Assembly: GCA_014729085.1 (NCBI GenBank)
Contig: WJKM01000012.1
Location: forward strand, 1-59,546
Direction: 5' to 3'
DNA length: 59,546 nucleotides
Source: Candidatus Dojkabacteria bacterium
GTDB taxonomy: Bacteria; Patescibacteriota; Dojkabacteria; B142; WJKM01
Part shown: positions 1 to 59,546 of the stretch, piece after piece
Position numbering within the stretch: the first letter of the stretch is position 1
Layout of the letters: the number at the start of each line of letters is the position of its first letter
Notes under the pieces: model-generated
Told to the model about the DNA's origin: nothing
The model's database searches: none
The model's input: only the letters and a program-made list of their open reading frames with translations
Program-made: the position numbers and the translations under genes

Positions 1-923
1 GCAATCATATGTTGAATATGGCTTGGAATTGCTTTCTTACTGTGTTTATATTCCTGAAAAATTGTTCCAAAAGACTTTCCGTTCTCTATACCAATCCTCA
101 TCGCTTCATAAAGTTTTCTGAATCTTGGAAATGTTGCAGACTCGGCCAGTGTATCCAGAGCTAATAAAATAGATATACCAGAACTTAATAATGTACTAAA
201 AACATAAGCAAATCGCGCAAGCTCAACAGCTAGAATAAGTTTTTTAAGAACAGGTATTCTTATTAAAATTGCCTGACCAATATGTTTTGTTTTCTTATTA
301 ACAAAGATTATATAAAAAAGAAATATCAATAAAGTAAAAAATACAGGAACAGCAATAAATCCATAGTCTGAAAGAAACTGTCCTACTGCTAATAAAATAC
401 GGGTGGGCAAGGGGAGTTCCAAATTTAAGGATTCGAAAACCATACCAAGCTTTGGTAATATAAACCATGAAACCCCAGTCCCCACGACAATCATTACACT
501 CATAATTAGTAGGGGATACATCATTGCAGAACGAATTTTTGATCCGAAGATTCTTTGTTTTTCCTGTTGGTCAACTACTACTTTTAAGTTTTCTGGAAGC
601 TTTCCAGTCTGTTCACCAATTTTTATTAATGAAATTGTGGAGTCTTTAAAAAGTCCTGTCTTCTCAAGAGTCTTCCAAATAGGTGATCCTGATTTAATTT
701 CATAAATCACTCCTTCCATTAGTCTCCTCATTGGTTTTGATTTCATACCTGTCTTAATAGCTTCAAACGCATAAACAATATCCATGTCAGTTGCAAAAAG
801 CATTGCTAGATTTTCCATGAAGTATTGCTTCTCTTTTCCTAAACCAATTCTTTCAAGTGGAGATAATGGCTTAACATGCTTTATATTTCCTCCTGAATTT
901 TCATCTTGGGACATTCCAACCAT
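1..923 (-). CDS. pilC: Type II secretion system F / PilC-like inner-membrane protein (partial, 3' end beyond left edge)
   Basis: Not in the ORF track because it is open at the edge. Reverse strand from ATG at 923 reads MVGMSQDENSGGNIKHVKPLSPLERIGLGKEKQYFMENLAMLFATDMDIVYAFEAIKTGMKSKPMRRLM...GEQTGKLPENLKVVVDQQEKQ...KIRSAMMYPLLIMSVMIVVGTGVSWFILPKL, matching GspF/PilC organisation. Confidence 0.9.
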   Translation of the reverse strand, partial: MVGMSQDENSGGNIKHVKPLSPLERIGLGKEKQYFMENLAMLFATDMDIVYAFEAIKTGMKSKPMRRLMEGVIYEIKSGSPIWKTLEKTGLFKDSTISLIKIGEQTGKLPENLKVVVDQQEKQRIFGSKIRSAMMYPLLIMSVMIVVGTGVSWFILPKLGMVFESLNLELPLPTRILLAVGQFLSDYGFIAVPVFFTLLIFLFYIIFVNKKTKHIGQAILIRIPVLKKLILAVELARFAYVFSTLLSSGISILLALDTLAESATFPRFRKLYEAMRIGIENGKSFGTIFQEYKHSKKAIPSHIQHMI

Positions 924-943
924 GAACAGATTTAATTAACAAT

Positions 944-2758
944 TTATTCTAAAGGTACATGAGCAACACGGACTAATTCCTCAATAGTTGTGATACCACT
1001 TCTAACTTTATCTAAACCATCTTCAAAAAACGAACGTGTACCTTGTTTACGAGCAAGCTTCCATATCTGTTGTGATGATGGATTCGTCAAAATTAACTCC
1101 TGCATTTCCCTAGTATTTTGCACAAATTCAAAAATCCCAAGCCTACCTCTATATCCGGTTCCACTACAGGTTTTACAACCTTTTCCCTTATAAATTGTTA
1201 CATTATTAGACGAAAAAAATCTTTCTGGTTTAGGTATATATTCATCAATATCATTTAATGTAACTGACATACTATATCTACATCTTTCACAAATCTTTCT
1301 TACAAGCCTTTGAGCCACAATTACTTCAAGAGTAGAGGATAATAGAAAATGCTCAATCCCCATATCGAGCAGACGCGGTATGGAAGTTGGAGCATCATTG
1401 GCATGAAATGTAGACAATAAAAGATGCCCAGTTAGAGCTGCATTGATTGCAATTTCGGCAGTTTCTCTATCTCTAATCTCCCCAACAAGAATTACATCTG
1501 GGTCCTGCCTAACTATGGATCTCAAACCACGAGCAAATGTTAAATTGGTTTCTGTATTTACCTGAATATGATTCACACCGCCAATCTTATATTCAACAGG
1601 ATCTTCGATAGTTGTAATATTAATTTCAGGGTTATTAATATTTTTCAAAACAGCGTACAATGTAGTAGTTTTACCCGAACCAGTCGGGCCAGTAACCAAA
1701 ATCATTCCATATGGATTGTTAGCTGCTTTCATTAGAATTTTTTGATGCTCGTATGACATCCCAAGTTCTGCAAGAGTCAAATCTCCCACATAACTTGCAA
1801 GCAAACGCATGACAATTTTTTCTCCATCCAATACAGGTACAATAGAAACTCTAAGATCAATTGGTCCGCTTTTAGTCTTGAATCTAATACTTCCATCCTG
1901 AGCTGAAAAATGTTCGTCAATTCTCAATCTTGCTTGAACCTTTATCCAATTTAAAATATTCATATAATGTGTTTTAGTTATTCTTCCTACCTCCTGCATA
2001 ACTCCATCTATTCTAAACCTGATCATAACGTCTTTCTCGTAAGGCTCTAAATGTATATCTGATGACTCATAAACTAATGCATCTTCAATTATTGCTTCGA
2101 TAATTCCAGCCGCAATTCTATCCTCAGATTGGATAATTTCCATAAAACGTGTTTTGAGAGGTTTCCGATAATACTTGAATACTGATTTAATATCCTCTAA
2201 AAGTGAGTATCCAACTACTATAGTTTTATCTTTAAAAATTTTTTGGACTTCATTTACCAAATCCTGCTGACCTGGTAAAGCTGTTGCGATTAAGACTTGA
2301 TTATCTGGTTCATCCGCTACTACAGCTAAATGCTTTTTAGCAATGGATTCTGGAAGCTTTAAAACTTGATCTCTGTCAGGGATTTTGGTATTTAAATCAA
2401 TATAAGGAAGATTTACATACTCTGCAATTGCTTGACCTAATATATCTTTACTAATTAAACCTGTCCCCAGTAATGATTCTTTTAGACTAATATCATTTTT
2501 GGCAGCATGCTCTTCTCCTTTTTTTAAATCCTCTTCTGTTAAATAATTACCTTGCAATAATATAGATTTAATATCTATATTTGCAGCCAATTCCTCAGGT
2601 GTTGCATCTTTTTTCTTTTGTTTCTTCAATCTTTTTTTCTCTAACTTTCTTCTTTGTTCAGCTATCTCCGGATCAAGCTCTGCCAAGGCCTTCTCGTCCT
2701 TTTTTAATTGTTCTTCATAGAATTGTTGTACTACTTCGTCCTTTTTACGCTTTGCCAT
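944..2758 (-). CDS. pilB: GspE/PulE/PilB-type ATPase
   Basis: 604 aa; Walker A GPTGSGKTTTLY, IEDPVEY, GEIRDRETAEIAINAALTGHLLLSTFHAND, zinc motif CERC...CKTCSGTGYRGR, MshEN-like N-terminal region. Confidence 0.95.
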   Translation of the reverse strand: MAKRKKDEVVQQFYEEQLKKDEKALAELDPEIAEQRRKLEKKRLKKQKKKDATPEELAANIDIKSILLQGNYLTEEDLKKGEEHAAKNDISLKESLLGTGLISKDILGQAIAEYVNLPYIDLNTKIPDRDQVLKLPESIAKKHLAVVADEPDNQVLIATALPGQQDLVNEVQKIFKDKTIVVGYSLLEDIKSVFKYYRKPLKTRFMEIIQSEDRIAAGIIEAIIEDALVYESSDIHLEPYEKDVMIRFRIDGVMQEVGRITKTHYMNILNWIKVQARLRIDEHFSAQDGSIRFKTKSGPIDLRVSIVPVLDGEKIVMRLLASYVGDLTLAELGMSYEHQKILMKAANNPYGMILVTGPTGSGKTTTLYAVLKNINNPEINITTIEDPVEYKIGGVNHIQVNTETNLTFARGLRSIVRQDPDVILVGEIRDRETAEIAINAALTGHLLLSTFHANDAPTSIPRLLDMGIEHFLLSSTLEVIVAQRLVRKICERCRYSMSVTLNDIDEYIPKPERFFSSNNVTIYKGKGCKTCSGTGYRGRLGIFEFVQNTREMQELILTNPSSQQIWKLARKQGTRSFFEDGLDKVRSGITTIEELVRVAHVPLE

Positions 2759-2864
2759 TTAAAATACTTAAGTGGATTAATTACTACTCTATAATATGAA
2801 AATTTTTAAAAGATAACAATCTGAAAACATATTATATATAGTACAAATATAATCCTAAGAAGTA

Positions 2865-3443
2865 TTATTGGGCTACCGGTGGAGGTTGGTTAGGTCGGGT
2901 AGAGGGGGGAGAATCTTGTACTTGAGGGCCTTGCGTTTCTTGATTTTGGATATTTTGATCTGGTTTAACTTGTTGCTCTTGCTGGCTCTGCTGATTTTGC
3001 TGTAATTGCTGAATTTGCTGCCCTTCCTGGGTCTGCTGCGCCTGAGAATTGTCAACCTGTGGAGATTTTGTTTGTTTACTGGAATTTAAAATTTGAGATA
3101 TGTAGTTGACTACCGTTGAGATTGGTGTATCTGCTTTAGAAAAATAATTCAAAATATCATATTGTTCTGCTCTTTTAATATCTTCGGGTTGACTTAAGTT
3201 TGATGCAATGATTACTGGGGTTTTATTTCCAGCTTTCCTTACTTCGCTTAAAAAGGCAAAACCATCTTTCTGAGGCATCATTAAGTCTAGAACTATTAAA
3301 TCAAAATTTTGTTTTTGAATTAAATCAACTGCATCATTCCCGTTTTTTGCTATAAAACACTCAAAACCCATATTTCCAAGTTTAAGACTCAAAACTCTAG
3401 CCATTGATTGCTCATCTTCTATAATCAAAATTTTCTTTTTCAT
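2865..3443 (-). CDS. Response regulator receiver protein with Q/P-rich C-terminal tail
   Basis: CheY-like receiver: ILIIEDEQ...DLIVLDLMMPQKDG...PVIIASN, followed by ~70 aa of Q-rich low complexity. Confidence 0.88.
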   Translation of the reverse strand: MKKKILIIEDEQSMARVLSLKLGNMGFECFIAKNGNDAVDLIQKQNFDLIVLDLMMPQKDGFAFLSEVRKAGNKTPVIIASNLSQPEDIKRAEQYDILNYFSKADTPISTVVNYISQILNSSKQTKSPQVDNSQAQQTQEGQQIQQLQQNQQSQQEQQVKPDQNIQNQETQGPQVQDSPPSTRPNQPPPVAQ

Positions 3444-3590
3444 CGATTTGTCGAAACTCTTTTAAACTAGTTAAGTTAATTACTACTAATAATAGAGTAT
3501 ATATAAAAGTAAAATCAACTAATTAATAATGGTGTTTTGCTAGTTTATTTTTATTCTGCTAAAATCTCCGAAGTATTTCCCAGAAAACAT

Positions 3591-4535
3591 ATGTTAGAAA
3601 ATCCAACAAGTACACACGAAACTGCACATAAGGACTTTAAAAATCTTTGTGAGGCAAGAATACAATTTGCTGTTGATGAAAGCTCTAATTTACTAGAGAA
3701 TACGGAACGTCCCTTATTGATTGTTGCTTACGGACCAATGGCTGGTGGAAAAAGTACATTCTTAAAAGACATTACACAACAGCTGCAAAAAAAAGAACTC
3801 GCTTCAATTATATTCAAACTCTCCGCAGACTCCAGAGGAGACGAGATTCAACAAGCTTGGACAAGAAACGGACCTATGAAGGCAACACCTATAGAAACAA
3901 TTCAGGATGCTTACGAATATTTGGAAGAACTTGAAACTGGAATAGCAGCACTCGATGAAGTCTCTTTTTTGGGATCAAGCGAAGAATTAATTGCCTTTGT
4001 TCAGTATGCTCATGAGCAGGGCATCTCTGTCATAGCAAGTGGACTGGGAGCATGGTTCAATGGAGAGCCTTTACAACAAATTCATGATCTTCTCGACCAT
4101 GCAGATGTTGCGTATTGTTTACAAAGCTACGATTCTTTTAATCCTCAGATACCTGCAGATTTTACACTCAGGGGAGTAGGTATAGCTCCTGATGGAAAGA
4201 TTCTCCATTCTAACGACTGTACAAATTACTATCCAGACATGACAGATCAAGAGAGACTCAACATTGTACAAAGATTAAAACAAATCGACGAACAAACAAT
4301 ACTTGATATTTGCAATCCAGATGGTTTTCCAGGAATTGAGAGATGTTTCCTTGTTCCTTCACATCCTGCTGATTCTAAATTTGCAATTGGAGCTGATAGA
4401 TATGTCCCAGTATCTCAAAAAAAATTCAATCTCATATATCAAACAGCTGGTCTAAATCCACCAAATCAACCACCGATCTCAGACCTTTATAATCATCCGG
4501 CTATAAGAAATTGGGAAGAGGTGGGGCTATCATAG
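3591..4535 (+). CDS. Divergent thymidine-kinase-like P-loop protein
   Basis: ORF from 3537 (TTG); ATG at 3591 is the more likely start. GPMAGGKST P-loop, ALDEVSF Walker B, VIASGLGAWFNGEPL resembling the TK GLDxDFxGEPF motif, and GADRYVPVSQKKF resembling the TK C-terminal motif. Confidence 0.6.
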   Translation: MLENPTSTHETAHKDFKNLCEARIQFAVDESSNLLENTERPLLIVAYGPMAGGKSTFLKDITQQLQKKELASIIFKLSADSRGDEIQQAWTRNGPMKATPIETIQDAYEYLEELETGIAALDEVSFLGSSEELIAFVQYAHEQGISVIASGLGAWFNGEPLQQIHDLLDHADVAYCLQSYDSFNPQIPADFTLRGVGIAPDGKILHSNDCTNYYPDMTDQERLNIVQRLKQIDEQTILDICNPDGFPGIERCFLVPSHPADSKFAIGADRYVPVSQKKFNLIYQTAGLNPPNQPPISDLYNHPAIRNWEEVGLS

Positions 4536-4597
4536 CTTTTTTACCATTTCTATTTAAAAATATATAATGAATTACATTAATTTTTTATTATGATCTC

Positions 4598-5158
4598 ATG
4601 AATATCCTAACTATTATAATCTTGCTACTACTGCTTGCCATTACTCTTGTCTTTCTAATACGCTCAAAACTTATTACGATTATGTCGCTAGGATTAAAAT
4701 TTGGCTTCATTTTTTTTATATTGCTTACACTTTCTGCATTATTTATAAAACCTATGTACTCAAAACTGGCAGATATGACTTTGAAACAATTTGGGATACA
4801 TGAAAGTATTCAAAAGATTGACTATAAACTTAGCCTACAATCTCTAACTGAACCTGCTGAGGATTTATGGGACGATATTGAAAACTTTTTTGGTGATGAT
4901 ATAGATGACTCTGAAATAGCTGAAATAGAGGAAATGGAAACTGGCTATTTTGAAAAAAATTTATATCCCAAATTGATTAATTTGGTTACCATTATTTATA
5001 GATTTTTTATTACACTTTTTTCTCTAGCAGGACTTATTGTAATTGTTTACCTCAGCTACATAACCTCAGGTATTACAGACCTGGATAATTTAAAAAGGAA
5101 ATATAGTAAGCTGGAGAAACGAATCCAAACTTTAGAAAAAAAAAGATTTAATAACTAA
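4598..5158 (+). CDS. Hypothetical membrane protein with C-terminal coiled coil
   Basis: 186 aa; N-terminal and internal hydrophobic segments, C-terminal LKRKYSKLEKRIQTLEKKR. Confidence 0.7.
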   Translation: MNILTIIILLLLLAITLVFLIRSKLITIMSLGLKFGFIFFILLTLSALFIKPMYSKLADMTLKQFGIHESIQKIDYKLSLQSLTEPAEDLWDDIENFFGDDIDDSEIAEIEEMETGYFEKNLYPKLINLVTIIYRFFITLFSLAGLIVIVYLSYITSGITDLDNLKRKYSKLEKRIQTLEKKRFNN

Positions 5159-5161
5159 ATC

Positions 5162-5189
5162 TTGACAGTTTCCTCAAATATAGTATACT
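5162..5189 (+). promoter_or_regulatory. Putative lexA promoter
   Basis: TTGACA (5162-5167), 16 bp spacer, TATACT (5184-5189). Confidence 0.6.
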
Positions 5190-5223
5190 GGGTATACTAC
5201 ACTTTTTAAAAATAGTATACTAT
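5181..5223 (+). promoter_or_regulatory. Putative LexA operators
   Basis: TAGTATAC-TGG-GTATACTA (5181-5199), a perfect 8 bp inverted repeat over the -10, plus a 12 bp palindrome ATAGTATACTAT (5212-5223) overlapping the lexA ATG. Confidence 0.65.
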
Positions 5224-5875
5224 GGCCACACTGCTTACTAACAGACAAAAAGAAGTCCTCGATATTATCGCAAAATATTTTAAACAACAAGATCAAGCAC
5301 CGACTTTAAATGAACTTAAAAAAGAATTAAATATAGGTACCAAAAGGGGAGTTGTAAATCACCTAACAGCCCTAGAGAAAAAAGGTTTTATTAGAAGATC
5401 AAGTAAACCAAGAGGCATTCAGATTATAAATCAAGAGGATAGTGATTTTCTTTTTATAAATATACCGATACTAGGATATGCCAACGCTGGAGAACCTCTT
5501 GCTGAAGCAGAGGAAGAATTTATCGGAGAAATTAAAATAGATAAAAATTTGATTCCTAAAAACAAAAATCTCTTCAGCATAATAATAAAAGGAGACTCTA
5601 TGAACAAAAGAAAAGTAGGAAAAATCCGGTTAGAAAACGGAAAAATTGCAGTAATAGAACGAAATGCACATGTAGAAAACAATGATGTCATTCTAGCTAT
5701 TGTAGAAAATCAGGCTACAATAAAAACATATAAGAAATCCGATAATGCTGTAATTTTATATCCCGAATCTACAAATAAAATACATAAACCTATTTACCTC
5801 AAGCCCGATTCGCAATTTATTATTAATGGAAAAGTAATCAAAATACTGGAAAATCCTGCATATCGAAATTTATAA
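5222..5875 (+). CDS. lexA: LexA-family repressor (HTH plus S24 peptidase)
   Basis: LTNRQKEVLDIIAKYFKQQDQAPTLNELKKEL winged HTH; Ala-Gly cleavage-site-like YANAGEP; GDSMN serine and ATIKTY lysine motifs. Confidence 0.88.
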   Translation: MATLLTNRQKEVLDIIAKYFKQQDQAPTLNELKKELNIGTKRGVVNHLTALEKKGFIRRSSKPRGIQIINQEDSDFLFINIPILGYANAGEPLAEAEEEFIGEIKIDKNLIPKNKNLFSIIIKGDSMNKRKVGKIRLENGKIAVIERNAHVENNDVILAIVENQATIKTYKKSDNAVILYPESTNKIHKPIYLKPDSQFIINGKVIKILENPAYRNL

Positions 5876-5893
5876 ACTAATTTATTTCCACTA

Positions 5894-6304
5894 ATGACTC
5901 AAACAAACAGAAACAACAATTTAATTCCTTTAGCTTTTGAACCTGTACATGCAGGTTTTCCTAGTCCAGCCGATGATTTTCTAGATAAAAGTATTGATAT
6001 GAATGAATTTCTTATTAAACATCCTGCTGCAACTTATTTTGTAAGGGCAGAAGGAAATTCAATGATTAACTCTGGTATCTTTTCTGGAGATATTTTAGTG
6101 GTAGATAAATCCCTGGAGCCTTCAAATAATTCAATTGTAATAGCCTCCATTGATGGAGAATTTACTGTCAAAAAATTCGTCAAAAAAAATCATAGTATCT
6201 TTCTAAAACCTTCTAATGGAAAATTTCGAAAAATACAAATCACCAAAGACTGTGAATTTGAAATTTGGGGAGTAGTAACTTTTGTAATACACCAAATAAA
6301 ATAG
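5894..6304 (+). CDS. umuD: UmuD-like S24 peptidase
   Basis: 136 aa; VHAGFPSPADD cleavage-site motif closely resembling UmuD; EGNSMINSGIFSGDILVVDKS and GEFTVKKF catalytic motifs. Confidence 0.85.
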   Translation: MTQTNRNNNLIPLAFEPVHAGFPSPADDFLDKSIDMNEFLIKHPAATYFVRAEGNSMINSGIFSGDILVVDKSLEPSNNSIVIASIDGEFTVKKFVKKNHSIFLKPSNGKFRKIQITKDCEFEIWGVVTFVIHQIK

Positions 6305-6312
6305 ATAGTTAG

Positions 6313-6633
6313 TTAGTCTGATGTAATTCGTGTAAGCTGAATGCCTTCCCCCCAATTAGCCAATCTACTTTTTAATACCCCGCTTAGGGGCGGAAGATTC
6401 AAAAGGGGACAATTACCACAATCGTGCTGATTTCTTCTATCATCAACACATCCAACTTCAAAATCCTGGACTTGATTTTCACCTGGACCTATTTGCGTAT
6501 CTGGAACCAATGGCATAACCTTACATGGACCAAGAGGGGTATTTAACGCTTGCCAAATATTATTTGTCGTTAATTGTGTAATGTGCACCAATTCTTGTTC
6601 CATACTCAACAATTTCCACAAATTAAACAACAA
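6313..6633 (-). CDS. Small Cys-containing hypothetical protein
   Basis: 106 aa ORF with GCVDDRRNQHDCGNCPLL; start may be the internal ATG at 6603. No family recognised. Confidence 0.5.
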   Translation of the reverse strand: MLFNLWKLLSMEQELVHITQLTTNNIWQALNTPLGPCKVMPLVPDTQIGPGENQVQDFEVGCVDDRRNQHDCGNCPLLNLPPLSGVLKSRLANWGEGIQLTRITSD

Positions 6634-6742
6634 ACATAAATATATAGAAAATGCCTAATATATACAAGGATTGGTAATATATCGAATATACAAGAATTAC
6701 AGAAAAATGACCGAAATATTCTAAATCCAGGATATTTGTTTT

Positions 6743-7558
6743 TTAAGAAAACGATTTAACACCGTAAGCACCGATACTCCAGAAAAGCATCCATTTTAAA
6801 AAACCAATGAACAGAGGCATAAAACAGCATAAAGTAGAAATCCTAAAACCCGAATAGATAAATAAGTAATCAGCAAAAATTCTCAGAAAGAATGTTAGGT
6901 AAAATACTGGTATAGATGCATATAAACTAATGATCAAACTTTGGCGGAATGAATGTTCTTTTTTCATTACTGTAAAAATAAAAGTTCCTATAAGAGTAAT
7001 TCCTAAAATAGGTATAAGTCTTATAAAAAAATTGAATACAAATATGAAAATAGGGGAGGCTATAAGAATTAAAATCCCGAATTTTTGAATTAACGATACA
7101 AAAAGCTCTTGATTGATTTTAATCCTTTCTATTTCTAGCTCTCGCAGTAAATCCTCATAGGAAATACTTATATCTTCAATTTCGTCCCTTGACCGAATTA
7201 GCATATATTCTTTTGTAAGTAAAACCCCCTCTCTGTAATCTGAGGGAATTTCATCTAAATTTGCAGTTGTATCTAAAGCGAAATACTTATCCTGTTTAAC
7301 AAAAACAATAGGCATATCTTCGGAGTCAATAAATAAGCCCTGTTTGTCTATTATAATTTCGGGAAAATTCTTGATGTTTTGTGGTAAACGGATTAAATCC
7401 TGTCCAAACGAAAAAATAAAATAAAAACTGGAAATTACAGAAACTAAGAGAGTGAATAAGAAATAAATTTTCAAAGCCTTACGAATTCCTTTAGATACAG
7501 CTTCTTTATAAAAATTTGGAGAATAAACTGTTAGACCTAAACTTTTTGCAAAAAACAT
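6743..7558 (-). CDS. DUF1189-like multi-pass membrane protein
   Basis: 271 aa; N-terminal TM, extracellular-type domain (IIIDKQGLFIDSEDMPIVFVKQDKYFALDTTANLDEI), then several C-terminal TMs. Confidence 0.6.
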   Translation of the reverse strand: MFFAKSLGLTVYSPNFYKEAVSKGIRKALKIYFLFTLLVSVISSFYFIFSFGQDLIRLPQNIKNFPEIIIDKQGLFIDSEDMPIVFVKQDKYFALDTTANLDEIPSDYREGVLLTKEYMLIRSRDEIEDISISYEDLLRELEIERIKINQELFVSLIQKFGILILIASPIFIFVFNFFIRLIPILGITLIGTFIFTVMKKEHSFRQSLIISLYASIPVFYLTFFLRIFADYLFIYSGFRISTLCCFMPLFIGFLKWMLFWSIGAYGVKSFS

Positions 7559-7784
7559 ATTAATTTTACCAATTATATTTAAAATAAATTGTATCTTAGT
7601 TACTGTTTTTATCCAAGAGCACAGGCAAATTTTTAAGTATTTATTCTATTTACAATTCTATTGTTAATTATCTAAATAAATAGTATATAGAACGATATAT
7701 AATAATTCTTTACATGTTATTTAACAATAATATATAATAAAAAATGTCACTTTATTTTTGTGACAGATTATAAAAAGTATTGCA

Positions 7785-8186
7785 ATGAGCACTAAATTAC
7801 TATTTACATGCTTTGGAAAAATATACTGCACTGATAAATTCCTCTTTGAGCAGGGCCAAGCTGTTGCTATGGCGATTCAGGAAGGGTATATCCCATTAGC
7901 TTCTATACCCAGTGGTAAATCCCAAAAGAAAAAGGACAGACTAAAAGTCCGAATTCTCGTTATGGACTATGAGCATTTAGATCAAATTCCTCTGAAAACA
8001 GATCCGTTTGACTGGGTATATGGTTATGATTCTCAAGATGGTTGTCATTTTGAACTTGCTGAATGGAGGTTTTACTATCCACAAATATTCATAAAGAAAA
8101 AATTCCCTGAAAATCTAAGTCTACAAAGCCCAGAAACCAATGAGGAACTTTGGGTAAGGGATCTTCCCCACCAGTATATTCAATAA
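7785..8186 (+). CDS. Hypothetical protein
   Basis: 133 aa ORF in an otherwise uncoded plus-strand gap; no family recognised. Confidence 0.55.
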   Translation: MSTKLLFTCFGKIYCTDKFLFEQGQAVAMAIQEGYIPLASIPSGKSQKKKDRLKVRILVMDYEHLDQIPLKTDPFDWVYGYDSQDGCHFELAEWRFYYPQIFIKKKFPENLSLQSPETNEELWVRDLPHQYIQ

Positions 8187-8194
8187 GGAATTCT

Positions 8195-11100
8195 TTAATC
8201 TATCCTAACTTCATTTAATTCCTGCCAACTTCCTCTACCAGGAAGATACATTTCTTGCATCCAGACACCACCGGAGCTAAATTTACCTTCAAAAACTGCT
8301 CTCGCATAAAATACAAAAGTATAGACACCACGTCTCATATGAGTATTATATATAGTATCGCCAGTATAAAACACTACATCATCTTGATTTATTGAAAGAT
8401 TAGCTAAGAATCTCCTTTGCTCATTTTCCTCTTTTAAATTCTCAAAGAGTTCATTACTTGTAAGATTTAAATTAAAGTCTACGGGTTTTAAACCAGCAGG
8501 AATAGGTATTCTTATCTCACTTTGTCCCAAATCTTCTTTTGTAAAAACATATGTCTTTACCTTATATAAATTCCCTAGTCTGAAATTTATTCTACCTTCA
8601 TCTGGAAATAACTGATTATCATTCATATCATAGAATCTTGTTGCCACCGCTACACCATTATCTTTTGAAGATATATTCTGCATAGGAATTTGGTATTCTA
8701 ATTTTACCTGGTAAAAAAACAAAGACTCATTTTTACTGTCTACATATATGTTTAAATCCGATTCAGACTTAGGAAGAGTAACCTCCAATACCAATCCCTC
8801 TTCTTCTCTTTTAAACTTAGTATATTCTTTGCCATTCACTTCAATTACAGGTCTTGCATATTCTAGATCCAACCTATAAACTTTTTTTGCAGTCCTTAAA
8901 GCTTTCACAACATATAAAGTTGATTGGGTGCCCATATAGCGGTTATTTTCAACCTCGTATTTTAGATAATTAATTACTGGGATTAATCTAGGATCAGGTC
9001 CGAAGATTTTAACAAGTGTTTCCAATATGATTGCGGTAGTCTTTAGATCGTTGTTATAAAAATATGAATTAAGCACTTTATCATCCTGCCAATAGGTTTT
9101 CCCTTTTATAGACTTTCTTTCCTCTAAAATTGAATAACTTAATAATTCAATCTTGTTCTTAATTTCCTCTCTCTCTTTGGTTGCAATCTTATCAGAATGG
9201 AAATAATTGAAATAGGTTTCTAACAAATAAACCCTTGAAAGCAAAGTAAGATTATTTCTGTTTTTATTGAAATAATTATTAACTCCTCCTATATCAAAAT
9301 AGTCATCCTCAGAAAGTATACTCCATGCAAATAGCTTTTCTGAGCCCATTTCATTTATATTATTCTGCATATAGTTTTGAGCTCTTTTTAATCTTTTATC
9401 ATTAACTTCAATATCAATTCTTTCTAACTCTCTCAATGCATAATAAGAATAAATTGAATTAAAAGGATTACTTTTACTATTTTCCCAAACTCCCCAACCT
9501 CCATCATTGTTTTGCAAAACATATAATCTTTGAATTCCTTCATCAATATTTTCCTTAACTTTCTGCTGATCTGCATAAGGTATAAGGCCAAGAAGGGTAG
9601 AGGAGGTCTGCTCACTGCACTTATTTTCATAATTCATAAAATAGCTTTTCATTGTATCTAGGTCTCCTACTACTCTATCGGATAACAGTATCTTCAAGTT
9701 TTTTTCTGAAATCTCATGGCCTTTTGGAAAAGTAAAATTCACCGATTGTTCATTCTTAGTTTCACCAAAGAATAGCTTCTCTCTTTCTATAGTATCAGAC
9801 TGAATCTCAATAACCCTTTCTTCAGCATCTAAAACTTTTTCATCTTTATGAATAGAAAAATTCAGTGTTGCCTCTCCTGTGTTTACAGGTATATACTCAT
9901 ATTCAATAGGGAAATTCTCCTTTGATACCTCATACAAACATACTTGAAGATACTCATCATTGCATTTGACTGTGCCATTATCAACTTCTAATTTTACTGT
10001 CGTCTCACTCAAAAAATCTGGTTCAAAGACTGCATCGTAAACTACTTTTACGGTATCTCCCTTGATAAGATAGCTAGGTATTTGAGGTACAATATTTACA
10101 TCTTTTGATACAAGTATCTCTTTTTCTGCCACAGCAAACGAACTATCTTTTGTTATACCAATTGCAATAATAGACCAAGTAGTAAGGTTATCTGGTAATT
10201 CAAACTTAAAATTAAAATTACCATTCTCAGTTACATTGTGTGGACGCCATAGAGCGACATCTTTGAAATCTTTTCTAATATCTTCAGATTGCAAGTCAAA
10301 ATCAGAAGCTCTTGAACCACCACCAGAACCACCTTTATTTCCCCATTTCTTTTCTGCCATTAACTTATTTTCATAAATTGATAGGTTTGAAGCTGTTTCT
10401 ACATCTAATCCCCAATCTGTCCAAAACGAATCGGTCATATAATCTGCCAAGTCTTTATTATGATCAACTTTCGCTAAATCTAATACCGCCTTATCTACAA
10501 CTGCAATGAGATATTCAACCTCCTGATTGCCAGTAGTCCTAAGAGAAACATTAACCGTTTCCTGCGGATGATACTCTTCTTTATTCGTGGATATTGAAGT
10601 GTCTATTTGCTTTTGTGAAGTTTCAACTTTAATCTTCTGAGTTCCTAACTTAAAATCCAAAAATCCTTTCTGCCAGTCATGAGGGACAAATGCAAAAAAA
10701 GAATAGTAGAAATTTGGAATAAACTTATCGGAAATTTTAGTAATAAAACCATCAACATTCCTTAAATCTATAACTTCCCAGTCATAAATATCACCTCGTT
10801 CTATAGTAACTAAAGCTTTATAATTCGAATGAGGTAACTCGGGAAGAAGCCGTGCTTTATCTCCGATTTTATATTCTTCCTTATCAGGCTTTAAACCTGC
10901 TTTTATATCATCTTGATAAAAAGGATAATATGAATAGCTTCCTTGTGCAAAAACATAAAATGATGTCCGATTGTAAATTTTGCGATTTGACTCTGAGAAA
11001 AACTCAACTTCATACCTACCTTCAATATCCGGCAAGTATTCGAAGTCAATAACCCCATTACTATTTGTCATTCCGATAGTTGAAAATACTTCAACCTCTT

Positions 11101-14100
11101 CATAAATATTTTCCCAATAATAAACACCATTCTCCCTTCTTCTTTTTACTTGACGATTATCTATTCTATTTACACGAATAACAACATTTTTGTTAGATCT
11201 TGGCTTCAAATCTTCGTCTAAAAATACTGCCTGGGCTTTGAAAGGTTCCTTTTCTCCAATACTCCCATAATATTGCTTATTATCTATTCCAACAACACCA
11301 CCTTTTGGTGCTAAAACCTTATAAAAAGTTTGATATTCTTCGTTTCCCATTTCATCTCTAACTTTTACTTCGATAGAAACATATTTTGCTAATGAATAAG
11401 CTATTTGAGAAGGAACATTAATTGGGACTTTGAGATTTGTAAAACCATATTCGTCTGTCCTTGTTGTTGCACTACCTATTTTGATTGAATTATATTGATT
11501 ATAATTATCAAAAGTATAACGGGTTGGAAAACTGTACTTTTTATACTCCTCATTTAGATTTTCGACGTAGTAATTATCATACAGATCCCTTGCATATAGA
11601 TTGACCTCGACATTTGCATTTGCAAGCGGTTTGCCGAAGTAATATCTAGCCTCAACTTCCATATTTACGTTATCACCATCTTTATAAAATTCTTTATCAT
11701 CTTGTATTGAAGCAATAAAAGAGTAATTAAATACTTTGTATGCAGAAATACGAAAATTGCCAATGTATCTATTATCAATATACAAATCATACTTACCACT
11801 ATTCAATTTATCACTAAGTTTCAATGAATCGTTTGCAGTACCGAATTCGGAAAGTTCTAAATTATCTGAGTAAATTGGGCTATTTGTTGAATCTCTAATC
11901 TCGACGGGAATTTCTCCGGATGGAATAGACAAACCTCTTTCTTCTTTTTTTCGGGCAAAAATCTTAAAATGAACGTTTTGACCTTTCTTGTATATCGGAC
12001 GGTCAAAATAAACTTGGTATACTTTATCTCTTTGGCTTCCATAACTGCCATATGCTCCATAATATTCAAGACCTCTGTCATATGAGCTTGATACAAATAT
12101 ATCACCATCTTCCGAATAAACGTATATGGGTTCAATTAACATTTGCTGATTAAACTGAACAACACCAGATTGATCTGTTTTAGATTCAATTGTATTCTTT
12201 CCGCTTTTCAACTTCAAATTTTTCCCCACTAGTGGGTCTGCAGAGTTTGTATTTACATTCCAAACCAATACAGTATCTTCTGTATGCTTCATCACCGAAA
12301 CATACTCAGAGACAATTAATATTCGGAAATCACGGTATTTATGGTCTTGACTAAAAGCTCTAACTATATATATACCATTGGCTATATTGTTTAAAGGATA
12401 TTGAAATTGTGACATTTTATATCTAACATTCTCATTATCAAAATCATCAAAAATTTTAGTCCAAGATTTTACAACTTTGTCTTTTCTGAAAGCAATTTTC
12501 ATCTTTTGTTTCTGATTATCTTTACTTTTTATTGCAATTAAATCCTCTGGTGTTATCTTTATTATTTCAATTTGGATATTATTCAAATTCATTGATTCAA
12601 GAAGAACTCTGTATTCATCATTTGCGTCGACATATGCCGTTTGATTACCAAAAATATTTAATTCTGATGGTGGAGCTACATTTTTAACTTCAAATTCTAC
12701 TTTTATATCATCATTTAATCTATTTCCGAATCTATCTGTTAAACCTTCAGAAATATTAATTTCATAAACGTTCTCATCACGAAAATCAGCCTCTATATGT
12801 ATTTCATCCTGTTTATAAGATGGAATATAGATATATGAATTCAATTCCCCCTTCATGCCAGTCAAACTTTTTACGAAAATTAAATCAGACAATTCCTTCG
12901 TTGAATAAATCATCTCATTTGTAAAAGTAAATTTGACAATACCTGCAGCATATTCGGACTTCTCATTGCCATCAAGAATCCCATCTTTGATGTTACTTTC
13001 AATAAGATTGAATTCTGAAGGCACAGTTATACTTCGCTCATAATCGTAAGTCATAGTTTGCCCATATTGATTATGGAGATCTTTGCTTATAAAAAAAGAA
13101 TATTCCTTTCCATCAATCCAGTTTTCTTTTGGAATTATCGAAGCAACTCTATATTCTTTATCTTCGGATGGAGTAGGGTAGTCATACAAGTTATATTTTT
13201 CTTCTAATTTACTATATATTGATGTACTCCAAATCACCTCGTAAGGAATAATCAAATTGTCCGATTTATATATTTTTGCATTAGCTCTGAAAGTCACCTT
13301 ATCTACATCCGAATCCATAATTACTACAATCTTATCTCTTGTTCTAGCCTTTACGTCTCCATTAAAACCCTTAATAAAGCCTATAGTATCTAATTGATTT
13401 ACTTTGTCCTCTCCTGGTGTAAATTGAGCTATATAATCCTTTTTCATACCCAATCCAAATTCATTATGTACTTTTTCTGCACTTATTCTTATTTCATATG
13501 TCTTTCCGATTTCTAAAGCCTCTTGAGGTACAAACCTTAAACTCGAAGCTGTTAGAATTTCTGATTTTCCTGAGATATTTGGCTCAAACTCGATGAAATC
13601 AGTAATATCTGCGTTAACATCCTTAAAAATATTCGTATTAAAACTTATTAATAACTCCTCTTGAGAAGAAATTCCATTTTCAAAATTTGTTAATTCTACT
13701 TTTGGAGTTCTTACTGAATCAAATACAAGAAAAAAGTCATTGTCTAAGAAATTAAAATCAGTAGCAGATAAATCTATCTGGTAGGTTCTATCCGGTTCCC
13801 AGCCATCATTATGTGAAATTTTTATAGTATTTTGACTTAATTCAAGTTTAATTTCCTCACCGAGATCCTTATTTAATTCTTCTTGTATTAATTCCAGATC
13901 AGGTTTTTCTGTAAAAGTTAAGTATATTTCTTCATCTAAACTTACATCTTCAGCACCGTTTATAATAGAAGCAGAGGTAACTTGAGGCGAAAAATCTAAG
14001 CTTAAATTTTGAGGTTGGGCAGTTAAAACTTTGTATATATTAATAAAATAGAGCAGGACTAAGGGAAAAACACATAGTAAATATAAAGAACTAAATCCGA

Positions 14101-14290
14101 GTATTGTTATCTTTACAAATCTATGCTCTTTCTGAAGATCCTTTGGTACTAATTTGTAAAGTAGGGACTTTGTTTTCTTCTTAAATTTTGCCCATGGGAT
14201 AGAGCTTGTAGCTTTTTTAAAACTCTTTTGTATTTTATAAAATCTATTATTGTCTGAATTCTTTTCTTTTTGATTGGACACAGAATACAA
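8195..14290 (-). CDS. Alpha-2-macroglobulin family protein (paralogue 2), membrane anchored
   Basis: 2031 aa; N-terminal TM; Big_5-like repeats; MG2-type YFDRPIYKKGQNVHFKIFARK; glycine-rich loop KKWGNKGGSGGGSRASDF; LWRPHNVTENGNFNFKFELPDNLTTWSIIAIGITKD (A2M); thioester NKCSEQTSST; LYVLQNNDGGWGVW. Confidence 0.93.
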   Translation of the reverse strand: MYSVSNQKEKNSDNNRFYKIQKSFKKATSSIPWAKFKKKTKSLLYKLVPKDLQKEHRFVKITILGFSSLYLLCVFPLVLLYFINIYKVLTAQPQNLSLDFSPQVTSASIINGAEDVSLDEEIYLTFTEKPDLELIQEELNKDLGEEIKLELSQNTIKISHNDGWEPDRTYQIDLSATDFNFLDNDFFLVFDSVRTPKVELTNFENGISSQEELLISFNTNIFKDVNADITDFIEFEPNISGKSEILTASSLRFVPQEALEIGKTYEIRISAEKVHNEFGLGMKKDYIAQFTPGEDKVNQLDTIGFIKGFNGDVKARTRDKIVVIMDSDVDKVTFRANAKIYKSDNLIIPYEVIWSTSIYSKLEEKYNLYDYPTPSEDKEYRVASIIPKENWIDGKEYSFFISKDLHNQYGQTMTYDYERSITVPSEFNLIESNIKDGILDGNEKSEYAAGIVKFTFTNEMIYSTKELSDLIFVKSLTGMKGELNSYIYIPSYKQDEIHIEADFRDENVYEINISEGLTDRFGNRLNDDIKVEFEVKNVAPPSELNIFGNQTAYVDANDEYRVLLESMNLNNIQIEIIKITPEDLIAIKSKDNQKQKMKIAFRKDKVVKSWTKIFDDFDNENVRYKMSQFQYPLNNIANGIYIVRAFSQDHKYRDFRILIVSEYVSVMKHTEDTVLVWNVNTNSADPLVGKNLKLKSGKNTIESKTDQSGVVQFNQQMLIEPIYVYSEDGDIFVSSSYDRGLEYYGAYGSYGSQRDKVYQVYFDRPIYKKGQNVHFKIFARKKEERGLSIPSGEIPVEIRDSTNSPIYSDNLELSEFGTANDSLKLSDKLNSGKYDLYIDNRYIGNFRISAYKVFNYSFIASIQDDKEFYKDGDNVNMEVEARYYFGKPLANANVEVNLYARDLYDNYYVENLNEEYKKYSFPTRYTFDNYNQYNSIKIGSATTRTDEYGFTNLKVPINVPSQIAYSLAKYVSIEVKVRDEMGNEEYQTFYKVLAPKGGVVGIDNKQYYGSIGEKEPFKAQAVFLDEDLKPRSNKNVVIRVNRIDNRQVKRRRENGVYYWENIYEEVEVFSTIGMTNSNGVIDFEYLPDIEGRYEVEFFSESNRKIYNRTSFYVFAQGSYSYYPFYQDDIKAGLKPDKEEYKIGDKARLLPELPHSNYKALVTIERGDIYDWEVIDLRNVDGFITKISDKFIPNFYYSFFAFVPHDWQKGFLDFKLGTQKIKVETSQKQIDTSISTNKEEYHPQETVNVSLRTTGNQEVEYLIAVVDKAVLDLAKVDHNKDLADYMTDSFWTDWGLDVETASNLSIYENKLMAEKKWGNKGGSGGGSRASDFDLQSEDIRKDFKDVALWRPHNVTENGNFNFKFELPDNLTTWSIIAIGITKDSSFAVAEKEILVSKDVNIVPQIPSYLIKGDTVKVVYDAVFEPDFLSETTVKLEVDNGTVKCNDEYLQVCLYEVSKENFPIEYEYIPVNTGEATLNFSIHKDEKVLDAEERVIEIQSDTIEREKLFFGETKNEQSVNFTFPKGHEISEKNLKILLSDRVVGDLDTMKSYFMNYENKCSEQTSSTLLGLIPYADQQKVKENIDEGIQRLYVLQNNDGGWGVWENSKSNPFNSIYSYYALRELERIDIEVNDKRLKRAQNYMQNNINEMGSEKLFAWSILSEDDYFDIGGVNNYFNKNRNNLTLLSRVYLLETYFNYFHSDKIATKEREEIKNKIELLSYSILEERKSIKGKTYWQDDKVLNSYFYNNDLKTTAIILETLVKIFGPDPRLIPVINYLKYEVENNRYMGTQSTLYVVKALRTAKKVYRLDLEYARPVIEVNGKEYTKFKREEEGLVLEVTLPKSESDLNIYVDSKNESLFFYQVKLEYQIPMQNISSKDNGVAVATRFYDMNDNQLFPDEGRINFRLGNLYKVKTYVFTKEDLGQSEIRIPIPAGLKPVDFNLNLTSNELFENLKEENEQRRFLANLSINQDDVVFYTGDTIYNTHMRRGVYTFVFYARAVFEGKFSSGGVWMQEMYLPGRGSWQELNEVRID

Positions 14291-14416
14291 CTTCTAATTT
14301 AAATATAGCAATATATTGTAAACTAATTAGTCTAGTAAGAACAATTAATTAATAATAGAGATATATTCTATCTATTCAATTCAACACAATTTATAATTTC
14401 ATGTCCAAATCATTAT

Positions 14417-17400
14417 TTAGACAATTTTAACCTCTCTTAAATCTTGCCATGCACCTCTACCAGGTAAATACATCTCCTGCATCCATTCACCAGGAGCATA
14501 GTACTCACCCTTAATATTAGCCCTTACATAGAAGGTAAATGTATATACACCTCTTTTCATCTGTGAATCGTAAAGTTTATCTCCTGAATAAAAAACAACA
14601 TCCTCTTCATTGACTGAAAGATTTTCAAAAACTTTAGGATTTTCATTCTCCTGTTTAAGATTTTCAAATAATTCTTCGCTTGTTAAATTTAGATTAAAGT
14701 CAATAGCTTTTAGACCGGCTGGAATTGGAATTCTTATTTCAGACTGTTCCAAATCATCTTTAATCAAAACTGTTGTTTTTGCTTTGTATATCGCTCCTTG
14801 ATGAAAAATTTCCTTTCCTTGTTTATCAATCTTTAAAGGGTTGTCCTCCATATTAAAATACTCTGTATATAGACTCATACCTTTATCTCGAGCGGTAATT
14901 TTCGAATAGGAGATTTTATACTCCAAATCAATTTGGAAAAATATTAATGAATCGTTTCTACTCCTAACTTCAACAAGAACAGAGGGTTCATCGGAAGGTA
15001 ATTCCATTTCTAATACTAGGTTATCATCCTCACTATCAAATTTTCTGTATACTTCTTCACCTACAATAACTTCCGGATATGAATTCTCCAAATCCAATTT
15101 GAATATTTTCTTAGCTTTTTCTAAAGCCTTAAAAATATAGATGTTTGATTGAGTTCCTAAATGTTCATTTGTTGCTAACTCGTATTTCAAATAACTAATA
15201 ATTGGTACTAAGGATAAATCATCCCCCTTTAAATCAAGCAAAACATCCAATATTACTGATGTTGTTTTAATATTGTTATTGTAGTAATAATAATTGGATT
15301 TTGCATCATCCTGCCAGTAAGCTTTTCCATCTGTTAATCTCATCTCGTTTAAAATCACATTTTGAAGGTGGTCTATTTTTGCCTGGATAGCATCACTTTC
15401 TTCAGCGGAAACCGCGCTTGAATTAACGTATTCATTAAATGCATTAAGTATATAAGCTTTATTAATAAGCGACATACCATCTTTATTAGCATCATAATAA
15501 CTATTCATTGCATTGATATCGAATTTCTCAACATCAGCTAATATACTCAGTGCAAATGGTTTGTTCGCCTCCATACTTCCAAGTCGACCCAGTATATAAT
15601 CCTCACCTCTTTTTAATCTGTCTTTATCTACATTAAACTCAGCACTTTCCAAATATTTCAATGTAAAGTAGGCATAAACCGAATTGTAGTCTAAGCTCTC
15701 TCCATCTTCCCAAACTCCCCAGCCACCATCGTCATTTTGTAAAACATATAATCTTTGAATTCCTTTGTTTATCTGTCCTTTGACTCGTTCATCATCTGCA
15801 TAAGGAACTAATGCCTGTATCGTAGACGAAGTTTGTTCACTACATTTATTCTGGTAACTGGTAAAATAATTCTTGATCTTAGATAAATCCCCAACTATTT
15901 TATCGGACAAGACAACTTTTAGCTTCTTAGATTCCCCTTGATGTCCATTAGGATAAATAAATGAAAATTTATTTTGATCCTTAGTATCTCCAAAAAATAT
16001 TTCGTTTCTTACTTGCGCATCATCATTAATCCTTATTGTCCTTTCCTCAGCATCTAGTATCTGATTTCCATTAGTCACCCCAAAACGAACTTTAGCCTCT
16101 CCTTCTTTATCAGGATAAAAATTATACTCCACTGGGAAATCTTCGCTTGTAACTTTTGAAAAACATTCCTTTTGTAATTTATCTCCACATTTGATTCTTG
16201 CATTATCTACTTCAATCTTTGCACCTAACTCCTTTTTGATAAATTTATCTGTAAAACTTGCATTGTAAATCAATTTCGATTTGTCTGACTGCGATAAATA
16301 GGGTGGAAGACCAGCAATAATATTCACATCATTTGAAACTACGATATCTTCGATTGCAACTGCAAAGCTTGTATCTTTGGTAATTCCAACAACGGCAATT
16401 GCCCAGGTTGTAAGATTATCAGGAACTTCAAAGTCTAAAGTTAAATTACCATCACGAGCTACTTCCGCAGGTATCCATAAAGCTACTTCCTCAAAATTTC
16501 TTCGTATATCTTCGATTTGCAGACTTGGTCCACCTCCACCTCCATCACCAGAACCTCCTTTATTCCCCCATTTTTTCTTTGCTATTAATTTATTCTCATA
16601 AATTGCTAAGTTTGACGCTGTCGTTACGCCTAGATTCCAATTTGTCCAATAAGTCTGTACTAGATTTTTAGCTAGATCCTCATTAGGATCTACTTTTGAC
16701 AAATCAATTATAGCCTTATCAACGACTGCAATTGCGTACTCCACTGATTTATTGCTATTAGTATTAATTGAGAGCTCAACGTTTTCTCCTGGATAATATC
16801 TCTCCTTATCTGTTTCAATTGTTGTTTTAATCTCTCTTCCGGATGTAGCCACTTTAATTTCTGTAAGGCCCATTTTTAAATCAAGAAATTCTGCCCCCAT
16901 ATCATGAGGAGAAAAGGCTACAAAAGAATAATAAAAATTAGGCTGTAAATTCTGTGTAATCTTGACATTAAGATTATTGACCTCATTTAAGTTCACTACA
17001 TCGTATTCTAAAATTGTATCCCTTTCTAGAGTAACTAATGCCATATAATTAGGTCCCGGAAGCTGAGGAGTAAGTACTGCTGTATCCCCAACATTGTACT
17101 CTGCTTTGTTTGTCTTTAGGACCGATCTCACGTCATTAGTATATGCAAAATAATAATCAAACCTGCCATAATTGTAGTCATAAGCATAAAAATTTACTGA
17201 ATGTTTAATTCTAGAATTGGATGAAGAGCTTACTTTTACTTCGTAGTCACCTTCGACTTCGGGGTTATACGTAAAGATTGCTCTCCCTTTTGAATCAGTT
17301 GTAATAACAGTCGAATAAACTTCTTTAGTCTCTTCAACCCAATCCCAATAATAGACTCCACTTTCCCTTCTCCTTTTTACTTGTCTCCTATCTTTGCGAA

Positions 17401-20400
17401 TTACATCAACGTTCAAACTCTGTCCAGGAGCTTCCTTAAACATACTGTTAAAATACACTATTTCTGCCTTGTATGGTGTTGCATCTTGAGTACTAACATA
17501 ATATCTTTTATTGTTTATTCCAATAAAACCACCTTTAGGAGAAAGACTCTTATAGAAAGTTTTATATTCCTCCATACCTATGTGATCCCTTACCTTTACC
17601 TCAACAGATAAAATTTTTGCACTACCATATGCAATTTTATTCGATACTTCTATTGGGACAGAAAGCTTTGCTTTCCCATTCTTATCAGTTTTAACTGTCA
17701 TAGAACCTGCTTTCTCGGAATTATAATCTGTATCCGTATGATCCAAATAATCATCATAATCCCAGTTGTACTGATGATCAGATAATCCTGGAAATGAAAA
17801 ATGTTTATAATCCCCCCGCAAGGCTTTATCGAAAAATAGAGTAGAGCTATCTCTCACATATAGATTCACTTCTACATCTGCATCTGCTAAAGGTTCACCA
17901 AAATAATAATATGCATCAACTTCGACATCGACTTCATCATTTACACTATATATCTCTTTTTCATCTACAGACGCAGTGAATGAATAATTAAATATTTGAT
18001 ATGCAGAAATGCGGAATCCATCAATAAATTGGCCATTAACATACATATAATAAAGACCGCTATCTAATTTCTTGTCTAAATGAAATGTATCATAAGCTGT
18101 ACCAAAGTCAGTTACCTCTAATTCCCCATTATAAATTGAATTCCCACTTTCATCTTGTACTTCGACTTCCAAATTATCTCTTTGGATAGATAAAGTGTTA
18201 TTTTCTCTCCTTCGTGTAAAAACCTTAAAATGGACATCTTGATCGGCCTTATAAATTGGTCTGTCAAAATATACATAATGAATTGTAGTATCTTCATTAT
18301 AATAATATGAATTTACATAATCATATTTCTGCATACCGTCATCATATATACTAGAAACAAAAATTCTACCGTCTTCCGAATAAATATGGATTTTTCCTTT
18401 ACCACTTCCTTGAAATACTGCTACTCCTTTTGCATCAGTTGTAGCTGAAATTTTCTGTCCTCCATTTCTTAAAATCAATGGTTGGTCAGCTACTGGATTT
18501 CCAGTTTGAGAATTTGCAACCCAAGCTATGGTTTTATCATTAGTTTTTTTAATAACTACACTATTTTGAGAAATAATTAGAAGTCTATAATCTCGATACT
18601 TTTCCGATTGATCTTTAGCTCTGATTATATAAAGCCCATCTTCTACATTGCCAATAGGATATTGAAATTGAAGCAACCCATATTTAACATCTTCACTTTT
18701 TTCGAAATTTTCAAAATGCTTTGTCCAAGTTTGTACAATATCGCCCATTTCGAATACTTCATCCTGAGTTCTATTACCTTCTTCGGCATGTACAAATTCC
18801 TCAGGTGCAATTTTTGCCAATTCAACTTTAATATCATTCAAATGCATTGATTCAAGTAAAACTCTATAAGTCCCATTATTATCGATATAAGCAACCCGCT
18901 TGCCAAATATATTTAATAATGATTTTGAGCCTACATTTTTTGCTTCAAATTCAAATTCTAAAGCTTTCCCAAGTTTATTTCCGTACATGTCCATAAGTTC
19001 TGGGGATACCCAAAGTCTGTATCTGTTTCCCTCTCGAAGGTCAGCTTCAATCTGAATATCATTATCTGCATAATAATATCCAGTATAGGCATAAATATTC
19101 ATTTCTCCTTTCTTACCAGTTAATGCTGTAAGTTTGATTAAATTTTTCAATTCTTCAGTTGAGTAAACCATTTCATTACTGAAGTCCAATTGGATATTTT
19201 TCCGATATTTCCCTCCATTAAAGACATTATTGGTGATATTGCTTCGTAAATACTCAAACTTTCCGGGTATTGAAATCGTTCTTTTATAGCCACGAGTCAT
19301 TTCCACTCCTGAATTCGATTTAAGTGACTTCGAAATTGTAATTTGATAGTTTTTACCTTCGTCCCAATTGTTGTGGGGTGTAATATCTGCTACTAGATAT
19401 TTCTTTTCTTTTTTCTTACCCGAATAATCATAAAAATAACTCACCTCTTTCTCTGCCTGATCATAGCTAACAGTTTTCCAACTAATTGAATATGGAATCT
19501 CCGTACTAGCATCCCATATCTTAGTTTCTTGTTTAAAACTATTCTTATTTACAACTTCATCTACAATTACGACAATACTATCTTTAGAATTAGCTTTAAC
19601 ATCAAATCTTGAACCTTTTATATAATCAACATAACTGCTTTCTTCTTCTTCTAATTTTTGAGTTTGTCCTGGTACAAAACTAATTTCATAGTCTTCCTCC
19701 ATACTTAGCCCAAAAGAATTTTGAATATCTTCTGCATTAATTCTTAGTTTTATCGACTGATTTAGTTCTAATTCATTCTTGGGAATAAAACGTAAGGATG
19801 TAGGGGAGATAATTTCTGTCTTCCCTTCGATAGCTGGTTCAAAATGTAAAAATTCTTTATTATTTTGTTTGTCATTGTCAAAAACATCTGTATTAAAACT
19901 AAGCAAAATTTTCTGTTTAGGATCAACATATCCTTCCAGATTTGTAAGAACTACCTGAGGTGTTTCTTGAGTTTTAAAAGATAAGAAAAAATCCTTTTCC
20001 AGAAACTCAAATTCTTCTTTTGAAAGAGTAATCTCATATTCTTTATCTGGCTCCCAACCTCCTTCTTTATGAATACCGACTTCTTTGGAGTTCTCTGTCT
20101 CTTCAACTATAATATTCTCATCCATGTCTTCTTTCAACTTCATTTCTATTGCTTCTAAGTCAGGCTCTTCTTTAAAGGTAAGGTATATACGTTCTTCTAA
20201 CTTAATATCTAATGCATCATTAAAAATCGAGGATTGGGTTACAGTCGGAGTAAAAGTAAATTCAAGATTCTGTGGTTTTGAATTAATGACTGTTAAGTAA
20301 TCTATAAGAAAATAAGCTCCCGCACCCATACTACTAACCAAAATAAACACTAGAAATGTCAAAGCAAATTTTATAGGAACTGGAAGTTTCTTAATAAAAG

Positions 20401-20563
20401 CAGGCACTAAACGATTTACTAGACTTTTAAGTTTCCTCTTTAAAAAAAACAATATTTTTTTCAGTTTAATTTTTAAATGATATAAGAAATTTAATTTCTT
20501 TTTATCTTCCTTTGCTGCATCCTTCGATTTTTCAGGAGTTGGAACCTTTTTTTGCTTAGACAT
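14417..20563 (-). CDS. Alpha-2-macroglobulin family protein (paralogue 1), membrane anchored
   Basis: 2048 aa; collinear with 8195..14290; YFDRPIYKADQDVHFKVFTRR, KKWGNKGGSGDGGGGGPSLQ, LWIPAEVARDGNLTLDFEVPDNLTTWAIAVVGITKD, NKCSEQTSST, LYVLQNDDGGWGVWEDG. Confidence 0.93.
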   Translation of the reverse strand: MSKQKKVPTPEKSKDAAKEDKKKLNFLYHLKIKLKKILFFLKRKLKSLVNRLVPAFIKKLPVPIKFALTFLVFILVSSMGAGAYFLIDYLTVINSKPQNLEFTFTPTVTQSSIFNDALDIKLEERIYLTFKEEPDLEAIEMKLKEDMDENIIVEETENSKEVGIHKEGGWEPDKEYEITLSKEEFEFLEKDFFLSFKTQETPQVVLTNLEGYVDPKQKILLSFNTDVFDNDKQNNKEFLHFEPAIEGKTEIISPTSLRFIPKNELELNQSIKLRINAEDIQNSFGLSMEEDYEISFVPGQTQKLEEEESSYVDYIKGSRFDVKANSKDSIVVIVDEVVNKNSFKQETKIWDASTEIPYSISWKTVSYDQAEKEVSYFYDYSGKKKEKKYLVADITPHNNWDEGKNYQITISKSLKSNSGVEMTRGYKRTISIPGKFEYLRSNITNNVFNGGKYRKNIQLDFSNEMVYSTEELKNLIKLTALTGKKGEMNIYAYTGYYYADNDIQIEADLREGNRYRLWVSPELMDMYGNKLGKALEFEFEAKNVGSKSLLNIFGKRVAYIDNNGTYRVLLESMHLNDIKVELAKIAPEEFVHAEEGNRTQDEVFEMGDIVQTWTKHFENFEKSEDVKYGLLQFQYPIGNVEDGLYIIRAKDQSEKYRDYRLLIISQNSVVIKKTNDKTIAWVANSQTGNPVADQPLILRNGGQKISATTDAKGVAVFQGSGKGKIHIYSEDGRIFVSSIYDDGMQKYDYVNSYYYNEDTTIHYVYFDRPIYKADQDVHFKVFTRRRENNTLSIQRDNLEVEVQDESGNSIYNGELEVTDFGTAYDTFHLDKKLDSGLYYMYVNGQFIDGFRISAYQIFNYSFTASVDEKEIYSVNDEVDVEVDAYYYFGEPLADADVEVNLYVRDSSTLFFDKALRGDYKHFSFPGLSDHQYNWDYDDYLDHTDTDYNSEKAGSMTVKTDKNGKAKLSVPIEVSNKIAYGSAKILSVEVKVRDHIGMEEYKTFYKSLSPKGGFIGINNKRYYVSTQDATPYKAEIVYFNSMFKEAPGQSLNVDVIRKDRRQVKRRRESGVYYWDWVEETKEVYSTVITTDSKGRAIFTYNPEVEGDYEVKVSSSSNSRIKHSVNFYAYDYNYGRFDYYFAYTNDVRSVLKTNKAEYNVGDTAVLTPQLPGPNYMALVTLERDTILEYDVVNLNEVNNLNVKITQNLQPNFYYSFVAFSPHDMGAEFLDLKMGLTEIKVATSGREIKTTIETDKERYYPGENVELSINTNSNKSVEYAIAVVDKAIIDLSKVDPNEDLAKNLVQTYWTNWNLGVTTASNLAIYENKLIAKKKWGNKGGSGDGGGGGPSLQIEDIRRNFEEVALWIPAEVARDGNLTLDFEVPDNLTTWAIAVVGITKDTSFAVAIEDIVVSNDVNIIAGLPPYLSQSDKSKLIYNASFTDKFIKKELGAKIEVDNARIKCGDKLQKECFSKVTSEDFPVEYNFYPDKEGEAKVRFGVTNGNQILDAEERTIRINDDAQVRNEIFFGDTKDQNKFSFIYPNGHQGESKKLKVVLSDKIVGDLSKIKNYFTSYQNKCSEQTSSTIQALVPYADDERVKGQINKGIQRLYVLQNDDGGWGVWEDGESLDYNSVYAYFTLKYLESAEFNVDKDRLKRGEDYILGRLGSMEANKPFALSILADVEKFDINAMNSYYDANKDGMSLINKAYILNAFNEYVNSSAVSAEESDAIQAKIDHLQNVILNEMRLTDGKAYWQDDAKSNYYYYNNNIKTTSVILDVLLDLKGDDLSLVPIISYLKYELATNEHLGTQSNIYIFKALEKAKKIFKLDLENSYPEVIVGEEVYRKFDSEDDNLVLEMELPSDEPSVLVEVRSRNDSLIFFQIDLEYKISYSKITARDKGMSLYTEYFNMEDNPLKIDKQGKEIFHQGAIYKAKTTVLIKDDLEQSEIRIPIPAGLKAIDFNLNLTSEELFENLKQENENPKVFENLSVNEEDVVFYSGDKLYDSQMKRGVYTFTFYVRANIKGEYYAPGEWMQEMYLPGRGAWQDLREVKIV

Positions 20564-20680
20564 TGGGTTAAATTAAAAAATATGAAGTTACTTTATTGTA
20601 TAAAAAAAACAGTAAAACAAAAATACTCTATATATACTTAGACGTAAATTGTTGTTTAAATATTACACTAATTCTGTTTT

Positions 20681-22900
20681 TTACTGTTCTACATAAATCA
20701 TAATGCTATTGCTTTCTACTCTTTGATTACCAATTTTACCAACAATTTTTATTTCAAATTCTCCCGGTTCTAGTTCCCAGTTTATATATTCTCCCTCTAA
20801 GCTTTTATTAACATCCCGCCCATTAACGTTAAGAATATATTGGTCAAACTCTTGATTTGCTTTAAATCTGATTGGAAAGAGAAGATCCTGCTGATAAAAA
20901 ATTGTATCTTTGTCATAAGGATCAATTATTGTAATACCTTCGGGAGATATTACATTAATTCTCTTGATTGTTTCTTGAGAAGCCGGGCCTTTATCTTGGA
21001 TAAAAAGTTCTGTATATGGATAAGAATTACATTTTTCATCAAAAATTTCTCCTGTTTCCTTGCAAATCTCAATACTTTCTATGCCAGTAGGTTGCTCAAT
21101 TTTATTAATTTTGTCCGAAAAATTCTCTTCATAATACTCTTGCACTAAAAGCATCTCATCATGCCAAATTTTTCCAGCGCCTCTAATACCATTTATACCC
21201 TCCATACCCGAATTGTCATTATTTCCCACCCACACACCAATAACATAATTTTTTGTATACCCAATAGTCCAACTATCTGTAAAATTCTGTGCTGTACCAG
21301 TTTTTGCATATGCTTTAAAAGGTAAATTTAATTTGCTCAAAGAACCAAAACTATATCTTCTCGAATCATTATCACTTAAAATACTAGAAACTAAATATGT
21401 AATTTCTCTTCCGTTTTTCGAAAAAACCTCTTGGGGAATGTCTTCTTTTTTATCTTTTGTAATCATATTAACTGGAGGTCCTTTGTACAGACCTTCATTC
21501 GGAAAAATTCTATATGCATTAGTAAGATCATAAAGACTTACACTACAACCTCCTAAAGTTGCCGCAATGTCCGCATCTTGTTGTCTTATTTCTTCAAGTC
21601 CAATTTGATCAGCCAAAATATATAAATTATTAACCCCAATTGTCTTTAATGTTAAAACTGCAGGAATATTATAAGAATTTGCCAAAGATTCGCGTACACT
21701 TACCCATCCATGTTCTTGCAAATCATAATTTCTTGGGAAATAAGGCCTACCAAGAGAATCATATACAACTTGTTCTTTATCTAATATCATAGTAGCAGGT
21801 GTAATATTTTCAGAAAAAGCTGCTGAATAAGTAAATGGTTTCAAAGTCGAACCTGGATTCCGAAGAGCAAAAGCAGAATTTACCTGTCCATCGATATCAG
21901 TAGCAAAAAAATCTCTACTGCCTACTAAAGTCAATATTTCTCCGCTCTCAGCATCTAACACCACAATTGCTGCATTGGTAGCATTGTATTTATACAATTC
22001 AGTAATATGTTTATTTATAATAGCCAAACTCTGTTCATATAGGTCAAGATCTAATGTGGTCAGAATATCTTCATCAAATTGATCAGTTTCTAACCCTAAT
22101 ACAAAATGAGGAGCTTTAATACTTTTATACTTATTTCTAAGTGACAAGCTTTCAGCAAAATAGGCTTGTTTTTCCTCATTAGAAATTTTGTTATGCTTTT
22201 GTAAAATATTTAACACTAGCATTTGACGGTTTTTCACTTCCCCTTTATTAGTGTAGGGATCAAGTTTTTTCGGACTATTGGGGATTGATACTAAAAAGCT
22301 TACCTGTGCTATATCCAAGTCTTTATTGTCTTTACCAAAATACCCATATGAAGCTGATCCTATACCATAACGTAAATTTGAAAAATATATTGAATTCAAA
22401 TATTTCTCTAAAATCACTTCCTTAGGAAGAAAAAAATGAAGTAATATACTTACAATAATCTCTTCAGTCTTATGAATTACATTTCTATCCTGCCTCCCTA
22501 AAACTATTTTCACATACTGTTGAGGTATTGTACTTGCACCGCATACTTGCTCGTTCTTCTTAAATAACTTTGCAAAACATTTCACTGTACGTGGAAAGTC
22601 TATGCCTGGATTCCACCAAAAACTCCTATCTTCTACATAAATGAATGTGTCTATAATTTCAGGATTAATATCCTGTAATTCAACATAATCTGCGTATCCT
22701 TTTTCGGGAATCTGCTTTTCATACAGCACTCGTCCCTTTCTATCCAGTATTTTCTTACTCTGCTCAAATTTTGAATAAAAAAGTACTTTCGAAGTTAGAA
22801 AACCTATTCTAAGACAGCAAATTAAGATAACACTAAGTAATATCAGTATTAATAATTTAGAAGCTGTAACATTTTTTAGAAATTCTTTTATAGTTTTCAT
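20681..22900 (-). CDS. pbpC: Penicillin-binding protein 1C (GT51 plus transpeptidase)
   Basis: 739 aa; YVEDRSFWWNPGIDFPRT, GASTIPQQYVKIVL, RNPGSTLKPFTYSAAF (SxxK), AKTGTAQNFTDSW (KTG), C-terminal beta domain. Confidence 0.92.
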   Translation of the reverse strand: MKTIKEFLKNVTASKLLILILLSVILICCLRIGFLTSKVLFYSKFEQSKKILDRKGRVLYEKQIPEKGYADYVELQDINPEIIDTFIYVEDRSFWWNPGIDFPRTVKCFAKLFKKNEQVCGASTIPQQYVKIVLGRQDRNVIHKTEEIIVSILLHFFLPKEVILEKYLNSIYFSNLRYGIGSASYGYFGKDNKDLDIAQVSFLVSIPNSPKKLDPYTNKGEVKNRQMLVLNILQKHNKISNEEKQAYFAESLSLRNKYKSIKAPHFVLGLETDQFDEDILTTLDLDLYEQSLAIINKHITELYKYNATNAAIVVLDAESGEILTLVGSRDFFATDIDGQVNSAFALRNPGSTLKPFTYSAAFSENITPATMILDKEQVVYDSLGRPYFPRNYDLQEHGWVSVRESLANSYNIPAVLTLKTIGVNNLYILADQIGLEEIRQQDADIAATLGGCSVSLYDLTNAYRIFPNEGLYKGPPVNMITKDKKEDIPQEVFSKNGREITYLVSSILSDNDSRRYSFGSLSKLNLPFKAYAKTGTAQNFTDSWTIGYTKNYVIGVWVGNNDNSGMEGINGIRGAGKIWHDEMLLVQEYYEENFSDKINKIEQPTGIESIEICKETGEIFDEKCNSYPYTELFIQDKGPASQETIKRINVISPEGITIIDPYDKDTIFYQQDLLFPIRFKANQEFDQYILNVNGRDVNKSLEGEYINWELEPGEFEIKIVGKIGNQRVESNSIMIYVEQ

Positions 22901-22948
22901 ATAATTTGAATTAATTAAATCTCTCTATTATATTGACGAATTATCTTG

Positions 22949-23584
22949 TCAATTTAATACACCTAACTTAAATTTTTTTATTAAATGGGTACAGGTACCA
23001 TCAGGACCCATATCAAAAACCCCTAGTGTGTTCGATTTAAATCTCTGCAATCTCCATTTTAGTTCAGATGCTAATTCTTTAGCTTTACGAAAATCATGGA
23101 GACGGATTAAAGTAATATGTGGTCTATATAAGTTCATAATATTAGGCATTCCGTATCTCTTAATATTTGCTATTTGTTCATCATTCATCTCTTTGAAATA
23201 AGGGCTCATACTAGAATATTTTGTCCGAATATATCCATTTCTTAAAGGGTTAATTTTTTTTATTATTTGTTTATGTACATTAAATAATTCCGGAGACAAA
23301 TCCACCTTAATCTCTATATATCCTTTATGAGAATCAATTGATGTAAATGAAGAATTAATATCATTAAAATAAGACGATAATTGTTCAATTTCTAAAAGTA
23401 TTTTCTTTAGATTACTTTTCGGAAATGCAGGCGAATAAAGCGTCAAATGAACGAAATTGAACTTATTATCCAGGATGAATAATGGGGATGTATTTCGAGA
23501 AATTTTCCGGGCGAACTTAATTACTTCTTTATTAATACTATCACTAGGAATTAAATTAATATTAAGTCTCTGAGTTTGCAGCAT
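22949..23584 (-). CDS. 2H phosphodiesterase / 2'-5' RNA ligase-like protein
   Basis: 211 aa; two HxT motifs, HLTLYSP and RPHITLIRL, in the expected N/C arrangement. Confidence 0.65.
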   Translation of the reverse strand: MLQTQRLNINLIPSDSINKEVIKFARKISRNTSPLFILDNKFNFVHLTLYSPAFPKSNLKKILLEIEQLSSYFNDINSSFTSIDSHKGYIEIKVDLSPELFNVHKQIIKKINPLRNGYIRTKYSSMSPYFKEMNDEQIANIKRYGMPNIMNLYRPHITLIRLHDFRKAKELASELKWRLQRFKSNTLGVFDMGPDGTCTHLIKKFKLGVLN

Positions 23585-23601
23585 ATTATTTGTAAAATTT
23601 A

Positions 23602-25341
23602 TTAATTTTGAATAATGTTGTCCAATTTTTCATTATAAGATTTATTTATTGGTTCAAACTTTATAGCCTTTTTATAATATTCTCCTGCTTTTTCTAAATC
23701 GCCTCTACTTTCATAATAAGCTCCTACATCCGCATAATATCGAGCCCAATATCTATTTTGTTCCAAAAATCTTGCAGGTAAAACCTCACGAATCTCGAAA
23801 CTTATATCATTTGCTAAATATGCATTTAGTAATTCCAGTCTATATATTATTTGATTCGGTGCATAATTTACAGTTTGTTCAATATCATTTACAGCACGGG
23901 TTTTATAAAAATAATTATTGAATAATATATCTGCTTTGACTGCGTTAAAACTCACTATAAAATTATACACAGAAAAAATTCCAAAAGAAAAAACAATCAA
24001 AAATTTACAAAAAGTATTAAAATATTTATTACCAATCTTAAGTTCTATTGTTTGGACATTCTGCTTGGAAATCTCCAAGGCAATAAATGCTGAAACAAAG
24101 ACATAAAAAACATAATGCATAATACCATTAACATTGACCATAGAACGTACCCAAAATATTAAAATTGTAGATAATAAAACAATAAAAAGTATTTTTTTCT
24201 TCGCTTCCATCCCTTTAAAAAGCGTGAGAAATTTATAGTATAAATATAAAGCAAAACAACTAACAAAAACTAGACCAATTAGTCCAGTATTTAGACTTAT
24301 ATCTAAAAATTCATTATGAGCCCTATCTAAGGAAATTGGGACATTTACTCCGCTTTGATACATATAGGCTGGAAGTATGTAACCTCCGACATCTAACCCA
24401 TAACCTATTAGAGGAGAGTCTGAGATAGCCTGTAAGGAAGCCTTCCAAATGTTTCGCCTAGTATCGTCTAATAAACCGAATGCTTGGAAGCGTGAAGAGG
24501 TTGTAAATACTATAAGTATAACCATAATACCTAAAATAATACTAATTGCTAATGCAAACTTTTTTAATATGGGTTGAGTAAAATAATGTTTAATAAATAA
24601 AGCTAAAGAATAAATAAGTAAAAATATCAAAATTATCTGTCCCATACGCGAACCCGACCACCACACTAAAATTATACTAACCACAATATTCATTACTATG
24701 TATGTCTTAAATAATTTACTCTTAATTGAATACAAAAAATACAATAAAAAGGGCATCATTAAGAGTACATATCCAGCTAGAAAGTTTGATTGTCCGAATG
24801 TTCCAACAACCCTTCCTTCTGTTAAGTTTAAATCAAGTGTCCCTAAAAATAACTGCTCATATGAATCTTTAAAATTAATAAGAATAAATACAGGTATGCA
24901 GACTGAAAATAGAAATAGAAACTTTTGCAGATTTCTTTGCAAAATATCAAAACTTAGCAAACCAAAGAAGATTAAATTCATTATAGTTAGTAACCCAAAT
25001 CTTTTATCATAATTACCCCAAATAGAAGTGATGATATTATCACTTAACAATGTGGTAATAGTAAGCCATATAATAATAAGAAAAATTCCAATTAGAATAA
25101 TAGCACTCTCTCTATTCAGTTTTATCTTCTTTGTGTTTTGGTAAGTTTTAAGAAAAAACATATGATGAAGCAAAACTACAATCGTTAATAGAGATACGCA
25201 AACCCTGAAAATAAATATCTTTGGTAGTTCATATGCTCTGAAAAAATTAAAGTTAACGATTAAGGGGATAAATATCAAAATAAATACTAGGAGGAAAACC
25301 TCAAAACTACCAATTAGATTTTGCAATCGTTTTCTTTGCAT
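23602..25341 (-). CDS. O-antigen ligase / Wzy-like polytopic protein with C-terminal TPR
   Basis: 579 aa multi-TM; WSGSRMGQIILI, LIGYGLDVGGYILPAYMYQSGVNVPISLDRAHNEFLDISLNTGLIGL, C-terminal TPR YYESRGDLEKAGEYYKKAIKFEP. Confidence 0.85.
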   Translation of the reverse strand: MQRKRLQNLIGSFEVFLLVFILIFIPLIVNFNFFRAYELPKIFIFRVCVSLLTIVVLLHHMFFLKTYQNTKKIKLNRESAIILIGIFLIIIWLTITTLLSDNIITSIWGNYDKRFGLLTIMNLIFFGLLSFDILQRNLQKFLFLFSVCIPVFILINFKDSYEQLFLGTLDLNLTEGRVVGTFGQSNFLAGYVLLMMPFLLYFLYSIKSKLFKTYIVMNIVVSIILVWWSGSRMGQIILIFLLIYSLALFIKHYFTQPILKKFALAISIILGIMVILIVFTTSSRFQAFGLLDDTRRNIWKASLQAISDSPLIGYGLDVGGYILPAYMYQSGVNVPISLDRAHNEFLDISLNTGLIGLVFVSCFALYLYYKFLTLFKGMEAKKKILFIVLLSTILIFWVRSMVNVNGIMHYVFYVFVSAFIALEISKQNVQTIELKIGNKYFNTFCKFLIVFSFGIFSVYNFIVSFNAVKADILFNNYFYKTRAVNDIEQTVNYAPNQIIYRLELLNAYLANDISFEIREVLPARFLEQNRYWARYYADVGAYYESRGDLEKAGEYYKKAIKFEPINKSYNEKLDNIIQN

Positions 25342-25504
25342 TTTAACTTATAAAATATCTTTTAATCTAAATATGAAGTAGTATCGGCTAAAGGGATTAA
25401 ATTTATAAATCAGTATATCAAATATTGAATACATATTATTGCTATATTGTTTTTAAGAATAAAAAAAGATAATATTAATTGATTTAAGTTAACTTCAAAG
25501 TAGG

Positions 25505-26380
25505 ATGAATGCGAAAAGAAATGGGTTTTCACTTGTTGAAATACTCGTCGCAATGGCCATAATTGCAGCATTAATTGCCATAGCAGTATATGGAATTAGT
25601 GTTATCCAACGAAACTCACGTAATACTAAAAGAAGGAAAATAAACGACAACATCGAACTCGCAATTAATGATATAGAAGCAGATACTCAAGAATCACCTA
25701 CCTGGATGTCTTATGATCAATCAACAAAAAGTATAACTTTAAGTCTTTCTCAAGCAAGCCCAGTCTTGAATAGAATACCTGTACTTGGCTTTACGACTAT
25801 TGAAGCTTTAACAAGTGAAAATTGTTGGGGAGGAAATGATAATTTTGGTTTTGGAAGAGACGAAACAAATTCTGACAGATTATGGGTATGTTTCAATCCA
25901 ACAAACTTAACACATGGTGTAAGACTAGAAAAAAAAGGCAAGGGAGAGATTATAGAACAAGTAACTGCAACTGATGCAAACAAGAAAAGCAGTAGAGTTG
26001 GAAGAATAGACGGAACAGATTGGAGAGTCCATAAAGACTCATCTATGAATACATATTGGGGGCGAACATGGCTTGAATATCAAGTTACATTGGATGATCC
26101 AGGTGATTATAGTATTGAAGTAGAGGCAAAGAATTCTGGAACTCTGCCCGCTGATTATAATAATTTTAAAGTAGAAATATTTGTAGACAATACAAGCGAA
26201 GGAATTGTATATATACCTGCCGACAGTAAAAATTACCAAACTGCAAGTCTTAGTATTTCGGACTTAGATGAAGGAAAACATGACATCAAGATAGTTTGGC
26301 TTAATGATCAATGTGATAGTTGTAGAGGGGGAACAGGAGATGCAAACATACAAATTAAAAATATGACTATTTTAAAATAA
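25505..26380 (+). CDS. Pseudopilin (class III signal peptide) with extra C-terminal beta-rich, CBM-like domain
   Basis: NGFSLVEILVAMAIIAALIAIAVYGISVIQRNSRNTKRRK prepilin N-terminus; C-terminus YSIEVEAKNSGTLPADYNNFKVEIFVDNTSEGIVYIPADSKNYQTASLSISDLDEGKHDIKIVWLND. Confidence 0.85.
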   Translation: MNAKRNGFSLVEILVAMAIIAALIAIAVYGISVIQRNSRNTKRRKINDNIELAINDIEADTQESPTWMSYDQSTKSITLSLSQASPVLNRIPVLGFTTIEALTSENCWGGNDNFGFGRDETNSDRLWVCFNPTNLTHGVRLEKKGKGEIIEQVTATDANKKSSRVGRIDGTDWRVHKDSSMNTYWGRTWLEYQVTLDDPGDYSIEVEAKNSGTLPADYNNFKVEIFVDNTSEGIVYIPADSKNYQTASLSISDLDEGKHDIKIVWLNDQCDSCRGGTGDANIQIKNMTILK

Positions 26381-26437
26381 ACCAAATTCTTTATAATTTC
26401 CTACTATAGTACAAATTTCTCTATTTATTAATACCCA

Positions 26438-27133
26438 ATGAAACAAAATAATATTGAATATAAAGTTAAAAAATCATCTCGTGCAAAGAGAATATCAATC
26501 CGTATTACCAATGATGGTAATACAATTGTAACATTACCCCAAAAAGTAAGTAAAAAGCATGCTCATAAATTTGTAGAGCAAAAACAAACCTGGATTAAAA
26601 ATACTCTAAAAAAAATAAATAAAAACAGGATATCCTACAATTTCAAACAGGGAGAAAAATTTATTTTCCTGGATGACTATCTTTATCTCAACTTTATACA
26701 TAAAAAACTTGTATATCCAAGAGCAGAAATAACTTCAGAAAATATAAATATATACAGAGACGAAAATCGCGAATTACCAAAAAATAAAATAAAAGAAGTG
26801 ATAATTAAAACATTTAAAAAATATTTCCGAAACTTAGTCCAGGAAGCTGTCGAAGAATACAACAGTATATATCAATTTAAGTATAACCGTATTGCAATAA
26901 AAAACAATAAAACAAATTGGGGAAGCTGTTCAAGCAAAAAAAATTTAAACTTTACATGGAGATTAATTTTTGCTCCTCTTGATATAATTGATTATGTAGT
27001 TGTACATGAGTTATGTCACTTAAAGGAACAGAATCATTCAAAAAAATTTTGGAAACTGGTTTCAAAAGCGATTCCGGATTACAAAACAAGAAAAAAATGG
27101 CTAAAAGAAAATTCATCCAGACTCGTATTTTGA
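26438..27133 (+). CDS. YgjP-like (M48-type) metallopeptidase
   Basis: WGSCSSKKNLNFTWRLIFAPLDIIDYVVVHELCHLKEQNHSKKFW: HExxH followed by NHSKKFW. Confidence 0.9.
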   Translation: MKQNNIEYKVKKSSRAKRISIRITNDGNTIVTLPQKVSKKHAHKFVEQKQTWIKNTLKKINKNRISYNFKQGEKFIFLDDYLYLNFIHKKLVYPRAEITSENINIYRDENRELPKNKIKEVIIKTFKKYFRNLVQEAVEEYNSIYQFKYNRIAIKNNKTNWGSCSSKKNLNFTWRLIFAPLDIIDYVVVHELCHLKEQNHSKKFWKLVSKAIPDYKTRKKWLKENSSRLVF

Positions 27134-27197
27134 CTTTGCAATAAATCAAATTAATTAATCTTAAATTTCACTAATTAATATTTAATCAATTTTAATC

Positions 27198-27743
27198 ATG
27201 ACGCAAAACTTTACTCAATCGCCGGAAAGAGAGAATGGAAGAGCAGAAGTTCTAGGAGGAATTAGAGAAAAATTGGGAGGTTTACATAATAATTACCTTG
27301 AACTTAGAGAAACAGCCAGACAGAATCTTGTACCTGGTATTCAACAAGTAATTGAAGCTCAGAAGGGGATATCAGGAAATACATTATTAACAGCAGGAGG
27401 ATTGGTTATTGATGCCGGAGAAGGAGCTATAATGGGAATACTCACAGGTGGAGCATCTGAATGGATTCCTTTTACAGAAATACTTACAGATATAGGAAGC
27501 ACAAAACTATTTGAGTCATTAGGTGTTGAAATTCCGGACAACTATAAAACTCTAGGAACTGCTCTTGGGGCACTCCCAGTTGTTGGTGATTTTATCAGCC
27601 CCGTTACAATTACTGGAACAACAGGTGTTGCAAGAAACTTTGGTGAGTTAAGAAATGGAGTAGGACAAATAGGCAGAGGTCTATTTGATTTATATCATCA
27701 CTTTAAAAATCCCAATATTAATACTTCTCCTGGAGTTGTATAA
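27198..27743 (+). CDS. Hypothetical protein with Gly/Ala-rich hydrophobic core
   Basis: 181 aa ORF, no family recognised; first gene of a tight plus-strand run. Confidence 0.6.
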   Translation: MTQNFTQSPERENGRAEVLGGIREKLGGLHNNYLELRETARQNLVPGIQQVIEAQKGISGNTLLTAGGLVIDAGEGAIMGILTGGASEWIPFTEILTDIGSTKLFESLGVEIPDNYKTLGTALGALPVVGDFISPVTITGTTGVARNFGELRNGVGQIGRGLFDLYHHFKNPNINTSPGVV

Positions 27744-27766
27744 TTTCAATTATTAAATATATAAAA

Positions 27767-28057
27767 ATGAACAAACAAAACCTGAAAGAAAAAATACAAA
27801 ATACCAAACTTTTTTCTAATAATGAAAAAATCAGGCTCTTAGTAAAATTTGATGATTTATCTAAAAAAGAATTAAAAAACCTTAATGAAGTAATTGATGA
27901 TTTTGATGCTTCTCATACCTCTCTATGCAAAAAATTTAAAGTAAATATGAAAGAAGAGTTAGAAAAAATTCAAAAGCAGAATAATTTAGAAGAAGTTAAG
28001 GATGCAATCAGCAAAATAAATAATGGTCTTGATATAATAATTCCAAATGGAGATTAA
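27767..28057 (+). CDS. Small helical hypothetical protein
   Basis: 96 aa ORF overlapping the next ORF by 11 nt. Confidence 0.6.
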   Translation: MNKQNLKEKIQNTKLFSNNEKIRLLVKFDDLSKKELKNLNEVIDDFDASHTSLCKKFKVNMKEELEKIQKQNNLEEVKDAISKINNGLDIIIPNGD

Positions 28058-28397
28058 AGAGAAAGTCAAAAATTTTATTAAATATTGTGGATGTATAAGT
28101 GAAATAGATAAATATTTCTGGCTTTCAAAAATTGATGAGTTTTCTGAGGATACCCTAACCCAAATTTATTCAATCCTTCTCAAATACGAAAGAGAACTTG
28201 TTAATTTTGAATTAACTTCTATTAACAAGATACAGCAACTTATATTAAAAACATATCCTGAACTACAAGACAAATTCCTTCCCAACTATAAAGAACTTTT
28301 TGAGGATTTTAAGACTATTGAAAAAGAAATAACTTTTGAGCAAATAAAAGACATTAGAAATAAAATATCAACAAGCTTAAAAAATATTCAGCCATGA
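28047..28397 (+). CDS. Small helical hypothetical protein
   Basis: 116 aa; ATGA-type overlap with the downstream gene suggests translational coupling. Confidence 0.6.
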   Translation: MEIKEKVKNFIKYCGCISEIDKYFWLSKIDEFSEDTLTQIYSILLKYERELVNFELTSINKIQQLILKTYPELQDKFLPNYKELFEDFKTIEKEITFEQIKDIRNKISTSLKNIQP

Positions 28398-29434
28398 GAG
28401 AAAGTCAAACAGGAAATATAATAGAATCTGCCGAGATAAAAGCCTTACAGGAAATAGAGAAGGTATCAGATCCTGGAAAAATGGAACCAATATCTCAGAT
28501 TATCAATAGAATTAAAAAAATTAATAAAAGTATAAGAGGGTTAGATCTTGTAATTGAATCTAAAACTTTTCAGGAATTGGCGAATGTGACTAGAGTGAAA
28601 TTACCACGCCTTAATGATAGACTAATATTTGGCATTAAAATTTTACAAAAAGGTGTGTCCGAATCAAGGGAAGACTCTTATCAGTATATTAGTAAAGCAT
28701 GTAATAAATTATTTGAATGGGATCAAAATATATTATTTGTAGTTAATAAGAACCTGAAAGACCTTAAAAGATATACCAAAATAAAAAAAGGAACAGAACT
28801 TAAAAAGTATACGAAAGATATGATCAACAATTATCCATTTAAAAATGACTTATATGAACAATACTTAAGTACCCAAAAGGAAAAAACTAAAGATCTAAAA
28901 ACCAATTTTTATCTAACAATTCCTTTTATAAAAGAAATTGGAGATTTAATATCCATCTATGACTCACTAAAAACTGTAAATAAAATAGAGGAGGGAAATA
29001 TTGATGTGACTATTGGCTTTGCAAAATATACATTAAATCATCTAAATCTTCCTAGTATCTATATAGTTGATTTGATACCTAGTTTAATCAGATCAATTGC
29101 AAGAAATCAAGGCATTCAAGAAAACAAATGTTTAAGAATGTCAACTTATGAACTAGTTCAAATCGCAAAAAATTTTAAAGTTGGTAAAACTCTTGTAGAA
29201 ATCTCAAAAGCTATAATTCATGAAGATAAAAAAATAATTACAAGATCAAGAACAGGAAAATATCTATGGTCTGAACTAAAGTCTAAAAATTTTTGGGAAG
29301 ACACTACGTATCTACCTAAAATTTCTATGTTACAAAATATTGCAAATGAAGGAGAGAAACCGGCTAAAATAAAATCAAATAATCAGTTTGACAAACATAT
29401 TGGGAAACTAGCCTCAATAATATATAGTAATTAA
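28394..29434 (+). CDS. Hypothetical protein
   Basis: 346 aa, translationally coupled to the upstream ORF; hydrophobic segment near the middle. Confidence 0.65.
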   Translation: MRESQTGNIIESAEIKALQEIEKVSDPGKMEPISQIINRIKKINKSIRGLDLVIESKTFQELANVTRVKLPRLNDRLIFGIKILQKGVSESREDSYQYISKACNKLFEWDQNILFVVNKNLKDLKRYTKIKKGTELKKYTKDMINNYPFKNDLYEQYLSTQKEKTKDLKTNFYLTIPFIKEIGDLISIYDSLKTVNKIEEGNIDVTIGFAKYTLNHLNLPSIYIVDLIPSLIRSIARNQGIQENKCLRMSTYELVQIAKNFKVGKTLVEISKAIIHEDKKIITRSRTGKYLWSELKSKNFWEDTTYLPKISMLQNIANEGEKPAKIKSNNQFDKHIGKLASIIYSN

Positions 29435-29459
29435 TATTCATATTTATTAAATAAAACTC

Positions 29460-30089
29460 ATGACAAAATCAATTAAAGATACACTGATAATAGTGCTTAC
29501 TGTACTGACTATATGCCTCATTAGCTCTATAATTGCATACCTTTATGGAATGAATACTGCTAAAAAACTAAACAAGAAACCTGAAGAGGAAATATCAACT
29601 CAAATAATTCTAGATAGGATAAAAGATCAGCAATTCTTAGTTACTAAAACAGTATATTTAGATGAGAGTATTGTTATAGAAGTAGAGCAGGATTCTAAAT
29701 GGGATAAATTGCTTTGGGGAGAAACGATTGAAGCAGAAGGACTAGTAAGGCTTGATATTGGGGTAGATATTAATGAGCTCAATTCGGAAGATATTCTTAT
29801 TAACCAAAAAGAAAAAAAGATAACCTTAACTCTTCCAGAGGCAGAAATCCTTGACACGTCACTTTTTGGCGATCTGGAAATCGAAACTCAAAAGGGAATC
29901 TTTAAAAACATTCAAGAAATCTTCGATAAAAAAGAAGGGGAAGATTACAATAGAGCAGTTGAAAAATTAATAGATGAAGCAAGTAAGGAAATCTCAGAAG
30001 ACGAAGAATTACTAAGGGAAGCAAAAGAAAAAACTAATGTGTTTGAAATAATTTTACAAGATTTAGATTACGATATTGAAATTAAATAA
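29460..30089 (+). CDS. DUF4230-like membrane-anchored protein
   Basis: 209 aa; N-terminal TM then VTKTVYLDESIVIEVEQDSKWDKLLWGETIEAEGLVRLDIGVDINELNSEDILINQKEKKITLTLPEAEIL. Confidence 0.65.
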   Translation: MTKSIKDTLIIVLTVLTICLISSIIAYLYGMNTAKKLNKKPEEEISTQIILDRIKDQQFLVTKTVYLDESIVIEVEQDSKWDKLLWGETIEAEGLVRLDIGVDINELNSEDILINQKEKKITLTLPEAEILDTSLFGDLEIETQKGIFKNIQEIFDKKEGEDYNRAVEKLIDEASKEISEDEELLREAKEKTNVFEIILQDLDYDIEIK

Positions 30090-30379
30090 AAATAGATTCT
30101 TTGTTTAAAATACTTTTAATTTTGAAATCGTAACCTTCAGTCTTTTCGGACAACATCACATATTATTCGGACATAGTTTTAGTTATTACCGTTTTCTTTC
30201 ATTTTATTAAAATATTAAATACCAGAATGCATCTTGACAATCAAAAATTTACATGATAGCTTATTTATTGTCTAACTTTCCGATCATTATAATTTACACT
30301 TGTAACTATTTTAACTTTTTCTAAAACGCATATCTTGCAATAACTGTAGTAATATCAATAATATATTACTAAAATGCTA

Positions 30380-30408
30380 TTGACCCAATTCTGAATTATC
30401 TTTACAAT
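30380..30408 (+). promoter_or_regulatory. Putative sigma70-type promoter
   Basis: TTGACC (30380-30385), 17 bp spacer, TACAAT (30403-30408), upstream of the ORF at 30444. Confidence 0.5.
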
Positions 30409-30443
30409 AATAATAATGGAATTAAATTAATATTTTTGAAATT

Positions 30444-31220
30444 ATGGAACTTTCACAAAATCTTCCCATAATTCTTTCGGGTACAATTTTTACAATATCA
30501 TTGATATTTCTCATTGTTCTCTGGATTGTTAGAAACAAAAAAGAAAAGGAACCTAATATGCAGGCTTCGACTCCAAATACACAACCTAAAATGCAACCTC
30601 AATCAGGCACTCCTCAACAATCCATTCAGCAAACAAATCAAAATCAAATGCCTATACAACAAAATCAAACGGAAACAGTACCTCGACAGTCTAATGTTGC
30701 GGTAAAAACACCAGCGCAAAATGTTTCTCCAACTCCTGCAGCTCAGGTCAGCACACCAAGCCCACAGATGCAACCAAAATCACAAAACCAACCTTCGACC
30801 CCACAACAAAGGCCAGACATGAAAAATCCAGTAGGAAGCGGGAAAAACCTACAAAAGATCAACTTTGGAATATCCCAGAACAAACAGGCACCTACTACAC
30901 AGACCAATACTCAGGCACCTAATGTCCAAAATCAACCTCAAACAGAATCACCAAACAATCCTCCTACTAATGAAAATGTAAACCTACAGAATAATGCTCC
31001 TCAACAACCAGTAAATACTTCTCCTGTACAACAGCAAACACAAGCACCTACTACACCGAAAACCGATCCTGTTATGTCTCAAAAACCTGTACAGCAGACT
31101 CCTCAGTTTGAATCTGTAATTAGTAATACCCCAAATCAAAATGAGGAAACATCTAAACAGAGACCACAGGAGAATACAAATGTACCCAATCAAGATTTTA
31201 ACCTTCCTTCCGCTCAATAA
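30444..31220 (+). CDS. Single-pass membrane protein with long Q/P/N/T-rich disordered tail
   Basis: TM IILSGTIFTISLIFLIVLWIV followed by ~225 aa of low complexity. Confidence 0.7.
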   Translation: MELSQNLPIILSGTIFTISLIFLIVLWIVRNKKEKEPNMQASTPNTQPKMQPQSGTPQQSIQQTNQNQMPIQQNQTETVPRQSNVAVKTPAQNVSPTPAAQVSTPSPQMQPKSQNQPSTPQQRPDMKNPVGSGKNLQKINFGISQNKQAPTTQTNTQAPNVQNQPQTESPNNPPTNENVNLQNNAPQQPVNTSPVQQQTQAPTTPKTDPVMSQKPVQQTPQFESVISNTPNQNEETSKQRPQENTNVPNQDFNLPSAQ

Positions 31221-31474
31221 AATCTAATAGCTTATTTCGGTAGATATTCCGTATAAGAAACCATAATACTGATACACACTAATCTTTATAGGGCCGATTA
31301 TCCTGATAACAAATTTAATATTTATCCACTTTCTATATTTTGAACTTCTTTTGCAGAAGATTCTAAATCCAAAGTAGTATATAAAAAGTCCAATGATACT
31401 TTTCCTGTCTTATATCAGTAATAAGGTGGGGTAGGTGATACTAATCCAATAGGCAAAACTTGGAGACAATAGAA

Positions 31475-33472
31475 TTAATATTTTTCAAAAGTAGTTAATA
31501 GATTGATTAGCTGTACAGAAGAGTTAATATCTACTTCATATTTCACCTGAAAATTCTCTTCTTGATATAAACCAAACTGAAAGCTCCCTTGTGAACATTC
31601 TTCGCCTGAACATATCTTCTCGTAGTATTGTTTAAACTGCATTTGCCCTGAGGCAGTATTCACATTTTTATCTACTATAATGAAGTCTTCGTCACTGATA
31701 TCACTTATATAGTCTGAGAATTCAACTAATGTATATCCTGAATCATTAGCAATATTAACCTTTTCACATGTAGCATCTCCACAAATTATTTCGTTTTCTC
31801 TTAGAGTCCATTTATATGGATATTTAATTGAAAAACCAATATCATCATTTGTATAGCTATATTCAATATCATCGATTATCTGGTTTGATAGATTTTCATC
31901 GAAATTTAATGAATTCACCACTTCTTTAAATTCTGCTAATAAATCCTCTGTAATATAACTATCATCTATTTCCCAGTAAATTGCATATTTAATATTTCCA
32001 TTCTGAGCAGAAGTGTGGGTAAATACTCCGCTTCTTGCGACACACAATTGATGATTATATTTTCCAGAAGAATTACTTATAAGTTTATAGCCGGAAAATT
32101 CTGCGGTAACCTGTAAAGAGCTATAATTAGAGCATAAATTCAAATCAGCTCCAAAATAAGAAATATCTTCAGTCGTTGTTAAGACGTAAACGCGTCCATC
32201 ATCCCCGGACTTCAACTTTAATCTAGCTACATCATAATCTATTCCGTTTACATTGATTGCTAATGCTCGATCCTCAAGAGGGTAATAAGCTCTGCTTGTA
32301 GATACAGACCAATTGGACGGGTATTTTATTTGATATCCATATAAGTCATTAGTATAGGTTTCTGCTAGAACTACTTCCTTTTGCTCTTCTTCTTTTTTCT
32401 TAGTTGGTTGAGGCTTTTTAATATCCTCTTTACTAATAAATTCATCGATATTAATTTTTTCATTCCATCCCTCCTCATTAAAAGCCATTATAGGCTCATA
32501 TTCTCCAACTGTAAGACTCTGGGCAATATGATCCATGGTTTTTAATACATCGGATTCCAAGATCTCTGATTCATTTCCCTTTATATCGTAAAGAACTGAA
32601 ATAGTTGGATGTTGTTCGCTTTGGGATATTATGAAACCACCTTTCAGGAATTCTCCTGTATTCGAAAATTGTAAAAATCTATTACTCTCAATGCCTTCAG
32701 CTAGATTTAGACTTCTCTTATAACTACTAACATCTTGAGAAGAGTCCAGTTCAAATTTATTAGTTTCAGGATTGAAAACAAAGCTAATATAATTGTCATC
32801 TTTAGAAATTCGGACTTGGAAGTCTTTTTCAGGTGTCTCGGCAACTCTTTCCACTATACTCCAATTACTTGGATATTTGAATTGAAAGTTCAATTCAGAA
32901 TTTTCATAATCTAACCAATCAGCATAGATCTGATCATATTCACTCTGAATTAATAATTCTGCATAAACAGAACTTTCTTCTCCTTCTTTTATTGTAAATG
33001 TATCCGAAAATATCTTGTATCCATCCTTTTCCATCCTTATCGTATAGTTTCCAGGTTCTAGTTTGCGATCTTCAAGCGGTGTCAATCCAACATAATCACC
33101 ATTAATATATACATCTACACCTTCAACATTTGCCGAAATGTCAACTTGGCCTTTTCGGTGAAAAATAGTATTTTTAATACCATCTGGTAATGCCATATAT
33201 GAAGCAATTGCTGTGAAAGAAAAAACAAACAAAAATATTCCTGCTAAATTCAATGCCGATTGATATTTAAACATCAAAAAAATCTTGGAAATCAAAATAT
33301 AAGACTTATCAAATAATGATAGACTAGATCTATCATCTCTAAGCTTCTTGGTAAGAAGGATCGACTCGTATTCGTTTACGATACGCTTTCTTAGGTTTTC
33401 TTTAAACTTAGAATCCGGCGTCTTAAGTTCAATAGAATTTATATTTTTTAATTCGTTTTCTAGATTATCCAT
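31475..33472 (-). CDS. Anti-sigma-like membrane protein with PEGA domain and repeated PsbP-like modules
   Basis: 665 aa immediately downstream of an ECF sigma gene; N-terminal cytoplasmic region, one TM, PEGA (VDISANVEGVDVYINGDYVGLTPLEDRKLEPGNYTIRMEKDGYK), then three KYPxxW modules. Confidence 0.75.
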   Translation of the reverse strand: MDNLENELKNINSIELKTPDSKFKENLRKRIVNEYESILLTKKLRDDRSSLSLFDKSYILISKIFLMFKYQSALNLAGIFLFVFSFTAIASYMALPDGIKNTIFHRKGQVDISANVEGVDVYINGDYVGLTPLEDRKLEPGNYTIRMEKDGYKIFSDTFTIKEGEESSVYAELLIQSEYDQIYADWLDYENSELNFQFKYPSNWSIVERVAETPEKDFQVRISKDDNYISFVFNPETNKFELDSSQDVSSYKRSLNLAEGIESNRFLQFSNTGEFLKGGFIISQSEQHPTISVLYDIKGNESEILESDVLKTMDHIAQSLTVGEYEPIMAFNEEGWNEKINIDEFISKEDIKKPQPTKKKEEEQKEVVLAETYTNDLYGYQIKYPSNWSVSTSRAYYPLEDRALAINVNGIDYDVARLKLKSGDDGRVYVLTTTEDISYFGADLNLCSNYSSLQVTAEFSGYKLISNSSGKYNHQLCVARSGVFTHTSAQNGNIKYAIYWEIDDSYITEDLLAEFKEVVNSLNFDENLSNQIIDDIEYSYTNDDIGFSIKYPYKWTLRENEIICGDATCEKVNIANDSGYTLVEFSDYISDISDEDFIIVDKNVNTASGQMQFKQYYEKICSGEECSQGSFQFGLYQEENFQVKYEVDINSSVQLINLLTTFEKY

Positions 33473-33504
33473 TCAGATAATTTTTAAATATTTCTCTAAA
33501 TAAA

Positions 33505-34059
33505 CTAATTGTCCATTAATTCTCTTAACTTTTTTAAACCTCTCTTTGCCAATGACTTGACAGAATCAATAGACCTTCCCGTAATTTCCATTGTTTCGGC
33601 AATTGTAAGCTCTTTTACATATCTTAAATAAATGACTTCTCTCTGATTTTCTGGTAATTCTGCTATCTTTTTCATTAATTTTTGCGCATTAATCTCCCTT
33701 TCTGCCTTTTCATCAACCCTTTCAATCTCTACATCTGCAGTAAAAGTCATGACATCTTCTACAGAAATGGATAGCTTCTTCTTTTTATACCTGTCCAAAA
33801 TCAAGTTTCTTGCAATAGTATATAGCCAAGCACCAAAAGTATAGCCTCTCCATTCATACCCCTGCATAGCTTTCATAGCTTTTTCAAAAGTTCTTGCAGT
33901 CAAATCTTCTGCGTCATGTTCGTTGCCAATTTTATAAAATATGTATAAATATACGTCATCTATATACATATCATACAGCGTGCCAAATGCATTAGCATCA
34001 TCTTTTGCCTTTTCTACCAATTTTTTCTCTTCTTCAAGAGATAATTTTTCTTTTTTCAA
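33505..34059 (-). CDS. ECF-type RNA polymerase sigma factor
   Basis: 184 aa; DVYLYIFYKIGNEHDAEDLTARTFEKAM (region 2) and ELPENQREVIYLRYVKELTIAETMEITGRSIDSVKSLAKRGLKKLRE (region 4). Confidence 0.92.
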   Translation of the reverse strand: MKKEKLSLEEEKKLVEKAKDDANAFGTLYDMYIDDVYLYIFYKIGNEHDAEDLTARTFEKAMKAMQGYEWRGYTFGAWLYTIARNLILDRYKKKKLSISVEDVMTFTADVEIERVDEKAEREINAQKLMKKIAELPENQREVIYLRYVKELTIAETMEITGRSIDSVKSLAKRGLKKLRELMDN

Positions 34060-34356
34060 CTCTTTTCAATAATAAATAACGAATAATTATGTATAAAAGT
34101 GGCGGACAAACAGTATAAAATCCAATATTTTCTCCTAAATAAGTTTATTAAATTATTAAAACATATTCAATGAAATGTAATTAAATAGGTTTATATATAA
34201 TACGAAGTATGCATTAAGTTTGTTACGAGAGTATCCTCCAATTACAATAGATCAAATTTTAGGTAATTATTGAATTAATTTCTCAATCATTGTAAATTAA
34301 TATATATTTAAATCCCAAGAATTTCAAAAAATAAGATACTTTTTAATATAAATATA

Positions 34357-35472
34357 ATGGAAAAAAAACGTACAGTCTCAAGAAAAGTAATTGGAAGTGC
34401 AAACCCATTTGCTAGAAAATATCGAGATATCAAAAAGGCATTTGGGGGGATTGGTTGCGGATTCTTCGCTATCTTTCTTGGATTAGTATTAATCTTTGCT
34501 TCAGTCAAAGCTGTAAAAGAACATTCCAAGACAGTTGCCAAATTACCTTTAAAACAGGCTGCAGAAATAAACTCAGATGATTCAGGAATGGTAAAAATAC
34601 TAGGAAACCCTTCCATTACCAACCAGCAAATATTTACCTATACTAAATGTTTTGATTTAGATTGTGAATTCGAAGAAGATGAACAGCATGAAGTGAGAGA
34701 TTCTTTATATTTAGAAGCTGTATACGAAAGATATGAAGTAGTAGAAGAAACCCGAACAGAAACATATACTAAAGTTGAAAATGGACAAGATGTTGAATAT
34801 ACAGAAGAAATAACTGAATATGTTGAGAAATGGGTTGAAAAAAACAGTAAAAGCTTATGGTCAGACTTTAAACTTGGAGAGGTTACTATCATTCCAGAAA
34901 ATGCGAAAAAGGTTTTTGATCTTAAAACCGAAGAAATCCAGAATGTATACATAGCAAATCTAGAACCTGTGAAAAAATATAGTGGTCATGAACCTTCATC
35001 TCAAGTTGGAACAACAAGACTTAAGATAAAATATTTACCTAATGACAAGGAACTAATTGTAGTAGGAGATTTACAAAACAATAAAATAGAAGGAGGTGAA
35101 TCATTTATAATTTCTGATAAAAAAGATGAAGACTTAGCAAGTTCACTCAAATCTGAAGAGAAGACAATGAAAACAGTCTTGCTAGTTGCTGCTTGGTTTC
35201 TTTTAACAACCGGGTTTTCCGCAATAATAGCTCCTGTCATGGAGATAGTCGAAATCATACCTGTAGTAGGGAAAATGACAAAATTTGTTGCTGGAATAAT
35301 TTCTGCAATCTTATCGGCCTTCATAGTTTTATCCGTATGGATGTTTGTTAAGTTTTGGTATTTAATATGCGGTTGTATTGTATTAATACTAGTAGGATTA
35401 CTATATTTACTAATTACGAATGCTCAAAAGAAAGAAGGTGGAAAAGTAGAATCTTCTGAAGCGAAAGAATAA
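34357..35472 (+). CDS. TMEM43-like membrane protein
   Basis: 371 aa; N-terminal TM, long soluble region, then a C-terminal TM cluster LVAAWFLLTTGFSAIIAPVMEIVEIIPVVGKMTKFVAG in TMEM43-type arrangement. Confidence 0.6.
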   Translation: MEKKRTVSRKVIGSANPFARKYRDIKKAFGGIGCGFFAIFLGLVLIFASVKAVKEHSKTVAKLPLKQAAEINSDDSGMVKILGNPSITNQQIFTYTKCFDLDCEFEEDEQHEVRDSLYLEAVYERYEVVEETRTETYTKVENGQDVEYTEEITEYVEKWVEKNSKSLWSDFKLGEVTIIPENAKKVFDLKTEEIQNVYIANLEPVKKYSGHEPSSQVGTTRLKIKYLPNDKELIVVGDLQNNKIEGGESFIISDKKDEDLASSLKSEEKTMKTVLLVAAWFLLTTGFSAIIAPVMEIVEIIPVVGKMTKFVAGIISAILSAFIVLSVWMFVKFWYLICGCIVLILVGLLYLLITNAQKKEGGKVESSEAKE

Positions 35473-35514
35473 AAAGAAAAATTAAACTAACTTAATCTAA
35501 TTTCAATTAAATCT

Positions 35515-37380
35515 GTGCCTGCCCGTATTCATAAAGCTAAACAATTTTTTGCAACTTTAAATGTTGATGACCATCTTGTCGATAATGCTGTTAAAAACTT
35601 AAAATATTGGCTTCTTCATCCTGATTTTGAAAATTATCAAGACCAAATCAACTATCTAATAGAAAGCGAACAATTCGAGGAGCTTTTCGATTGTTTTTTT
35701 CAAGTGATCCCTTTTGGAACAGGAGGACGCAGAGGAAGAGTAGGTATTGGACCTAATAGAATTAATCCATGGACAATTGCAGCTTCGGCACAGGGACATA
35801 CTCAATATCTTTTGGAACAATATGGGGATGAGGCAAAAAAAAGAGGTATTGTTATAGCCTACGACGTTAGACAATATACAAAACAAGATATTTACAATCC
35901 CGATTTACATAATCCAATATGGGGCATAACGTCCTGTGATTTGGCAGAAATTGCGGCAACTGTATATTCAAAAAATGGATTGAATGTTTATTTCTTTGAT
36001 CAAATTGCTCCAACACCTTTACTTTCTTTTACTATTCGTAAACTTAATGCTATCAGTGGGATTAACATTAGTGCAAGTCACAATCCTCCAGACTATAATG
36101 GAAAAAAGGTATATAACAGAACAGGAGGGCAACTTATTCCACCTTTTGATCAAAAATTAGCTAACGAAGTCAATCATAATGTAGACATCTTCGATGTAGA
36201 ATGGGGAATATTTAATGAAGAAGTAAAAAAAGAAAACATTCAGATAATTGATCCCAAAATAGAAGACTACTATATTTCGAAAGTTTCACAAATATCTAGA
36301 TCAAAAAATAGAGTTTCACGCATTCTTTACTCACCATTGCATGGAACAGGAAAGAGGAATATATATAAATCCATGAAACGGTTGAATTTCGATATACATT
36401 TAGATCCACTTTCATCTATACCAAGTGGTGAATTTGAAACTGTACCAAACAATATTGCTAATCCTGAACTTCCAATTGTATATGAAAGATTAAAACTATA
36501 CGCAAATGAAATTAAAGCAAATTTGATATTAACAAGCGATCCCGATGCAGATCGAATGGGTATTACAGCTAGAAGTAACAACAAATGGAATTTTATTGAT
36601 GGCAATCAGACAGTGATTCTTCTAGTAAACTACCTACTTAATAATCTAAAAGCTCTTGGCCAACTTTCCAATAAGCATATAATCCTGGCGACATTACCTG
36701 TTACAAGATTAATTGAACGAATAGCAGATAACTTTCAGATAAAGCTTAAAAACACACTCCTTCCAGGATTCAAATATATTTCAAATGAAATAGATTTAAT
36801 CGAAAAACGAGGTGAAATAGATAACCTGATTATTGCAGTTGAAGATACCCTAGGACATCTCGCTGGCAATTATGCCCGGGACAAAGACGGAACTGTAGGA
36901 TCTATACTTTTGAGTGAATATGAAGGTGAACTCGAGAAGAAAAACAGTAATTTAATTAAGGAACTTGATAATATATACCAAAAATATGGCTATTTCAAAA
37001 ATATAATTGAATATATTTTATTTGAACACAGTTTTAAAAAAGGAGTAATTGACAAAATCATGAATGATCTTCGTGCTCGGAGGGAGAATCTGGCAAATGG
37101 ACTTACTATCACTAAATTTCAGGACTATTGGGAACTCTCCAAAATTCTGTCAGCTACAGATAAAAGCTCTAAAAACATTCTGGAATATGAATTAAAACAA
37201 ACACAAGATTATAAATCTGGACGTATTTTAATAAGACCTTCAGGAACAGAACCAAAACTTAAAATTTATATCGAACTTGCTAGTGAAAAAGAACCCGAAA
37301 ATCTTGAAAAAATTAAAGAAACAATAGATAATACTGCTGCAAAAATCATTGATAATATAAAAAAATCATTAAAAATGTAA
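35515..37380 (+). CDS. Phosphoglucomutase / phosphomannomutase family protein
   Basis: GTG start; ISASHNPPDYNGKKVY, SDPDADRMGI, RPSGTEPKLKIY. Confidence 0.93.
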   Translation: MPARIHKAKQFFATLNVDDHLVDNAVKNLKYWLLHPDFENYQDQINYLIESEQFEELFDCFFQVIPFGTGGRRGRVGIGPNRINPWTIAASAQGHTQYLLEQYGDEAKKRGIVIAYDVRQYTKQDIYNPDLHNPIWGITSCDLAEIAATVYSKNGLNVYFFDQIAPTPLLSFTIRKLNAISGINISASHNPPDYNGKKVYNRTGGQLIPPFDQKLANEVNHNVDIFDVEWGIFNEEVKKENIQIIDPKIEDYYISKVSQISRSKNRVSRILYSPLHGTGKRNIYKSMKRLNFDIHLDPLSSIPSGEFETVPNNIANPELPIVYERLKLYANEIKANLILTSDPDADRMGITARSNNKWNFIDGNQTVILLVNYLLNNLKALGQLSNKHIILATLPVTRLIERIADNFQIKLKNTLLPGFKYISNEIDLIEKRGEIDNLIIAVEDTLGHLAGNYARDKDGTVGSILLSEYEGELEKKNSNLIKELDNIYQKYGYFKNIIEYILFEHSFKKGVIDKIMNDLRARRENLANGLTITKFQDYWELSKILSATDKSSKNILEYELKQTQDYKSGRILIRPSGTEPKLKIYIELASEKEPENLEKIKETIDNTAAKIIDNIKKSLKM

Positions 37381-37404
37381 ATTTTAACTACAAATATAAA
37401 TTCA

Positions 37405-37426
37405 CCTCCTTTGGAGGATTTTTTTT
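37405..37426 (+). terminator. Intrinsic terminator after the phosphohexomutase gene
   Basis: CCTCC-TTT-GGAGG stem (37405-37417) followed by a T-rich tract (37419-37426). Confidence 0.65.
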
Positions 37427-37456
37427 CATATATCATTAAAATTATTCCAAATCATA

Positions 37457-38437
37457 ATGAAACAAAAAATTGTAACGCTAGGTGGAGGGACAGGATCACT
37501 AATGATTTTAACTGGACTGCGGAAATATAAAGAAGTAAAAGTATCCACAATAATGGCCATGGCCGATGATGGCGGAAGTACTGGTAGAATGAGAGAAGAA
37601 TTTAATATGCCTGCTTTTGGGGGAGATTTTCGAGACGCTTTAGTAGGTCTAGCCGAAAATGAATCTTTAAAAGACATTTTCACTCATCGTTTTGAACGAG
37701 GGAAAGAACTTAAGGGGCATAGTGTAGGAAATATTATTTTACTTGGACTTTTTGAAGCAACAGAAGGAGATATCCCCAAAGCTCTCGACATAGCACATAA
37801 AATACTTAGAGTTAGAGGAAAAGTATATCCCTCGACCACAGAAAATATTAAGCTTGTATGCGAGTATGATGATGGAACGATCCTTGATAGTCAACATAAA
37901 ATCGATAATCTACCATTAAAAAATGGAAGAAGAGTAGTAGATTGTAGACTTGAACCACAACCTAAAGCATATGAAGAAGCAATTAAGGTTATAAAACAAG
38001 CAGATAAAATAGTGCTCGGACCAGGGGATTTATATTCAAATGTTATTGCAAATATATTAGTAAAAGGCATAGGAGAAGCAATCAATAAATCAAAAGCCAA
38101 AAAAATTTATGTTGTTAATCTGATGACCAAATTTAACCAAACACATAAAATGAAATCCCTGGATTTTGTGCAAGAAGTTGAAAAATATCTCAAGGGAGAT
38201 ATTGATTATGTGATTGTCAATAATTCTGACCTTCCTAAAAAAATCAATAATCATTATGAAAATGAAAAATGGTTCATGGTCCAAGATAATATACCTGAAG
38301 ATGTTTCCTATAAAGTAATTCGAGAAAAAATTTGGCTCGAAGGCAAGGAGTTTAAAAGGGTATCAAGCGATGTAGTTCCTCGAAGCTTTATAAGACACGA
38401 TCCAAAAAAAATTGCAGAAATAATCGTCGGCCTATAG
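37457..38437 (+). CDS. yvcK: YvcK/CofD-like protein (gluconeogenesis factor family)
   Basis: VTLGGGTGSLMILTGLRKY, MADDGGSTGRMREEF, GDFRDALVGLA, GHSVGNIILLGLFEATEGD, VLGPGDLYSNVIANILVKGI. Confidence 0.93.
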   Translation: MKQKIVTLGGGTGSLMILTGLRKYKEVKVSTIMAMADDGGSTGRMREEFNMPAFGGDFRDALVGLAENESLKDIFTHRFERGKELKGHSVGNIILLGLFEATEGDIPKALDIAHKILRVRGKVYPSTTENIKLVCEYDDGTILDSQHKIDNLPLKNGRRVVDCRLEPQPKAYEEAIKVIKQADKIVLGPGDLYSNVIANILVKGIGEAINKSKAKKIYVVNLMTKFNQTHKMKSLDFVQEVEKYLKGDIDYVIVNNSDLPKKINNHYENEKWFMVQDNIPEDVSYKVIREKIWLEGKEFKRVSSDVVPRSFIRHDPKKIAEIIVGL

Positions 38438-38588
38438 TACGTAATCAACTACTAATATTTTTCCTTTAATTTGTCAAGTCAATATTTTATACCTTCCATG
38501 ATTTTTCATATAATTCTATTACTTAAAAAGTTACAACAACTTAAATTTTCTGTTATCCTTTATTAGGTAACTTAAAAAGAAATTAGCT

Positions 38589-41500
38589 ATGACAAACGCT
38601 AGTGAAACTGGAGAAAAAAAGCCAGCTATAGAAAAACAAAAGAAAAATGCAGAAGACTCAAAGAAAACCTGGATAGATCAGGTTTTCAGCTCATGGTTAA
38701 AAAAAGATGAATTTATCAAAAAACAAAAACGCATAGAAAATAAAATAAGAAAAGCGAAAGAAGAGGCAAATCAAGCGCTAGGTAATTTTAACCAGGAATT
38801 TAGAACCAAGGTCAAAAAACTATCTAAAGAAGATAGGGAAAAACCTGCTCGAGTACTTGAAGAACTAAATAAGGTCTCTGAAGAAATACAGGAGCTATCT
38901 AAAAAAATTTCAACCTTAGAAGGGTCTGTAGAGACGCAAATTTATGAAGAAAGAATTAAAGACCTTCAAAATCTTCACAAAAGAATTGAAAGGGAAGTAC
39001 AGGACAAAACAGAAAAAACAAAACAGCTTGAAAAAATTAAACAAAGAGAAGCTGCTCTTTATCTCAGAGAACTCCATAGGAATGATCATTCGGAAATAGC
39101 AAGGCTGGATTCAAGTTTGCTGGGTATGAAGTATGATCTCCTTCAACAAACTTCTCAACTAGAAGATATAGCACAAATTAATGAGCCGTTATACCAATCA
39201 CTTCGTGAATACCACAATAAACTCAACGTACTTCAAAAACAAGAAAAAATTGGGGAAAAAACGCTTGAAACCCCAGATATATTAAGCGACTCGGACCTAA
39301 AACAAAGAATTGAGAGAGACAGAAAAAGATACCAGCGAACAGCAGAAATCAAAAGTCTAAGGGAAAAACTTAGCAATCTTGAAGATGACTCTATTTATCT
39401 TTCTCCTAATATGCAACTAAGATATCTAAAACTCTTAAGAGAAAGTCTCCGAGATGCTATAGAATCAAATGGAGACTCGCCTTTTGTTGAAGATAGAGTC
39501 TTAGCGGAAATATTTGAAGATTTGCAGGTAAATCAAAACATTTCTACAGAAAAAATAGAAAACGAATTAGAAAAAATAAATCTTGTTATTCAAGCACATG
39601 AACAAAGTATATCAACTAAACTGGAAGATGTTAAAGATGTTGAACTCCGACAGAAGATAATAAAAAATCATGCGATACTTTTAAGTTCATATATTGGTAT
39701 CGAAAATCCGCAACTTATTGAAGAAATTCCCGATGAACACTTAAAACAACAGATTGAAGAGAGTAGAGGGAGAATACAATTTGCTGAATCTATTGAACAA
39801 GCTACAAATTACGAAAAACAACTACGAAAACGATTCGATGCAATTGCCGAACAAAACGAGCAAGAGGGGTTAAATGAATTTATACATGGACTCGAAGAAA
39901 TGCAGCTTTCCTATATGAAAGAATACGAATCTTTAAGGAAAATGGAACGGGAAGGACCTATCGAGCAACGAGAACAATTAGCCAAAACATTTATAAGACG
40001 TAGAATAATGGATGAATTTTCAGATATAAGCAAAATTAAGGCTCTATATGGAGATAAATACGCCACAATAGCATTACCTGAACTTGATTTTGGTTCTAGA
40101 AAAAAAGAAATGAACGACTTCCAACAAAATCTTCTGGCCGAACTTGAATTGAAATATAATATCAGCAGTAAAGGAATGAATTACGAAGAAATGGAGACTT
40201 TACCGGAAGATAGAGAAAAAGCCAATAGGAAAGCCCAAGAAATATATACAGATATTAGTACTCAACTTGAAGATATCATACAAAACCAAATTACAAGCCA
40301 AGAGATCATCAGCACAATTGAAAAAAATCCAGAATACAGACATAGATTTGAATCAAGTATAAAGCAAGATATTAAAATTGCAAGAATAAAATCAGAACTG
40401 AAAAATCAAGATCTTGCAGGCTTATCAAATGAGAATATGAATCAAATCCTCAGAAAAATAGAAGGACATGATTCAGAAAACCTTGATGCATTGCTTTCTG
40501 AATTTGGAATTACCTTAAAACAAGACAATCTACAAAACCTCCGTGATTCTTTTACTAATATTGAAAACTTATTTGAAGAAGATTTGAGTACCCGGAAACC
40601 CAAATATGAAATTATTGCTACACCTAATGGTCTAAGTATTGCGTTTAATGAAGTAGAAGAACTCAATAAATCTATATTGGGAAATCAGGAGACCCAATAT
40701 CTACCAGAAACACTTGCCGTTACTTTAAAATCTGCAGATACCTTTCAACAATTTGCAAATACGGACAGAAAAGAGAATCTATGGAATGGCAATATTATTA
40801 TTATTGGTTCAAATGCTGGACAAGTTGAGCTATCCCATGAAGTGCAACATGCAGTTTTAAGAAATCTGAAATCCGAAAAACTAGCACCCAAATATGCTAA
40901 ATTTAATGACACCGTAGAAGAATTAGCAATAAACTTGGCAACAGGAGCATTGTGGGACGAACTTGTTCTAGATAAAGAAATCCAAAATCCACAAAGAATT
41001 TCACTTGCTGCATTAGCTTACGTAACTCCCGATTCATTAGGAAAAGAAGATGAATTTAAACTCTATAAAATTTTAGAATACAGTAAAAGAATTGCTCAAG
41101 AAGAAATTAATGTGTATCAGAATGGTAAACTTGGTGAAATTGCCGAGCAAGATATTTTTGGAGAAATAATAGCAGACATCTTAATCTCAAATATTGATAA
41201 AGAAGGTAGATACAATCTAGATGCAGCATTAGAACAAATTGAGCTTCACTTTCAAAATGATGAAAACTATCAATTCAATCTGGCAGAGATTAACCAAAGA
41301 CTCCATCTTGATCAACTGAGAATTCAAGACTATTTTGGATTGTCATCCGGAGAACCAATTCCTGAGGATTTAATAGAAAAATATCAACTCCTACAAAACA
41401 ATCCAGGATTTGAATTCAATGTTGTAGCTCCTATGGATACACGAGGCAGAGCCAATATTGCTTTTGATCATAAAATGGGAGATCGAGGGAAAAAATCAAA

Positions 41501-43547
41501 AGCAGCAACAGAAAATCCTATGGAAGTAGATATGCTTTCTGCTGCAGAAGCTCCATTTCCACTTGGACCAATTTTCAATTTATTCACAAGACTAAAGAAA
41601 AAACCTGACCCGGGGCCTATTGAATACCATGTGTCTAGAGGACTTGGAAGTTTGGGAGGACCTAAAAACTTTTTTAACTATTATGCAAGAGGAAGAGGAT
41701 GGGGTGGAATTATCAGAAAACTTTATGACGTACCAATTATCGGACCGATTACCAAGGCAATTATTCCTGAACCTATGACAAAATTTGGATCAAGCTCAAA
41801 AATATTAGCTGACATTCCACCTTTTGGAAAAGCATTTGATCAGATATCAAAAGATTTATTTCCTGGGTTTAATAAATGGCTTAAAGAAAAATTTCCTGGA
41901 AGACCGCCAGCATATGAAGCTATTACACCACATGCTTCAGAATGGTGGGAAAAACAAATTCAGGTGATGATTGCAAACTTAGGACCAGAAGGCATAGGCC
42001 TAAGCGGTGATGAAATACAAAGAATCATGGGAGAACTGCCTGGAATAAAATATGACTTTGAAAATGGACGTCTAAAGTTTGAAAAAACACGTCATAATAT
42101 GGAAGAAATAGATGAAGAGGGTATGCATAGGGGAAGAATTAAACAAGAATTTATAAACGATGTTATTGATACAGACCGATATGTTGACGATACTCTGTCA
42201 ATTTCAACGCAGGACGAAGTGGGAGAACTTGCAAAAGCAATGCACGAAGCCTACGATAGAGATAATTACGCATATACAATGAATGACCTTATTACTGCTT
42301 CACATATTTCTCACGACTTAGGTATTAATGCTATGAATCCGCGAAGTGTCAGAAATGAATATTATGAAACAACTCAGGGAGGTGAATGGACAGAAATGCA
42401 CCATCCAGAATTCGGTCTAATTAGAAAAAGCGATCACATTTGGTATAGCCTTGAAGAACCTGATAGAAAACTTGGTTATGCCAAGAGAGGTGTTGTTATT
42501 AATGTAAACGGAGAAGAAAAATTCTTCACTCTAAATGCAAGTCACGAATTAATGCGAAGGTACAATCTGTACCATATTGATAAAACACTACAGAATGGGC
42601 TACCTCCTATTACAATCAGAATGCAGGAGAATAGATATGAACCAAATCCCAATGCCAGAGTATTCGATAATTTCTATGGTATAGGAAACTTTGCTTTAAA
42701 TGAAGATTTGCTCAATAACAGAAATTTCATAAGTGACCCAAGAAATCAAAAGATATTAAGTAAATATGGAAGTATTGGCAACTTTGGCAGATTTGAATTA
42801 AGCGATAATTACGCTTGGTATTATGAACCCAAAGATCAAAAACACTATGTGCATGAAGTGAGAAGAAGAAGGGATACAGGAGAAAAAATTGAATATAAAT
42901 TTTACAATCCTACTGCATATAAAATGCCTCTTCCAAATATAGAAGGCGATGAAAAAATAGCAGAAAATTGGAGAAGAAAAACAGAGTTTGACTTCTTCTC
43001 TGTTTATGATGGTCTTAAAGAACAATATCAATATCTCGATGAATTTGTTCAGAGATGTGCTGAGTATAGCAGATATGAAAGAAAGGCGTATTATGCTATG
43101 ACATTCTGGGAATGCTTCAAATGGTGGATACAAAAGTTTGGCGGAGCTTTTATGATTGGTAGTGTAATTGGAGCAGCTATTACTGGAGCTCCTTTATATG
43201 CAGGTATTTTTTTGACAACCCTTGCACTTCAAACTGTAGGTTCAAATATTGCCCAATACAAATGGCAACTACAGAAAGTAAGAAGGGGAAGGGCACTAAA
43301 AGAAATTGCTCGTATGATTTCAATCAAAGGTATGTACGATCCTTTAATCAAAGGAGAAACCCTAAGCAGGTTAGATCGGTGGTTCTTACTACAACAACAA
43401 AGTACAAACGAAGCCATGATGGAGGATATAGCAAAGGAAAAAATACCTGAAGGGTCTTTTGATAGCGACGATCTAGCCAACAAGATAATTGGTTCTGTAT
43501 TTGGTAAGGAAGGTATGATAATGAAAGCATTAAGTGGTGCTGGATAG
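38589..43547 (+). CDS. Giant coiled-coil protein with internal HExxH (zincin-like) motif and C-terminal TM pair
   Basis: 1652 aa; N-terminal heptad-rich region; ELSHEVQHAVLRNLKSEK...VEELAINLATGAL; C-terminal hydrophobic FMIGSVIGAAITGAPLYAGIFLTTLAL. Confidence 0.75.
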   Translation: MTNASETGEKKPAIEKQKKNAEDSKKTWIDQVFSSWLKKDEFIKKQKRIENKIRKAKEEANQALGNFNQEFRTKVKKLSKEDREKPARVLEELNKVSEEIQELSKKISTLEGSVETQIYEERIKDLQNLHKRIEREVQDKTEKTKQLEKIKQREAALYLRELHRNDHSEIARLDSSLLGMKYDLLQQTSQLEDIAQINEPLYQSLREYHNKLNVLQKQEKIGEKTLETPDILSDSDLKQRIERDRKRYQRTAEIKSLREKLSNLEDDSIYLSPNMQLRYLKLLRESLRDAIESNGDSPFVEDRVLAEIFEDLQVNQNISTEKIENELEKINLVIQAHEQSISTKLEDVKDVELRQKIIKNHAILLSSYIGIENPQLIEEIPDEHLKQQIEESRGRIQFAESIEQATNYEKQLRKRFDAIAEQNEQEGLNEFIHGLEEMQLSYMKEYESLRKMEREGPIEQREQLAKTFIRRRIMDEFSDISKIKALYGDKYATIALPELDFGSRKKEMNDFQQNLLAELELKYNISSKGMNYEEMETLPEDREKANRKAQEIYTDISTQLEDIIQNQITSQEIISTIEKNPEYRHRFESSIKQDIKIARIKSELKNQDLAGLSNENMNQILRKIEGHDSENLDALLSEFGITLKQDNLQNLRDSFTNIENLFEEDLSTRKPKYEIIATPNGLSIAFNEVEELNKSILGNQETQYLPETLAVTLKSADTFQQFANTDRKENLWNGNIIIIGSNAGQVELSHEVQHAVLRNLKSEKLAPKYAKFNDTVEELAINLATGALWDELVLDKEIQNPQRISLAALAYVTPDSLGKEDEFKLYKILEYSKRIAQEEINVYQNGKLGEIAEQDIFGEIIADILISNIDKEGRYNLDAALEQIELHFQNDENYQFNLAEINQRLHLDQLRIQDYFGLSSGEPIPEDLIEKYQLLQNNPGFEFNVVAPMDTRGRANIAFDHKMGDRGKKSKAATENPMEVDMLSAAEAPFPLGPIFNLFTRLKKKPDPGPIEYHVSRGLGSLGGPKNFFNYYARGRGWGGIIRKLYDVPIIGPITKAIIPEPMTKFGSSSKILADIPPFGKAFDQISKDLFPGFNKWLKEKFPGRPPAYEAITPHASEWWEKQIQVMIANLGPEGIGLSGDEIQRIMGELPGIKYDFENGRLKFEKTRHNMEEIDEEGMHRGRIKQEFINDVIDTDRYVDDTLSISTQDEVGELAKAMHEAYDRDNYAYTMNDLITASHISHDLGINAMNPRSVRNEYYETTQGGEWTEMHHPEFGLIRKSDHIWYSLEEPDRKLGYAKRGVVINVNGEEKFFTLNASHELMRRYNLYHIDKTLQNGLPPITIRMQENRYEPNPNARVFDNFYGIGNFALNEDLLNNRNFISDPRNQKILSKYGSIGNFGRFELSDNYAWYYEPKDQKHYVHEVRRRRDTGEKIEYKFYNPTAYKMPLPNIEGDEKIAENWRRKTEFDFFSVYDGLKEQYQYLDEFVQRCAEYSRYERKAYYAMTFWECFKWWIQKFGGAFMIGSVIGAAITGAPLYAGIFLTTLALQTVGSNIAQYKWQLQKVRRGRALKEIARMISIKGMYDPLIKGETLSRLDRWFLLQQQSTNEAMMEDIAKEKIPEGSFDSDDLANKIIGSVFGKEGMIMKALSGAG

Positions 43548-43599
43548 GGAATTTAAAACTTTTCATATTAAATTGTAAACTTAACAAATTATAACAATA

Positions 43600-44040
43600 A
43601 TGTACATTGACTCCGAAATGCTTAAAATTATCTGTAAAAATTCAGGACTTGATGAGGTTCAAACAGATATTTTTGTAAAAAATTATAGATACTACTTATT
43701 TGAGTTAATAATTGCAAAAATTTTTAATAAATACGCTGAAAAAACTACAGACTCTCAAAAAAAGGAACTTGAGAAAACAATGCTTAAGATTAGAAAATTT
43801 GGCAAAATGGAAGACCAACAAAAAGTACTAGATATAATTAAAAAAACGATGGCTAAATACCCAGATCTTCTTGAAGAAATTAGGAACCAACAGAACGAAT
43901 TAAATTCCAAATTAGTATTTGACTATCTTAAAACTGCAGATAGCGAATCTCAAGTGGAACTTCTTACCTATCTACTTGCCCAACAAAAGCAAACCAAAAT
44001 TATTAAAGACAAACTTGATAAAAAATCTCCTAATCAGTAA
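43600..44040 (+). CDS. Small helical hypothetical protein
   Basis: 146 aa, in the same orientation and cluster as the flanking large genes. Confidence 0.65.
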   Translation: MYIDSEMLKIICKNSGLDEVQTDIFVKNYRYYLFELIIAKIFNKYAEKTTDSQKKELEKTMLKIRKFGKMEDQQKVLDIIKKTMAKYPDLLEEIRNQQNELNSKLVFDYLKTADSESQVELLTYLLAQQKQTKIIKDKLDKKSPNQ

Positions 44041-44089
44041 ATTTTTCATTAAACCCGTAGATTGATAAGATTAATGAAAATATTATCCT

Positions 44090-44118
44090 TTGACCTTTAA
44101 AATTATATACTCTATACT
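44090..44118 (+). promoter_or_regulatory. Putative sigma70-type promoter
   Basis: TTGACC (44090-44095), 17 bp spacer, TATACT (44113-44118), upstream of the VirB6-like gene. Confidence 0.55.
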
Positions 44119-44154
44119 AATTTTGTATATAAATATCCATTCAAATACCATATT

Positions 44155-45906
44155 ATGGAAAGCATTTTAAAAATCATCAATATTGATAAATTATTAGAAA
44201 AATACAAATTCCTAAAAATAGCATTCTGCTCATTATTACTGCTACCTTTTATTTTAGGATTATACATTCTAACGCAAACTGCCACTGTAGCCGAATCTTC
44301 TAATACTATAAAACTTGAAAAATATGGTAAAAGTTATATACCACAAACAGTAGGAGGTGCATATACTCTATCAACCGGAGAAACAACTGGTATGACATTT
44401 GACGAGGAAACTGGAGAGCTTAAGGAAGTTGAGGTAGAAAGATGTCAAGGATATATGTGTCAAACAATAAATGGTTTGGATGATTTAACCTCAGGTGGGC
44501 AATATGTTGAAATAGATCCAGATACAGGTGAAGTTGTAAGTTTTTATGAAGAACCCGGAGCTATGCAAACAGTTATTGCAACGGCAGGAAACTTCTACGA
44601 TCCTCCTGTTCAACCGGCAACTGACTGGGTAATGGCTGAATATGAAACTATAAAATCCAGATTATCGCCGGTTCAGGAAGTTCAGGCTCAGGAAAAATCA
44701 ACTGTTTATTTTCCAGGACTTGGCTATAACATTCTTCAACCAATCAGAACTTTTTGGAGTATGAATAGAAATATTGCATATGGTTTTGAAATAATAATTA
44801 TCTTCGTAATTGCATTCCTAATGCTTTTTAGACAAAAACTTGGAGGCCAAGAAGTAGTATCTCTACTTAATTCAATTCCAAGTATTATTCTTTCTTTAAT
44901 TCTTATTACTTTTAGTTACCCTTTATCTGGTTTATTTATAGATGTAATTACTGTTGGAGCAAACTTAGTGCAGTCTATTTTGGTATCTTCTCCAGGGGCA
45001 CCTGGATATAATACAGTTTGGAATGGAGAACTTGTTTACAGTACTTTCGATAAAGATTCCCAAATGACTGTATATCTTCGAACCGCTCACAACAAAGCAA
45101 TAGATATACTACCTGGAGGAGATGACGTACCTGAACTTGATATCAAAGAAGCAAAAACCGGTTTACAAATTGATGACCCGCTTGTGAGTGTCTGGCTTGT
45201 TTTTGGAACTGCAAATTTAGATGTAGAACCAGCAGATCTGGAAGATAACGCGATCTTTCCCAGTTCTTCAGTATTAATTGCACGAAGCCCAATAGGTGGA
45301 GTTGTCAATTCATTGAAGGATTTTTTAGTTGACAGTGATGCGGCTTCTACTTTGGCTTCTGGTTTATTAACTATAATTTTTTCATTTGCAGCTTTTATGG
45401 CCTCAATTAAAATATTTTTTTCTCTATTGAAAAGCTGGGCAACATTAATAATATATCCTATTGTTTCACCTTTTCTATTTTTAATAGCTGCTATACCATC
45501 CCAAACTGCAAAAATTATTCAATCTTATATTAAAACTATGTTGTCTGCATCATTATCATTTGTTGCAGTATATGCAGTATTTCTTTTCATAATTGTGATA
45601 TCTAATGAACCGTTGATTCATACATTCAAATTCACCCCTCCGCTTCTTGGCTATACCGGTGTAGATGATGCAGGAGTTGGAGCAGGGGGACAAATTGTAA
45701 GAACATTACTTGGCTTTGGTCTATTCATGGCAACACCTATGATCCCAGATGGAATAAAACAACTAATAGAACAGGGAACAACTGATCTTTTTGGTAAGAA
45801 AACAGCAGAAGCAGGTACTCAAGGTGCTTCCTCCGCAGCTATGCAATTGCTTGGACTTGCTCAAAATTTTATTAATAGAAGAAAACAAGAAACTTATAGA
45901 TCATAG
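44155..45906 (+). CDS. VirB6/TrbL-like polytopic membrane protein (T4SS-like)
   Basis: 583 aa; N-terminal TM, extracytoplasmic region, then TM cluster with FFSLLKSWATLIIYPIVSPFLFLIAAIP and an AGGQIVRTLLGFGLFMATPMIPDGIKQLIE C-terminus. Confidence 0.6.
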   Translation: MESILKIINIDKLLEKYKFLKIAFCSLLLLPFILGLYILTQTATVAESSNTIKLEKYGKSYIPQTVGGAYTLSTGETTGMTFDEETGELKEVEVERCQGYMCQTINGLDDLTSGGQYVEIDPDTGEVVSFYEEPGAMQTVIATAGNFYDPPVQPATDWVMAEYETIKSRLSPVQEVQAQEKSTVYFPGLGYNILQPIRTFWSMNRNIAYGFEIIIIFVIAFLMLFRQKLGGQEVVSLLNSIPSIILSLILITFSYPLSGLFIDVITVGANLVQSILVSSPGAPGYNTVWNGELVYSTFDKDSQMTVYLRTAHNKAIDILPGGDDVPELDIKEAKTGLQIDDPLVSVWLVFGTANLDVEPADLEDNAIFPSSSVLIARSPIGGVVNSLKDFLVDSDAASTLASGLLTIIFSFAAFMASIKIFFSLLKSWATLIIYPIVSPFLFLIAAIPSQTAKIIQSYIKTMLSASLSFVAVYAVFLFIIVISNEPLIHTFKFTPPLLGYTGVDDAGVGAGGQIVRTLLGFGLFMATPMIPDGIKQLIEQGTTDLFGKKTAEAGTQGASSAAMQLLGLAQNFINRRKQETYRS

Positions 45907-45936
45907 ATAACTCAATAATTGATAATAAAATGACAC

Positions 45937-47199
45937 ATGATAAACAATATAAAGGACTTCAAAGAGCTAGAACAATTCGAAAAACAAATAACTGAAATAG
46001 AAGATAGACTTTTCCCCAAAATCCCTTTTGCTTTTACAAGATTTTTAACTCCTGGACCAGAACTAGTTGACAAAATAATTGAGAAATATTCTTCCTATCT
46101 CAATCAAAGACTGGATTTCGAGGATAAAAAAATTACGAATTTAATTACCAAATACAATAATCTCTGTAATGATGTTTTCAAGAAGTTTAATATACCACCT
46201 AATGTACATATAAATTATATGTCTTCAGTTGAACGAAACTTATTATTTTCTATGTATATAGCACAATACGCAAGGTTAATGCTTATAAAACCATCCCTTG
46301 CTAAGTACCAGCTTGAAAAAATTCTTTCAAAATCTGAAAGAGAACTTTTTGGAGTCTCTAGACTCCAAATTGAAGATATTCCTACGGCTCTATTTGAATT
46401 ATTTGATTTTCTGAAAACTGATGAGTTGGGAAATTTTGATACAGAAAAAACGATTAGGGAAGAAAACTCTACAAATAATATCAAAACTTTTCTAAGCACA
46501 ATACAAAGTCTTGGTATTCAAACTAAAACATTGTATTCAAGTTTTAAAAATCAGTCAAAACACATACCTTTTTCTTATATTCATAAAGATATAGTCCTAG
46601 ATATATGCGAGGCGGCCTCACAAACAATCATAGAAATATATATAAGAGAGTTGTATAAATTAATCAGTGAAAATGTTAAATTTCCAAATGCTTCTTATAC
46701 AATAAAAAAGAAGTTACAAAAAACAGCACTAGAATATTTAAATAAAGGAAATACAGAAAATGATGAGTATCAAATAGGTAAACAGATATATGAAAACGTT
46801 CAAATTCATCTTAATGCATTCGATGAAATAAAAAAATTTAAAGAGGATTTTATTCAATCGCTTACCCAAGAAACATTGAGGCTTAGCCTAAACCTGCTTA
46901 TAAATTGGCGGTCAATGCCAAAAAATCTATACTATATCAAGTTGAGAGAGGTAAATATCAATGAACAAATTAGTCCCGAAATAACACATGCTATCGATGT
47001 TTTTCGAATAGACGATGAAAATAATCTAATAGATGATTTGTATGAAACTTATGTCATTTCCTTTCCGTTTGATATCAAAATGTTAATGTACTCAACTGCT
47101 GAAAAAGGATACAAAATCCCTAACGAAATAAAAGATATGATTAATGTCTACCAAGAACCAAGCGCAATTAAACGTATGATAAAAAAAATAGGAATATAA
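45937..47199 (+). CDS. Hypothetical helical protein
   Basis: 420 aa; no recognised domain; lies between the VirB6-like and 1054 aa genes. Confidence 0.65.
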   Translation: MINNIKDFKELEQFEKQITEIEDRLFPKIPFAFTRFLTPGPELVDKIIEKYSSYLNQRLDFEDKKITNLITKYNNLCNDVFKKFNIPPNVHINYMSSVERNLLFSMYIAQYARLMLIKPSLAKYQLEKILSKSERELFGVSRLQIEDIPTALFELFDFLKTDELGNFDTEKTIREENSTNNIKTFLSTIQSLGIQTKTLYSSFKNQSKHIPFSYIHKDIVLDICEAASQTIIEIYIRELYKLISENVKFPNASYTIKKKLQKTALEYLNKGNTENDEYQIGKQIYENVQIHLNAFDEIKKFKEDFIQSLTQETLRLSLNLLINWRSMPKNLYYIKLREVNINEQISPEITHAIDVFRIDDENNLIDDLYETYVISFPFDIKMLMYSTAEKGYKIPNEIKDMINVYQEPSAIKRMIKKIGI

Positions 47200-47215
47200 A
47201 TAAAATACAAATACA

Positions 47216-50200
47216 ATGAACGAAAATACAGTAAAAGAATTAGTAGAAATTGTAAACAACTTCAACTCAAATCCATGGGAGGCTTTATCTGCATTTGTAC
47301 AAGTCAAAATCATCCACGACCAACTAAGCGAATCCGAGTCTAGGCCATCATACTTTCAAATGCTTGAATCCTTCGTGCAAATGTGGGACCAAAAGCTTTT
47401 CTCATTTAGAGAATATGGCAATAAACAACAGAAAAATTATGTGGGCTTTTTTGAAGAACTTTATAACGATTGGCAAAACCCAATGAGGAAACCAGAAGAG
47501 CTAGGGGACAGAATCATTGAGAATATAGAAGAAAAAGCAAAAGAAGGCAAAGAAAAATACGAAGTCATTCCGGAAGCAGGACCTAGCACTAAACCAGGAA
47601 GTCCTTCTGAAACTCAAGAAAAGGAGCAAAAAAAACATATAATTTCAAATTTTGATTATGACGGTGCCAATATAATCATCAACTATCAAGATGGTCATCA
47701 GGAATTTTTGGTACCACAACATTTATCTGGAGACAATGCTTCGGCATTTTTATATGCATATAGTCTCTACAATAGTAAATTATTACAAAATCCTGAGTTA
47801 CCTGGTGCACAAGAACAAATCCAAAGAATTCAAAGCCTCTACTCAGAAGAAGAAATTCAAGCTTTTCAACAAAGAGCTAGAGAGTTAATCACAGATATTG
47901 AAGAATTGACCGAAGAAGAGCTAGATATTAGTGAAAAATCTGAGGATCAAAAACAATTAGAAGAAGAACAAAAGTTAATGGAAGATGAGTTGACCCTACT
48001 TCAAAATCAGCTCGATTCAGCAACATCTGAAGCAGAACAGCAAAGACTGGCACAGGAAATCCAAGCCAAACGAAATAACATAGAAGAAATTCAAAGCCAA
48101 ATTCAAAATGAAGAGCAAACAAAGAGACTTGATGCTTTCTCACACATTGCACCAGAGAAAAGGCTAGAGGTAATAACAAACATGCAACAGGAAAAAATAA
48201 TACAAGAACGTGAGGATAGATTTGATAGGCAATCTGCAAAAAAAACAGTTAAAGACGCCTTAATGGGAAGGACCCAAGAACCACCTCTAATTCAACAAGG
48301 AAGAAGCGGACCTACGGATCCAGAGACAATACTCCGACTTTATAAACATTTGGATCCTAAATATTATCACCTATTACCTGAAGAACAACAGGAAATCCTA
48401 CGAAAACAACATCAAAGATATGGAGCACCTAAAGGAGAAATAAGAGAGCTTTTTGAATATAAAACTAAAAAGGCAATAAATACAAGAGTAGAAAAAGTCA
48501 AGGATCGAGTTAAAAGGACAAAAGTATGGAATAAACTCCAAGACATAAAAGCTGCAGGTCAATTAGTGACTTATTCAGTGACAGAATGGGTAAACGATAA
48601 AATAGATATGGTAAAAGATGGAGTGCAACAAATTGGAGCTGTCAGAAAAATTACCTCAGGAATAAATTCCATTAAAAATACCATTGGAACGGTTCGTACC
48701 GGGGTTGGAACTACCTGGAATAATATAAAGATGAGTGGGCCTGTTCAGTTTGGAGTTAAATCATTCAATTTAGGAAAAAAAATAGTTGGGGCAGGGCAAC
48801 ATATTTTCAGAGGAGCAAGAACCACCGGCCTTTTAGGAGCTGGTAGTGGTGCTCTTTTTGCAGCAACGATGTTTGGACCAGAATCATTACTAGCTGGTGC
48901 TGCAATTGGAGCCGGTGTTGGGACAGTAACAGGAACTGCAAAAAGCGTATTGAATTCGGCATATAATCTAGATCTTTCATCATTCTCACCAAACGATTTT
49001 AGTGCTTTTAACGGTTGGAACTCAACCAAAGTTAAAATAGCTCTTAACAATCCCCAAAATCTTTACAGAGCTATGAATGGTCAAGTAACTGATTACGCAG
49101 ATGATATAGCCAGACAGACGGGAGTATTACGAGATATGGATAATATTGACCTTTCTTCTATTAGAAGATTTAGACACTTACAAAACGGTTTACAAGCACT
49201 TGACTGGGCAGGAGGGGGTTTTATGCTTGGAACAATTCTCTCTGGCGGTAATCCGCTTGTTGGTTTAGCAGTTGGGGCTGGTGCTGGAGGATTTAAATTT
49301 CTCACAAGCACAGTCGCCGATGATCTTATCCTAAAACTAGTACAAGCTGATTCAAAACTATTACATCTTCTAAAATTCCCAGGCACTTCGGTACTAGGAA
49401 TACTTCACGGAGCGGATACCATAAGCAGACAGGTAAATTTAATTCAAAAAAAAGGCTGGGGGGCTTTTTGGGAAGACCAAGGTGAGGCTGTTTTGCTTGG
49501 AATTCCTGGCACAAAAGGACTAACCAATGCTCTGGGCGCTGTTGGACTTGCAACAAGTGCTGGTCAATTAACCGAATGGATAGCTGGTTTTTCAAGCAGA
49601 GTAGCAGCACTTCCAACACCCTGGAAACTCGCACCCATGATCGTTCCGGCTATATATGTGGCAGGAGGAATGATTCTTGGTTACCAGGTAACCATGGGTG
49701 GATTAATTGTAGCAACCGGGATAGGTATAGCAGCAACAGCAGTAGCTGCTATTGTAGGAGGAGGGACTCTTGGACTTGGTGCTGCTGTAGCCTATGTAGG
49801 CACCACTACAGTATTGGCTGGACTAGATAGAATTCTAGGATTAAGTAATAAACTTGATGAACTAATAGAGAAATGGAATGTAAATATAATTGTAAATATT
49901 ACTAATTTACTCGGTATTGTTAGAATTTTTAAGGCCCTGAAAGATCTTCTGGATTCTACAATCGAAAGTTTAGAAGATTATGCAAGACTAGTTCCCTCAA
50001 TAGCTATTACATTTTTAACAACTCTTACTATTTTTGGCCAAATGTCTGAAAATATGGCAGAATATGCTGATGAAATAAGAGAGAGAGAAGAAGATTCAGG
50101 GGGTTTCTATCTAGAAAATGAAGATAGTTTTGCTATGCAGTATACAATCCCCCCATTAACAATTGATTGCTCTAAACTACAAACGAATGAAATAAATTCC

Positions 50201-50380
50201 CAAGTAGATTTTTTTGTTACTGATGTAATAGCTATAGATAGAGAAGGGGAGATTACTCAAAATATCAAAGGACAAAAAGATGGACAGGAAATAATATATA
50301 AAAATTTAGCAAGCATAAATCCTCAAATAAATGTCAATCACAAGATACAAAAGAATTATCCGATTGGAACCTGTCGTTGA
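47216..50380 (+). CDS. Large protein with N-terminal coiled coil and Gly/Ala-rich hydrophobic C-terminal half
   Basis: 1054 aa; Q/E-rich coiled coil (LEEEQKLMEDELTLLQNQLDSATSEAEQQRLAQEIQAKRNNIEEIQSQIQNEEQ), then repeated GAGSGALFAATMFGPESLLAGAAIGAGVGTVTG-type segments. Confidence 0.7.
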   Translation: MNENTVKELVEIVNNFNSNPWEALSAFVQVKIIHDQLSESESRPSYFQMLESFVQMWDQKLFSFREYGNKQQKNYVGFFEELYNDWQNPMRKPEELGDRIIENIEEKAKEGKEKYEVIPEAGPSTKPGSPSETQEKEQKKHIISNFDYDGANIIINYQDGHQEFLVPQHLSGDNASAFLYAYSLYNSKLLQNPELPGAQEQIQRIQSLYSEEEIQAFQQRARELITDIEELTEEELDISEKSEDQKQLEEEQKLMEDELTLLQNQLDSATSEAEQQRLAQEIQAKRNNIEEIQSQIQNEEQTKRLDAFSHIAPEKRLEVITNMQQEKIIQEREDRFDRQSAKKTVKDALMGRTQEPPLIQQGRSGPTDPETILRLYKHLDPKYYHLLPEEQQEILRKQHQRYGAPKGEIRELFEYKTKKAINTRVEKVKDRVKRTKVWNKLQDIKAAGQLVTYSVTEWVNDKIDMVKDGVQQIGAVRKITSGINSIKNTIGTVRTGVGTTWNNIKMSGPVQFGVKSFNLGKKIVGAGQHIFRGARTTGLLGAGSGALFAATMFGPESLLAGAAIGAGVGTVTGTAKSVLNSAYNLDLSSFSPNDFSAFNGWNSTKVKIALNNPQNLYRAMNGQVTDYADDIARQTGVLRDMDNIDLSSIRRFRHLQNGLQALDWAGGGFMLGTILSGGNPLVGLAVGAGAGGFKFLTSTVADDLILKLVQADSKLLHLLKFPGTSVLGILHGADTISRQVNLIQKKGWGAFWEDQGEAVLLGIPGTKGLTNALGAVGLATSAGQLTEWIAGFSSRVAALPTPWKLAPMIVPAIYVAGGMILGYQVTMGGLIVATGIGIAATAVAAIVGGGTLGLGAAVAYVGTTTVLAGLDRILGLSNKLDELIEKWNVNIIVNITNLLGIVRIFKALKDLLDSTIESLEDYARLVPSIAITFLTTLTIFGQMSENMAEYADEIREREEDSGGFYLENEDSFAMQYTIPPLTIDCSKLQTNEINSQVDFFVTDVIAIDREGEITQNIKGQKDGQEIIYKNLASINPQINVNHKIQKNYPIGTCR

Positions 50381-50529
50381 TACAAATTCACTCCATAATT
50401 CAATATCAGTATAAAAACTATTTCTATATCTTCCCAAAACTTAGATTCAGTTCAGTACCGGAAACTAAATCAATTCCCAATAAAGGAATCCTACTTTAAA
50501 AAATATTAACGGAAACTATAATTGCATCC

Positions 50530-50883
50530 TTATTCACCATTTACAGGTGTCAAACCAAAACTATCATGAACTTTAGAAGGATCTTTAATATTATCCGGAT
50601 TCGGAGTATTACCAAAAGTTTTAGAAGAATCTTCTTTCATCCCAACCGGTTTGGCACTATTTGTCGTATCTCCTTTTAACCATTCAGGAATTTCTTGGCT
50701 TTTCTCGGGCTCTGTTTTTATTTTAGATTTAGAAGGCTTTTGTTTGGATTCAGTAGGGACAACATCATGACTCCCCACAGTTAAATCTTCTTCTTCATCC
50801 GTAGTAAAGCTGTCAAAACTGGGTAGATCTTCATGTGATGAACTAGGGTCAGTAGGAGGTTTATAGTTTTCTATATCATATCG
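50530..50883 (-). other. Ser/Pro/Asp-rich tail open reading frame in the -1 frame relative to the upstream surface protein
   Basis: Continuous reverse-strand reading RYDIENYKPPTDPSSSHEDLPSFDSFTTDEEEDLTVGSHDVVPTESKQKPSKSK...SFGLTPVNGE, starting inside the A10 tract region of the 50871..52427 gene. The ORF track lists only the GTG-initiated part (50530..50778). Confidence 0.55.
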
Positions 50884-52427
50884 CTTTTTTTTTTAAGCAG
50901 ACTTATGATAAACAATAAAAGCAAAATAAACAAAATCACACCGCACCATGGATAAAAACTTTTTAAGTTATCAAAGTCAAAATCATCCCAATTAAAACCA
51001 CCACCTGAATCACCATCATCATCTCCACCTCCATTTCCTTCCCCAACAACAGAAAAACTCCATGCTTTCTTTAAAGATTCTCCATTTGTATCTTCCACAG
51101 TAACTTCTACTTCATATTCTTCATAATCCAAATCTTCAGATATTTCGCATTCAAAACCAGATTCATCAATTGAACAATCATCGCTAATATTTTTACCATC
51201 AAATATAATTTTAATGCTATCTACATCTATTTCACCAGACTCACTTGCCTCAAATTTAGCAGAAAGTACTGGCTGTAATTCGTCTACCTCAGCTTTATTC
51301 GCAGGTGTAATTTCGTAAATAGTAAGTATCTGTTCTTCTCCTTCTTTATTGGCAACCAAAAAAACACCAGAACTGTCTACAGCAATCTCTTTTCCATCTT
51401 CATCAAATAAGATGACTCTAACATAATAATCTCCATTTTCAATTTCTGAAACATCCCATTCGTAAGTTTTCATTGGACTTCCATCATGTTTGTATATCTC
51501 TTCAAACATCTCTTCTTCAGAAGCAGTATACTCAATTACTATCTCCTCTATATCTTCTGAATCTATTCCTGCCCAATCCCATTCAATTTCGTTGTTTCTT
51601 CCCGAAAAAACGCTTCCTTCATCCGGCTTTAAAATCATAAGTCTTGGTTCTCCACTATCCGGAGGTTCTTCAGTAGGACTCTCAGTCGAGGTCCATGTTG
51701 GTCCTGGTGTTCTTGAAACCGTAGGATTTGGTTCATTCGTAGCTGTAGGGGTTAGCTCTTCTTCTACAACAGATATTTGAAAAGACTGTTGGTCCATTCC
51801 TCCCAGCCCATCAAGTACTACAATAGAAATATTATAAACCCCAGGATTCATGTAGTCACCAAGTGACATATAACCGTCTTGATCCAGATAAATAAAATCT
51901 GGAGCTTGTAAAAGTTGATAAAAAAGAGTATCCCCATCTGCATCTGTAGCATGAATTTGATATTCAAAAATCTCTTGAGTATTAAAATTCAATTGTGAAG
52001 GATAACTTGTAATTACTGGTGAATTATTTGAATAATTTACTACATTAAAAGTTTGGTACACACATTGTGGACTCCCGTCATCAAGTTGAATACAATACTG
52101 CAAACAGTGTATACCATCTGTTACATTTGTAGTATTCCAAGTATGAGTATATTGTCCATTCAGCTGAGAAGAACTAAAATTAGGGCTGATAATTGCTATC
52201 CCGTTATCTGAACAGGTAGCATTCTTTACCCTTATTTCATAAGGAAATGAATGATGTCCAGTATAAAAACCAGACCATCCTATTTGATACATACCAGATA
52301 CTTTTTCCCCACTCGTTGGACGAATAATTTTTAATTCAGCTCCGAAGACCTCCGAACTAAATAAAAATAATAGAAATGAAAGACTTATAACAAAACTTAT
52401 TCCAATTTTTAGTTTGCGCTTCAACAT
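50871..52427 (-). CDS. Exported surface protein with Ig/cadherin-like domains and C-terminal TM
   Basis: 518 aa; signal peptide; SYPSQLNFNTQEIFEYQIHATDADGDTLFYQLLQAPDFIYLDQDG... cadherin/putative-Ig motif; Pro/Thr-rich linker; C-terminal TM GVILFILLLLFIISLLKKK. Confidence 0.8.
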   Translation of the reverse strand: MLKRKLKIGISFVISLSFLLFLFSSEVFGAELKIIRPTSGEKVSGMYQIGWSGFYTGHHSFPYEIRVKNATCSDNGIAIISPNFSSSQLNGQYTHTWNTTNVTDGIHCLQYCIQLDDGSPQCVYQTFNVVNYSNNSPVITSYPSQLNFNTQEIFEYQIHATDADGDTLFYQLLQAPDFIYLDQDGYMSLGDYMNPGVYNISIVVLDGLGGMDQQSFQISVVEEELTPTATNEPNPTVSRTPGPTWTSTESPTEEPPDSGEPRLMILKPDEGSVFSGRNNEIEWDWAGIDSEDIEEIVIEYTASEEEMFEEIYKHDGSPMKTYEWDVSEIENGDYYVRVILFDEDGKEIAVDSSGVFLVANKEGEEQILTIYEITPANKAEVDELQPVLSAKFEASESGEIDVDSIKIIFDGKNISDDCSIDESGFECEISEDLDYEEYEVEVTVEDTNGESLKKAWSFSVVGEGNGGGDDDGDSGGGFNWDDFDFDNLKSFYPWCGVILFILLLLFIISLLKKKSDMI

Positions 52428-52515
52428 TTTGTTTTTAATTATGTATTATGTATATTTTTATATATTTAGAATAATTACACAAGTAACTTACAGTAAAATA
52501 TTTAGTATCTCCTAA

Positions 52516-53856
52516 TTATAATACATTTTGATTGTCTTTAATATCCTCAAATACTTCCAATAAATCATCAAGCGTTGTTCCTCCATCTATAACCCCAGCA
52601 TATACCTCCTTTAACTTATGACCATTTATCATATACCAAGAATGTGTATATGGAATTGATTCAATATAGGGCGCTAAATATTCATTGTCTGTCTGGTTAG
52701 ATACTAGGTCATTTCTTGAACTAATCATAGCAAAAGGCCTACCATTATCGATTTGTGTCTGCATATATAACTCCTGTGTGTCTTTTTCCCCTAAAAACTT
52801 TAAGAGTTCCCAAGCCTGAGTTTTTTGAGTACTGTCTTTACTTACAACGAAACCCCAGTAAGTAGGGAAATTTACCTGCATACTTGTTTCTGGGTTTAAT
52901 TGCGGTACCTGAGAGACTCCTAAGTCTAACTGCAGATTTCTTTCTTCGTTAAAAGCCAAAATATCAAGAATCCTCCAGGTTGGAACTATGATTGAAGATA
53001 AATCTCCTTCTATAAAAGCAGCTGTGTCTAGTTTAAACTGATCATTCCAGGTTTTATCTTCGAAACTCCGATAGAAAACCAAGGCTTCATCTATTTGATC
53101 CCTCTCTTCCTCCATGAAAGGAACTGCCCTTGCTTCTTCGGTTAATTCAGTGTCTCTTGCTTGCAATAATAATAAATTTAATACTTCAAAATAAAACTCT
53201 ACATTAGAGCTAGTACCTGCTGAGAAGCCCCCTCTTTCAATTTGTTCTTCTTCATCTAGAGTTGTCATGTTTTCAGCCTGCCTAAGAAATGAACTCCAAT
53301 CATAAGAAATGACAGTATCGCCAGTGTCTAACAGTAAATTTCTATGATAAACGACTCCTAGCAAGTCAACCCACAAAGGCAATCCTCTTACCTGTGCTCC
53401 ATAACCAAAATCCTCACTGACAAAATCATGAAAATCGGATCGGTAATCATCTATTGAAATCACTGAAGCAGGGGCATTAGAAATGAATTCGGAATAATTA
53501 CCAACAGTTGTATTATGAATCATAAAAATATCCGGTGTTGTATTTGGATTGCCATCCTGAAGGACAGTATTGATTTCTGACAAATAATTATCTTTTGTTT
53601 TTTTTGTGTATACAATTTCTACATCAGGATTTTCACTTTCATAAACATCGATTAAAGGCTGGATATTCTCTTCGTCTTCAAAAAGACCCCACCATATTAT
53701 TTGGCTGCTTCCTTCCGATAATATATTAGATTCATCCTTTGTATCAAATGGATTAATAGTGCATCCAGCTAACAAAAAAGAGCAGATAGTTATAATCAAT
53801 AATTTATAAAACAAATTTTTTTTTGGGCAGGAGAATCGTATTACGCGGTTAAACAT
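52516..53856 (-). CDS. ABC-type extracellular solute-binding lipoprotein (family 1)
   Basis: Lipobox FLLAGC; QIIWWGLFEDEENIQPLIDVYESENPDVEIVYTKKTKDNY, VNFPTYWGFVVSKDSTQKTQAWELLKFLGEKDTQELY. Confidence 0.87.
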   Translation of the reverse strand: MFNRVIRFSCPKKNLFYKLLIITICSFLLAGCTINPFDTKDESNILSEGSSQIIWWGLFEDEENIQPLIDVYESENPDVEIVYTKKTKDNYLSEINTVLQDGNPNTTPDIFMIHNTTVGNYSEFISNAPASVISIDDYRSDFHDFVSEDFGYGAQVRGLPLWVDLLGVVYHRNLLLDTGDTVISYDWSSFLRQAENMTTLDEEEQIERGGFSAGTSSNVEFYFEVLNLLLLQARDTELTEEARAVPFMEEERDQIDEALVFYRSFEDKTWNDQFKLDTAAFIEGDLSSIIVPTWRILDILAFNEERNLQLDLGVSQVPQLNPETSMQVNFPTYWGFVVSKDSTQKTQAWELLKFLGEKDTQELYMQTQIDNGRPFAMISSRNDLVSNQTDNEYLAPYIESIPYTHSWYMINGHKLKEVYAGVIDGGTTLDDLLEVFEDIKDNQNVL

Positions 53857-54069
53857 TGAACTGTTTGATAATATTAGAAAATTATTATCTATTTTAATGT
53901 TGCTATATAAATATTACAATTTAGAATATAATAAATCAAAAGCTTATTCAATGATATTTTCCAATTTACATGGTTTGGAAACAAGTGAATAGTTGCTTAC
54001 TTAAGAAGTTTGATGTCAATAATTCCAACTTGTTAAACTATATAATACAAATTAAATATAATATTCAAT

Positions 54070-55260
54070 ATGGCGAAAGAATCAAAACTAATCCAGACAT
54101 CAAGATTTTTAAAAAAAGTTGCTATTATTTTTCTAGTAATTATCATTTTAAATATCGTATGGGGTTTTGCTTCTAAATATATTTCCTCAATAAAAGACAA
54201 TATTGATAATCCCATTAATTTTTCAGCTTACTTTGATGAAGACAGGATCTATGAAGAAATTCTCTTACCTGAACTAGGGTCTGTTATTCCTAAGGAAAAA
54301 ATATCAAATGCACAATTTAGTATTAAGGATGACTTCAATTATTTTCCCGAAAGAATATTCGTTTACAAAACTAATATTCCTAAAGAAACATTTCTAACAG
54401 TCACCAAAGCCGAACAATTTGCAACAGAACTAGGCTTTACAGAAGAATACGATATAACGGAACCTAATACTTTACTCTGGACAGATGTTAATCAAAGGGA
54501 ATTAAGATTCAATAAAGTTAACCTTAGCTGGGACTTAGATCCCTCTATTAATCTCTTTAGTAATATACAAGATGAGATAAAGAAAGAATTTGAAATAGAA
54601 CAAACTCTTAAAACTTTTAACAACAAGATTCAAAGCAGCAATTTAGAGCTTACAAATTATGACCTAAATAATCCACAAACACTTGCTCTTAATTATCCAG
54701 CACCTAACTATATAATGGAATTAACAGATGAGGATGAATCCGAATATTTGATGTTAAATTATTTTCGTAAATTAAAAAGTTCAGCTGTTGATGAAGAATC
54801 TTCTAAAACAAGAGACCTCATACAAGAAAATAATTTATTTTTGGAAAGTAAAATTTATATAGATAATCCATTTCTATCCGACTTGAATTTTACTATCAAT
54901 AAGAACCTCCCTCAATTAGCATTTATTATCGATTTTAACTATAAACCTTTATCTATCGACACCCAAACAATTGGAGTTTATTCAGTAATCACTCCTCAAT
55001 TAGCATTTCAATATCTTCAAAATGAAAAAGGATATTTACGAAGTTTGACTCAAAATCAAAACGATATACTTAAAGACCAATTAGATTATAAGGTTACCGA
55101 ATTCCAAATTGAATCTAAACAGACAGAGCTTGCCTATTATATCCAAGAAGGAAAAGAAGGTTATACTTATCCAATTTACTTGTTTAGAGGAAAGGCATAT
55201 CTTGAGAATGGAGAGATAGCTGACTTCATTTTTTATGTCGACGCTTTATACCGCTCTTAA
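54070..55260 (+). CDS. Hypothetical membrane-anchored protein
   Basis: 396 aa with N-terminal TM (VAIIFLVIIILNIVWGFA); no family recognised. Confidence 0.7.
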   Translation: MAKESKLIQTSRFLKKVAIIFLVIIILNIVWGFASKYISSIKDNIDNPINFSAYFDEDRIYEEILLPELGSVIPKEKISNAQFSIKDDFNYFPERIFVYKTNIPKETFLTVTKAEQFATELGFTEEYDITEPNTLLWTDVNQRELRFNKVNLSWDLDPSINLFSNIQDEIKKEFEIEQTLKTFNNKIQSSNLELTNYDLNNPQTLALNYPAPNYIMELTDEDESEYLMLNYFRKLKSSAVDEESSKTRDLIQENNLFLESKIYIDNPFLSDLNFTINKNLPQLAFIIDFNYKPLSIDTQTIGVYSVITPQLAFQYLQNEKGYLRSLTQNQNDILKDQLDYKVTEFQIESKQTELAYYIQEGKEGYTYPIYLFRGKAYLENGEIADFIFYVDALYRS

Positions 55261-55269
55261 ATTACCTGC

Positions 55270-55295
55270 CTCGTCTCAGACTCCGACGAGACGAG
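55270..55295 (+). repeat. Inverted repeat / hairpin
   Basis: CTCGTCTC (55270-55277), 10 nt loop, GAGACGAG (55288-55295), beginning 9 nt after the TAA of the upstream gene. Confidence 0.7.
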
Positions 55296-55324
55296 TACAA
55301 CTATCTCTTCTGATACGGTCAAAC

Positions 55325-55354
55325 CTGTAGCTCAAACTTCTGACTTTGAGACAG
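55325..55354 (+). repeat. Inverted repeat / bulged hairpin
   Basis: CTGT-AG-CTCAAA (55325-55336) pairs with TTTGAG-ACAG (55345-55354). Confidence 0.6.
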
Positions 55355-55548
55355 TACAAGAACAACCATAAGACATTAACTTACACCGTATTATTAGAAA
55401 TTCGAATATTTTCATCTACGATCAGTAAAACATAATTATTGGACAAATTCTTTTGCGATTAGTCTACAAAAAAATAATAAAAACTTTGCGGTAAATTCTA
55501 CAATTGTGTATTATTTTTTATCCCAATTTCATATTTTATTGTTTTCCC

Positions 55549-57210
55549 ATGTCTAAGAACAATAGAAAGTACATTTTTATTTCTGGAGGTGTAATTAGCG
55601 CTCTTGGTAAAGGTGTAACTTCTGCATCTATATCATTGCTTTTAAAAAAAAGAGGTTACAAAGTTTGTCCTATAAAATGCGAAAATAATCTAAACGTTGA
55701 CTTTGGAACCATCAATCCCATCGAACATGGGGATCCATTTCTATGTTTTGATGGACTTGAAAGTGATCAAGATCTAGGTAATTATGAACGTTTTTTGAAT
55801 CAAGAAGTTGGAAAAGATAATTTTATGACAATGGGCCAATTATATTTATCTGTAATCCAAAAAGAACGAAGAATGGGATATGAGGGAGAAGATGTAGAAC
55901 CAATTCCGCATATAGTTAATGAGATTATAAGAAGGATAGAAAAATCAGCTGAAAAACATGATGCTGACTTTGTAGTTATTGAACTTGGAGGAACTGTAGG
56001 AGAGTACGAAAATAATAACGGACTGTATTATGAGGCTGCTAGAATTTTAGGGCTTACACATCAGGTTGCAAATGTACACGTAACATATGTTCCAATTCCA
56101 AAACACATTGGTGAGCCTAAAACCAAACCCGCCCAATTTGGCATAAAGGAACTTATGAATATGGGTATTACTCCCAATTTTATTGTAATAAGAAGTGAAC
56201 TACCTGTAGATTCCCAAAGAAAATATAAATTTGCATTTAAATTTCATATTGAGCCTGAGAATATTTTCTCTTGCGAAAATCTTCCAGATTTTCACATGGT
56301 TCCATCGCATCTTCACAAACAAGGGTTAGATGAACAAATACTTGAATATTTCGGGGAAAAAAAACGCAAGATTGACTTAAGTGATTGGGACTCTTTTGTT
56401 AAACACAGAATTGCAGATAAGGATCAAAAAGTGACAATTGCAATTGTTGGGAAATATTTTGGTACTGGAGATTCAAATTTGTATGATTCCTACTATGCAC
56501 TAATCGAAGCTATCAAACATGGTGCTCAAGCAAATAATGCGGAAATAGACTTTAAATTTATTAATTCCGAAAAGAAAGAAAAACAAATTAATAAATTATT
56601 AGACAATGCTCAGGGAATTATAGTACCAATAGGCTGGGGATCGAGAGGAGTAAAAGGAAAGTTGAAAGCCATTAAGTATGCAAGAGAAAATAAAATTCCT
56701 TATTTAGGATTGTGCTATGGTATGCAGCTTGCTTGTGTGGAATATGCACAAAATGTAATTGGTATAAAAGACGCTCATTCTGAAGAGGTGAAGCCTAAGG
56801 CAGAAAATTTGATAATTCACAGCATACCTTTTAATGAAAAATATCAAGTAATTAAAGGAGATGGTTGCTCTATGAGACTTGGGACTTTTGACTGTATTCT
56901 TAAAAAAAATTCACTTGCCTATAAAATCTACAACAAACACAGCGCATTCTCAAATAAATCAAAAAGGATTGTAAAAGAGAGGCATAGACACCGATTTGAA
57001 TTTAATAACGAATATAGAGAGGTATTTGCGAAAAATAATTTTATAATTTCAGGGACTTCACCAGATAACTTCTTTGTTGAAATGATCGAATTACCACAAG
57101 AGGACCATCCGTTTTTCTTAGCAACGCAAGGGCATCCTGAATACAGATCAACACCCTTAATTCCTCATCCAATTTTCATCGAATTCATTAAAGCTTCAAT
57201 GAAAGTTTGA
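55549..57210 (+). CDS. pyrG: CTP synthase
   Basis: ORF from 55504 (TTG); ATG at 55549 fits the family N-terminus MSKNNRKYIFISGGVISALGKGV. GATase motifs GLCYGMQLACVEYA, ERHRHRFEFNNEY, GHPEYRSTP. Confidence 0.92.
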   Translation: MSKNNRKYIFISGGVISALGKGVTSASISLLLKKRGYKVCPIKCENNLNVDFGTINPIEHGDPFLCFDGLESDQDLGNYERFLNQEVGKDNFMTMGQLYLSVIQKERRMGYEGEDVEPIPHIVNEIIRRIEKSAEKHDADFVVIELGGTVGEYENNNGLYYEAARILGLTHQVANVHVTYVPIPKHIGEPKTKPAQFGIKELMNMGITPNFIVIRSELPVDSQRKYKFAFKFHIEPENIFSCENLPDFHMVPSHLHKQGLDEQILEYFGEKKRKIDLSDWDSFVKHRIADKDQKVTIAIVGKYFGTGDSNLYDSYYALIEAIKHGAQANNAEIDFKFINSEKKEKQINKLLDNAQGIIVPIGWGSRGVKGKLKAIKYARENKIPYLGLCYGMQLACVEYAQNVIGIKDAHSEEVKPKAENLIIHSIPFNEKYQVIKGDGCSMRLGTFDCILKKNSLAYKIYNKHSAFSNKSKRIVKERHRHRFEFNNEYREVFAKNNFIISGTSPDNFFVEMIELPQEDHPFFLATQGHPEYRSTPLIPHPIFIEFIKASMKV

Positions 57211-57312
57211 TTATAGTACATAAAATTAAACTTAAGTTAAAAAATATTTATTTCTTTGCACAAATATTAAAAAAATGTATTATATAGATGTATAAAAATA
57301 ATTATAAATATC

Positions 57313-57984
57313 ATGTATAAAATATTTCAGAAATCCTTGTTTAAAACAATAGTGCTGGTTTTGTTTCTATTAACTATAACATCCAATGCTCTTGCTCAAA
57401 CAAGCTCAGGTTCTCTATCTTTCAATCCATCTTCAGTAACAATTACCGAAAATGGCACAGCTACTCTCGATGTGGTTTATACCGGAGTCGAAATAACTGC
57501 TGCAAAAATTAAAATCGATGTTGGGCCTGGTCTACAAATTACTGACTTTGCAGAAAATGATGAACTAATGGTAATAATAAACGATCCTGATAACGGAGAA
57601 ATTCATCTTGGGAAACTAACAGAAGGTAATATTGCTTCTGGAACAACTCTGTTAACCATGACAATCCAAGCTACAGGTTGTGGAGAAGGGGATATTACTT
57701 TCGACCAGGAAGAGGTCTTAATTCCGGACGTAACGCTAAGTTTTACTGATGCAACCTATACAATCGACTGTGATGGTACTGACCCAACAACGCCTCCAAA
57801 CGGTACAACAGGACCTACACCAACAACTCTTCCCAAAACTGGAATTCTCGATGAGAATTTTGGGAAAATACTGATGGCAAGTTTTATCGTTTCTGCTGGA
57901 ATTGCTCTCGGTTACTATGCAAAGATATCAAAACAAACAGATATTAATTCAACAAATCTAGATTTAATAATTGAATACAGCTAA
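57313..57984 (+). CDS. Secreted surface protein, cohesin-like domain plus LPKTG and TM
   Basis: Signal peptide ending NALAQ; SGSLSFNPSSVTITENGTATLDVVYTGVEITAAKIKIDVGPG...; Pro/Thr linker; LPKTG then hydrophobic KILMASFIVSAGIALGYYAKI. Confidence 0.75.
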   Translation: MYKIFQKSLFKTIVLVLFLLTITSNALAQTSSGSLSFNPSSVTITENGTATLDVVYTGVEITAAKIKIDVGPGLQITDFAENDELMVIINDPDNGEIHLGKLTEGNIASGTTLLTMTIQATGCGEGDITFDQEEVLIPDVTLSFTDATYTIDCDGTDPTTPPNGTTGPTPTTLPKTGILDENFGKILMASFIVSAGIALGYYAKISKQTDINSTNLDLIIEYS

Positions 57985-58061
57985 TAATTGACATTATGCC
58001 TTTATTTTACTATTCTAATATTTAGTATATAAATATATTTTAAACTTTTAACTAACAAAAA

Positions 58062-58478
58062 ATGAAAAACAAAAAAGGATTTTCGCTTGTTGAGTTGCTT
58101 GTTGCTATGGCAATTATCGCTGTGCTTATCTCAATAGCAGCATACGGTATTCAAATTGTTCAAAGAAATGCAAGAAATACCAAAAGAAGAAAAGTTGTAC
58201 AAGATCTACAATTAACTATTGCAGACTTCCAGACTAATAATTTCTCTTATCCTACTTCTTTAAGCTTAAGTGGTTGTACAGTCCAATTGGATGGAAATAA
58301 TACAGCACAGGAAATTAGAGGTTTCAATTCCTGCAGTGTCTATGCAACAGGGGGTGAATGTGCAGTAAGTACAGAAGAAACAAATGAAAATGCAATTCAA
58401 ATCTGCTATGATCCAACTAATTTATTCGTTGGCGTAGTGTTAGAAGGAAATACTACTGGATACGTCTCAAGTGTGTAA
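58062..58478 (+). CDS. Pseudopilin (short form)
   Basis: KKGFSLVELLVAMAIIAVLISIAAYGIQIVQRNARNTKRRK; 138 aa. Confidence 0.9.
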   Translation: MKNKKGFSLVELLVAMAIIAVLISIAAYGIQIVQRNARNTKRRKVVQDLQLTIADFQTNNFSYPTSLSLSGCTVQLDGNNTAQEIRGFNSCSVYATGGECAVSTEETNENAIQICYDPTNLFVGVVLEGNTTGYVSSV

Positions 58479-58500
58479 AAATCGGAATTAATAATAAAAA

Positions 58501-58532
58501 AGAAAACGAGTTATACTCGTTTTCTTTTTTTT
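58501..58532 (+). terminator. Intrinsic terminator
   Basis: AGAAAACGAG-TTATA-CTCGTTTTCT perfect 10 bp stem followed by a T-tract. Confidence 0.88.
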
Positions 58533-58596
58533 ACGCAATTAACATCATTTTCTTTTCCTGCTATATTATTTCTGTATAAATTATTATAAAAATTCT

Positions 58597-59546
58597 ATGA
58601 ATAATAAACTTATTGTAACGGAGTTTAATAAAGATTATGTGCTTAGAAGAGCTTTTTCTTTAGTAGAACTTTTAATAGTTATGGGTGTTATTGCAGTCTT
58701 GCTTTCAATAACAGCCTATGGACTTTCTGTATTGAATCGAAATAGTAGAAATAGTCAAAGAGTAGAAGCAATAAATCAATTAAAAATTGAAGTAGAAAAA
58801 TACTATCTAGATAATGGACGCTACCCGGATACATCTGACTTCCAGGAATCAGGAGACGAAATCCAATTATGTGATGGTAACGACTGTACAAGTATTGAAA
58901 GTAAAGGAGGTATGTTAAATCCTGGAAGCACTACAGATAAACATACTACAGCTTTTTGCTATAACAAAGGAACCAGCTCTTATAGCCTTGGTGTTCAAAT
59001 AGAGGGCTCAGGAGATTGGAGAAATGTCGGGACAGACTCCGCAGGATGTAACGATTCGGATCTAATCCTTGCAAGCACTCCACCTCAACCAACACTCCCA
59101 CAAGGTGGAGGGGGTTGTTTCTTAGCTGGCACACATATCTCTCTGTCTGACGGATCTTCCAAGCTTATCGAAAATATTGAACCCGGTGATTCAGTCTTAA
59201 GTTTCAATCATACTAACAACTCACTTGACACAAGCACTGTCGGATTCGTCCAATCTTATGAAGTCGATGGTTATTTCGTTATTAACAACACCCTAAAACT
59301 CACAAACAATCATCCTCTTTACATTAAAAAACAAAATGGATATGTAGGGTGGGGAGCCATTGATCCATCCGCTGCTAAAAAAGAACATAACTTAAGACTT
59401 GAAACTGTTGAACAAATTAATGTTGGAGATCATTTATTTACTTCTGAGGATCAATGGAAAGAAATTACATCTATCGACTCTGTTAATGAAAAAGCTCTGG
59501 TTTACAATCTTGAAGGTTTATCTCCCTTCCAAAATTATTTTGCCGA
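58597..59546 (+). CDS. Pseudopilin with C-terminal Hint (hedgehog/intein) domain (partial, runs off right edge)
   Basis: Not in the ORF track because it has no stop in the window. Translation MNNKLIVTEFNKDYVLRRAFSLVELLIVMGVIAVLLSITAYGLSVLNRNSRNSQRVEAINQLKIEVEKYYLDNGRYPD...PQPTLPQGGGGCFLAGTHISLSDGSSKLIENIEPGDSVLSFN...LKLTNNHPLYI...VGDHLFTSEDQWKEITSIDSVNEKALVYNLEGLSPFQNYFA. Confidence 0.88.
   Translation, partial: MNNKLIVTEFNKDYVLRRAFSLVELLIVMGVIAVLLSITAYGLSVLNRNSRNSQRVEAINQLKIEVEKYYLDNGRYPDTSDFQESGDEIQLCDGNDCTSIESKGGMLNPGSTTDKHTTAFCYNKGTSSYSLGVQIEGSGDWRNVGTDSAGCNDSDLILASTPPQPTLPQGGGGCFLAGTHISLSDGSSKLIENIEPGDSVLSFNHTNNSLDTSTVGFVQSYEVDGYFVINNTLKLTNNHPLYIKKQNGYVGWGAIDPSAAKKEHNLRLETVEQINVGDHLFTSEDQWKEITSIDSVNEKALVYNLEGLSPFQNYFA

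What the first reader, a model, noticed from the sequence alone, without database searches (positions are those of the whole stretch)
58597..59546. Type IV pseudopilin fused to a Hint (hedgehog/intein-type) autoprocessing domain
The ORF begins with a prepilin N-terminus (FSLVELLIVMGVIAVLLSITAYG), continues through a short pseudopilin core, then a PQPTLPQGGGG linker leads straight into CFLAGTHISLSDGSSKLIENIEPGDSVLSF (Hint block A, nucleophile Cys at 59116-59118), LKLTNNHPLYI (block B TxxH) and VYNLEGLSPFQNYFA (block F region). Block A to F is ~140 aa, so there is no room for a homing endonuclease. This fits a Hog/BIL/pre-toxin-type Hint rather than a classical intein. Hint chemistry (N-S acyl shift at the Cys after poly-Gly) on a pilus subunit could release the downstream part or transfer the pilin C-terminus to a nucleophile, meaning covalent adhesion or payload release at the cell surface. 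The fusion is seen in sequence; the function is inference.
Basis: partly seen in the sequence, partly recalled or inferred. Interest (0 to 1): 0.88.

Follow-up and report, generated by a model that had tools for sequence, protein, structure and literature searches.

The report
Type IV pilin with self-processing tail
A tiny uncultured bacterium makes a surface-fibre (type IV pilin) subunit whose tail end is an intein-like self-cutting domain with its catalytic residues intact; the same combination has arisen separately in another bacterial phylum, which suggests that some bacteria may trim or chemically attach their pilus subunits using a built-in, energy-free reaction.

Summary
The window ends inside the gene, but its last 141 bases are identical to the end of another contig (C16) of the same genome. 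Joined, they give an intact 328-aa protein: prepilin leader and pilin, Pro/Gly linker, Hint domain, stop. Predicted structure and profiles put the Hint closest to bacterial intein-like (BIL) domains: best PDB match Tetrahymena BIL2, then Clostridium BIL. Cys174, the block-B T..H and the terminal HN are present. Only five residues (VVKSE) follow, so neither splicing nor release of a downstream toxin is possible here. The genome has PilB-, PilC- and prepilin-peptidase-like genes and is a Dojkabacteria relative. The fusion is not a one-off: at least ten prepilin-Hint genes in six Omnitrophota genomes share it, three of them conserved as orthologues in two genomes, and one common clade is rejected (AU p 8e-5). 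Best reading: after export the Hint makes a thioester at the pilin's C-terminal Gly, resolved by water or an amine, so the pilin is trimmed or covalently attached; activity itself is inferred. I found no paper describing it. Along the way: related Hints sit at the bait-region position of alpha-2-macroglobulins in some 33 Patescibacteria loci, including this genome.

The parts
58597..59546 (+). pilin-Hint ORF (aa 1-316 of 328; last 12 codons and stop lie on contig C16 of the same genome)
58597..58653 (+). prepilin leader, 19 aa, predicted cleavage A19|F20SLVE (Ala rather than Gly at -1); a GTG at codon 15 would give a 5-aa leader
   Evidence: sequence; TIGR02532 and PF07963 above cut-off
58654..59049 (+). 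pilin/pseudopilin domain (long N-terminal helix aa 12-73 plus beta elements); 32% identical to the adjacent upstream pilin over 131 aa
59050..59115 (+). Pro/Gly linker ...STPPQPTLPQGGGG, predicted disordered
   Evidence: sequence; low pLDDT at 139-151 and 154-170
59116..59546 (+). BIL-type Hint domain (aa 174-323; completed in C16 by EEILAHN, then VVKSE stop)
59116..59118 (+). catalytic Cys174 (block A, Hint position 1)
   Evidence: C in 111 of 112 aligned Hints, (partly selected by the search pattern)
59302..59313 (+). block B T236-N-N-H239
   Evidence: His in 112 of 112, Thr in 108 of 112 aligned Hints
58062..58478 (+). tandem paralogous pilin without Hint (138 aa)
58496..58530 (.). palindromic hairpin with A/T tracts between the two pilin genes (terminator-like on the - strand in the scan)
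58539..58567 (+). sigma-70-like promoter TTAACA-17-TATATT (10/12, TG before -10) about 30 nt before the ATG; consensus match only
3..923 (-). PilC-like gene (T2SSF), partial at the contig edge
944..2758 (-). PilB-like ATPase (T2SSE, MshEN)

Best explanation
An exported type IV pilin or pseudopilin carries a BIL-type Hint as its last domain. Shown: intact fusion (across an overlap join), Hint fold by prediction, conserved nucleophile and helper residues, pilus genes in the same genome, recurrence in a second phylum. Inferred: outside the membrane the Hint converts the Gly173-Cys174 peptide bond into a thioester; since no C-terminal partner exists, the thioester is resolved by an outside nucleophile. 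Water or thiol gives a pilin trimmed of its Hint; an amine gives a pilin joined through its C-terminal Gly to another protein or surface molecule. The five-residue tail may be shed by Asn323 cyclisation. Prepilin peptidase would act independently at A19|F20.
For: Full ORF and stop. Hint pLDDT ~97 and best PDB matches to BIL2 and Clostridium BIL; BIL2 is reported to form isopeptide bonds and dispense a ubiquitin-like domain without ATP (PMC8616854), and BILs lack +1 nucleophiles and mainly cleave (PMC7664689). Cys1 111/112, block-B His 112/112, HN 107/112, and the residue after HN never C/S/T. Poly-Gly before Cys, as in several other pilin-Hints. T4P machinery in the genome. Three orthologous prepilin-Hint genes in two Omnitrophota genomes (G617, G1049) keep the catalytic Cys and block-B His.
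Against: No activity shown. The acceptor is unknown. The conserved Cys/HN tally is partly circular because the genome-contig search pattern contained these residues. One pilin-Hint (G617, L143:4714-5958) has lost HN. If the Hint is simply cut off, its benefit is unclear. In this genome's own class the pilin fusion was seen only here: 3 of 86 genomes have any close Hint.
Confidence: 0.62

Rival explanations
1. The Hint fold is kept as an inert, stable surface module (adhesive or spacer) on the pilin and no longer performs chemistry.
For: No substrate or C-terminal partner; one Omnitrophota pilin-Hint lacks HN.
Against: Cys1, block-B T..H and HN are kept in this and nearly all related copies, including sequences at 30-45% identity.
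Confidence: 0.15
2. The Hint is a mainly selfish, mobile BIL cassette that landed behind a duplicated pilin; self-cleavage merely spares the host.
For: In Omnitrophota G431 a 381-bp cassette running from Cys1 to HN is 98.7% identical between a pilin gene and an unrelated 3149-aa ORF, with no similarity outside it; pilin-Hints are not one clade.
Against: Three pilin-Hints are kept as orthologues in two Omnitrophota genomes; A2M-Hints form one clade spread over many Patescibacteria lineages; no mobility enzyme is seen.
Confidence: 0.13
3. It is a pre-toxin releaser as in polymorphic toxins, with the payload downstream.
For: PT-HINT is the Pfam family of several relatives; some Omnitrophota pilin-Hints have roughly 90-125 aa after the Hint.
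Against: Here only VVKSE follows the Hint, then a stop and a hairpin; the next gene is convergent and no immunity-like gene is adjacent.
Confidence: 0.05
4. Assembly artefact or pseudogene.
For: The gene crosses a contig break; the two contigs share only the 141-bp end, which is where assemblers break at branches.
Against: Pilin and Hint lie together on one contig (C9) up to aa 316; frame intact; only these two contig ends in the bin share the sequence; independent genomes show the same architecture.
Confidence: 0.03

Closest known systems
Tetrahymena BIL2 of the BUBL1 polyubiquitin locus (PDB 6tmm, 6y75)
   Same: Best PDB sequence-profile and fold match; Hint behind an N-terminal partner; conjugation giving isopeptide bonds is reported (PMC8616854).
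   Different: Partner is ubiquitin-like, not a pilin; flanked on both sides by Ubl domains; eukaryotic; the conjugation chemistry is not shown here.
Bacterial intein-like (BIL) domains, e.g. Clostridium thermocellum BIL (PDB 2lwy)
   Same: Mini-Hint, Cys1, TxxH, HN, no C/S/T at +1, in surface or secreted proteins.
   Different: The carrier is a type IV pilin and the Hint is the terminal domain.
Hedgehog C-terminal (Hog) domain
   Same: Hint at the C-terminus activating the preceding Gly-Cys bond for attack by an outside nucleophile.
   Different: No sterol-recognition region; keeps HN; much weaker fold match.
HINT peptidases of polymorphic toxins (PMC3482391)
   Same: Same superfamily, secreted multidomain carriers.
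   Different: No toxin or immunity gene here; that survey reports HINT with T2SS, T5SS, T7SS and TcdB/TcaC export, and the words pilin and pilus do not occur in the text held.
Omnitrophota prepilin-Hint proteins found here (L079, L143, L144, L248, L249, L250, L251, L253)
   Same: Prepilin, Pro/Gly/Ser linker, Hint, mostly a short tail.
   Different: One shared clade with the window's Hint is rejected for the six tested; some have the Hint followed by roughly 90-125 aa, some of it resembling the last strands of a pilin; one has two Hints in tandem.

Membership tests
BIL-type Hint | Block A nucleophile Cys at Hint position 1 | tested here: met
   Cys174
BIL-type Hint | Block B TxxH | tested here: met
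   T236..H239
BIL-type Hint | C-terminal HN | tested here: met
   ...ILAHN, read across the C9/C16 overlap
BIL-type Hint | No Cys/Ser/Thr after the Hint | tested here: met
   Val follows; in 112 aligned Hints never C/S/T
BIL-type Hint | Hint fold without homing endonuclease | tested here: met
   150 residues; Foldseek BIL2 E 1.3e-10, TMt ~0.8
BIL-type Hint | Self-cleavage or ligation activity | not testable with these tools
   needs expression and mass spectrometry
Canonical intein | C/S/T at +1 and a C-extein that rebuilds the host protein | tested here: not met
   VVKSE then stop
Hedgehog/Hog | Sterol-recognition region after the Hint | tested here: not met
   five residues only
Polymorphic toxin HINT | Toxin domain after the Hint and adjacent immunity gene | tested here: not met
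Type IV pilin/pseudopilin | Class III signal and hydrophobic N-helix with Glu5 | tested here: met
   AFSLVELL, E24 (+5); TIGR02532, PF07963
Type IV pilin/pseudopilin | Assembly machinery in the genome | tested here: met
   PilB/PilT-like T2SSE, T2SSF, Peptidase_A24
Type IV pilin/pseudopilin | Incorporation into a pilus | not testable with these tools
   needs pilus preparation from the organism

The most novel reading that the evidence does not exclude
Some bacteria use Hint domains on pilins (and, in this genome, also on an alpha-2-macroglobulin and another surface protein) as ATP-free conjugation devices: the pilin's C-terminal Gly is activated as a thioester and joined to amines on the cell's own envelope or on a partner cell, a bacterial counterpart of BIL2 ubiquitin dispensing and an enzyme-independent alternative to sortase.
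Probability: 0.25. Interest if true: 0.92.

Novelty: new variant of a known kind. Interest (0 to 1): 0.72.

Why it matters
Hint/BIL domains have been discussed in toxins, adhesins and ciliate polyubiquitin; I found no report of them on type IV pilins. Recurrence in two phyla and conservation of three fusions between two Omnitrophota genomes argue for a used function. It gives a directly testable route to covalent trimming or anchoring of pili in Patescibacteria, whose attachment to hosts is an open question, and, with the A2M-Hints, points to a wider use of Hint chemistry on the surfaces of these bacteria.

Tried and rejected
Canonical intein: rejected (no +1 nucleophile, no C-extein). Homing endonuclease: none. 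Toxin payload: none after the join. Hedgehog-like sterol transfer: no tail. Single-sequence Pfam hits to AXH (ataxin) sit below the cut-off and are read as fold similarity only. One common origin of all pilin-Hints: rejected (AU p 8e-5), though the tree has few columns and many open forks. Phage database: only intein-like hits at 26-41% identity, so no sign of a phage origin. Hint as a replacement for a lost A2M thioester: not upheld as a rule (CxEQ present in 7 of 27 A2M-Hints). AlphaFold of an Omnitrophota pilin with an apparently inserted Hint was low confidence outside the Hint. No AlphaFold model of the complete 328-aa protein was made, because it would need the joined sequence.

Full report
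Observation. ORF 58597-59544 (+) is open to the window end. The window is contig C9 of a 1.6-Mb, 95% complete genome. The last 141 bases of C9 are identical to the end of contig C16, and no other contig end in the bin matches. Such a fixed-length overlap is typical of k-mer assembly breaks (general knowledge). Joined, the frame runs ...VYNLEGLSPFQNYFAEEILAHNVVKSE* and gives 328 aa. A hairpin with a T-tract follows on C16; the scan scored it on the opposite strand, but it is a palindrome.

What the parts are. The N-terminus passes the prepilin models (TIGR02532, PF07963), with Ala instead of Gly before the cleavage site. The pilin part is 32% identical over 131 aa to the adjacent pilin at 58062-58478, which has no Hint, so the fusion looks like a Hint added to one copy of a tandem pilin pair. 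The genome encodes PilB-like ATPases (one in this window), a further T2SSE match on C11, a T2SSF protein and a prepilin peptidase. Pfam alone gives only sub-threshold Hint hits; a five-sequence profile finds BIL2 of Tetrahymena (2.6e-18) and a Clostridium BIL (2.6e-13) in PDB. AlphaFold models most of the Hint at pLDDT about 97, with a long pilin helix and a disordered linker; Foldseek ranks BIL2 and BIL first, then inteins, with Hedgehog much lower. The model lacks the last 12 residues.

Catalytic residues. In 112 aligned Hints the block-B His is present in all, Cys1 in 111 and HN in 107; the residue after HN is mostly K (64), otherwise E, D, A, R, N, Q and single others, and never C, S or T. 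Cys1 and HN were partly selected by the search pattern; block B and the +1 residue were not. This is the BIL pattern: cleavage or aminolysis rather than splicing (PMC7664689, PMC5874633). BIL2 is reported to form isopeptide bonds and to dispense a ubiquitin-like domain (PMC8616854).

Taxonomy. Class-mates of the window genome holding related Hints are records named Candidatus Dojkabacteria (L048 and G045 share a 25,413-bp contig, L063 and G029 a 124,620-bp contig), so the genome is taken to be a Dojkabacteria relative.

Recurrence. In the samples searched, the only Patescibacteria prepilin-Hint I saw is this one: 3 of 86 genomes of the class and 26 of 380 of the phylum have close Hints, mostly in large proteins, and 33 of 381 in another Patescibacteria class. 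Not every small ORF was inspected. In Omnitrophota I found at least ten: L079 (G431), three in G617 (L143 x2, L144 with two Hints), three in G1049 (L248 x2, L249) orthologous to those of G617 by position and sequence, and one each in G1079 (L253), G610 (L250) and G1097 (L251). L253, L250 and L251 match the window's layout closely: pilin, Pro/Gly linker, Hint, tail of 7 to about 20 residues. The AU test rejects one clade for the pilin-Hints tested, including the window's (p 8e-5), so the fusion arose more than once. Magasanikbacteria carry a parallel case: a T4SS_pilin (PF18895) protein whose last domain is a Hint ending HNKI* or HNKQ*.

How Hints move. In G431 a 381-bp stretch from about the Cys1 codon to the HN codons is 98.7% identical between the pilin-Hint gene and an unrelated 3149-aa ORF, with no similarity outside. 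Near the pilin-Hint gene lies a 98%-identical pilin that carries a different C-terminal module after the same Gly-Ser linker. This shows recent modular assembly, with the Hint boundaries as cassette ends. The mechanism of transfer is unknown.

Mechanism. Most likely the exported Hint forms a thioester at Gly173-Cys174 that an outside nucleophile resolves, trimming the pilin or attaching it. Which of the two, and to what, cannot be told from sequence. An inert Hint and a mainly selfish cassette are the main rivals.

Novelty. PMC searches for Hint or intein with pilin, pseudopilin or prepilin gave no relevant paper among their titles and abstracts; this library misses most subscription papers. 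I file it as a new variant of a known kind: BIL-type Hint on a new class of carrier.

Noticed in passing
L013:5346-10907 (-) (own genome C8), and loci such as L017-L026, L028, L082, L097, L105, L108, L191-L195: Hint domain between the A2M bait-region domain (PF07703) and PF00207 in alpha-2-macroglobulin family proteins, i.e. at the bait-region position; about 33 Patescibacteria loci by motif, and the A2M-Hints form one clade that includes this genome's. No paper found. Deserves its own study.
   Followed up: partly
L079:5997-6377 and L080:6003-6383: 381-bp Hint cassette 98.7% identical in two unrelated Omnitrophota genes, with ends at Cys1 and HN.
   Followed up: partly
L079:3956-5017 versus 5485-6753: 98%-identical pilin cores with different C-terminal modules behind a Gly-Ser linker, in a PilB-PilC-pilin cluster.
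   Followed up: partly
L044, L047 (L043 partial): Magasanikbacteria T4SS_pilin (PF18895) proteins ending in a Hint with HNKQ* or HNKI*.
   Followed up: partly
G674:C62 and C122 (Thermoplasmata archaeon of L045): Arrays of many Hint domains in tandem within one ORF (nine matches in a 2927-aa ORF).
   Followed up: no
L005:7618-10887 (-) (own genome C21): 1089-aa surface protein, N-terminal PF16656/fn3-like domain then a Hint 45% identical to the pilin's, followed by a Cys-rich region.
   Followed up: partly
57313-57984 and L004:6840-7835: Proteins ending in LPKTG/LPTTG plus a hydrophobic stretch, sortase-substrate-like, near the pilins and on C16 (sequence reading).
   Followed up: no
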